Of a DNA stretch of 34,474 nt, positions 1 to 34,474 are shown piece after piece. The stretch is taken from the IMG/VR virus record IMGVR_UViG_3300035701_000152, positions 1 to 34,474 of that record; one strand, given 5' to 3'. Made by a program: the position numbers and the translations under genes. Below the pieces are notes generated by a model. The model was given only the letters and a program-made list of their open reading frames with translations, was not told the DNA's origin and searched no databases. Positions within the stretch are counted from its first letter, which is position 1. Every line of letters begins with the position of its first letter. This DNA is from a virus.

Positions 1-109
1 AAAACTTATTTATTTCACAACAAGCCACAAGTTCATAATCATCTTGCCACACTTTTTCAGCAGCATAAGAAAATCCCAATATACCCGTGAATAAATCAAG
101 ATGTCTCAC
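1..109 (-). CDS. DNA (cytosine-5-)-methyltransferase, N-terminal fragment
   Basis: Only the first 36 codons are inside the window; the gene runs off the left edge. The peptide reads VRHLDLFTGILGFSYAAEKV and continues to ...ELVACCEINKF. This is the family's motif I (DLFSGIGGF) followed by the acidic end of the second strand (E/D near 'CEI'), which bind S-adenosylmethionine. The start is GTG at 107-109, because the reading frame has no ATG before the motif. A GAGG-like ribosome site (GTGAGGAAATAAGTG) sits just upstream. The second glycine of the usual 'GIGG' is Leu here. It is the last visible gene of the leftward early operon. It probably methylates phage DNA for protection, but the target-recognition region is not visible. 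Confidence 0.82.
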   Translation of the reverse strand, partial: MRHLDLFTGILGFSYAAEKVWQDDYELVACCEINKF

Positions 110-178
110 TTATTTCCTCACTACATCGTCCGGCACTTCCGCCAGTCCCCAGAAGGCCAGAAAACCCGCCCCGATTGC

Positions 179-398
179 ACATCACCTTCTTTCGCCGTCT
201 CCATTTGATTTTGTCGCCTTGACGTTCTTGACACGCTCTTTTTTTTTCGCCTGCAATATCTTCGCACATAAAGGGATATTCGTATAGTTAAAGTCCACAC
301 CACAATACTTCTTACATTCTGACAGGGTGCAACCTTTCAAAAGATTCTTTACTTTATCCTTTTGCCTGACTGTTTTCATTTTTTCGTCTCATTGTCCT
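179..398. repeat. 220-bp direct repeat, copy 1
   Basis: This block is repeated in the same orientation at 2189-2408, exactly 2010 bp away. There are only three differences in 220 positions (277, 335 and 395). It contains a whole 65-codon gene plus the last codons (NETKK-stop) of the gene that precedes it in copy 2. The two copies flank the HNH nuclease and tyrosine recombinase genes. Confidence 0.97.
182..379 (-). CDS. Small Cys-containing protein, copy 1 of a duplicated gene
   Basis: A 65-residue basic protein starting MKTVRQKDKVKNLLKG, with Cys at 17, 22 and 26. It differs from the copy at 2192-2389 by one residue (Ile35 against Val35). The short run upstream (MEKDNETKK, stop overlapping the ATG) is the tail of the gene upstream of the other copy, so this copy is probably the derived one. 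No family recognised. After its stop the same frame stays open for 23 codons (CAIGAGFLAFWGLAEVPDDV...). That may be the tail of a small membrane protein beheaded when the repeat inserted. Confidence 0.7.
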   Translation of the reverse strand: MKTVRQKDKVKNLLKGCTLSECKKYCGVDFNYTNIPLCAKILQAKKKERVKNVKATKSNGDGERR

Positions 399-417
399 TT
401 TCCATTTTTGCGGGCTT

Positions 418-720
418 TTAGTTTTTAGGACTGTGGAGAGCACACGGCAAGCGATGCTTTTTTAGCCAGATTTCCTGAAAAGCCCAGGGCATGACTAGCT
501 GGTCCCATTTGCGAATACGCTGGATGCGTAAGTGGCAACGCTGGCACAACACAGCAAGATTCTCATCAGTGTTGTTGGATTTATCACCATCTAAATGGTG
601 GACGGTCAGGGTGTGGCCGGTAGAGGGACTGTTAGAGTGGCGGCATCGCTCACAGCGGTAACCTTCTTCGGCCTTGCGACGATCGGCTATTTCTTTCCAG
701 TTGTTGGGGTAGTCATTCAT
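418..720 (-). CDS. HNH homing-type endonuclease
   Basis: A 100-residue protein with a complete HNH (beta-beta-alpha metal) motif. A first CxxC (C23, C26) is followed by the catalytic His pair in LTVHHLDGDKSNNTDENL (H41/H42 and Asn), then CQRCH (C59, C62, H63). The two Cys pairs would bind a structural zinc. HNH proteins of this size in phages either nick DNA near the packaging genes or act as mobile homing nucleases. This one sits in the early arm, inside the segment bounded by the 220-bp repeats, so a mobile role is plausible. Its start overlaps the upstream gene by 8 bases. Confidence 0.88.
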   Translation of the reverse strand: MNDYPNNWKEIADRRKAEEGYRCERCRHSNSPSTGHTLTVHHLDGDKSNNTDENLAVLCQRCHLRIQRIRKWDQLVMPWAFQEIWLKKHRLPCALHSPKN

Positions 721-910
721 TTATCGGGGCGATTATAAGCTCATATACATTCATGAATTCGTTGTATTGGACATCTGTAACTTCGCCGATAGGTGGGTCG
801 CAGGGATGCTGGTCTGCTAGTTTGACGACTACAGGGGTGTCATAATGACGGACATCAGTGGGCGGGTAATCTCCAATACCGCATGCCATAAACAATTCTT
901 CCATAGTCAT
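713..910 (-). CDS. Hypothetical early protein, 65 aa
   Basis: An acidic 65-residue protein (MTMEELFMACGIGDYPPTDV...). The start is preceded by AAAGG at suitable spacing, and the stop overlaps the HNH start by 8 bases, so the two are translationally coupled. No recognisable domain. Confidence 0.6.
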   Translation of the reverse strand: MTMEELFMACGIGDYPPTDVRHYDTPVVVKLADQHPCDPPIGEVTDVQYNEFMNVYELIIAPINE

Positions 911-913
911 GAT

Positions 914-1129
914 TTAACCTTTCAATCTGGGTTTTTTGTGCGTTATCCGTTTTGCCACTGTCCTGCTGCTTGCAGCTCTTTTGTGAATAACGTAGTTTTG
1001 GTAGGCCCGGTAGTGTGCCTGGCGGCAGAGTGCACTGCAGAAACCATCATGGTTATGTGGTTTCGTAGCATAATATGGTGCTTGGCACCAACGACAGTAT
1101 TTTGGTTGTTTGTAGGAGTAATGTTTCAT
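914..1129 (-). CDS. Small zinc-finger-like protein
   Basis: A 71-residue basic protein with two Cys pairs: CRWC (C12, C15) and CSALC followed by RQAHYRAYQ (C31, C35). The FCSxxCRQxxYR pattern occurs in many small phage zinc-binding proteins. It is preceded by a good AAAGGA site. It probably binds nucleic acid, but the target is unknown. It lies directly downstream of the tyrosine recombinase and its hairpin-like site. Confidence 0.65.
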   Translation of the reverse strand: MKHYSYKQPKYCRWCQAPYYATKPHNHDGFCSALCRQAHYRAYQNYVIHKRAASSRTVAKRITHKKPRLKG

Positions 1130-1173
1130 AGCGTTATCCTTTCTTTCTCTCGGGCCGAGGAGCTGATTGTCGC

Positions 1174-1201
1174 CCTGATTTTGCTGTAACGCAAAATCAG
1201 G
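1174..1201. other. 28-bp 11-6-11 inverted repeat, candidate recombinase core site
   Basis: Perfect 11-bp arms CCTGATTTTGC (1174-1184) and GCAAAATCAGG (1191-1201) surround a 6-bp centre (TGTAAC). This is the geometry of dif/XerCD-type sites and many tyrosine-recombinase core sites. It covers the stop codon of the recombinase gene. No T-run follows on either strand, which argues against an ordinary terminator. The 14-mer GCCCTGATTTTGCT (1172-1185) recurs at 8015-8028. Confidence 0.45.
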
Positions 1202-1802
1202 TGTTTAATGAGTCAATTGCCATCTGTAAATCCTGAGTGTTCGGATGGGTGTAGACCTGGGTAGAGCTCAGCGAAGCATGACCTAATAGCTGCTGGACCA
1301 CTCGAATCGAACACTTACTCATAAGCCGGGTAGCAAAGGTGTGACGCAGCATATGCGGGTTGATTGGCCGGCCGATTGTGGTGATGCCTGCGGCTTTTGT
1401 CATTTGCTGAATACGACGGGAGGATAAGCACACGCCATTGTATGAGCCGGCAAAGGCTCGAGTCCAGGGTTTGTAACCAAAGGGCTGCCAAACGTTGAGC
1501 CATCTTTCCTGAATTGTATCGTGGAGACGGATAGTGACAGGTAAGCTGCGTTCAGTTTTAGTTTTAGTAATAGCGGCCCTGATTTGAATCATACCAACGG
1601 GGGACCCCAGGATGTGGAGGTCTCCTACGGTGAGCTGAATGACCTCGCCGACCCAGAGGCCGGCATCAAGCATAAGAAGCACAATCAGGCGGTCACGGAT
1701 GCGCAGCTCGTTGAGGACTCGTGACTTGTCCTGCCGATAGAAGTGGGCGAGAAATTTGGCCTGCTCATCGATTGTTAGTGATTTGATTTGACTTTTGCTC
1801 AT
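1197..1802 (-). CDS. Short tyrosine recombinase/integrase, catalytic Arg I replaced
   Basis: A catalytic-domain-only tyrosine recombinase of 201 residues, similar in size to FimB/FimE and lacking the usual N-terminal core-binding domain. Visible active-site elements are the beta-hairpin Lys ([12 protein letters not shown]), box [13 protein letters not shown] (H-x-x-R), [15 protein letters not shown] with the second His, and the Tyr nucleophile. The first catalytic Arg, normally in 'TGLRxxEL', is Trp here (DAGLWVGEV; codon TGG at 1653-1655, one base from CGG). The start at 1802 is preferred over ATG at 1811. AAGGA is 8 nt before 1802, and its ATGA overlaps the stop of the upstream small gene. 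It is probably the phage integrase or a repeat-excision enzyme, possibly disabled. Confidence 0.88.
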
Positions 1803-1912
1803 TTTAACCATCCTTTCTGACGAAGCTCTTTTATGGTCAGGCGTAGGGCGATGCGGGCGGCTATGCCTGCTATGAAGATTCCTATCAGCACGCCCGCAAT
1901 TAGATTACCCAT
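1799..1912 (-). CDS. 37-aa single-span membrane protein
   Basis: [20 protein letters not shown] begins a 37-residue protein with one hydrophobic helix and a basic tail ([14 protein letters not shown]). Its start overlaps the end of the 73-residue gene upstream, and its stop overlaps the ATG of the recombinase (ATGA). Upstream lies GGAGC. Role unknown. Confidence 0.6.
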
Positions 1913-2121
1913 GTTTTGCTCCTTTCAGTGCTTTTAAGAGTAGCTTCAATTGCTAACCAACCACACTTACAACCACATTCTATACCATACGGATACGAAC
2001 AGCCTGGCTGATGCCCCCCAAATTCAATAAGGGTTTCTTGTAGTTGCTTGATGAGGTCGTAGAGAGCTTTGATTTTTTCATCCTGAGTTAGCTGGGACCA
2101 AGGTTTCATATAGGGCTTCAT
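1900..2121 (-). CDS. Hypothetical protein with Cys-rich HxPGCxYPxGxxCxCKC motif
   Basis: A 73-residue protein. A helical N-terminal half ([20 protein letters not shown]) is followed by [19 protein letters not shown], a His/Cys cluster likely to bind zinc. Its ATG is preceded by AAAGGAG. Similar small His/Cys-rich proteins occur in phage early regions, but I know no function. Confidence 0.62.
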
Positions 2122-2188
2122 GTTTTGCTCCTTTCATGTAAAGCGACACATTTTATATTACAATATCGGCTAACCCGACACACAACAA

Positions 2189-2408
2189 ACATCACCTTCT
2201 TTCGCCGTCTCCATTTGATTTTGTCGCCTTGACGTTCTTGACACGCTCTTTTTTTTTCGCCTGCAATATCTTCGCACATAAAGGGACATTCGTATAGTTA
2301 AAGTCCACACCACAATACTTCTTACATTCTGACAGGGTGCAACCCTTCAAAAGATTCTTTACTTTATCCTTTTGCCTGACTGTTTTCATTTTTTCGTCTC
2401 ATTGCCCT
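2189..2408. repeat. 220-bp direct repeat, copy 2 (probable parent copy)
   Basis: Matches 179-398 with three mismatches. Here the repeat includes the 3' end of a complete upstream gene (2386-2541), whereas copy 1 has only that gene's last codons. This copy is therefore probably the original. Confidence 0.97.
2192..2389 (-). CDS. Small Cys-containing protein, copy 2 of a duplicated gene
   Basis: A 65-residue basic protein (MKTVRQKDKVKNLLKG...GDGERR), paralogous to 182-379 with Val35 instead of Ile. Its ATG overlaps the stop of the 51-residue gene upstream (ATGA). The three Cys in the first half (LSECKKYCG) suggest metal binding or a small fold. No known family. Confidence 0.72.
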   Translation of the reverse strand: MKTVRQKDKVKNLLKGCTLSECKKYCGVDFNYTNVPLCAKILQAKKKERVKNVKATKSNGDGERR

Positions 2409-2541
2409 GTGATTCTTCTATCAATTCAGTAACAAGCACATCCTTAAAGTATTTTAATGCTTCTTTAGTTTCTTTTTCTGTTGTGCAATAACGCTCGATT
2501 GCGCTTATTATTGCTTCTTCAATTTCAACACCAATGTTCAT
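2386..2541 (-). CDS. 51-aa acidic helical protein
   Basis: MNIGVEIEEAIISAIERYCT begins a 51-residue, probably all-helical protein ending ...ESQGNETKK. GAAAGGAAC gives a good ribosome site 6 nt before the ATG, and the stop overlaps the next gene's ATG. The frame is open for about 40 codons upstream with protein-like sequence (SGDSVADKDLPASLFERNK) but has no ATG there. A longer ancestral gene is possible. Its last five codons are copied in the 179-398 repeat. Confidence 0.6.
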   Translation of the reverse strand: MNIGVEIEEAIISAIERYCTTEKETKEALKYFKDVLVTELIEESQGNETKK

Positions 2542-2665
2542 TTTGTTCCTTTCAAAAAGGCTGGCGGGCAGGTCTTTGTCTGCAACCGAGTCTCCTGAAG
2601 ATAAAATGTAGTCCTGATTATCAGGGCTTTTGGTTCGGGATTTGCCGCCGCCAGATTAATTTATT

Positions 2666-2884
2666 TTATGATTGGTCTTTCCTAATCTTTAAGAGCCGCT
2701 TAATACTGCCTGTATGTTTCGCCTGCTCATATGCCGTTTTGAGCGGAGTTTTGTTTGTGATAATTTCCGTAATATCCTCAAGGACTTTCCGGAAGGGAAG
2801 TTCTACCTCAAAACTCATAGGCGGCGGTTTCGCCTGCACCTTGCGGATATAGGCCAGCACGGCCTCGCATTTTTCATCAGGCAT
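2666..2884 (-). CDS. Hypothetical early protein, 72 aa
   Basis: A basic, largely helical protein starting MPDEKCEAVLAYIRKVQAKP. AGAGG precedes the ATG at 8 nt. No family recognised. The 124 bases between this gene and 2541 hold no separate gene that I can support. Confidence 0.58.
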   Translation of the reverse strand: MPDEKCEAVLAYIRKVQAKPPPMSFEVELPFRKVLEDITEIITNKTPLKTAYEQAKHTGSIKRLLKIRKDQS

Positions 2885-2904
2885 TTATAACCTCTTTGTC
2901 CTTT

Positions 2905-3180
2905 TCAGCTACCAATATTGTCTTTGCCATTTTTCACCTTCACTTTGAAATCCGGTAATCTGCATACGAACATTATCCAGCCGTTGCTTTCTTTTTCTGC
3001 TATAAATTTTTGTATGATAGGACTGTCTTGTGAGCACCACATTTCCGAAAAGATTTTCCAGTTGTTCTTAAACCATCCTCGCCCGATATAAAATCCCACG
3101 CAGAAATATGGGGTCTCTAAAGGTTTAATCTCCGGATATGAAACTCTCTTGTAATTGTCAATGGGAAATAAATCAGCCAT
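2905..3180 (-). CDS. Hypothetical early protein, 91 aa
   Basis: An aromatic-rich 91-residue protein (MADLFPIDNYKRVSYPEIKP ... GWIMFVCRLPDFKVKVKNGK) with a mixed alpha/beta look. GAGGAG lies 8 nt before the ATG. Function unknown. Confidence 0.6.
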   Translation of the reverse strand: MADLFPIDNYKRVSYPEIKPLETPYFCVGFYIGRGWFKNNWKIFSEMWCSQDSPIIQKFIAEKESNGWIMFVCRLPDFKVKVKNGKDNIGS

Positions 3181-3210
3181 TATTTATTCTCCTCATTAGA
3201 GATAAATCTC

Positions 3211-3432
3211 TTATCCAATTCCCGTATCTGGTGTGTTACTCGAAGTATTCATCGGAAAATGAATATACGTCTCGATAGTTTCACGATAAATAGTTCGGAC
3301 TTTCGGACAGATTTTCTTTCTTCGGCAGGCAAGTCGCAAAAGTATGGCTGCTTCTTCAAGTGTTTCGGGCGTCAAATCAATATCAATCCATTCCATACCC
3401 AACATATCATTTTCTATTATATTTACCTTCAT
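3211..3432 (-). CDS. Hypothetical early protein, 73 aa
   Basis: An acidic N-terminal half (MKVNIIENDMLGMEWIDIDL) is followed by a helix rich in Ala and Leu (ETLEEAAILLRLACRRKK). Preceded by AGAGG. It overlaps the end of the NinB-like gene by 26 bases. Unknown function. Confidence 0.58.
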   Translation of the reverse strand: MKVNIIENDMLGMEWIDIDLTPETLEEAAILLRLACRRKKICPKVRTIYRETIETYIHFPMNTSSNTPDTGIG

Positions 3433-3916
3433 TTTTTACCTCTACTTTTTTCTGCCGCCAGTTTATATCCGGATTCGGGATGTCGAGCTGGAGTTGAGTC
3501 GCCGCCCACGTCCGGCAATTCTCAAAAAACTTACTCGCCTGTTCGGTAGTCATTTCTGACAGTCCCAGAGTCTCGCCCATATCACCTACACCACTACACG
3601 CCTTTTTTAGTATGTCGTGAATCATATCTTTATTCGGACAGATACCACAAATATCAACGCCCATATCCTCGAATCGTTTGCGAATCATTTCGACCACCAA
3701 GCCAAAATGCGCTCTTACCTGATTGGGACTTTTGGCCCGGCCTTCTTTGGTTAGAGTTTCTTTTATCCTTGTGCCATCCTTCATACTGGCCAGCAATCGC
3801 TCTCGCAGCTGCTTTTGGACAGGCGGTAACAAAAACCTGCCTTGTTTGACGATGCCGTGAAATTCCGTAGTTATTCTCCTTTTCCCGCCTCTTTTTACCT
3901 GCCAGTTTCCGCCCAA
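3407..3916 (-). CDS. NinB-like phage recombination protein (tentative)
   Basis: The core reads EFHGIVKQGRFLLPP, then KEGRAKSPNQVRAHFGLVVE and a C-terminal EQASKFFENCRTWAATQLQLDIPNPD. This layout recalls the NinB/ORF-family phage proteins ('RSxxQNxxYxGxVV...FxExxRxWAxxELGIxIPxP'), which bind single-stranded DNA and help recombination. It follows the recombination-type gene, which fits. The longest frame starts with TTG at 3916, overlapping the upstream gene by 22 bases. A perfect AGGAG with 7-nt spacing instead points to ACG at 3866-3868 (TEFHGIVK), as if an original ATG had mutated. No ATG lies near. Family assignment is by pattern only. Confidence 0.55.
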   Translation of the reverse strand: MGGNWQVKRGGKRRITTEFHGIVKQGRFLLPPVQKQLRERLLASMKDGTRIKETLTKEGRAKSPNQVRAHFGLVVEMIRKRFEDMGVDICGICPNKDMIHDILKKACSGVGDMGETLGLSEMTTEQASKFFENCRTWAATQLQLDIPNPDINWRQKKVEVKNEGKYNRK

Positions 3917-4902
3917 TGACAGATTTCCACATACTGGCTTTTCAGAATCTTGGCGGAGGTATCAATCTTAAAATTATCTTGCAGGTATTTTTTGAGCGAA
4001 TCCTGCGTTACCGAATACTGCTGGCAAACAGCGAAAAGCTGCCTGCGTTGCGCCTCGCTAATAGGCGAATCTGATACGTGGTTTTTTGGCGGCTGGTCGA
4101 TAACGTCCCGTTCAAACTCGGCGGCCTGCTGATTTACTGGTTCTTCTTGTTGCCAATTCCGCTTAGATTCACTCATTGGTTTTTGTGATGATTCTTCGTT
4201 TGGTGATTGGGAATCATCAACCATTTCGTCTAAATCCTGTGTGAAAATTTCTGATAAACGGCCAGCCGATAGAGCGGCATCTACCAATGCCCGTTTTTTC
4301 GCCATTTTGAGAAGAGTATTAACTTGTGAACATATATCGTCATTGGCGATTCTACCGATTTTCTGGTTGGTTATTACTTCGTCTTTGTCCCTAAATGTAG
4401 CGCCGCAACCTCCTTGTTTCTTGAAACATACCCATCCACCACCATATTCCTTTTTGCCTTTTATGATGGCCTCTTCCCCACAGGTGGGACATTTACGTCT
4501 GGATTCTCTCCATCTATATTTGCTTTCCATCGAGTTGCAGCTGCCCAAACCTTCACTCATAAGTCTGCCGGTGCGGATAGACTTCAACTGGCATTTAACC
4601 GTATAAGCAAAGAATGGTTTTTGAAAATCCTCCTGCGCAGAGAGAATCTGGTAACTGTCGGAAAGGCTCATTAACTTCGCAATCTTTTCGGCTCCTGGCT
4701 TGAGAAGTGTCGGTTTGGATGTGCCTGGAATCATGCCGTAGTCCACGCCTGGCGTAGTCAGTCGATGAACCATCTCCTGAAATACCTTGATGGTCTTGAG
4801 TCCTTCCTCCATCTTTTGCAAATCGATGGCAAGATCCTCCGGCTCATTGTATCGTTCCATTGACGTTTCATCGTTAGTTTTTGGTTCTGTCTCTTCTGTC
4901 AT
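3895..4902 (-). CDS. Phage recombination-type protein with internal zinc ribbon
   Basis: A 335-residue protein of a family I know from many phage and plasmid recombination regions. An N-terminal block carries DYGMIPGTSKPTLLKPGAEK. Next comes a core strand pattern (PFFAYTVKCQLKSIRTGRLM...GSCNSMESKYRWRE), then a zinc ribbon (CPTC ... GGWVCFKKQGGCG). QVNTLLKMAKKRALVDAALS and an acidic Q/N/P-rich linker follow. A C-terminal helical domain (SEAQRRQLFAVCQQYSVTQD) resembles the tail of single-strand annealing and ssDNA-binding phage proteins. The start at 4902 is chosen because AGGAG lies 8 nt upstream and its ATGA overlaps the upstream stop; the frame is open to 4977. A role in annealing or repair is inferred. 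Confidence 0.6.
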   Translation of the reverse strand: MTEETEPKTNDETSMERYNEPEDLAIDLQKMEEGLKTIKVFQEMVHRLTTPGVDYGMIPGTSKPTLLKPGAEKIAKLMSLSDSYQILSAQEDFQKPFFAYTVKCQLKSIRTGRLMSEGLGSCNSMESKYRWRESRRKCPTCGEEAIIKGKKEYGGGWVCFKKQGGCGATFRDKDEVITNQKIGRIANDDICSQVNTLLKMAKKRALVDAALSAGRLSEIFTQDLDEMVDDSQSPNEESSQKPMSESKRNWQQEEPVNQQAAEFERDVIDQPPKNHVSDSPISEAQRRQLFAVCQQYSVTQDSLKKYLQDNFKIDTSAKILKSQYVEICHWAETGR

Positions 4903-5177
4903 TTTGGTTCTCCTGATTCTGGTTTTGCAAATCGTTCTTTTATGTGGGCCGGACATAACGGCGCATTCATTAAGCAATGCAAATGTGCCATTGCCCTTCT
5001 ATTTTCCTCATATTCCCATAACCATTCATCTGTTGGTGGTTCTGGTTCTGGCAAAGTCGGCTGCCTCAGATTTGTCTCGCCGAATTCGTCTATAAACACG
5101 CTATGATTATATGATTCCCGGAGACGCTCTCCTCGTTCCGTGAATTCGTAATCTGCCATCATCGAAAAACTATCCAT
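4899..5177 (-). CDS. Hypothetical early protein, 92 aa
   Basis: An acidic protein (MDSFSMMADYEFTERGERLR...) with a PEPEPPTDEWLWEYEENRRA segment and a late Cys pair (CLMNAPLC). The stop overlaps the ATG of the recombination-type gene, implying coupled translation. GGAG lies 9 nt upstream of the start. Unknown function. Confidence 0.6.
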   Translation of the reverse strand: MDSFSMMADYEFTERGERLRESYNHSVFIDEFGETNLRQPTLPEPEPPTDEWLWEYEENRRAMAHLHCLMNAPLCPAHIKERFAKPESGEPK

Positions 5178-5205
5178 TATTTGTCACTCCGGAAATAATA
5201 TCCTG

Positions 5206-5394
5206 CTATTCATTTTCCCTCGCTTTTTTAAGGGCGTTCTTAATTCTTCGGAATGCCGGAGTTTCCCAATCAACTTTAATAAGTGGGATTTTAGTTAAAA
5301 TCCAGATTTTTGTGCATCGTTTGAGCAGGTTCAATTCGTTTCTGTTTGAGGGTATCAATCGAATTTCAGTATTAGATATTTTTGCCTTTATCAT
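5206..5394 (-). CDS. Hypothetical early protein, 62 aa
   Basis: A very basic 62-residue protein (MIKAKISNTEIRLIPSNRNE...KNALKKARENE). Its ATGA overlaps the upstream gene's stop, and GAGGAG precedes it. No domain recognised. Confidence 0.6.
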   Translation of the reverse strand: MIKAKISNTEIRLIPSNRNELNLLKRCTKIWILTKIPLIKVDWETPAFRRIKNALKKARENE

Positions 5395-5645
5395 TTTTGC
5401 TCCTCGTCAAGAATGGCAAGAATTATCTTTTTTTCTTTATCGTAAAAACGTTCGATTGCTTCTCTCATCTTTGCTAACTTGTCCTCTGCAACCACAGCAG
5501 CCACGAGAAAGTCGGCCTGCGATTTTGTCAACATTCTGCTTATGGGTTGCATTTCTGCCGTATAGATGGTGAATATCCTTTCGCCCAACGGACCACGAAC
5601 ATCTTTTGCTTCCTGTATTTCCAATGGCAGCTTAAAAGGATTCAT
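5391..5645 (-). CDS. Hypothetical early protein, paralogue of its upstream neighbour
   Basis: An 84-residue protein. The C-terminal part (EDKLAKMREAIERFYDKEKK then ILAILDEEQK) matches the C-terminus of the 97-residue product encoded at 5648-5941 (NKLEKIREAANKWS...ILAILNEE). The DNA at both ends is also alike (CTCCTCGT[C/T]AAGAATGGCAAG), so the two arose by tandem duplication. The N-terminal LPLEIQEA is shared with the zinc-ribbon protein encoded at 5934-6617. Preceded by GAGGAG. Confidence 0.62.
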   Translation of the reverse strand: MNPFKLPLEIQEAKDVRGPLGERIFTIYTAEMQPISRMLTKSQADFLVAAVVAEDKLAKMREAIERFYDKEKKIILAILDEEQK

Positions 5646-5647
5646 TT

Positions 5648-5941
5648 TTACTCCTCGTTAAGAATGGCAAGAATTTGGTCGTTTCTCAAGACAGACCACT
5701 TATTTGCCGCTTCTCTTATCTTTTCCAACTTGTTCTCGACAGTCTCAAAGCCGTTGATTGCAGCCAAAATATAAGCAACCACTTCTCTCGTTTTTTCCTT
5801 GTCGAAGTATTGGTCGTCAGGTGTATCTTTTGTGGTATTTTCTTTGCGCACAAAAACTGTAATGCTAATTCGGTTATTGTCTTTATCGCATATAGTGTCG
5901 TATAGTTGTATTTCTAAATTTTTAGATAATGGACTATTCAT
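5648..5941 (-). CDS. Hypothetical early protein, paralogue of its downstream neighbour
   Basis: A 97-residue protein starting MNSPLSKNLEIQLYDTICDK. A beta-like N-terminal half (RISITVFVRKEN) precedes a helical C-terminal half that is homologous to the protein encoded at 5391-5645. Its first codons overlap the last 8 bases of the zinc-ribbon gene upstream. Function unknown. Confidence 0.62.
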   Translation of the reverse strand: MNSPLSKNLEIQLYDTICDKDNNRISITVFVRKENTTKDTPDDQYFDKEKTREVVAYILAAINGFETVENKLEKIREAANKWSVLRNDQILAILNEE

Positions 5942-6617
5942 TTTTCAGGACTACCATTTTGCATTCAGGACATATTAACTTACTTGTGTTAATGCCCATT
6001 ATTGCTCTGGGCGGAGCATTACCCATCCAACCACAATTGTCATCAGGGCATTTCCATTTTGGCTTGTCTAATGGCACTTCTCTCATTTGTTTAGCCAATT
6101 TTTTCTCTGCTTTTTTTGCCACCTCTATTTCCGTCTTTGTCCGGCGATGACGTTTGGGTCTTGATTCAGTCTCTAATGCGGTCGGCAAGACCTCTGGTTT
6201 GCTTTCTAGTTGATTATCTTGCTCTTTTGGGACTACGGCAAGGTCTTTTGGCAGAATCGTGGGAATTACTGACATACATTCAGGACAAAGGAAGCGGGGG
6301 TATCCTTCTCTCCGAAACGGAGCTTCCTGTATTTCCAATGGCAAATCAAGTGGGTCATTTCCTTTCCACTTACAAGAAGGACATTTCCATAGTTGATTTC
6401 GGGGCTTGCGGGGTTTCATAGCCTCGGGGGTCGGATCTGGTTTTGAGGCTTTCAGAGCTAACTTACAATAAAAACTATTGATTCTATAAGACATCGTTTT
6501 GCAAATCCCTGTTGTCGTTATAAACAATACGGGGTCTTTGTCGGGAATCAAATAGACATCGCCTTTTCTATTCATTCCTACATAAATTGTTTCTGGAAAA
6601 TTTCGTGGTCTGCTCAT
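5934..6617 (-). CDS. Double zinc-ribbon protein, 227 aa
   Basis: Two related zinc ribbons frame the protein. The first is KCPSCKWKGNDP...RFLCPECMSV (about residues 78-115). The second is KCPDDNCGWMGNAP...KLICPECKMV (about 188-222). A basic/acidic helical linker (RPKRHRRTKTEIEVAKKAEK) lies between them. The 60-residue N-terminus includes a strand pair (GDVYLIPDKDPVLFITTTG). The repeated ribbons imply an internal duplication and nucleic-acid binding. A 22-bp stretch encoding LPLEIQEA (6322-6343) is identical to 5608-5629. The start follows GGATAAAAG directly after the stop of the 58-residue gene. Confidence 0.68.
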   Translation of the reverse strand: MSRPRNFPETIYVGMNRKGDVYLIPDKDPVLFITTTGICKTMSYRINSFYCKLALKASKPDPTPEAMKPRKPRNQLWKCPSCKWKGNDPLDLPLEIQEAPFRREGYPRFLCPECMSVIPTILPKDLAVVPKEQDNQLESKPEVLPTALETESRPKRHRRTKTEIEVAKKAEKKLAKQMREVPLDKPKWKCPDDNCGWMGNAPPRAIMGINTSKLICPECKMVVLKNE

Positions 6618-6620
6618 CTT

Positions 6621-6797
6621 TTATCCTTTCAAGTTTTTAAGTTTTTTAAGTTTCTTACCACAAAACGGACAAAACTTAAATATCTTTTCCTCTGCGCAGC
6701 AAAAGCTGCCGTATCCGCAACCAGTTTTCCACCACCAGTCATAAGACGTAGCTGGACGCCGTCGCCAGATGCAAAACTTTATACTCATTTTTTTCAT
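6621..6797 (-). CDS. 58-aa Cys-rich zinc-finger-like protein
   Basis: Starts MKKMSIKFCIWRRRPATSYD and ends with CPFCGKKLKKLKNLKG. A Trp run (DWWWKTGCGYGSFCCAEE) lies between. The Cys set (C9, C27, C33/34, C43, C46) and the CPFCGKKL knuckle suggest one zinc site. Its ATG overlaps the upstream stop (ATGA), and the stop sits 3 bases before the next ATG, so it fits the operon exactly. Confidence 0.62.
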   Translation of the reverse strand: MKKMSIKFCIWRRRPATSYDWWWKTGCGYGSFCCAEEKIFKFCPFCGKKLKKLKNLKG

Positions 6798-6898
6798 CTC
6801 TCAAAATATGCCTTGGCCATATAAATTGAAACTAACCAAAATCCTACACAGTATCCCACTATAAGTAACCACGTCAAAGCTATCCATCGAGCTTTCAT
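6794..6898 (-). CDS. 34-aa single-span membrane protein
   Basis: MKARWIALTWLLIVGYCVGF begins a 34-residue protein with one hydrophobic helix and a short charged tail (AKAYFER). The stop overlaps the next ATG. Preceded by GAAAGAGTGAAAGA. Function unknown. Confidence 0.5.
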   Translation of the reverse strand: MKARWIALTWLLIVGYCVGFWLVSIYMAKAYFER

Positions 6899-6902
6899 TC
6901 TT

Positions 6903-6989
6903 TCACTCTTTCAGTCCTAATGCTTGAGGAGTTAAATAACACTTATTGCAAAAGTGTTTTACGTCTTTGCGGTTATCAGAAGGATGTTC
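6903..6989 (-). pseudogene. 28-codon Cys-containing tail in frame behind a TAA
   Basis: Directly after the TAA of the 142-residue gene, the same frame stays open for EHPSDNRKDVKHFCNKCYLT and ends ...PQALGLKE-stop. The composition is protein-like, with a CNKC knuckle. It may be a small gene whose start region (MRVN, then TAA in place of a Lys codon) has mutated, or a lost C-terminal extension of the 142-residue gene. Confidence 0.3.
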
Positions 6990-7418
6990 TTAATTAACTC
7001 TCATTTTTAATAATTTATCCCTTATCGCCCCAAAATCCTTGCCTTTATATAGATTGAATTTACGGAAATTGCTTATATGATAACTGAAATTGCGCGGATA
7101 AATTGTGCCTGGGTCTAATACTTTAGCAACCCAAGTATCTATCCTAATACTAAAAACGAATTTGCATATCCAATCTTTTCCTGATTCGCCGCGAATATTA
7201 CTATCGCCATTACAAAGAAGAGTTTTGGCTTTGAAAAACAATTTCTCATCAGGTAATTCGAGTCCCAGAACTGAATCGATGACCTTGCCGACAAACGTAT
7301 ATAATCTGCTATTTACGCAGCCAAGTAAATCCATAAGCAAGTCAAGAGGAGGTTCTTTGTCTTCTATAATCCAGACAATCCGGTTTTCATTAGCAAAATA
7401 AGTTTCTTCAAACTTCAT
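6990..7418 (-). CDS. Hypothetical early protein, 142 aa
   Basis: A mixed alpha/beta protein (MKFEETYFANENRIVWIIED...) with a middle segment FRKFNLYKGKDFGAIRDKLL near the end. No family recognised. The last four codons (MRVN) precede an unusual in-frame continuation (see 6903-6989). Confidence 0.6.
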   Translation of the reverse strand: MKFEETYFANENRIVWIIEDKEPPLDLLMDLLGCVNSRLYTFVGKVIDSVLGLELPDEKLFFKAKTLLCNGDSNIRGESGKDWICKFVFSIRIDTWVAKVLDPGTIYPRNFSYHISNFRKFNLYKGKDFGAIRDKLLKMRVN

Positions 7419-7442
7419 CTTTTCATCTTCTCAAAAAGCCGC

Positions 7443-7625
7443 TTACTCAATTTGCTTTCGCAGGGATGCAGGCCATTGATTTATAAATTTCAGTTGTTCG
7501 CAATCGCACTTGCCAATTCGTTTTGTTCTGATACTAATTCGGATTTTTTCCCAGTGATGTTTGCCGTCACAAAAGGTTGCTACTCCTTCTTCATATTTTA
7601 TTTGTTTCGCTGCTTCAAGACTCAT
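7443..7625 (-). CDS. Hypothetical early protein, 60 aa
   Basis: MSLEAAKQIKYEEGVATFCD begins a 60-residue protein with later Cys at CDC (GKCDCEQLKF). Possible single metal site (C19, H23/H24, C40, C42). Preceded by GAAGTGGAAAA. Unknown. Confidence 0.55.
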   Translation of the reverse strand: MSLEAAKQIKYEEGVATFCDGKHHWEKIRISIRTKRIGKCDCEQLKFINQWPASLRKQIE

Positions 7626-7657
7626 TTTTCCACTTCAAAAAAGCCGCCGCCGGCTGG

Positions 7658-7939
7658 TTATATATTCAAAACTAATCGCACATCGACATCGGCATCAAGT
7701 ATGTATAAGTCGCTGCGCGGTTCGCCCTTTTGCCGTTGCGTCTGCCGTAAAATCTTGACGGGCATCCCATCCATTACATCATCGTCAATACCTCCGATTT
7801 CGCGACAAGCATCAATGAATCCTTGCACCGAATCCGCCGTTCGCACAATACAATCGGCAGTGCAACCAATACCCTGCTCTTCATCGAGCCATTGTGTAAA
7901 TTGTTCTTTCAATTCTTCAATTTTCATTTCAGTAATCAT
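7658..7939 (-). CDS. Hypothetical early protein, 93 aa
   Basis: An acidic protein (MITEMKIEELKEQFTQWLDE ... ILDADVDVRLVLNI). GAGGTG precedes the ATG, and the ATG overlaps the stop of the 38-codon leader gene. It is the first larger gene of the leftward operon. No known domain. Confidence 0.62.
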   Translation of the reverse strand: MITEMKIEELKEQFTQWLDEEQGIGCTADCIVRTADSVQGFIDACREIGGIDDDVMDGMPVKILRQTQRQKGEPRSDLYILDADVDVRLVLNI

Positions 7940-8052
7940 TTTTTCACCTCAAAAGAGCCGGTTGCAGCGGAGGATTCCATTGGGCTGTCAAGCGCAAGGA
8001 TTGAACCACAACCGGCCCTGATTTTGCTTGTTTGATTTTCTTGACAGCCCAT
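7936..8052 (-). CDS. 38-codon first gene of the leftward operon
   Basis: Begins MGCQENQTSKIRAGCGSILA and ends ...ATGSFEVKK. GAAAGG lies 10 nt before the ATG and the stop overlaps the next ATG (ATGA), the same coupling used along this operon. The predicted transcript start is about 35 nt upstream. The codons just after the ATG form one arm of a 12-bp inverted repeat that pairs with later codons, so it may be a regulatory leader peptide rather than a working protein. Confidence 0.5.
   Translation of the reverse strand: MGCQENQTSKIRAGCGSILALDSPMESSAATGSFEVKK
7956..8051 (-). promoter_or_regulatory. Interleaved inverted repeats (pseudoknot-capable leader RNA)
   Basis: Two perfect inverted repeats alternate (A-B-A'-B'). 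A is GCCGGTTG at 7957-7964 with CAACCGGC at 8009-8016. B is TGGGCTGTCAAG at 7981-7992 with CTTGACAGCCCA at 8040-8051. Loops of about 16, 16 and 23 nt would let both helices form together as an H-type pseudoknot. It covers the start of the 38-codon gene and ends just before the ribosome site of the next gene. Confidence 0.45.
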
Positions 8053-8093
8053 ACAGCTTTAACCTTTCAATTTTCGTTTAATTCACTATCGGC

Positions 8094-8122
8094 ATTTTAC
8101 TAATCAGACTTGAATCTGTCAA
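8094..8122 (-). promoter_or_regulatory. Sigma70-type promoter for the leftward early operon
   Basis: On the minus strand, TTGACA (8122-8117), a 17-bp spacer and TAAAAT (8099-8094). The -35 box is perfect and the -10 box is 5/6. The predicted transcript start near 8087 leaves a 35-nt leader before the 38-codon gene. The rest of 8053-8248 is AT-rich and intergenic, between divergent transcription units. I see no equally good rightward promoter there. Confidence 0.72.
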
Positions 8123-8248
8123 GAAGATTTTTGGAAACAATTTTCTAAACCTTTACAAATACAAGAATTAAGTGCGCCGAAAGTTCAAAGAATTTTCAAC
8201 CGTAAAAATTTATTAAAGCAGTTTGAACGAATTGTCGATAATAGATTT

Positions 8249-8560
8249 ATGCTTACAGTTATCCTGTGCATTCTGGCTCTGAACGCTCCGACAGACGACC
8301 AAATCGTAGCCGCCATATGCAGGGCAGAGAACAGCGTCAAATATCCTTATGGCATAAAATCTATCAATACTCACGGCGACAAGGAATATGCTCGGCGCAT
8401 CTGCCTGAACACGATTCGCAATAACCGCAGACGCTGGCAGGCCGCCGGATGTCCGGGGGACTATATCGACTATCTTGCAGACCGCTATGTGCCTAAAAGC
8501 GTTGACCCACAGGGTAATATCAACTGGAAGCGCAACGTCAAATTTTTCTTAAAGAATTAG
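8249..8560 (+). CDS. Small lysozyme-like protein with signal sequence (putative endolysin)
   Basis: A 103-residue protein. A hydrophobic start (MLTVILCILALNAP) looks like a cleavable or signal-anchor export sequence. AAICRAENSVKYPYGIKSIN then carries a candidate catalytic Glu27 in the 'xxEN/SxxYPYGI' context seen in small lysozyme-superfamily phage proteins. The rest (ARRICLNTIRNNRRRWQAAG...YVPKSVDPQGNINW) matches that type as I remember it. It would cut peptidoglycan from outside the membrane. There is no ribosome site; a GATAAT box ends 6 nt before the ATG, so a leaderless message is possible. First gene of the rightward strand. Confidence 0.6.
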   Translation: MLTVILCILALNAPTDDQIVAAICRAENSVKYPYGIKSINTHGDKEYARRICLNTIRNNRRRWQAAGCPGDYIDYLADRYVPKSVDPQGNINWKRNVKFFLKN

Positions 8561-8597
8561 TTTGACTTTCAAGGGCGGTGCAAGTAGTTTGTAACTT

Positions 8598-8702
8598 ATG
8601 GTAAATTATAAAGCTATATTGCAATGGATTAAAGCCCCTGGCAGCAAACCTATACGCACGCCGTGTAGCTTTACTATTTACCATTCCAGGGGCTTTATTT
8701 TT
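8598..8702 (+). terminator. Terminator hairpin interleaved with a second long inverted repeat
   Basis: TAAAGCCCCTGG (8630-8641) pairs perfectly with CCAGGGGCTTTA (8686-8697), followed by TTTTT, giving a terminator with a 44-nt loop. A 19-nt repeat (8598-8616 with 8666-8684, 17 of 19 paired) is interleaved with it. Only 1 nt separates the two downstream arms, so the two structures compete. It lies between the lysozyme-like gene and the methyltransferase gene. Confidence 0.6.
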
Positions 8703-8716
8703 CGCAGGGAGGCAAG

Positions 8717-9595
8717 ATGGCAAAAGAAAATAATTTCGCAATCGAATTAGTTGTGCCTGAAGTGCCCGTTAAGTGGAATTATGAAGATTCAGTTCGAAAG
8801 GTCAAACAGGCAATCTATAAATGGAAAACTTTAACCATAGAACTTGCAATCGAACTTTGGATAGCCAGAGAGATTTTATCGCAAAAAGCCGCTTTTCAAC
8901 AGCGCCAATCCGATGGGACTTTTGTCCCGGCGGATAAAACCTGGTCGGATTATTGTAAGGAAATCGGCTATTTTCGGCGGGTTGTTAATCGTTGGTTGGA
9001 ACGATGGTTTGAAAAGAAAAGTTTGCCGAAACCGGAAACACCGGAACTGCCTGAAGGAATTTTCAATGTCATTTACGCCGACCCGCCCTGGCAATATGAC
9101 AATGCCGGACTTGGCGGCGCCGCCGAAAAACATTATAAAACAATGGCTCTCGAAGAGATTAAAACCTTCAAGGACAAAAAGGGACGGACGATACAGGATT
9201 GCTGTGCGGACAATTCTATCATATATTTATGGGTGACAAATCCGTTTTTGGAAGATGCTTTTGAGATTTTGAGAGCCTGGGGATTTGATTATAAAACAAA
9301 TTTTTGCTGGGTGAAAGAGGGCAGGCCGACTTACGGCAAACTTTGTTTTTATATTTACGGTCAACACGAGCTTTTACTATTAGGAACTCGCGGAGCTTTT
9401 CTGCCGACAGGTGAAAAGTTTAATAGCATTATAAGCTCAAAAAAAACAATACACAGCAGAAAACCGGAAATTATTTATGACATAATCGAAAAGATGTATC
9501 CCGATGGCAAATATCTGGAATTGTTCCATAGGGGCATTAAAAGAAAGGGCTGGGAATGTTGGGGATATGAATCACGCAACGACAGGAATGAATAA
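8717..9595 (+). CDS. MT-A70 family DNA adenine N6-methyltransferase
   Basis: A 292-residue protein. The catalytic DPPW (residues 122-125, in FNVIYADPPWQYDN) is typical of MT-A70 enzymes that methylate adenine N6. SIIYLWVTNPFLEDAFEILR, GFDYKTNFCWVKEG and the late KPEIIYDIIEKMYPDGKYLE segment with LFHRG are further family landmarks. The N-terminal 110 residues (WNYEDSVRKVKQAIYKWKTL...) look like a helical DNA-binding extension. GGGAGG precedes the ATG by 5 nt. The next gene follows within a few bases. It probably protects phage DNA from host restriction or regulates it. Confidence 0.9.
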   Translation: MAKENNFAIELVVPEVPVKWNYEDSVRKVKQAIYKWKTLTIELAIELWIAREILSQKAAFQQRQSDGTFVPADKTWSDYCKEIGYFRRVVNRWLERWFEKKSLPKPETPELPEGIFNVIYADPPWQYDNAGLGGAAEKHYKTMALEEIKTFKDKKGRTIQDCCADNSIIYLWVTNPFLEDAFEILRAWGFDYKTNFCWVKEGRPTYGKLCFYIYGQHELLLLGTRGAFLPTGEKFNSIISSKKTIHSRKPEIIYDIIEKMYPDGKYLELFHRGIKRKGWECWGYESRNDRNE

Positions 9596-9620
9596 AACCA
9601 AATCATATAACGGAGATTAT

Positions 9621-10106
9621 ATGGATATTGGCAAACAAGGCGAGCAGAAAGTAATCGAATGGCTCAAGGCCAGACCATCCGTTCTGGGTATTTCCGACTT
9701 TCGAGACATAAGAGTAATCCACGAAGCAGATATTGACATAGGGATACGGCTGTATAAGGGAAATATATGCTTGGCTGAAATCAAAACTGACACATATTTA
9801 GGAACTACAGGCAACGTGTTAAATGAAATCTTACGCATAAATCATTACGCAAACCATCAATACGCTGGATATCTTGGTTGGACATTGAGAAGTCCGGCTG
9901 AATGGCTTTTTTACTATGCGCCGAACAGAAAAATTCCCGCTATTTACATAGGGCGTTTTTCGGACATTCGATTAGTTTTGCAGAGATGGACAAAAAATAC
10001 CGAACATTCTGTTGTAATAACAAGAACGGATGAAATTAAAACAACTTATAACATTTTAATTCCTGAATGTGAATACGACAGCGTTTTTTCGATAAATGAA
10101 ATATGA
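9621..10106 (+). CDS. PD-(D/E)XK nuclease-like protein
   Basis: A 161-residue protein beginning MDIGKQGEQKVIEWLKARPS. The middle reads EADIDIGIRLYKGNICLAEIKTD. Asp39 plus E53-x-K55 fit the D...(E/D)xK active site of restriction-endonuclease-fold nucleases, and the N-terminal helix with conserved Glu also fits. The start at 9621 has CGGAG 5 nt upstream; ATG at 9588, overlapping the methyltransferase stop, is the alternative. Being adjacent to a DNA methyltransferase suggests a restriction-like or DNA-processing role (cleavage, resolvase), but no specific family is recognised. Confidence 0.55.
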   Translation: MDIGKQGEQKVIEWLKARPSVLGISDFRDIRVIHEADIDIGIRLYKGNICLAEIKTDTYLGTTGNVLNEILRINHYANHQYAGYLGWTLRSPAEWLFYYAPNRKIPAIYIGRFSDIRLVLQRWTKNTEHSVVITRTDEIKTTYNILIPECEYDSVFSINEI

Positions 10107-10143
10107 TTCCCGTTCCCGAATACTTTTTGCAAGGATGCTGAAA

Positions 10144-10824
10144 ATGGCAGGATATACGCCACTCTTTAATTCTATTGTAACCAGCAGCGTCTGGAACGAG
10201 GACAGCGAGACTCGTATTGTTTGGATTACTTTATTAGCTCTTGCGGATGCTAATGGCAAGGTCGAGGGAAGTGTATCGGGACTCGCCCCCGTTGCCAGAG
10301 TATCGCTTGCGATTTGCAAAAAAGCATTAAGCCGACTCAAACAACCTGACCCTTACAGTCGCACTAAAGAATATGAAGGACGGAGAATAAAGGACATTGA
10401 CGGCGGTTGGCAAGTTTTGAATTATATCAAGTTCAGGGAAAAAGCAAAAATGAGAACGGCGGAGTATTACAAAAATTATAGAAAAAGAAAAGCGATATTA
10501 AAAGAAAAAGATATTATACAAACAGAAACAAATACAGAAACAGGGCGCAGTTGCGCAACGTTGCAACCAGTTGCACAACGGTTGCAAATACCTCCATCTA
10601 TTTCTGATGTATCTCTTTATCTGGCAGACTATTGCAAAGAAAAGAACCTTCCACCACTTGACCCGCAGGATTTTATAGACTTTTATGAGGGTAAGGGTTG
10701 GATTGTAGGCAAGGTCAAAATGAAGGACTGGCAGGCCGCCGCCCGCAGGGCTGCACGAAACTGGGAGCGAAAGGCCGAAAGCCGAGACCAGCGATTTGAC
10801 AGACTTTTGAAGGAAAAAACATAA
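10144..10824 (+). CDS. DnaD-like phage replication initiation protein
   Basis: A 226-residue protein. The N-terminal winged-helix region (FNSIVTSSVWNEDSETRIVW...LADANGKVEGSVSGLAPVAR) is followed by LSRLKQPDPYSRTKEYEGRR and IKDIDGGWQVLNYIKFR, the pattern of phage replisome-organiser/DnaD-type proteins. A Lys-rich linker leads to a second helical domain (DPQDFIDFYEGKGWIVGKVK...WQAAARRAARNWERK), a DnaB-loading-like segment. The start at 10144 has AAGGA at 8 nt; the frame is open back to 10096. The linker-coding DNA carries iteron-like repeats, as in lambda O. The stop overlaps the next ATG (TAATG). Confidence 0.75.
   Translation: MAGYTPLFNSIVTSSVWNEDSETRIVWITLLALADANGKVEGSVSGLAPVARVSLAICKKALSRLKQPDPYSRTKEYEGRRIKDIDGGWQVLNYIKFREKAKMRTAEYYKNYRKRKAILKEKDIIQTETNTETGRSCATLQPVAQRLQIPPSISDVSLYLADYCKEKNLPPLDPQDFIDFYEGKGWIVGKVKMKDWQAAARRAARNWERKAESRDQRFDRLLKEKT
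10549..10587 (+). repeat. Iteron-like tandem repeat inside the replication gene
   Basis: Two adjacent 19-20-bp units, AGTTGCGCAACGTTGCAACC (10549-10568) and AGTTGCACAACGGTTGCAA (10569-10587). Each is built from TTGC/GCAA palindromes. They sit in the linker-coding part of the DnaD-like gene, just after an A-rich stretch (about 10440-10540). This resembles the origin layout inside lambda O-type genes. Confidence 0.55.
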
Positions 10825-11285
10825 TGATAAAAGAGCAGGCAAATCAGTTTATAAAAGAGATTTTGGGTGGCTTATGGCCTCGATGGGAGCCGAAACAAGA
10901 AGAAATAGATGGCTGGGTAGAACGGTTGTTGTATTTCGAGTATTATTCTGCCAAGCAAGCCGTTAATAATATGTTCTTTGAATCGATAACGGTTAGGGGT
11001 CTTGAACCGCCGGCGGGGAAGATACTTAATGCCATTAGAAAAACCCAGCAACTGAAAACAGGAACGAAAAGCGACCGGGTTTTGCTCTATACAATTATCA
11101 AAGAATCTTTATTTAATGCGGGCAAAAACCCTAAAATCTATGGTAAGGGCTTTTATGTGGGGACTAAAAATCAAGTCTCAGCCCCGGAAGAGATTGAACA
11201 CAGGGCTGAATTTCAAAGGCAAGAACTTAATAGTATTTATGGCGAAAATCATATTATCATAAGAAACTGGGAAAATTTCCCTTAA
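10824..11285 (+). CDS. Putative replicative helicase loader (G39P-like)
   Basis: A 153-residue protein. The N-terminal 75 residues (FIKEILGGLWPRWEPKQEEI DG... with YYSAKQAVNNMFF and LEPPAGKILNAIRK) follow the 'WP...W...L...Y..A..A......PP....I' pattern of phage helicase loader/inhibitor proteins such as G39P. The C-terminal half is unassigned. It starts within the TAATG of the DnaD-like gene, so the two are coupled, as expected for an initiator/loader pair. Assignment by pattern and context. Confidence 0.5.
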   Translation: MIKEQANQFIKEILGGLWPRWEPKQEEIDGWVERLLYFEYYSAKQAVNNMFFESITVRGLEPPAGKILNAIRKTQQLKTGTKSDRVLLYTIIKESLFNAGKNPKIYGKGFYVGTKNQVSAPEEIEHRAEFQRQELNSIYGENHIIIRNWENFP

Positions 11286-11287
11286 TA

Positions 11288-11488
11288 GTGGGGCAGGTCA
11301 GGTATAAAGTGAGACGTAATGACGGACTTCATAGCTATCGGGCAAGATGTCGAAAATGCGGCAAGGTCAAAGCTGACAAGAATATGATTTATGTGGTCCC
11401 GGAAGACTGCTATTATTGCAATCAGCAATGTATGGACGCTTACAATGCCATTAAAAGGGATAAGAAGGGGTTTGTGATAAATGGTTAG
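11288..11488 (+). CDS. Small zinc-finger protein
   Basis: A 66-residue basic protein with CRKCGK (Cys pair) and CYYCNQQC (second pair), a treble-clef-like arrangement. It starts with GTG at 11288. A second in-frame GTG at 11309 has a better ribosome site (CAGGTATAAA) and would give 59 residues. It probably binds nucleic acid. Role unknown. Confidence 0.55.
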   Translation: MGQVRYKVRRNDGLHSYRARCRKCGKVKADKNMIYVVPEDCYYCNQQCMDAYNAIKRDKKGFVING

Positions 11489-11600
11489 AAATTATTGGTT
11501 GTATTGGAAATCACATCCCATTATATCATTGGCAACTTTTGGTATGGGAATAGTGATTTACTTTTTAATCATCAAACCTCTTTTCTTTTGGTGGTTATAA
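11481..11600 (+). CDS. 39-aa single-span membrane protein
   Basis: MVRNYWLYWKSHPIISLATF, then a hydrophobic helix GMGIVIYFLIIKPLFFWWL. It overlaps the zinc-finger gene by 8 bases, and its stop touches the next ATG. It has the size and shape of a small lysis-related or inner-membrane protein, but nothing proves that. Confidence 0.5.
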   Translation: MVRNYWLYWKSHPIISLATFGMGIVIYFLIIKPLFFWWL

Positions 11601-11675
11601 ATGCCTGACGAAAAAATACTGAAAATATGTCGGGATTTTACGCACAAAAAGGCGAAACTTCTTAAGGGGAAATAG
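11601..11675 (+). CDS. Possible 24-aa basic peptide gene
   Basis: MPDEKILKICRDFTHKKAKL ending LKGK. It fits exactly between the stop of one membrane-protein gene and the ATG of the next (TAA-ATG and TAG-ATG junctions). It is too short to judge by composition; positional fit is the main support. Confidence 0.35.
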   Translation: MPDEKILKICRDFTHKKAKLLKGK

Positions 11676-11897
11676 ATGCTCAATGAGATTTTAGGGATTA
11701 TCGCAACAATCCTTGCCGTGACCGGAGTGATTTGCAACAACCGCAAAATGGTGGCCTGCTTTTATTTCTGGCTGTTGAGCAACGGCCTATCGGGAGTCAT
11801 ACACTTTAACTGCGGGATATATTCCCTGCTGGCAAGGGACATTGTATTTTGGGTTTTGGCCATTGAGGGATTGATAAAGTGGCGAAAGGGAAAGTGA
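11676..11897 (+). CDS. PnuC-like small membrane protein
   Basis: A 73-residue protein with two to three membrane helices (LGIIATILAVTGVICN, CFYFWLLSNGLSGVIHF, LLARDIVFWVLAIEGLIKW). The NNRKMVACFYFWLLSNGLSG...RDIVFWVLAIEG pattern resembles the short PnuC-like proteins found in phages. These are far shorter than real nicotinamide riboside transporters, so transport activity is doubtful. AAGGGGAAATAG precedes the ATG. The stop overlaps the next ATG (TGATG). Confidence 0.55.
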   Translation: MLNEILGIIATILAVTGVICNNRKMVACFYFWLLSNGLSGVIHFNCGIYSLLARDIVFWVLAIEGLIKWRKGK

Positions 11898-12064
11898 TGC
11901 TCATAATCGCTGGAATTCTGTTTGTGCTGGCAATGTTGTCCTGGTTTGTGGATAGGATGTTTGACAATGCCTCTGTGGACTTGCGGTGGGCAACGAGAAT
12001 TTTGATATTTTTGACATTGATTTTCATAGCCCTTAATTTGCTGGGGGAATTGATTGAACGATGA
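11897..12064 (+). CDS. 55-aa two-helix membrane protein (holin-like by topology)
   Basis: MLIIAGILFVLAMLSWFVDR is helix 1, then a charged turn, then ATRILIFLTLIFIALNLLGE as helix 2. The ATG at 11897 (TGATG overlap, AAGGG upstream) is preferred over GTG at 11879. Two-helix proteins of this size can be holins, and the stop overlaps the small terminase ATG. No sequence family supports lysis, and the lysozyme-like gene is 3.6 kb away. Confidence 0.5.
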   Translation: MLIIAGILFVLAMLSWFVDRMFDNASVDLRWATRILIFLTLIFIALNLLGELIER

Positions 12065-12555
12065 AAAAACAAAAACCTGATAAGCCAAAACCCAAAGTTG
12101 CCGATGTTAATGTTGAGCAGCTCCTCAAGACCCAACGGCAGGCGGCTGATTATGCCGATGTCAATACGCGCACAATCCGCCGATGGCTCAGCAATGGTAT
12201 GCCGACTTCGGCGGAAGGATATTACATCAAGGGTATTCTGGATTTTTTCAAAAACAATGAGAGCCGGGCGCCGAATGAAAACAGACAGCGATTTCTAAAA
12301 GCCGAGGCCGACCTGAAGGAGACAAAATCGGAACTTGCGAATATCGAATTGCGGATAAAGCGGGGTGAGCTTATCGAAAGCGCCGAAATTGAGGCGGGGC
12401 GGGTTGCCCGCATATTAGCGGCGAAGCGGGCGTTTCGTGGGCTTGGCCGGAATCTGGCGCTGCGACTGTCGAAAATGGGGGGCAATCCGAGCGGCATTCA
12501 GAAGGCAATAGATATAAAAATAAGGGAGATAATTGAAGAGTTTGCGAGAAATTGA
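12061..12555 (+). CDS. Terminase small subunit (Nu1-like)
   Basis: A 164-residue protein. A basic N-terminus is followed by a winged helix-turn-helix, LLKTQRQAADYADVNTRTIR then RWLSNGMP, as in Nu1-type terminase small subunits (about residues 21-50). A long charged helix (QRFLKAEADLKETKSELANI...ELRIKRGELI) for oligomerisation follows. The protein would bind the packaging site and hand DNA to the large subunit. It overlaps the upstream gene by ATGA. Two unrelated genes separate it from the large subunit gene, unlike the usual adjacency. Confidence 0.75.
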   Translation: MKKQKPDKPKPKVADVNVEQLLKTQRQAADYADVNTRTIRRWLSNGMPTSAEGYYIKGILDFFKNNESRAPNENRQRFLKAEADLKETKSELANIELRIKRGELIESAEIEAGRVARILAAKRAFRGLGRNLALRLSKMGGNPSGIQKAIDIKIREIIEEFARN

Positions 12556-12571
12556 AAATCTATATTCAATT

Positions 12572-12626
12572 AAGTTGCGTTTTGTTCAGTTGTGTTATGT
12601 TACGTTCCGTTGCGTTAAGTTAAGTT
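12572..12626 (+). repeat. NNGTT pentamer array 1 (11 units)
   Basis: Eleven consecutive perfect NNGTT units at exact 5-nt spacing. The NN are AA, GC, TT, CA, GT, AT, AC, CC, GC, AA, AA, then TTT. Two decayed units (ATATT, CAATT) may precede. It fills the gap between the small terminase stop and the ribosome site (GAAAGGAAG) of the next gene. Not coding and not self-complementary. Confidence 0.92.
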
Positions 12627-12647
12627 TTTAGAGAAAGGAAGTGTGTT

Positions 12648-13214
12648 ATGAAAACTGTAATAGTGGAATTGAAAAGTTTGACAGGATTGGTTTTTGGCAA
12701 ACCGGTTTTTGAGAAAAAAGAGACCGGCGAATCAGGGGAGGCGTTTGAAGAGCGGACGTGGATGCAGAGGTTGCACAAAAACGAAAATGGAGTATTCATT
12801 CCACCATTCGCCTTGAAAAACGCCCTTGTCAATTCGGCAAAATATCTTCAGCAATCAGTTCCAGGAAAAGGAAAATCGACCTACACAAAACTTTTTCTTG
12901 CCGGATTATTAGTGGCAGAGCCGATTTATTTGGGCAAGGACATCGAAAAGAAAATACAGAAATTGCCGATGTATGTCCCTTCAGACGGTAAGACCGGAGG
13001 CACAACAAGAGTGTGGCGACACTTTCCCTTGCTTCCCGAATGGCAGGGGACGACTACGATACTTTTGACAGACCCGATTTTGGAGGAAAAGCCAGATAAG
13101 GTCAAAGAATATCTTATCCACGCAGGCCAGCTGGTGGGATTGCTGACATTCAGGGTCGGCAAAGGCGGGTTATTCGGCAAGTTTGAAGTTATGAGCTTTA
13201 AGGTAACGAAATAA
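12648..13214 (+). CDS. Conserved phage protein of unknown function, weakly RAMP-like
   Basis: A 188-residue protein. Landmarks are ELKSLTGLVFGKPVF at the N-terminus, RTWMQRLH (37-43), GVFIPPFALKNALVNSAKYL (48-67), VPGKGKSTYTKLFLAGLLV, PSDGKTGGTTRVWRHFPLLP, and near the end LLTFRVGKGGLFGKFEV. I know related sequences from other phages only as hypothetical proteins. 'IPPFALKNAL' plus the late Gly-rich loop recall the IPGSSLKGAL and G-loop of RAMP proteins (Cas7/Cas5/Cas6 fold), which bind RNA. This is a weak pattern match. It lies between NNGTT arrays 1 and 2, so it may be the array-binding partner. GAAAGGAAG precedes the ATG. Confidence 0.7.
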   Translation: MKTVIVELKSLTGLVFGKPVFEKKETGESGEAFEERTWMQRLHKNENGVFIPPFALKNALVNSAKYLQQSVPGKGKSTYTKLFLAGLLVAEPIYLGKDIEKKIQKLPMYVPSDGKTGGTTRVWRHFPLLPEWQGTTTILLTDPILEEKPDKVKEYLIHAGQLVGLLTFRVGKGGLFGKFEVMSFKVTK

Positions 13215-13216
13215 AT

Positions 13217-13276
13217 AAGTTGAGTTTTGTTGAGTTGTGTTAGGTTGTGTTGAGTTAAGTTGCGTTAAGTTAAGTT
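13217..13276 (+). repeat. NNGTT pentamer array 2 (12 units)
   Basis: Twelve perfect NNGTT units. The NN are AA, GA, TT, GA, GT, AG, GT, GA, AA, GC, AA, AA, then TTTT. It begins 3 bases after the stop of the 188-residue gene. The first six and last three units line up with those of array 1, so the arrays are homologous. GGAGGGCAGG follows. Confidence 0.92.
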
Positions 13277-13303
13277 TTTTGGAGGGCAGGTAACGAAATA
13301 AAT

Positions 13304-13364
13304 GAGTTTCCGTTCTGTTGCGTTAAGTTATGTTCTGTTCAGTTAAGTTAAGTTAAGTTAAGTT
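13304..13364 (+). repeat. NNGTT pentamer array 3 (11 units plus one offset)
   Basis: Eleven in-phase units at 13310-13364 (NN: CC, CT, GC, AA, AT, CT, CA, AA, AA, AA, AA), then TTT. A twelfth GAGTT (13304-13308) is offset by one base. The sequence before it (GGTAACGAAATAAAT, 13289-13303) repeats the end of the 188-residue gene (13202-13216). This shows that array 3 arose by duplication of gene tail plus array. The next gene starts 42 bases downstream. Confidence 0.92.
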
Positions 13365-13406
13365 TTTGATGTTGAGGCAAATTAGAATTTTTGAAAGGAA
13401 ATAAAA

Positions 13407-13937
13407 ATGAACGATGAAAAAACAGAAAGCAAGGCGTTTCCGTTTGAGCACGGACTGTCACCGGCATCCGCAAAACTGATGGAAAAACTAAAGACGGGTA
13501 AAATTGGGGACATTGTCACCGATGAGGAGCTGACAGGCATTTGCGGCAGGAATACAAAGGTCGGCGAAAAGGGCTATGCCAACCTTCAAACTGCTATAAG
13601 GCGAACCTTGCGGGATTACGGCCTTGTCTGGATGAGAATACCAAAGGCGTATGCGATAAAATGCCTTGACTCAAACGAAATTGTCGAAAGTCTGCCGGCA
13701 GATATGGAGCGGATAAGGCATTGCTCAAAAAAAGCCTTGAAGAGAGGGGCGCAAGTTGAGATAGGAAAAATTCCGGAAGATATGAAAATGCTTTTTTTCG
13801 CAAGGCAGGCGCAATTATCCGTAGTTGTTGTTGTAAGTGAAAATAAAACCACGAAACAGCTTGCGATAAGAGGCGCTACCGGCAAGTTCGACCAGCAAAA
13901 ATTACTTGAGGCGTTTATTGCTTCAGTTAAAACGTAA
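13407..13937 (+). CDS. Conserved phage protein of unknown function, possible winged-helix
   Basis: A 176-residue protein. MEKLKTGKIGDIVTDEELTG, then NLQTAIRRTLRDYGLVWMRI, reads like a winged-helix reader (helix, 'xIVTxEEL', recognition helix, wing with GLVW). After it come ECLDSNEIV-like and MERIRHCSKKALKRGAQVEI segments and a beta run LSVVVVVSE. I recall similar proteins in phages of other phyla without a function. AAAGGA lies 8 nt before the ATG, downstream of NNGTT array 3. It overlaps the start of the large terminase by 20-32 bases. Confidence 0.65.
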   Translation: MNDEKTESKAFPFEHGLSPASAKLMEKLKTGKIGDIVTDEELTGICGRNTKVGEKGYANLQTAIRRTLRDYGLVWMRIPKAYAIKCLDSNEIVESLPADMERIRHCSKKALKRGAQVEIGKIPEDMKMLFFARQAQLSVVVVVSENKTTKQLAIRGATGKFDQQKLLEAFIASVKT

Positions 13938-15927
13938 TACGAAAAAAAAAATATGGACAAATGCCGAGCGGCAGGCGTGGTCTCTGCCTGCGAAATTGAC
14001 AGTATCTGAATGGGCGGACAAGCATCGGATACTGGAATCTGGAACGGCGGAGCCGGGCCAGTGGCGGACAAGCCGGACGCCCTATCTACGGGGGATAATG
14101 GATTCCTTCTGCGACCCTGAAACAGAAATAGTCACCATTGTAAAGTCCCCGCAATCGGGCGGAACGGAGGCGCTGCTTAATACAATGGGTTACAGTATTT
14201 GCGAAGACCCCGGGCCCGGCCTGATGGTGATGCCCCGCCACGAGGAGGATTGCGGATATATGGCGGGACGCCTGAAAACAATGGTCGATGCCTCGCCGGA
14301 GCTGAAAAAACAGACCACTGGACGGATATGGGACTTGACAGGTTTTGAGTTCAGGTTCTCACGAATGACAGTGTATTTTTCCGGAGCCAATTCGCCCGCC
14401 GGCCTGGGAACGAAACCCATCCGCTATCTGTGGCTGGATGAGATTGACAAGTATCCGCAATTTGTTGGCAAGGAGGCGTCCCCGATTGACTTGGCGGAGA
14501 AGCGGACGATAACATTTTGGGACAGGAAAATCGTCCAAACATCGACGCCCACCACAACAGATGGCAACATCTGGACAAAATTCAAAAGAAGCTCTAAGCA
14601 TCACTATTACATTCCCTGCCCCCATTGCGGAGAATATCAGGTCTGGATTTTCAATGAACCGGATAGCAGGGAACCGCGATTAAGAATTGCAAAGGAATTG
14701 CGGGACCCCGATGTAATCAGAAACACGCCCGGTTGTGTTTGGTATGAATGTAAGTTTTGCAGGGGCAGGATTGACGAAACCGAAAAGGACGGACTTGTCG
14801 CAAGGGGTGAATGGCTGCCAGACAAGTTTGCAAATGAAATCCTGAAACTGGCAAAAAAAGAGCACGCCAGCATTATGAATATCAAAAGAGAATTCAATTA
14901 CAACAAACGGCGTATCGGCTTTCAATACAATGCCCTGATAAGTCCCTGGGTATCGTGGACGGAGGTTATGGCCGAATGGTTCGAGGCCAATACGGAGGAG
15001 GGAGTGACAGCAGGCAAACTTCTGGATTTTATGAATGCCATTCTTGCCGAGCCGTATGCCGAGACAATGGTCGAAGTCGCGGCGGAAGGATTGAGAAAAA
15101 ACATCGGGACATTCTCACGTGGAACTGTTCCTGACTGGTGCAAGATACTTGTTGGCGGTGCCGATTATCACGAGGATATTCGCGGACAAGTTCGCATCGA
15201 CTTTGAAGTTCGCGGATTCGGATATGGGGAGAGAAATTATGTCATAAGCTGCGGCTCGGTCTATTCCTGGCAGGAGCTTGAAGACGAAATCCTGCTGCAC
15301 TCATTTCCCTGGGCGAATCCCGACAGAAAAGAGCCGGAACTTGCAGTCATACAACTATTTATTGATTCCGGTTTCAAGCCGGATGAGGTCTATGAATTCT
15401 GTCGGCGGTATTTTCCGCTTTGTATGCCGACAAAAGGATTGCCTGGCAGACAGCAAAGAGGGGGCCCGCTTACTATATCGAGTTTGGAAAAAATAACAGC
15501 CGAAAGAAAAGCAAAGTTTCGTGGCATACAACTTGCGCTTTTGGATGTTTCATTTTTCAAGGACAAGGTTCATAACTGGGCATCACGCGCCGCCGGGACT
15601 CCTGGCTCAACGGAATATTTTGCCGAGATTCCAGACTATTATTTCCGTGAATTCACGAATGAGCGCAAGACAAGGATTCGTGGCAGATATGGACAAGTAA
15701 CCTGGCAATGGCGGCCCGTGAGTGGCGGGGCGCAGGTGCATTTTCTCGACACGGCGGTCAACGCGGCGGCAGCGGCCTTCTATAAGCGGGTGCAATATAT
15801 GCGAGCGCCACAAGAACAAGCCGGCAAGCCGATACCGGCGGCATTGATAAGGGCAAAACCGGTAAAATTGATGGTAAGAGAAAAGCCTGAGGGCAAAGGG
15901 TTCCTGGATAATTTGCCGGAATTGTAA
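13918..15927 (+). CDS. Terminase large subunit (GpA family)
   Basis: About 669 residues. The ATPase domain has WTNAERQAWSLPAKLTVSEW and RTPYLRGIMDSF (GpA-type adaptor lead-in), Walker A-like VKSPQSGGTEALLNT (about 75-88), Walker B YLWLDEIDKYP (about 170-180) and a motor coupling segment (IVQTSTPTT). A CPHCGEYQ ... CKFC zinc knuckle occurs in the middle. The nuclease domain carries Asp at VGGADYHEDIRG and IQLFIDSGFKPDEV and HFLDTAVNAAAAA. No ATG is usable. TTG at 13918 has GAGG at 6 nt; TTG at 13906 also fits. It translocates DNA into proheads and cuts it. Confidence 0.92.
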   Translation: MLQLKRNTKKKIWTNAERQAWSLPAKLTVSEWADKHRILESGTAEPGQWRTSRTPYLRGIMDSFCDPETEIVTIVKSPQSGGTEALLNTMGYSICEDPGPGLMVMPRHEEDCGYMAGRLKTMVDASPELKKQTTGRIWDLTGFEFRFSRMTVYFSGANSPAGLGTKPIRYLWLDEIDKYPQFVGKEASPIDLAEKRTITFWDRKIVQTSTPTTTDGNIWTKFKRSSKHHYYIPCPHCGEYQVWIFNEPDSREPRLRIAKELRDPDVIRNTPGCVWYECKFCRGRIDETEKDGLVARGEWLPDKFANEILKLAKKEHASIMNIKREFNYNKRRIGFQYNALISPWVSWTEVMAEWFEANTEEGVTAGKLLDFMNAILAEPYAETMVEVAAEGLRKNIGTFSRGTVPDWCKILVGGADYHEDIRGQVRIDFEVRGFGYGERNYVISCGSVYSWQELEDEILLHSFPWANPDRKEPELAVIQLFIDSGFKPDEVYEFCRRYFPLCMPTKGLPGRQQRGGPLTISSLEKITAERKAKFRGIQLALLDVSFFKDKVHNWASRAAGTPGSTEYFAEIPDYYFREFTNERKTRIRGRYGQVTWQWRPVSGGAQVHFLDTAVNAAAAAFYKRVQYMRAPQEQAGKPIPAALIRAKPVKLMVREKPEGKGFLDNLPEL

Positions 15928-15929
15928 AT

Positions 15930-16208
15930 ATGAAAAACGGATTTCTCAATAACCTGCCGGATTTGGGGCTGGGCAACGGCAAGCCTCGGAGGCCAAAGGC
16001 GAATGACAAACAGAAGGAAACAGGCGATAAAAAGCCGACAAAAAAAGGGCTGATTTGTCCAAAGTGTGGTCATCAGAATTTTGAGACCGTCAAGACGATT
16101 CCATTATGGGGATGGATAAGACGGTATAGGATTTGTGAGAATTGTGGCAGGCGAATCAGGACGAAGGAAATCATTGAAAAAACAGACCAAAATTCCCCTC
16201 AAAAGTAA
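15930..16208 (+). CDS. Zinc-ribbon protein (NrdR/Ogr-like ribbon)
   Basis: A 92-residue protein. The start MKNGFLNNLPDLGLGNGKPR is followed by a Lys-rich linker, then a zinc ribbon ICPKCGHQNFETVKTIPLWG ... RRYRICENCGRRIRTKE (about 42-80). The 'T..RRYRxCxNCGxRIxTxE' form resembles NrdR-like and phage regulatory ribbons. Its first residues repeat the large terminase C-terminus (GFLDNLPEL against GFLNNLPDL). A decayed copy of its ribbon end lies at 16667-16738. It may be a transcription or packaging cofactor. Confidence 0.62.
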   Translation: MKNGFLNNLPDLGLGNGKPRRPKANDKQKETGDKKPTKKGLICPKCGHQNFETVKTIPLWGWIRRYRICENCGRRIRTKEIIEKTDQNSPQK

Positions 16209-16564
16209 AATTCTTTCCTATTAGTAGCCATTCGGTTAAGAATCTGCTCTTTTTATTGATAATTTACTTGCATTGGTGAAAATTTTGTTTTATGGATTAA
16301 GTATGTTGTTAATGAATAGCTCAAAAATTTCTATGCAGAACATTATCGAAAACGTCATATGGACAGGGTTTATGGTGTGCTTTCAGATAATGAAAGTGGA
16401 CAAGAACCTGACGGCTGCGAATGGGCAGATAATTGCAGACGATAATGAAGACAGCAGAACTATTATATAGTGGTTATGATAAACAAAGAAATTGCCAGAG
16501 CTATTTTCAGGGTATCTGCCCAATAAAGTCCATATTGGTTAGGTATAGAAGTTTTTAAGCTAAA
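16209..16564. other. Intergenic stretch with no supportable intact gene
   Basis: This 356-base stretch has only weak open frames. A 65-codon frame (16273-16470, TTG start, no ribosome site) has unconvincing composition. A competing frame (16263-16445) looks more protein-like but has an internal TAG. The region precedes two terminators and seems to be decayed sequence between the terminase and head operons. Confidence 0.5.
16263..16445 (+). pseudogene. Decayed gene fragment with internal TAG
   Basis: The frame reads FTCIGENFVLWIKYVVNE, then TAG (16317-16319), then LKNFYAEHYRKRHMDRVYGV and LSDNESGQEPDGCEWADNCR to a TAA. It has no start codon and no ribosome site. The sequence looks coding, with two Cys near the end, but the family is not recognised. 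TAG is used as a normal stop elsewhere in the window (for example at 30288-30290), so recoding is unlikely. Confidence 0.3.
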
Positions 16565-16597
16565 GGCCGGTAGCTGATAACTATCGGCCTGATTTTT
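16565..16597 (+). terminator. Rho-independent terminator
   Basis: GGCCGGTAG (16565-16573) pairs with CTATCGGCC (16581-16589, one G-U) around a 7-nt loop, followed by TGATTTTTT. It ends the terminase transcription unit. Confidence 0.85.
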
Positions 16598-16598
16598 T

Positions 16599-16664
16599 AT
16601 GGTAGTAAGTTACGCGACTATAATCGAAACGATAGATACAGCCATTAATGATTGGGCTGGATGA
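16599..16664 (+). pseudogene. 21-codon remnant resembling a gpW/joiner N-terminus
   Basis: MVVSYATIIETIDTAINDWA followed by G and TGA. It has the look of the first residues of a small head-joining protein (compare TLAERLLKVQNAIDAILDGA in the next intact gene). It starts directly in the terminator T-run and has no ribosome site, so it is more likely a remnant than a gene. Confidence 0.25.
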
Positions 16665-16666
16665 TC

Positions 16667-16738
16667 AGTGTCAATTGCGGCAGGAAAATCCGCACAAAAG
16701 AAACCATTGAAAAAACAAATATTGACAAAATAGAATAA
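16667..16738 (+). pseudogene. Decayed copy of the zinc-ribbon C-terminus
   Basis: The frame SVNCGRKIRTKETIEKTNID (ending KIE-stop) matches the end of the ribbon protein encoded at 15930-16208 (ENCGRRIRTKEIIEKTDQN). About four-fifths of some 50 bases are identical. The first zinc knuckle and any start are missing, so this is a truncated paralogue. Confidence 0.6.
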
Positions 16739-16744
16739 AATTTT

Positions 16745-16765
16745 GGGCTACGGGTAGCCCTTTTT
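16745..16765 (+). terminator. Rho-independent terminator
   Basis: GGGCTA and TAGCCC around a CGGG loop, followed by TTTTT. It is compact and close to ideal. It isolates the terminase unit from the head operon promoter 33 bases downstream. Confidence 0.88.
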
Positions 16766-16797
16766 GCCTAAATTCACGATTTTTCCTGTAAAAATCC

Positions 16798-16827
16798 TTG
16801 ACACAATCCTTTGATTGCCGAAATAAT
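16798..16827 (+). promoter_or_regulatory. Promoter for the head-gene operon
   Basis: TTGACA (16798-16803), an 18-bp spacer, then AATAAT (16822-16827). The expected transcript start falls at or next to the ATG at 16834, so the first message would have almost no leader. It lies directly after a strong terminator, which supports a separate late transcription unit. Confidence 0.68.
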
Positions 16828-16833
16828 CTGAAT

Positions 16834-17028
16834 ATGACAACGCTGGCAGAAAGACTATTAAAGGTTCAAAATGCCATTGATGCGATACTCGATGGCGCTC
16901 AGAGTATTAGTATTGGTGACAGGACATATACGCGGGCAAATTTGAACGCCTTGATAGCGCTGGAAAATCAATTACAGCGTCGAGTAAATAATGAGCTATC
17001 ACACGGTCGGACAGTAGCGGAAATGTGA
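16834..17028 (+). CDS. gpW-like head-tail joining protein
   Basis: A 64-residue protein. Two helices (MTTLAERLLKVQNAIDAILD and TRANLNALIALENQLQRRVN) bracket a short hairpin SISIGDRTYTR. That matches the alpha-beta-alpha layout of lambda gpW, which sits between portal and tail connector and stops DNA leaking out. The gene directly precedes the portal gene, as in lambda. There is no ribosome site before the ATG; given the promoter position the mRNA is probably leaderless. An in-frame TTG at 16798 lies inside the promoter and is rejected. Confidence 0.75.
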   Translation: MTTLAERLLKVQNAIDAILDGAQSISIGDRTYTRANLNALIALENQLQRRVNNELSHGRTVAEM

Positions 17029-17029
17029 T

Positions 17030-18526
17030 ATGGTTGGTTTGATGACCAGAGAAGATTCTTTGTTGGAAAAGACAAAACCGGATGGCAGCTGGTCAAAAAG
17101 GGCATCCGAAAGAATCGATGATTTGGTGGGAATAATATCGCCGCGCAAGGCGTTCCAGAGAAAAATGTACCGGTTCGGTTATGATGCCATTGACAAATCC
17201 CGATTGCGAAAAAAGAGAAAAGACCTCGGCGGAACGGGGGATAGTCATTTAACGGAGGATGCGCTTTACAAATTGCGGGAAATCTGCCGCGAAATGTCGC
17301 GCAACAATCCTCTGGCCAATGGATTGTTGAAGCTGGAGCGGAACGGCGTCATTGGTTCGGGTGTTACCGTGCAGGGAAGAACGGATGACGATAAACTCAA
17401 TGACGAGCTTGAAGCCGCGTGGAAGGAAGAAATGCTTGACAAGCCCTGTGATGTCACGGGCAGATTTAATTTCAATCAATTTTTAAGAAAGTTTTTCCTT
17501 GCTTATCGGCGAGATGGCGATGCGGCAGCCATATTTCTGAATGACAAGCTGCAGGCGGTAGAAGGCGATCAGATAGGGACGCCAATAAGGATACAGGATT
17601 TTCAGCTTTTCCAAATTACAAACGGAATTGCCTATAACAAAATCACAAGCGAAGTAATCGGCTATTATATTGGCATACCAGACAAATATGGATATATCAA
17701 GACAGGAAGTTATAAACACTATCCTGCCGACAAGGTGCATTTGATGTTCGATCCAGCGCGATTCAGTCAGTCCCGTGGCGAACCGGTCCTGACGCCGTCA
17801 ATCAATTTTATAGATACCCTCTGTGATTATATCGATGCGGAATTTGTGGCAGCTAAAGTGAACGCCTGCTTTTCGATGTTCATAGCACAGGAATACAGCG
17901 ATATGCCTCAGCCATATACCAAAGGGATTTCCAGCACCGGCTATGATGCGGAGGGCAATCGACTCGAAAAGATGTCACCCGGCCAGGTTATTTACGGGGC
18001 GCCGGGCGAAACAGCAACCGGCATAGGCCAAGCCAGGCCGAATGCGCAATTCGACCCGTTTGTCCTGCGGATGCTGACGTTCATAGCCAGGCCGCTATGT
18101 ATGCCCCTTATGCTGGTTACGATGGATTTTTCCGGCGCGACCTTTATGAATGCCCGACTTGCATATCAGAAGGTACAAGAGGAATGGCAGGCACAGCAGG
18201 ATGATGTTATAAAACCATTCGTTTCACGGGTTTGGCGGTGGAAAATTCAGCAGTTAATTGATTCAAAACAAATTAAAACGAATAATGAAAAAATCCTGCA
18301 CCACGAAGTGCTCTGCCGCCGATGGCCTTATGTTGACCCATTTAGAGAGTCGGAAGCGCACGAACAGGAATTTTTCAATGGCACGAACACGCGGACAGAG
18401 GTATGCGCCAGCCAGGGCAGGGATTTTAAGGATGTGACGGACGAGCTGGATAGAGAGGAAAATTATCGGGCAACGAAAAACGTGCCGAAAAAACCCGAGA
18501 AGCAGTCGATAAAAATTGGAGATTAA
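17030..18526 (+). CDS. Portal protein (lambda family)
   Basis: 498 residues. Lambda-type portal signs are LREICREMSRNNPLANGLLK near residue 85, an FLRKFFLAYRRDGDAAAIFL segment, VEGDQIGTP, PADKVHLMFDPARFSQSRGE with PVLTPSINFIDTL, GQVIYGAPGETATGI, FVLRMLTFIARPLCMPLMLV, and DFSGATFMNARLAYQKVQEE. The protein forms the dodecameric channel at one capsid vertex and docks the terminase. The gene lies 1 base after the gpW stop and just before the protease gene, the standard order. Confidence 0.93.
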   Translation: MVGLMTREDSLLEKTKPDGSWSKRASERIDDLVGIISPRKAFQRKMYRFGYDAIDKSRLRKKRKDLGGTGDSHLTEDALYKLREICREMSRNNPLANGLLKLERNGVIGSGVTVQGRTDDDKLNDELEAAWKEEMLDKPCDVTGRFNFNQFLRKFFLAYRRDGDAAAIFLNDKLQAVEGDQIGTPIRIQDFQLFQITNGIAYNKITSEVIGYYIGIPDKYGYIKTGSYKHYPADKVHLMFDPARFSQSRGEPVLTPSINFIDTLCDYIDAEFVAAKVNACFSMFIAQEYSDMPQPYTKGISSTGYDAEGNRLEKMSPGQVIYGAPGETATGIGQARPNAQFDPFVLRMLTFIARPLCMPLMLVTMDFSGATFMNARLAYQKVQEEWQAQQDDVIKPFVSRVWRWKIQQLIDSKQIKTNNEKILHHEVLCRRWPYVDPFRESEAHEQEFFNGTNTRTEVCASQGRDFKDVTDELDREENYRATKNVPKKPEKQSIKIGD

Positions 18527-18528
18527 AA

Positions 18529-19872
18529 ATGTCACCTGAAAGTAATCAAGAAATCGTTGATTCTTTTCCTTATGAAAATTATCATTCCTGCAGATTGACC
18601 GAACCGAATTATCCTGATTATGCCTACAAAAAATGTGCGGAAAAACACAAAGGAAAATGTATCGACCACAATTACGGAATTAGAGGACCCGGCAAATCTG
18701 AACTTCAGGCGCTTCGATATTCTGAAACAATTTGGACGGCCAACGATGCAGGGGCACACTGTAAAAGCAGAGGTGGTTCATTTGAGCCGGCAAAAAAGGC
18801 AAAAGAGAAACAGACAATTCCTTCGGCGGATCTTGACAATCCGGCCAAGAATCCGTTCGTGTTCAATATGCCAGGGATGGTCGAATTTGCAGCGGCAGGA
18901 GAAGACGGACAGAAAAACAAAATCCGCCTGACGCTTTATGATGGCTCGGTAGTCAAGCACTGGTATTGGGGCAACCTGGCATTTGAACTTTCGACTATGA
19001 GAATGGCCAAGAAAAGAAACCCGATTTTGTTTATTCACGATGTCAGTCAACGAGCAGCCGTCAGCGACACGGCGGAATTCGATCCGAAGTTTATTATGGA
19101 GGGTGACTTCCTGAAATCCTCAAAGATAGCCGAGGAAATCAAGGCGCAGATGACAGAGGGGTTTCCCTTTGAAGCATCGTTGCGATTTGACCCAGACAGG
19201 AGCAAAATCGAATTTGTCAACGGCGATGAAACTATCGAGGTGAACGGGAATAAGCTGAAAGGGCCCGGGACGGTCATAAAGAATGCGTGCATATTGGAAG
19301 GCAGCATTTGTGTCTTTGGCGCTCTGAAAAATACGCAATCGGAGGCGTTTGAAATCGTTAATAACCTATTAAGAGAAAAGGAGTCTATTATGGATGAGCA
19401 AACTACATTAACTTTGGATACTTTCGCCGAACAGTATCCCGAATTGCACAGCCAGCTGGTTGAGAAGGCAAGGCAGGAAGGCGGAAAAGCCACAATGGAG
19501 CTTTTTAACAGATTTGTCGAGAAGTTCGGTGACGACCCTGTATTCTGTATCGAGCATTTCAAAAAGGGTGGAACGCTTGAGCAGACGACAGAGATAAGGA
19601 TTGAAAAACTGAAGGTCGATAATCAGCAATTAAGTGAACAGCTCAAAAAGCAGGCCAAAACCAGAATCGACCCCGCCGCCCAGGAATTTTCCGACCAACA
19701 GAATGCATCTGGCGGAACGGGCAATCCTCCTCCCCCTGAAAAACCCGAGGACAAATATACCAAAGAATTCAATAAGTCCCAGGAAATTCAGGACGAATTC
19801 GGCGGGCCGGAAGGCATAAGGAATTATATCGCCTTCCGCAAGGCCGAGGATGCCGGAAAGGTAAGAGGTTAA
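18529..19872 (+). CDS. Prohead protease with N-terminal Cys domain and C-terminal scaffold
   Basis: 447 residues in three parts. (1) Residues 1-90: YENYHSCRLTEPNYPDYAYK ... GIRGPGKSELQALRYSETIW then GAHCKSRGG, a small domain I know from the front of phage prohead proteases. (2) About 105-285: protease-like domain with GFPFEASLRFDPDRSKIEFV and GPGTVIKNACILEGSICVFG; the catalytic residues cannot be named with certainty. (3) About 288-447: helical, charged scaffold region (TFAEQYPELHSQLVEKARQE, then RIEKLKVDNQQLSEQLKKQA). It follows the portal gene and precedes the capsid genes. It probably processes and scaffolds the prohead. Confidence 0.78.
   Translation: MSPESNQEIVDSFPYENYHSCRLTEPNYPDYAYKKCAEKHKGKCIDHNYGIRGPGKSELQALRYSETIWTANDAGAHCKSRGGSFEPAKKAKEKQTIPSADLDNPAKNPFVFNMPGMVEFAAAGEDGQKNKIRLTLYDGSVVKHWYWGNLAFELSTMRMAKKRNPILFIHDVSQRAAVSDTAEFDPKFIMEGDFLKSSKIAEEIKAQMTEGFPFEASLRFDPDRSKIEFVNGDETIEVNGNKLKGPGTVIKNACILEGSICVFGALKNTQSEAFEIVNNLLREKESIMDEQTTLTLDTFAEQYPELHSQLVEKARQEGGKATMELFNRFVEKFGDDPVFCIEHFKKGGTLEQTTEIRIEKLKVDNQQLSEQLKKQAKTRIDPAAQEFSDQQNASGGTGNPPPPEKPEDKYTKEFNKSQEIQDEFGGPEGIRNYIAFRKAEDAGKVRG
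19390..19872 (+). CDS. Nested scaffold protein, internal in-frame start
   Basis: ATG at 19390 (MDEQTTLTLDTFAEQYPELH) is preceded by AAGGAG with 6-nt spacing, an ideal ribosome site inside the protease gene. It would make a separate 160-residue scaffold in the same frame, as lambda does with C/Nu3. The product has coiled-coil-like charge (KLKVDNQQLSEQLKKQ) and a P-rich linker, typical of scaffolds. Confidence 0.7.
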   Translation: MDEQTTLTLDTFAEQYPELHSQLVEKARQEGGKATMELFNRFVEKFGDDPVFCIEHFKKGGTLEQTTEIRIEKLKVDNQQLSEQLKKQAKTRIDPAAQEFSDQQNASGGTGNPPPPEKPEDKYTKEFNKSQEIQDEFGGPEGIRNYIAFRKAEDAGKVRG

Positions 19873-19875
19873 ACT

Positions 19876-20193
19876 ATGGCGAAAAAAAGCAATAACGAAA
19901 AATCTGAACAGGAAAAACCCGTTGCCGGCAGGATAAAAAATGTGCCGGTTTTTAGCATCCCTGCAAGCGACCCTTACATAGACGCCGTGATTCGATGTTA
20001 CTTCAAACAGGATAAGCCGAAGAAAATCAATTCTCAAGTCGGCGAAAGACCTTTCATTCTTGAGGCAGACGACCCTGCGGCAATGGCGGCTCTTAAAAAT
20101 TACATCCAGCGAGCCAACGGGGCCTGCGACAGGGCAAGAGCAATTGAAGCGGAAAAGGCAAAAAGTGCGTTTGAGGAATATGCGAAAAAGTAA
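19876..20193 (+). CDS. Hypothetical head-module protein, 105 aa
   Basis: Lys/Glu-rich ends (MAKKSNNEKSEQEKPVAGRI and a helical EAEKAKSAFEEYAKK) flank a middle segment (VFSIPASDPYIDAVIRCYFK). It lies between the protease/scaffold and cement genes, so it is probably a virion or head-assembly protein. No family recognised. Confidence 0.6.
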   Translation: MAKKSNNEKSEQEKPVAGRIKNVPVFSIPASDPYIDAVIRCYFKQDKPKKINSQVGERPFILEADDPAAMAALKNYIQRANGACDRARAIEAEKAKSAFEEYAKK

Positions 20194-20207
20194 AGAATAA
20201 AATAAAC

Positions 20208-20228
20208 TGTGCCGTTATTTCGGGCACA
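20208..20228 (+). other. Small hairpin before the cement gene
   Basis: TGTGCC and GGCACA pair around a 9-nt loop. No T-run follows, so it is not a standard terminator. It is the first of a series of hairpins that bracket the two most highly expressed capsid genes. Confidence 0.4.
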
Positions 20229-20258
20229 AAACAACTGATAAAATGAAAGGAGTTTATT

Positions 20259-21044
20259 ATGGTATTAGCAGCAGACAGTCCAATGGTTACTGAACTTGGC
20301 GAGTTCAATTCGATACCTATTATCGACAACGATATAGTGTATGAAGGGGCGATGGTTGGCGAGAGTGCGGCTATCGCCACAGCCGGATATGGCAGACCTT
20401 TGACTGCCGGTGACAGATTTATGGGTCACGCTATCGAACAGGTGGACAATACGCTGGCAGGCCACGCCGCAGGCGCTAAAAACATTCGCTTACGGACTCG
20501 CCGTTATAAGGCATTGGTGACCCTTGCCGGATACATTACTGATATAGGCCAGCCGGTATATGCCAGCGATGATGCGACCCTGACCTTTGATGCAGTTGAC
20601 AATAGTTACGTCGGCGTGGTTCATCGGTATGTCAGCACAACGAAGATGGTAGTCGAGTTCCGGCCGGGCGAACAGGACGAGTGGGGAAATCGGACACGCC
20701 TCAAAAAAATCGATGACTACACAACTTTAGCAATAGACGCCGGTGTCGTTATTTATCTTGGAGTCGATACCAAGATAATCACCTTGTTCGACCTTGCAAC
20801 GGCTTTGGCGGGTTACAGAATCACAATTGTCAATTCAGGCGCAGCAGGGGTGGCGGGGATAGTAGTTGACCCTAATGCCAACGACCTTTTCGTTGGCGGA
20901 AGTGAAATCGCCGCTAACGCCAATGGTCACAAAATGACCAACACCAAGGCGACCGCAAAAAGAGGTGATTTCCTGACTCTGGTTAGCGAAGGAACAAACG
21001 GCTTCTATATTGAGGCTTACCGAGGCATCTGGGCGGCAGAATAA
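20259..21044 (+). CDS. Capsid decoration/cement protein (DUF2190-like)
   Basis: 261 residues. The first 130 fit the DUF2190 capsid cement pattern: GYGRPLTAGDRFMGHAIEQV, DNTLAGHAAGAKNIRLRTRR, then DIGQPVYASDDATLTFDAVD and SYVGVVHRYVST. The C-terminal 130 residues (KIITLFDLATALAGYRITIV ... GTNGFYIEAYRGIW) form an additional beta-rich domain not in the short members. AAAGGAG at 7-nt spacing gives strong translation, like the major capsid gene. It binds the outer capsid surface and stabilises it. Confidence 0.78.
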   Translation: MVLAADSPMVTELGEFNSIPIIDNDIVYEGAMVGESAAIATAGYGRPLTAGDRFMGHAIEQVDNTLAGHAAGAKNIRLRTRRYKALVTLAGYITDIGQPVYASDDATLTFDAVDNSYVGVVHRYVSTTKMVVEFRPGEQDEWGNRTRLKKIDDYTTLAIDAGVVIYLGVDTKIITLFDLATALAGYRITIVNSGAAGVAGIVVDPNANDLFVGGSEIAANANGHKMTNTKATAKRGDFLTLVSEGTNGFYIEAYRGIWAAE

Positions 21045-21079
21045 AGAATCGTTCTAACTAAAAGTTAATAAAGGGTTCG

Positions 21080-21103
21080 GCCGTCCACCGGCCGGTGGAC
21101 GGC
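21080..21103 (+). repeat. 24-bp perfect palindrome
   Basis: GCCGTCCACCGG followed by its exact reverse complement, 21080-21103. In RNA the stem extends two pairs further (78-105, 79-104). No T-run follows, so it is not itself a terminator. It may be a protein-binding site or an mRNA-stabilising or processing hairpin between the cement and major capsid genes. Confidence 0.75.
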
Positions 21104-21118
21104 TGACGCAAGAGAATT

Positions 21119-21161
21119 AAAGGGGCAGTGTAGTGCTACACCACTATGCTGCCCCTTTTTT
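21119..21161 (+). terminator. Strong rho-independent terminator before the major capsid gene
   Basis: AAAGGGGCAG (21119-21128) pairs with CTGCCCCTTT (21149-21158). The stem continues upward through TGTAGTG/CACTATG (two G-U pairs) to a 6-nt loop, about 17 bp in all, and a TTTTTT run follows. Only 38 bases separate it from the capsid ATG, leaving no room for a promoter. Partial read-through is therefore implied. Confidence 0.85.
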
Positions 21162-21199
21162 CTGCCCCGAAAAAAACAGATAATGAAAGGAGTAATGTT

Positions 21200-22159
21200 A
21201 TGGGAGCACAAGGTTTAGGTTCGCGGGCCATTATAGGCAAGTTTTTCAACATTCTGGAAACGGAACTGGGAACATCCTGGATAGATTTAATATCCTTGCT
21301 GTTTCAAAGTGACCAGGCATCAGAGGAATATAAGTGGCTCGGAATGTCACCGGCAATGCGCGAATGGATAGGCGGAAGGCAGGCGCACGGCTTCCGCGAA
21401 AACGGATTGACCATCACTAATAAGAAATTCGAGGCAACGATGGAAGTGCCCTGTGATTGGATACGCAGGGACAAGACCGGCCAAATAGACGTACGCATCG
21501 GTGAGCTGGCAAGAAGGGCTGTCGAGCATTGGGCGAAACTTCTAAGCACCTTCATCACCAATGGCACCGGTGCAACGAGCGGATATTGCTATGACGGCCA
21601 CGTTTTCTTTGACACTGACCATTCGGAAGGTGACAGCGGGACGCAGTTGAATCTCTTGGCGGCAGGGCAAGTTGCGGCCTTGAATGTCACAACCCCAACG
21701 GCACCGACACCAGTGGAGGCGGCAAAGGCGATTCTCGGAGTCATCGGTTATATGCTTACCTATCTTGACGATAAAGGCGAGCCAATGAATGATGGCGCAA
21801 AGAACTTTTTAGTTATGACATCGCCTACCTTATGGCAGTTCTTGGCGCCTGCCGTTTATAGTCCGTTGGTCAGTGCCGGTGAGACCAATCCGCTGGCTGC
21901 CATTATGGCGAATACGGATTTCAGAGTAGCCGTGGTTGCCAATTCCCGCCTTGCATATACGACACAATTTGTCGTTCTTCGCACGGACGCCAAGACGAAG
22001 CCGTTTATCAGGCAAGAAGAGGAAGGCGTCACGTCCAGTGCGCTTGCCGAAGGCAGCGACGAGGAGTTTAACAATGACAGGTGGCTCTTTGGCGTCAAGG
22101 CCCTTCGCAATATCGGATACGGATACTGGCAACAGGCTGCACACGCTACATTAGAATAA
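21200..22159 (+). CDS. Major capsid protein (Mu gpT-like)
   Basis: 319 residues. The sequence MGAQGLGSRAIIGKFFNILE and WIDLISLLFQSDQASEEYKW, then WIGGRQAHGFRENGLTITNK, EATMEVPCDWIRRDKTGQI, CYDGHVFFDTDHSE and PLAAIMANTDFRVAVVANSR, follows the Mu major head subunit (gpT) family. That family has the HK97 fold and builds the icosahedral shell. The ATG at 21200 is preceded by AAAGGAG. The frame opens earlier, inside the terminator, but that start is rejected. Confidence 0.88.
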   Translation: MGAQGLGSRAIIGKFFNILETELGTSWIDLISLLFQSDQASEEYKWLGMSPAMREWIGGRQAHGFRENGLTITNKKFEATMEVPCDWIRRDKTGQIDVRIGELARRAVEHWAKLLSTFITNGTGATSGYCYDGHVFFDTDHSEGDSGTQLNLLAAGQVAALNVTTPTAPTPVEAAKAILGVIGYMLTYLDDKGEPMNDGAKNFLVMTSPTLWQFLAPAVYSPLVSAGETNPLAAIMANTDFRVAVVANSRLAYTTQFVVLRTDAKTKPFIRQEEEGVTSSALAEGSDEEFNNDRWLFGVKALRNIGYGYWQQAAHATLE

Positions 22160-22194
22160 CCAGGCAATGGTCAAATAAAGTTTTCATCGTTCTG

Positions 22195-22227
22195 CTGGGC
22201 GGCGGTTCTATAAAAGCCGCCGCCCAG
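22195..22227 (+). other. GC-rich hairpin after the major capsid gene
   Basis: CTGGGCGGCGG (22195-22205) and CCGCCGCCCAG (22217-22227) form an 11-bp stem with an 11-nt loop. Only a weak T-rich stretch follows. It is probably a 3' stabilising or weak terminator element for the capsid message. Confidence 0.55.
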
Positions 22228-22235
22228 GGAATTAT

Positions 22236-22436
22236 TTGCTTATGGCGCAGATTTCCGAGCATTTTGAGGTGATTCACAAAATTGCCGTCAATCTCAACAG
22301 GGAGTTTTTCCTTTTGCAGACCGATCACGTGAAAACGGATGAGCAAATAGAGGCGGCGGAAGCGGCCATTGATTCATTGACAAGACTGCAAAACACAGAA
22401 ATCCTGGTATTGAAACGAAGTCTGGGATTGTGCTGA
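22236..22436 (+). CDS. Hypothetical helical head-completion protein, 66 aa
   Basis: A helical 66-residue protein (AQISEHFEVIHKIAVNLNRE ... TDEQIEAAEAAIDSLTRLQN). TTG at 22236 has AGGGA at 5 nt; ATG at 22242 is the alternative start. The stop overlaps the next ATG (TGATG). Its position between the capsid and joining genes suggests a small connector or assembly factor. No family recognised. Confidence 0.55.
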   Translation: MLMAQISEHFEVIHKIAVNLNREFFLLQTDHVKTDEQIEAAEAAIDSLTRLQNTEILVLKRSLGLC

Positions 22437-22780
22437 TGGCGAATGTTTTTGACACAGAGCTGAAGGCAATGGCCGAAATTTTTTTGGAAGATTTCGGTGA
22501 AACAGGGACTTACTATCCCGGCGCCGGAGGTTCGCGTGAAATCATCTGCATAGTTGATAGAGAGCAGGTTGGTGTCATCGAAGGAATGCCGTATGGACAA
22601 GGGCCGAATTTGTCAATCACGGTTGCAAATGATGTTGTGAAAGGGATTGCCGTATCTGAAATAGATTATGGCAGGGACAAGTTCTCTATCCCTGTAAACA
22701 TCGGCGAAGCTGCCCAGCAAAAAAGAATAACGAAAAAAATCTCGCAGGATGCGGGAATGATAAAACTCGCACTAAATTAA
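22436..22780 (+). CDS. Head-tail joining (neck) protein
   Basis: 114 residues (MANVFDTELKAMAEIFLEDF then GETGTYYPGAGGSREIICIV). The start helix followed by 'FGExxxYxPxGGxxxxIxxIVDR' is typical of the small lambda FII/Gifsy-2-type joining proteins. It sits directly before the gpZ-like gene, as expected. Confidence 0.68.
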   Translation: MANVFDTELKAMAEIFLEDFGETGTYYPGAGGSREIICIVDREQVGVIEGMPYGQGPNLSITVANDVVKGIAVSEIDYGRDKFSIPVNIGEAAQQKRITKKISQDAGMIKLALN

Positions 22781-22781
22781 G

Positions 22782-23408
22782 ATGGTCGCGCCGCTAATCA
22801 AAATCACATATGACGAGGCGAAACTTCAGCGGATACAGAATTTGCTGCGGGAGATTCCCAACGCCCTGCCGAAAGTTGTAAGCAGGGGGATAAACAGGAC
22901 TGCGCAGCAGACAAAGACACAAATTGTCAGGCGGGTTTCCGCCGAAACAAAAGCCCTGCAAAAAGAGGTCAGGGCCGGCATAGTCATAACAAAGAAGGCC
23001 ACCTATACCGTCTGGCTTTCGGTCCTGTCTTTGGGTGGCAGGGGAATCCCGATTATCCGCTTTAAGCACGCGGAGGCACAAAGGGGAATAATTTATTGGC
23101 TCGGTCGCAAGCACTACTTTCTGCGACATGCATTTCTTGCCACAATGCCGAGCGGGCACAAAGGCGTGTTCCTTAGAGGCAGGTATCTCGGAAAAGAGCC
23201 GAAGCGCAAATTCCGGTTCAAGGGCGGATTTGGCGGTAAGGCATATTGGACAGAATTACCCATTAAGGAGAGGTTCGGCCCGGCGATAGGGACATTGTTT
23301 GAGAAGACCGCCAACATTGCCAAAGAAATCACGGCGGAATCAGAAGAAAAACTTGAACAAAACATTGACAGCCAGGTGCGGCTTATCCTGGAAGGCATAA
23401 GGACATAA
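22782..23408 (+). CDS. Minor tail protein Z-like (tail completion)
   Basis: 208 residues. IPNALPKVVSRGINRTAQQT, KTQIVRRVSAETKALQKEVR and IVITKKATYTVWLSVL match the lambda gpZ-type pattern, in which a helix rich in Arg precedes a KA-containing strand. The middle is basic (KHYFLRHAFLATMPSGHKGV...) and the end helical. The protein helps complete or sharpen the tail-to-head junction. It starts 1 base after the joining gene stop. Confidence 0.72.
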   Translation: MVAPLIKITYDEAKLQRIQNLLREIPNALPKVVSRGINRTAQQTKTQIVRRVSAETKALQKEVRAGIVITKKATYTVWLSVLSLGGRGIPIIRFKHAEAQRGIIYWLGRKHYFLRHAFLATMPSGHKGVFLRGRYLGKEPKRKFRFKGGFGGKAYWTELPIKERFGPAIGTLFEKTANIAKEITAESEEKLEQNIDSQVRLILEGIRT

Positions 23409-23410
23409 AT

Positions 23411-23917
23411 ATGAAATGGCTTTTACCATTTATTTTGTTTGCAGGCATTATTTCAGGGACAATTTGTCCTCCTCCAGAATCTATTGTCCCACCGTTCGCC
23501 TATGACCCCGAAGAATGTCAATATCGGATTCTCGGGTCGGTGCAGATGAATGTGGGTAATTCGTTTGCTATACCGATAGGCGCTTGTGATCCTGATGGAG
23601 ATGCACTTGTTTTTACGTTAGACAATCAGCCGGAGGGAATGATTTTAGATTTAGGTTCTATCGAGCCAAATATGATTATTCTTGTTTGGAAGGCAACGGC
23701 AGCAGGTATCTATTATCCAAATATCACGGTCACGGACATGCCGGTCGATGGCATACCGCTATTCGATAGAGGGACTATTGTGGTTCGCATTTGGGAATTT
23801 AATCAAGCGCCGATTCTATCCGGTTTTGGCAGTGCCGATTTGAACTTTGATGGAACGGTTAATTTCGCTGATTTTGCGATATTTGTTTCGCATTGGCTAA
23901 AATCAGTAAAGGATTAA
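23411..23917 (+). CDS. Secreted protein with cadherin-like and dockerin-like segments
   Basis: 168 residues. The signal peptide MKWLLPFILFAGIISGTICP is followed by an Ig/cadherin-like domain (NSFAIPIGACDPDGDALVFT ... GIYYPNITVTDMPVDGIPLF). The C-terminus SADLNFDGTVNFADFAIFVS has the DxNxDGxxxxxD calcium loop of a dockerin half-repeat. That style is frequent in secreted planctomycete proteins but odd inside a phage structural operon. AAGGA lies 7 nt before the ATG. It may be a cargo gene exported from the lysogen, or a virion protein bound by host cohesins. Confidence 0.68.
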   Translation: MKWLLPFILFAGIISGTICPPPESIVPPFAYDPEECQYRILGSVQMNVGNSFAIPIGACDPDGDALVFTLDNQPEGMILDLGSIEPNMIILVWKATAAGIYYPNITVTDMPVDGIPLFDRGTIVVRIWEFNQAPILSGFGSADLNFDGTVNFADFAIFVSHWLKSVKD

Positions 23918-23957
23918 AAAATGGCAATAACGTGCTTGAGGCCAGAGAGGTGTAATT

Positions 23958-24608
23958 ATGGCAGCTATTGATACAATCGAAATTCTTGATAATCTACAAT
24001 TTGAACATCTTGATACGGCGGATATTTACACGGTTCACGCAGATGGACAGGCGGGCGAATGTGTATGCACAAATCCTATTGCAGTTCCTATGCCTGCCCT
24101 GGGAGTACGGGTCATTATCAACAACAATTATGGTGCAACCGGCTCGACAATTATAGCAAGGGTCAGGGCTACTACTGTTACAGGTATGACTGCCACAACG
24201 GTGACCAAGACACAAAATACGCAACTACTTGAATGGACATCAATTGCTTTAGCCGGAATGGCGGAATCTACCGAGCTGGATTTGACTGATGTCAGGGATG
24301 CCTTGCTTCATATTGATGTGGCCATTGCAGGAACTACGGCTCATCTTGGAACGGAGATTATTATTCAGGTCCGCAAAGAGGCAACGGTGGACGAGTGGAC
24401 CACAATTTGTCGGTTTGTCGTTCTGTCTGGATTAACTGCGTTCAAAACAGATGTATTAAGCACGGCCGCCGCCGGTCAAAAGGTTATACCTATTAACAAT
24501 CCAACGGCAGGGAATCTAAATCATATTAACAAATGGATTTTCATTTTGGATGCAACTATCGCAAACTGTGAGATGGCATTCCAGACTGCTTGTGGAGCAG
24601 ATGCGTAA
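23958..24608 (+). CDS. Probable virion protein, 216 aa
   Basis: A beta-rich, Thr-rich protein (MAAIDTIEILDNLQFEHLDT ... GATGSTIIARVRATTVTGMT). No family recognised. GAGAGG precedes the ATG. Its position between a secreted protein and the LamG protein suggests a tail-fibre or decoration component. Confidence 0.6.
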   Translation: MAAIDTIEILDNLQFEHLDTADIYTVHADGQAGECVCTNPIAVPMPALGVRVIINNNYGATGSTIIARVRATTVTGMTATTVTKTQNTQLLEWTSIALAGMAESTELDLTDVRDALLHIDVAIAGTTAHLGTEIIIQVRKEATVDEWTTICRFVVLSGLTAFKTDVLSTAAAGQKVIPINNPTAGNLNHINKWIFILDATIANCEMAFQTACGADA

Positions 24609-25411
24609 TGATACATTTACTTCAAAAACCTCTTTTAGGAGTTCCGGTTAACTGGTCCCATCCGCTTGCTCGCGGTCTTGTCGGCTGCTGGCTGATGAAC
24701 GAAGGCAGTGGGAAGAGCATCTATGATTTGAGCAGGAATCAAAACAATGGTGTTTTTTCTGCGGGAACACCAACCTGGACGCCAGGAAAATTTGGTCCTT
24801 CCGTGAATTTTCCTAATGCAAGCACTATCAACTGTGGCGGTGCTGCGGGAGTCTTAAATTTATCAACCCCCTTTTCAGTTCGTGCGACCTATAAAGCCAC
24901 AAGTATTACGGGTTGGAATATGATTTGTCAAAAAGGGTCGACATTAACAGCAGCAACAAATTCCTTCTTGTTGGCTTCTTCTACTACATCTCTACGCTTC
25001 TATGTAACCGATGGGGTCAGTTGGTATTATTCAGCTTACACGATAGCAATAAATAATTGGTATGACGTTGTCGGTGTTTGGGATGGTGCGAAGACATACC
25101 TTTATGTAAATGGTATATTGCAAGATTCTGATGCCGCTGCAATAACTTTACTAACCCAACCCACGTATGCATTTAACATTGGCGGTATAAACACTTACTT
25201 TCTTACTGGAATAGTAGATAGTGTTGAAGTTTGGAATCGTGCTCTTTCTGCCGCCGAAATCGCCCAACTTTACCGAGAGCCGTTTGCGATGTTCGACAGG
25301 CCGAGTATTGGCTTGCTCTATGTCGTCCCGCCGGCAGGCGGTCAGACCATTCTTGATTATGAGCGAAGTCATCGAGGAGCTGCAAGGGGTGTTCTTGTAG
25401 GAGTCTCATAA
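24608..25411 (+). CDS. LamG/concanavalin A-like lectin domain protein
   Basis: 267 residues. LARGLVGCWLMNEGSGKSIY then DLSRNQNNGVFS, FGPSVNFPNAS, FSVRATYKATS, WYDVVGVWDGAKTYLYVNGI and GIVDSVEVWNRALSAAEIAQ LY are the classic LamG (Laminin_G_3) landmarks of a jelly-roll that binds glycans. The start at 24608 uses the TAATG overlap. It is probably a virion surface protein binding host polysaccharide. Confidence 0.85.
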   Translation: MIHLLQKPLLGVPVNWSHPLARGLVGCWLMNEGSGKSIYDLSRNQNNGVFSAGTPTWTPGKFGPSVNFPNASTINCGGAAGVLNLSTPFSVRATYKATSITGWNMICQKGSTLTAATNSFLLASSTTSLRFYVTDGVSWYYSAYTIAINNWYDVVGVWDGAKTYLYVNGILQDSDAAAITLLTQPTYAFNIGGINTYFLTGIVDSVEVWNRALSAAEIAQLYREPFAMFDRPSIGLLYVVPPAGGQTILDYERSHRGAARGVLVGVS

Positions 25412-27880
25412 ATGATAATTGCACATAAGAAAAACTCTGCCTTTGAACTTACCTTTCCGATGGTGGACAGCACAACACCTGCGAGTTTTAAGACGGGTTT
25501 ATCCCCTGTTGATACCGCATATTATAAAGATGGTGCGGGCGCCTGGACGACACTGGCGATAACCGATACCGCCGCAGAAATCGGCACTACCGGCATTTAT
25601 GAGATAAGTCTTACCGCCGCTGAAATGAATCACGACTGGGTGAATATAAAATTCACGGCATCCGGTGCAGCGGACACTCTTATTACTTTCAAAATGTTCA
25701 CCGACCCCATAACTATCTGGCACGTTGCAAAAACCGGCAGTGATAATAATAATGGGCACAGTTACGAATATGCAAAATTGACCATAGGTGCTGCCGTAAC
25801 TGCATCTGCCAGTGGTGATAAAATAATAATCTGGCCTGGTGATTATAATGAGCAAGTGAACACAGGTGCTAAATCACTTATTTTTGAAGGTCTTCACATT
25901 AGCAAGTGCAGCATATATTATAATGATGCTGATAATCCAGCTTTGAAACTTACCGATAATTGCTCTGTAAGCAATCTAAAGATTGATAATACTTTAGGAG
26001 ACGGTTTATCAATTCAAGGTTGTGTAAAGAATCGGGTCTCAAATTGTCGTATTAGTGGTAATAATTACGGTATTAACGCAGTTGATGCGATTGGGTTTAT
26101 TTTGCAGGATAGTCATATTTATGGAGGCTTATCCGCTATTTATGGCTATGTTATTACCGGCTTTATAGCTGAACGTTGCTTATTTCAATTATTAGATACC
26201 ATTACTGGCTCTACGGCGGTTAGTTGTTTAGTTCTTTCAGAATCTTCAGTAATAAATAATTGTAGAATTTATGCACGTAGATATACAGGGACAGGTATTG
26301 TTAAAGCCATTGAAGTCAAGGCCGGTATAGCTGCTGATATTGGTTATAATGCGTTTCAAAATTGCATAATACGTATTGATGCAAATACTACCGGTGCTAA
26401 TTATGGAGTATATGTTGGTAATTATAATCGTTGTTGTTTTATGAATTGCAGCATTTCTATGTTCAATGGTGGGAGCGGAGAAACTTATAATTTTTATAAT
26501 ACAGGTTACGGCATAGTTGTATCCGGCTGTTCTTATGATATTGCAAAAACCTACGGCACAATTATACAATGCGATAGTGGTTTTGCAGCCGCCCTGAATG
26601 CTGCCACTCCTGCATCGGTTGTGGGTAATGTCGGAGGCAATGTTGTTGGTTCGATAGGTTCGCTTGCGGGGCAGGCACAAGAAGAAGTTGGTGAAGTAAC
26701 AGACGCCATTATTAATGCCAATACAACCATCGGAACAATCAAAACCGATATAGAGACTACCGGAGTGGTTGTAAAAGACCTGACGACTGCTGCAAAGGCC
26801 TTGATTCAAACAGAGGCAGAAGATGCTGTTGTTGCAAAAAATCTTGACCATTTTACGGCAAGAACGGCAAACGCCCAAGCAGGCGGAGCCAATACAATTA
26901 CACTGGATACACAGTCATCACCTACGGATGATTATTATAATGGACGGACAATTTTAATAACCGCAGGAACAGGCGCCGGACAAATCAGAAGGATTGTATC
27001 GTATAACGGCACAACGAAAGTTGCTACTGTAGATTCAAGCTGGTCACTTCAGCCGGTTAATGGCAGTGAATTTCTTATTCTTAACCTTTACGATGCCGAA
27101 GTGACGGCCATTAAAGCAAAAACCGATAATTTGCCTGCCGACCCTGCCGATGACAGCGACATTGATGCACAACTTGCGGCGATTAAAACTGATAGCGCCG
27201 CGATTCTTCTGGATACGGGGACGGATGGCGTAATAGTAAATGATTTGACCGTTGCGGCAAAGGCTCTGATTCAGACGGAGGCCGAAGATGCTTTGATTGC
27301 CAAAGACCTCGACCACATTGTTAAAACAACGGCAGGAGCGGAAAAGCCGACAGACGGCTCTTATCTTGACAAGATTATGAATAAGAATGTCAGTCAAACT
27401 TTTGACGATACGACAGATTCACTTGAGGCGATAAGAGATAATCAAGCTGGAGCTGATGCTGCAGCAATAGCAGATGCCGTCTGGGACGAAACCATGACCG
27501 GGCACATAGATGCAGGTAAGGCCGGTGCACAAATATGGACGGATATTGATGCTATTCTTACAGACACAACGGCAATGAAAGCAACAATTATCAAACTCGA
27601 AACCACATTGGTTATGGATGGCGCAGTCTATCAGTTCACGGCCAATGCTCTTGAACTTGCGCCGGGCGGCGGCGGAGACCTTTTAGGAGGAATTGTTGAA
27701 GGGACTATTACCGTAAAAGAAGCATTAAGTATATTTCTGGCTATTTTGAGCGGCAAATCTTCAGGTGGTGGAACTGCGACCATAATATTCAGAGACACGG
27801 CTGACACGAAAAACAGATTGGTCGTAACAGTGGATGCAAAAGGAAACAGGACGGCAATAATTACGAGGGATGGAACTTAA
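25412..27880 (+). CDS. Tail fibre/receptor-binding protein with beta-helix
   Basis: 822 residues. A beta-sandwich-like N-terminus (1-100) precedes WHVAKTGSDNNNGHSYEYAK and a right-handed beta-helix (about 105-380) built of N/I/S-rich rungs (NCSVSNLKIDNTLGDGLSIQ). This is the pectate-lyase/fibre style and may cut polysaccharide. The second half is a helical stalk with two copies of a 27-residue unit (DLTTAAKALIQTEAEDAVVA at about 454; DLTVAAKALIQTEAEDALIA at about 610). A strand motif GAGQIRRIVSYNGTTKVATV, common in fibres, lies between them. A G-rich C-terminus follows. Confidence 0.78.
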   Translation: MIIAHKKNSAFELTFPMVDSTTPASFKTGLSPVDTAYYKDGAGAWTTLAITDTAAEIGTTGIYEISLTAAEMNHDWVNIKFTASGAADTLITFKMFTDPITIWHVAKTGSDNNNGHSYEYAKLTIGAAVTASASGDKIIIWPGDYNEQVNTGAKSLIFEGLHISKCSIYYNDADNPALKLTDNCSVSNLKIDNTLGDGLSIQGCVKNRVSNCRISGNNYGINAVDAIGFILQDSHIYGGLSAIYGYVITGFIAERCLFQLLDTITGSTAVSCLVLSESSVINNCRIYARRYTGTGIVKAIEVKAGIAADIGYNAFQNCIIRIDANTTGANYGVYVGNYNRCCFMNCSISMFNGGSGETYNFYNTGYGIVVSGCSYDIAKTYGTIIQCDSGFAAALNAATPASVVGNVGGNVVGSIGSLAGQAQEEVGEVTDAIINANTTIGTIKTDIETTGVVVKDLTTAAKALIQTEAEDAVVAKNLDHFTARTANAQAGGANTITLDTQSSPTDDYYNGRTILITAGTGAGQIRRIVSYNGTTKVATVDSSWSLQPVNGSEFLILNLYDAEVTAIKAKTDNLPADPADDSDIDAQLAAIKTDSAAILLDTGTDGVIVNDLTVAAKALIQTEAEDALIAKDLDHIVKTTAGAEKPTDGSYLDKIMNKNVSQTFDDTTDSLEAIRDNQAGADAAAIADAVWDETMTGHIDAGKAGAQIWTDIDAILTDTTAMKATIIKLETTLVMDGAVYQFTANALELAPGGGGDLLGGIVEGTITVKEALSIFLAILSGKSSGGGTATIIFRDTADTKNRLVVTVDAKGNRTAIITRDGT

Positions 27881-27882
27881 CT

Positions 27883-28401
27883 ATGGCTTTTTTTCCGCAA
27901 TACTTTTGGAACACGGACTTTTCGCTTCCCGGCGATTTGGGGGCGGCCCCCAAAATCGAGTATATCGCCGAGAATATCCTGGCCACCATCAACGCCATAA
28001 CGGTCGAAAACGGCTTTAATCAGACCCTTGTCGCAATGAGGCCGAAGCGGAACGACTGGCGCGATGTCATACCGGAGGACAACAAGGTTTTGATTGTCCA
28101 GGAGGCGGAGGAAATAATACTGACGCAGGTTGGACAACAGCGGCGGCAGCACGCATTTATCATTGAGGCGCTGGTAATCGACAGTGATGCCGCAACCGAC
28201 TCCATCGATACGCGGCGCAACAAGGTCCGGTGCGATATAGAAAAAAAACTGAAGGAGGACTATAAGCGGGGCGGTTATGCCCTGGACACGGACATTGAAA
28301 GTTCGACTATGTTTGACACGGGCGAGGGTTTCAGCGGCGTTGCAATCAGGGTAATAGTGGAATGTGAGCTTCCTTATGGCAACCCTTACAGTTTAAGTTA
28401 G
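27883..28401 (+). CDS. Tail terminator/completion protein (tentative)
   Basis: 172 residues. IEYIAENILATINAITVENG opens an alpha/beta fold, with VLIVQEAEEI and FIIEALVIDSDAATDSIDTR, then NKVRCDIEKKLKEDYKRGGY. This 'helix, strand, ...D.DS...N....DI.K.L' pattern is that of tail terminator proteins in lambda-like phages. It lies directly before the tail tube gene. Confidence 0.6.
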   Translation: MAFFPQYFWNTDFSLPGDLGAAPKIEYIAENILATINAITVENGFNQTLVAMRPKRNDWRDVIPEDNKVLIVQEAEEIILTQVGQQRRQHAFIIEALVIDSDAATDSIDTRRNKVRCDIEKKLKEDYKRGGYALDTDIESSTMFDTGEGFSGVAIRVIVECELPYGNPYSLS

Positions 28402-28430
28402 AAATTGAAAAAAGATTAAGGAGATAAACA

Positions 28431-29399
28431 ATGGCGATACAAGGAATGTTATTGACGCGGAAAAGATGCACTAAGGTCGCAGTGGAGGACCCTGCGGGAA
28501 CGCGCGAAGAGACGGGACAGGTCGATACGATATTATTTAACCCCGTGATAAAGCCGACTTCGACCTTTGAGAGCCGGGGAGGAAGCGGCACAATGCTTGG
28601 CGTGGAAAACATAGGGATTATCGAAGGGCGCCTCGGAAATTTCACCTGCGATGCGGAACTACGAGGGACCGGAGGTGCCGCCGGAAGCAGGATGGAGCCT
28701 GGCATTGCGGCGCTTTTGCAAGCCTGCGCTTTTTTGAAAGCCACCGATACTTACACGGTGGCCTCGTCTCCGGCGAACCATAAGACCAATACCATTGTCG
28801 TTTACCAAGACGGCCTCCAGAAGTGTCTTTACGGTGCGATGGGCAATGTCATATTTGAGGGAGAGGTAGGTAAAAGGGTGATGTGTAAGTTTGATATGCT
28901 TGGCATTTACGCCACGCCGGCGGATGTCGTTATGCCGGCCACCTGGGCGCCGAATGCAAGCATAGCCCCCTTGCTGGCGGGCGGACAATTCAAATTAGGT
29001 GCTACCGGTGAAGTGGCTCGGAAAATCAGCAAGTTCAGTCTCAATATGGGCTGCAAGGTCGTGCCCCGCGCAGATGTCAACGCGGCAAGCGGAATGGCCT
29101 ACGCAGTCATCACGGACATTGACCCTGTGATAACCTTCGACCTTGAGGCCGAGCTTGTCGGGAGCGACACTTATGGGGCCGCCTATAATATGTGGCTCGC
29201 AGGAACTCCGGCGGCAATATCAATTGTCCTGGGCACGGGCACGGGCAAGGTGATAACCTTCACTTTGCCTAAAGTCCAATACCGGTCAATCGACGATGGC
29301 GATCGTGAAGGCATTATGGTTGATGAGATAACGGCGCAGTGCATGCAGAGCAACGCGGTCATAGGAACGGATGATGCCGTAAAGATTGCCATTACATAA
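28431..29399 (+). CDS. Major tail (tail tube) protein
   Basis: 322 residues (MAIQGMLLTRKRCTKVAVED...). It is beta-rich, with GIIEGRLGNFTCDAELRGTG, VFEGEVGKRVMCKFD-like and FDMLGIYATPADV segments, and KISKFSLNMGCKVVPRADVN as in large siphovirus tube proteins. It sits between the tail terminator and tail chaperone genes, the usual order. The ATG follows AAGGAG at 7 nt. Confidence 0.75.
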   Translation: MAIQGMLLTRKRCTKVAVEDPAGTREETGQVDTILFNPVIKPTSTFESRGGSGTMLGVENIGIIEGRLGNFTCDAELRGTGGAAGSRMEPGIAALLQACAFLKATDTYTVASSPANHKTNTIVVYQDGLQKCLYGAMGNVIFEGEVGKRVMCKFDMLGIYATPADVVMPATWAPNASIAPLLAGGQFKLGATGEVARKISKFSLNMGCKVVPRADVNAASGMAYAVITDIDPVITFDLEAELVGSDTYGAAYNMWLAGTPAAISIVLGTGTGKVITFTLPKVQYRSIDDGDREGIMVDEITAQCMQSNAVIGTDDAVKIAIT

Positions 29400-29408
29400 A
29401 AGGCGGTT

Positions 29409-29606
29409 ATGGATGCAGGAATTATTCGAAAGGCGATTTGCAGAAACCGAGGCGGGCTTGAAAACGCGACCGATGAGCAGATTATGTCGCTCTGGAATTC
29501 GCTGGACCCGCAGACGCAGGAATTCTATCTGCAATCTCTTGATACTTTTACAAAAGGAAAGGATGTCATAAATGCCGCTCGCAACGAATCCAAAAGCACT
29601 ATTTGA
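29409..29606 (+). CDS. Small tail-assembly protein, 65 aa
   Basis: MDAGIIRKAICRNRGGLENA then TDEQIMSLWNSLDPQTQEFY, helical and acidic. It overlaps the chaperone gene by 35 bases and contains that gene's ribosome site (AAAGGA). No family; the position suggests a tail chaperone partner. Confidence 0.55.
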   Translation: MDAGIIRKAICRNRGGLENATDEQIMSLWNSLDPQTQEFYLQSLDTFTKGKDVINAARNESKSTI

Positions 29607-30009
29607 AATCGTCCTTGAAAGCGACAATGAGCTGCCGGAAGGGGAAAGGCCGGTTTTCATCTATCACTATCTGACAGGCCTTGAGCAGATTGAGCTGACT
29701 GATTTAATAGCTACGATTGATAAGTCACCGAGTTTGAAAAATCTTATCGAAACAGTTTTCAAGGCGGCTGAAACTGAACTTGTGTCCTGGCGGAATGTCT
29801 TCGATAAAAACGGAAAACTTGTTTTATTTAGCCCCCATAGATTGAAAGAGATTATGGGATATGGTGAGGCAATAACGCTGGCAAGACAACTGTTGCAAGG
29901 TCAGGTATTGTCGCTTGATTATAAAAAAAAATCAGATGGGCTCTCGAAATCCAATACGGGGAAATCTGCAAAGGGTGCAAAGGCCAGGAAAAATGCACCG
30001 ACAGGATAA
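29572..30009 (+). CDS. Tail assembly chaperone (gpG-like)
   Basis: 145 residues. An acidic, helical domain (FEIVLESDNELPEGERPVFI ... RLKEIMGYGEAITLARQLLQ) ends in a Lys/Ser tail after an A9 run. Position (after the tube, before the tape measure), size and a -1 frameshift-ready end all match lambda gpG. It would hold the tape measure protein during tail assembly. AAAGGA lies 8-9 nt before the ATG. Confidence 0.72.
   Translation: MPLATNPKALFEIVLESDNELPEGERPVFIYHYLTGLEQIELTDLIATIDKSPSLKNLIETVFKAAETELVSWRNVFDKNGKLVLFSPHRLKEIMGYGEAITLARQLLQGQVLSLDYKKKSDGLSKSNTGKSAKGAKARKNAPTG
29925..29931 (+). promoter_or_regulatory. Programmed -1 ribosomal frameshift site
   Basis: Nine A (29923-29931) in frame AAA AAA AAA, containing the slippery heptamer A AAA AAA. 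A -1 slip continues without a stop to 30290. This is the gpG/gpGT arrangement of lambda-like phages. Confidence 0.75.
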
Positions 30010-30290
30010 CGGAAACGGAATCGGTGCAAACGGACTGCATGTCCTGCAACGGAAGCGAAGAAGGATGCAATGATTGCAGGCAAACGGGCAAATGGGAATT
30101 GACACAATGCCCGCTGGAGATTTTGACGCCCGATGTATTGCAGACGATTGAGCTTGCGGAACTTTACGAAAAAGGACTGCCACCTGTGGCCGGCGGGGTA
30201 CTCGACCAGGCGAACATTTTCATTGAGTCCTGCCGTTTCATTTTTCGCATAGAGGCGGTTTTGAAAAAGAAGCTGGGAATAATCGAATAG
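29931..30290 (+). CDS. Frameshift extension of the tail chaperone (gpGT-like), Cys-rich
   Basis: In the -1 frame from the A9 run the sequence is IRWALEIQYGEICKGCKGQE, then TESVQTDCMSCNGSEEGCND, CRQTGKWELTQCPLEILTP and a helical tail ending FRIEAVLKKKLGIIE. It has no good own start: GTG at 30024 is internal and leaves half the Cys cluster behind. The Cys pairs (CKGC, C, CMSC, CNDC, C) suggest zinc binding. The fused product would start at 29572. Confidence 0.7.
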   Translation: MRWALEIQYGEICKGCKGQEKCTDRITETESVQTDCMSCNGSEEGCNDCRQTGKWELTQCPLEILTPDVLQTIELAELYEKGLPPVAGGVLDQANIFIESCRFIFRIEAVLKKKLGIIE

Positions 30291-30293
30291 GAT

Positions 30294-31853
30294 ATGGCAA
30301 AGCATGCTGTCGATATATTGATAAGGGCGAGAGACGAGGCCAGTAGGCAGTTCGGCATAATCGGTCATGCCGGACTCCATATGGGTTCAATGCTTCGAAA
30401 GGCCGCCACACTAATCGGATTTTACTTCGGGGCAAGAGAGATAAAGCGATATGTGCAGGAATCCTTAAGGGCTTATGGCGAGGAAGAGATGGCCATCCAG
30501 CATCTTATTGATGCCCTGTTTGTTTTGGGGCCGGTAAGCAAGGAAACCCAGAAGGATATGCAGAAATTCGCCGATGAGATTAGGCGCACCACAACCTTGG
30601 CAGACCATGAAATTTTATCGGTTATGACTTTGGGGGTGACAATCGGCAAACTTTCAGGCGAAGCACTTCAAAAGGCTACAATCGCCGCAATCGGCCTGTC
30701 AAAAGGATTTGGCATCCCTCTTGAGACCGCGATGCGTTTAGTTTCAAAGGGAGCGGTGGGAATCAGCACGGGCTTAAAAAGAGTGGGTATAGACATCAAA
30801 GGTTGTAAGGACGAACAATCACTTTATAACAAGGTGATGGAAATCGGCACCAAAAATTTCACGATAGCGCAAGGAGAAACAAAAACTTATGCCGGAACGG
30901 TTCTCCAAATGCGCAATGCACTTGAACAGGTTAGGGTAACCATTGGCCAGGCGCTGATGCCGACTTTTAAGAAATGGGCGGAGACAATTCGCGATTGGGC
31001 GGACAGGAACAGGGAGGCCATCGGCCTGTGGGCGCAGACTATGATGTCGGGTGTTGAGTTGGTAAAGGATATTTTCCGGTCTTACATTGACTTTATGAAA
31101 AGCGACTGGCTGACAGGATTTCAAAAAACATTATTCGGAGCGACTACGCTTTTTATTGCTCTTGCAAAGGATTTCGGACTGATTGCCAAAAAAATCATAA
31201 TAGACCTGGAGAATATATTGGTTGTCGGAGTCGGCAAAATATATACAAAATGGGTTGATTATCATGAACGGTTTGCAACGGAATTAAGCATAATTACCGC
31301 AAGAGAAAAAAACAAGGGATTTTTGGGAATGTTCCCTTCCGAAGAGCAAACAGCAGAAGCGAGAAAAGCTGCGATGAAAACTATTGCGGTATGGGAAAGA
31401 GAAGGCCGTTATGAAAAATTATTTCCAACAGTGGAAGGCATTCCCTGGAAAGACATAGCCGAAAAAAGCAAGGAAACCCTTCAGAAGGCATTGTCAGATG
31501 TTATCGCCTTATTCGGTCCCGAATTTGGCAAGTCGATTGAGGAGGCATTTGAAAGGCACAAGGAAAGACTGTCAAAAATAACGACTGACATCATAGTGGA
31601 GCCGGTAAAAAAAGACCTTTTAAGCACATGGGAGGATATTGCAACAAGCATCAAGGGACTTGAACACAAGGGAGTGACCCCATTGATAAGCCGATTTTTA
31701 ACAATGTGGCCTTCCGCTAAAATCGACTATCAAAAGTCGATAGCAGATAATACAAGAAGGCAAATATCCTTAACCGAAGAATTGGTAGAACAGGGGGATG
31801 AATTGCTTTCAAGAAGAGAATCCACAGTGGAACTTGTGGCGGGGGAACTCTGA
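30294..31853 (+). CDS. Tape measure protein
   Basis: 519 residues. Its start MAKHAVDILIRARDEASRQF is followed by long helices, a membrane-like segment (LFGATTLFIALAKDFGLIAK) and TMP-style blocks (RTTTLADHEILSVMTLGVTI, QALMPTFKKWAETIRDWADR). It directly follows the chaperone. A tape measure of this length predicts a tail of roughly 75-80 nm. The C-terminal helices (SWEDIATSIKGLEH-like, SLTEELVEQGDELLSRRE) are coiled-coil-like. Confidence 0.85.
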   Translation: MAKHAVDILIRARDEASRQFGIIGHAGLHMGSMLRKAATLIGFYFGAREIKRYVQESLRAYGEEEMAIQHLIDALFVLGPVSKETQKDMQKFADEIRRTTTLADHEILSVMTLGVTIGKLSGEALQKATIAAIGLSKGFGIPLETAMRLVSKGAVGISTGLKRVGIDIKGCKDEQSLYNKVMEIGTKNFTIAQGETKTYAGTVLQMRNALEQVRVTIGQALMPTFKKWAETIRDWADRNREAIGLWAQTMMSGVELVKDIFRSYIDFMKSDWLTGFQKTLFGATTLFIALAKDFGLIAKKIIIDLENILVVGVGKIYTKWVDYHERFATELSIITAREKNKGFLGMFPSEEQTAEARKAAMKTIAVWEREGRYEKLFPTVEGIPWKDIAEKSKETLQKALSDVIALFGPEFGKSIEEAFERHKERLSKITTDIIVEPVKKDLLSTWEDIATSIKGLEHKGVTPLISRFLTMWPSAKIDYQKSIADNTRRQISLTEELVEQGDELLSRRESTVELVAGEL

Positions 31854-31854
31854 T

Positions 31855-32745
31855 ATGGCGGTATTGAGCGTAAAAGAGGACTGGCGGGAACTGGGTGCGG
31901 ACTTTGGCAAAGAGGAAGCATCTACTACCCGCAAATTCACAGTCTTATTCGATACAGGGGACAATCCTGTGGACCGGCCAGGTATTGCCGCTCTCGCAAG
32001 CGGGATACCGCATATATGGGAGACGCATCCGAATTCGCCCTGGCTTTTCGTCAGCAGCATAAGGACAAAAGCAATAGGCCCCTTGTTTTACGGGGTCATA
32101 GTTTCCTATTCGACTTTGCCGCTTCTGAGGAGAGAATCAAATTATGATCCGACTGCTGGTCCGTTGGACCAGCCGTGGGAGGTGGAATGGGGAAGTTGCG
32201 TATCCAACGAGCAAATAGATAGGGACATAAACGGCAACCCCCTGACCAATTCGGCAAAGGAACTGTTCGACCCGCCACTATCGAGGGACAAGCGGGATCT
32301 TATTCTGAAGATTCAACGCAATGAAGCCAGTTATAATCCCCTTTTGGCGAGCAGTTATTTTGATGCCATAAACTCTGATATTTTCCTCGAAGTTTTTGGG
32401 CCCGAACAGGTCAAATGCAATGATTGGGTTGGCAAGCGGGCCCGTTCTGCCAGTCTGTTTTACTGGGTCGTCAATTACGAATTTCAGATGCGGGCGGATA
32501 CTTGGAAACAAAGGGTTTTGGATGCCGGATATCGGGAATGGAATCTAACGGCATCGCCAGCGAAATATATTCCCATTACTATAACAGATGATGAAACGGG
32601 CAAGCAGGTTGCGGTTAGGGAACCGTGGCCGCTGATGGAATCCGGCGTGGCATTTCCCGAACAGCATGTCTATGATGGTGGTGCATTGCATTGGTGCGAA
32701 TTCGACATTTATCAAAAAAAACTTTTTAGCATTTTGGGGTTCTAA
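31855..32745 (+). CDS. Distal tail-type structural protein, 296 aa
   Basis: MAVLSVKEDWRELGADFGKE, then TTRKFTVLFDTGDNPVDRPG, GSCVSNEQIDRDINGNPLTN, SASLFYWVVNYEFQMRADTW and a final DGGALHWCEFDIYQ segment. It is beta-rich. Located after the tape measure, where distal tail or baseplate hub proteins lie. No family named with confidence. The start at 31855 follows GGGGGAA; the longer frame from 31798 overlaps the tape measure gene and is rejected. Confidence 0.65.
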   Translation: MAVLSVKEDWRELGADFGKEEASTTRKFTVLFDTGDNPVDRPGIAALASGIPHIWETHPNSPWLFVSSIRTKAIGPLFYGVIVSYSTLPLLRRESNYDPTAGPLDQPWEVEWGSCVSNEQIDRDINGNPLTNSAKELFDPPLSRDKRDLILKIQRNEASYNPLLASSYFDAINSDIFLEVFGPEQVKCNDWVGKRARSASLFYWVVNYEFQMRADTWKQRVLDAGYREWNLTASPAKYIPITITDDETGKQVAVREPWPLMESGVAFPEQHVYDGGALHWCEFDIYQKKLFSILGF

Positions 32746-32747
32746 AA

Positions 32748-33632
32748 ATGGCAAACAAAATATGGGTAGGAACGGATGCGGGAAATGAGGGTAAGTGGGG
32801 AACGGCTGCAAACTGGTCACCTTCAGGCGTACCGATAACCGCCGATGATGTATTTCTAAAAGATTCGGCACAAAATGTCACGGGCGATTTCGACCAGTCG
32901 GCGGTACTTCTGGCAAGTTATAATCAAGACCAGAGTTATACGGGTCTGATAGGAGATGCCACAAATTATCTGGTAATTGGCGCGACGAAGGTCAATATCG
33001 GCTACCACGACGGTCCCGGCTCGCCTTCCGGTTCCGGGTGCACAAAACTCGACCTTCGGGACGATTTGCTGTCTGTCTCGACAGTTGTCATTTCCAATAC
33101 AGGGACGTCCACCGATACCGGCAAGCCGGCAGTCCGGTTGTTGGCAAACAAAAACACAACTACTATTGAGGTCAAGAAGGGTTCGGTCGGAATCGCCTAT
33201 GAGGTTGGAGAAACCTCATCGGTCAGTTCGATAACGATTGGTTATATTTCGCAAGTTGCCGGTGATGCCGATGTGTTCATCGGATCTGGTCTTACCTTAA
33301 TAACTTTGAATCAAAACGGCGGTGACTGTCTTTTGAAGTGCGGGGCGGCTACCGTAAACGCAAATGCCGGAGGCACATTGCAGACCGAAGGGGCTGGGGC
33401 GATTGCCACGCTCAATGCAAAGGGCGGAAAGACAGTCTGCAACTCCACTGGGACGATAACTACCCTGAACATATCCGAACAGGGGGATGTGGACTTTACG
33501 AAATCAAGCCAAACAAGAACGGTTACGACCCCGAAACTGGACAAATCAGGCAAACTCAAATATGATCCTGCCGTGGTGACATTTACGAACAAGGTCAATT
33601 CAAACAATTTGGTCGCTTTACAGGCGTCTTAA
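32748..33632 (+). CDS. Repetitive beta-rich fibre protein
   Basis: 294 residues. MANKIWVGTDAGNEGKWGTA then ANWSPSGVPITADDVFL resembles the start of autotransporter-like or PEP-CTERM-type beta-solenoid proteins. The rest is T/G/S-rich short strands (GDADVFIGSGLTLITLNQNG, then DCLLKCGAATVNANAGGTLQ), a probable solenoid. Likely a tail fibre or tip protein. Confidence 0.6.
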   Translation: MANKIWVGTDAGNEGKWGTAANWSPSGVPITADDVFLKDSAQNVTGDFDQSAVLLASYNQDQSYTGLIGDATNYLVIGATKVNIGYHDGPGSPSGSGCTKLDLRDDLLSVSTVVISNTGTSTDTGKPAVRLLANKNTTTIEVKKGSVGIAYEVGETSSVSSITIGYISQVAGDADVFIGSGLTLITLNQNGGDCLLKCGAATVNANAGGTLQTEGAGAIATLNAKGGKTVCNSTGTITTLNISEQGDVDFTKSSQTRTVTTPKLDKSGKLKYDPAVVTFTNKVNSNNLVALQAS

Positions 33633-33633
33633 A

Positions 33634-34302
33634 ATGCCGCAAGGACGTTATCTAACCGAACGAGCATATCAGTCATTCCTGGAGATGTATCATTGGTGGG
33701 AACGGCACAAAAACCAGCGGGACAAGTACCGGCGGCGGGGGGGCTTCTCAGCGGCGGTAGCAGGAGTTGATATAAAAATCTTTGAGGTCCAGTCCGCCGC
33801 AACTGGGGACGGGGTTTATAACTGCTATGAAGAAATGCTTGACAAGACCGACTGGATTGACACGGGTGGCGAGGATAGATTTTACGACAAGAATGCCGTG
33901 TCGGTCGAAGTCCTGAATCTGCTTGAGCATGATGTTGAGGCGACTTATGCCCGTGCCCTTGCAATAGGAGATAGAATTGAATCATATCAATTTACGGATG
34001 ATGAGGGAACGTCTCGATGGGTAGGCATTCCAATATCTGGCGGCAGTCCAGTTCGCAGGGCGAAAACTACGGCAGCGGCAGGAGCGACAACAACTATCGT
34101 ATGCAACCTTATCGGAAACAATGGTGTGGAGATAACATCCGGTCTCGGTTCGGGAATAACCGTCTATTGTGATACAGAAGACAGTGCAAACTTGAACAGT
34201 GTAAAACCGCGCCTTATCAATGATGAGGAAATTACTGTCTATAATCTAAACGGCAAATGGTATTGCTCGTGGGGGTTCAGCAAATGGAGTTTTTGTTCAT
34301 AG
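33634..34302 (+). CDS. Tail/fibre-associated protein, 222 aa
   Basis: A helical basic N-terminus (YQSFLEMYHWWERHKNQRDK) precedes a beta domain (KIFEVQSAATGDGVYNCYEE ... WVGIPISGG) and a C-terminal strand region with NGKWYCSWGFSKWSFCS. No family recognised. Immediately downstream of the fibre gene; probably a virion component. Confidence 0.58.
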   Translation: MPQGRYLTERAYQSFLEMYHWWERHKNQRDKYRRRGGFSAAVAGVDIKIFEVQSAATGDGVYNCYEEMLDKTDWIDTGGEDRFYDKNAVSVEVLNLLEHDVEATYARALAIGDRIESYQFTDDEGTSRWVGIPISGGSPVRRAKTTAAAGATTTIVCNLIGNNGVEITSGLGSGITVYCDTEDSANLNSVKPRLINDEEITVYNLNGKWYCSWGFSKWSFCS

Positions 34303-34310
34303 GATTTTGA

Positions 34311-34474
34311 ATGTCAGTCACCGTATATGGTTGTGTTAATGCCAATAGCACGATAACCTTTGAGAATCTTGAGACGTGCCTTGCACAGTCCGCCTGCATT
34401 GTTTTCACGGGCGACCACGCAGGACAGGTCGCCCTCACGCTTTCCGGCGCTGATGACCCTGCTTGCAATGATAC
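34311..34474 (+). CDS. N-terminal part of a virion protein (runs off the window)
   Basis: ATG at 34311 (MSVTVYGCVNANSTITFENL, then ETCLAQSACIVFTGDHAGQV) with AGGA 6 nt upstream; the frame is still open at the window end. Beta-rich with three Cys. No family. Confidence 0.6.
   Translation, partial: MSVTVYGCVNANSTITFENLETCLAQSACIVFTGDHAGQVALTLSGADDPACND

Follow-up and report, generated by a model that had tools for sequence, protein, structure and literature searches.

A probable VIPR cassette with GUU-based guide arrays between the terminase genes of a phage

We found that a 34,474-nucleotide stretch of viral DNA (the window, which throughout means this whole stretch) carries between its two terminase genes what is, with a probability of about 0.92, a VIPR cassette in the order vrRNA1 - vipr - vrRNA2 - vrRNA3 - vap, with the arrays serving as vrRNA guides on a GUU scaffold (Table 1). 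This assignment follows from the presence of a Vipr homologue between the arrays and of a next gene that belongs to a Vipr-adjoining family. VIPR (Viral Interference Programmable Repeat) is a phage-borne CRISPR relative, reported in 2026, that is RNA-guided with a gapped code and has been proposed as an ancestor of CRISPR (PMC13142463). In vrRNAs, a fixed GGY triplet alternates with a variable NN pair; the NN pairs read double-stranded DNA, and for each pair one base, most often that at the wobble position, is passed over; the known guides are aimed at competing phages and prophages, and vap accessory genes adjoin vipr (PMC13142463). In the window, the fixed triplet is GUU, not GGY. The system is most likely of a kind already known, with GUU as a variant on the GGY of the characterised systems. 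The published account also allows "a related consensus" besides GGY (fig. S17; PMC13142463), so that GUU marks a variant and is compatible with VIPR membership; GUU may possibly lie within the related consensus already.

Table 1. Predicted features of the cassette, its neighbours and one guide match (positions are those of the window unless a contig is named).
Feature	Position	Strand	Basis or detail
Tyrosine recombinase, XerC-like	1197-1811	-	8e-29
MT-A70-type DNA methyltransferase	8717-9595		3.4e-24
Terminase small subunit, left neighbour, outside the VIPR system	12061..12555	+	phrog_57 5.7e-15
vrRNA 1 guide array (predicted)	12572..12626	+	11 x NNGUU, exact run search
vipr, RAMP protein, 188 aa	12648..13214	+	profile match to PDB 36pp, AF2 model, Foldseek
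vrRNA 2 guide array (predicted)	13217..13276	+	12 x NNGUU, exact run search
vrRNA 3 guide array (predicted)	13304..13364	+	11 x NNGUU from 13310
vap accessory gene (predicted), 176 aa	13407..13937	+	family beside Vipr, hhalign to SUSP1/LESphi2 second genes, AF2
Terminase large subunit, right neighbour, outside the VIPR system	13906..15927	+	GpA_ATPase 2.5e-62, GpA_nuclease 5e-43
Array 2 match	L327:2732-2760, L328:8491-8519		peptide KDFDVSVENA, in frame, skipped base at wobble

A preliminary description of this DNA had reported uninterrupted NNGTT arrays of 11, 12 and 11 units on the + strand, each array ending in AAGTT-AAGTT-TTT, and the exact run search bore out the counts and coordinates; the endings were borne out as well. 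The NN pairs of array 1 are, in order, AA, GC, TT, CA, GT, AT, AC, CC, GC, AA and AA, and those of array 2 are AA, GA, TT, GA, GT, AG, GT, GA, AA, GC, AA and AA; array 3 is preceded by GAGTT at 13304-13308 and one extra base, out of register. Each array contains 6-8 distinct NN pairs, with GTT exact, and no further NNGTT run of four or more units is present on either strand of the window. When 200 copies of the window were generated by a first-order Markov model, the longest run of GTT at a spacing of 5 was 2 (136 copies) or 3 (64 copies), and runs of 11 are expected by chance about 1e-15 times. The same leader, AACGAAATAAAT, stands in front of both array 2 and array 3, which suggests that the array 2/array 3 unit was duplicated. 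The arrays fold no better than their shuffles (z = 1.21, -1.07 and -0.06), in agreement with the earlier observation that they lack self-pairing. The arrays had also been placed in gaps just before ribosome sites; this holds for arrays 1 and 3, which lie shortly before the starts of vipr and vap, and not for array 2, which is followed by array 3. We found no family match in an Rfam scan of the window locus, no promoter-like sites above chance, and no CRISPR repeat-spacer array among the tandem repeats of the window.

The gene at 12648, one of those proposed earlier for binding tests, encodes a Vipr protein as judged by profile comparison: a Vipr family profile (24 members) matches the solved Vipr of phage SUSP1 (PDB 36pp) with E = 8.8e-38, and the same profile matches CRISPR Csm5 weakly (E about 0.01). 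The AF2 model of the product has a mean pLDDT of 91.9 and is predicted to adopt a RAMP fold, since Foldseek retrieves RAMP subunits of the Csm3/Cas7 type from type III and type VII CRISPR complexes (best E 2.9e-7). The invariant C-terminal residues of the family are G160, G164, R169 and G177. Among ten proteins scanned around the locus, we found no cas families. The family at 13407 adjoins Vipr in 76 loci (iterative search, SUSP1 included). To keep the comparison with SUSP1 non-circular, we relied on a profile from which SUSP1 was excluded; by hhalign, this profile matches the second gene of SUSP1, which follows vipr, with E 3.6e-5 (prob 72) and the second gene of LESphi2 with E 5.3e-6 (prob 86). 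These alignments point to moderate homology between the 13407 product and the SUSP1 second-gene product. In the AF2 model of the 13407 product (pLDDT 81.9), the N-terminal part is winged-helix-like and long helices come after it; the fold matches of this model are weak. Pfam, PADLOC and NCBIfam family searches with Vipr and Vap returned nothing useful.

The window phage is probably temperate, as the XerC-like tyrosine recombinase suggests. Its terminase small subunit has 164 aa and that of L057 and L247, where the adjacent DNA is nearly identical, has 208 aa, reflecting an internal deletion or insertion. The packaging region also houses a Vipr cassette in an unrelated phage (L085:2398-8632), where it is flanked by genes for a T4-type terminase large subunit and a P22-like portal, and from these two cases the packaging region looks as if it were a favoured place for VIPR. 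The Rfam match in L085, int-alpA, is unrelated, as is a HEARO RNA (Rfam RF02033) at L054:9984-10218, a few kb upstream of a GTT VIPR locus.

In two phages, L246 and L247, the DNA around the locus is about 95-99% identical to that of the window and the array flanks are kept. The AAGTTAAGTTTTT 3' end is common to 8/8 arrays of the window, L246 and L247, and GTT is retained in L246 and L247 with the exception of one ATT unit in L247. In contrast, NN identity, summed over eight 3'-anchored array comparisons among the three phages, is 43/162 (26.5%), about the random level. Unit counts also differ (11/12/11 in the window, 19/15 in L246 and 17/10/14 in L247); the counterparts of array 1 have 19 units in L246 and 17 in L247, with different NN. 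GTT being kept, NN being at random level and counts being changed between near-identical phages is the behaviour expected of guides, and on this comparison of sequences the letters of the guides are the variable NN pairs, which have been rewritten from one of these phages to another. The preliminary description had proposed looking in relatives for GTT being kept while NN drifts, which is the pattern found here; equal drift at the two kinds of position, which it had named as evidence against its proposal, is contradicted by the random-level NN and conserved GTT of L246 and L247.

NN usage was compared with codon statistics across 119 arrays (1230 pairs). Codon positions 1-2 (either strand) describe NN usage best, with an advantage of 32.7 bits over positions 2-3 (P 0.004, locus bootstrap) and of 31.7 bits over genome dinucleotides (P 0.004). 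With GTT arrays alone, the advantage is 15.4 bits over positions 2-3 (P 0.006) and 11.2 bits over genome dinucleotides (P 0.041). This fit accords with the published wobble-skip rule (PMC13142463) and is supportive rather than decisive, because the codon frequencies derive from the array phages themselves and not from known targets. Decoded guides gave 0 matches in the viral collection for window array 1 (9 units), 0 and 0 for the L246 arrays (10 units each) and 0 for the L247 array, and a shuffled decoy guide gave 0 matches there. Window array 2 (10 units) has a 20/20-base match with 1-nt skips in a single structural gene present in two related contigs (L327 and L328; Table 1), which we call marine T4-like from their protein sequences and not from a database label. 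We do not claim this match as a target, because five guide patterns were tried, the ecology looks unrelated and 20 bases is not far beyond chance; the gene is possibly a target of array 2, a lead only, or a chance match. No decoded guide matches were found in the kin genomes. When we scored 171 arrays at skips of 0-3 against both strands of 5.5 Mb, there was no excess at any skip, this being too little sequence; the perfect matches were, at skip 3, arrays on themselves and, at skip 1, only L327, which had already been selected. Thus no convincing natural target for the window guides was found in the viral collection, the kin genomes or the 5.5 Mb.

To see how the arrays are distributed, we scanned the viral collection for GTT occurring eight times at period 5 and called an array degenerate when it had five or more kinds of NN. 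Among the matches listed, there are at least dozens of degenerate-NN loci, many with several arrays. Clustering of the proteins near 47 degenerate-array loci gave a single dominant family, Vipr, encoded next to the array in 27/47 (window included; among the matches listed). In an independent test set of 76 viral Vipr loci, picked by protein alone, 60 have, no more than 1.5 kb from vipr, a period-5 array in which the triplet is fixed and NN varies; only 3 of the 76 have one farther away than 2.5 kb, and the shuffled flanks of the 76 loci contain 0 period-5 arrays. Where the arrays at Vipr loci are of the GTT type, the GTT strand is the vipr-sense strand. Multi-array loci have several to a dozen arrays downstream of genes, with constant 6-48-nt elements between them, for example GACAACCGCTTTTCCG between CAC arrays (L309) and AAGTCG (L080). 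At L309:2628-4900, twelve CAC-type guide arrays, most with an identical 16-nt element between them, look like VIPR guides arranged compactly in the manner of a CRISPR array, and several contigs encode a Vipr identical to that of L309. In Vibrio phage 1.266.O (L323:2486-3076 and flanks), the Vipr homologue is accompanied by an atypical GCA/GCR period-5 array. Degenerate NNGTT runs that are antisense within a family of genes of 273-291 aa at seven loci (L023, L030, L048, L059, L081, L100 and L112), which perhaps encodes a repetitive protein, were set aside as a separate phenomenon, and so were plain pentamer repeats.

Alternatively, the GUU arrays, once bound by Vipr, could work in cis, forming a TRAP-like leader by which vipr, vap and the terminase gene are controlled in their translation or transcription, with no guides acting in trans. 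Arrays 1 and 3 do stop shortly before the start codons of vipr and vap, and the 11-12 units of the arrays resemble TRAP sites, where a protein oligomer likewise sits on regularly spaced RNA triplets. The spacer letters of TRAP sites carry no information. A cis site would need no rewriting of NN, yet near-identical phages differ wholly in NN, with counts from 10 to 19; the many loci with several to a dozen arrays downstream of genes and the codon statistics of the NN pairs also argue against a leader, and the arrays of the studied relative serve as guides (PMC13142463). We therefore consider cis control highly unlikely. The parallel with TRAP drawn in the preliminary description is an analogy only: Vipr is an unrelated protein, the triplets differ ((G/U)AG in TRAP, GUU in the window), and no TRAP homologue is among the ten neighbouring proteins scanned.

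That the arrays form a pac/cos site recognised by the terminase small subunit, which had also been suggested, is exceedingly improbable. Their position between terS and terL and the VIPR-type cassette in the packaging region of the unrelated phage L085 would fit such a site. However, the arrays track Vipr and not one terminase family: the large-terminase family of this phage is near arrays in only 3/47 degenerate-array loci, as compared to 27/47 for Vipr (among the matches listed). There are also several arrays per phage, with different NN, and arrays occur beside DNA ligase (SUSP1) or cI/cro (LESphi2) as well.

Among the matches listed, almost all cellular-genome matches to the GTT period-5 pattern are plain pentamer repeats. 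Although plain repeats having at most three NN types make up the majority of the genome-collection matches listed, functionless pentanucleotide slippage is scarcely credible for the window arrays, given their 6-8 distinct NN with exact GTT, the sense-strand bias, the tight link to Vipr, the absence of arrays from shuffled flanks and the conservation pattern, which contradicts it.

If the cassette is VIPR, as we favour, the published system suggests how it would work. The arrays would be transcribed, and Vipr subunits would bind successively along the RNA, each holding GUU while NN remains free. These free pairs would then base-pair with double-stranded DNA, passing over one target base for each pair, in most cases the codon wobble, and the bound complex may repress genes of competing phages or prophages with the help of Vap. 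The earlier proposal of a ring- or filament-forming protein that reads GUU anticipated part of this, in that sense-strand RNA and an oligomeric GUU reader fit the RAMP protein Vipr, and it missed the information in NN.

The closest known form is type II VIPR, described from Escherichia phage SUSP1 and a Pseudomonas fulva prophage and represented by PDB 36pp (PMC13142463). Like these, the window system is phage-borne, has a homologous Vipr RAMP and a second gene related to that of SUSP1, and has arrays with hypervariable NN both upstream and downstream of vipr; type II arrays have 9-16 pentamer units and those of the window and its kin 10-19. In contrast to type II VIPR, the triplet is GUU rather than GGY, the arrays have only the common AAGTTAAGTTTTT end and no detected structured 3' tail, vap lies downstream of the arrays instead of directly after vipr, and the cassette is between terminase genes. 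With the class 1 CRISPR-Cas RAMPs (Csm3/Csm5/Cas7), the system shares the RAMP fold and a predicted assembly along the guide RNA; however, the locus has one small RAMP, no cas operon among the ten proteins scanned around it and no palindromic repeats with spacers, and VIPR reads in a gapped 2-nt manner where CRISPR pairs continuously.

Fixed triplets vary across the family. In other Vipr relatives, the triplets on the vipr-sense strand are GGC, GAC, CGC, CAC, CUC, GUC and GGU. Parsimony requires at least 23 triplet switches on a tree built from 104 Vipr proteins, in which long branches make details unsure. The GTT label switches 8 times on this tree, at least 4 of them forced by well-supported branches, with GTT loci having been picked partly for GTT. 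We tentatively suggest, at rather less than even odds, that the triplet is an evolving recognition code, in which repeated switches, with GUU arising more than once, give mutually incompatible Vipr-vrRNA pairs, such that phages sharing a host are barred from using or poisoning the guides of others. If this is true, switchable triplets would provide orthogonal guide systems as tools.

Taken together, the window locus indicates that the fixed triplet of VIPR can change without loss of the code. The window and its kin offer GUU systems of natural origin that carry at least three guides, and the existence of near-identical phages with swapped guides makes triplet specificity and guide turnover directly testable.
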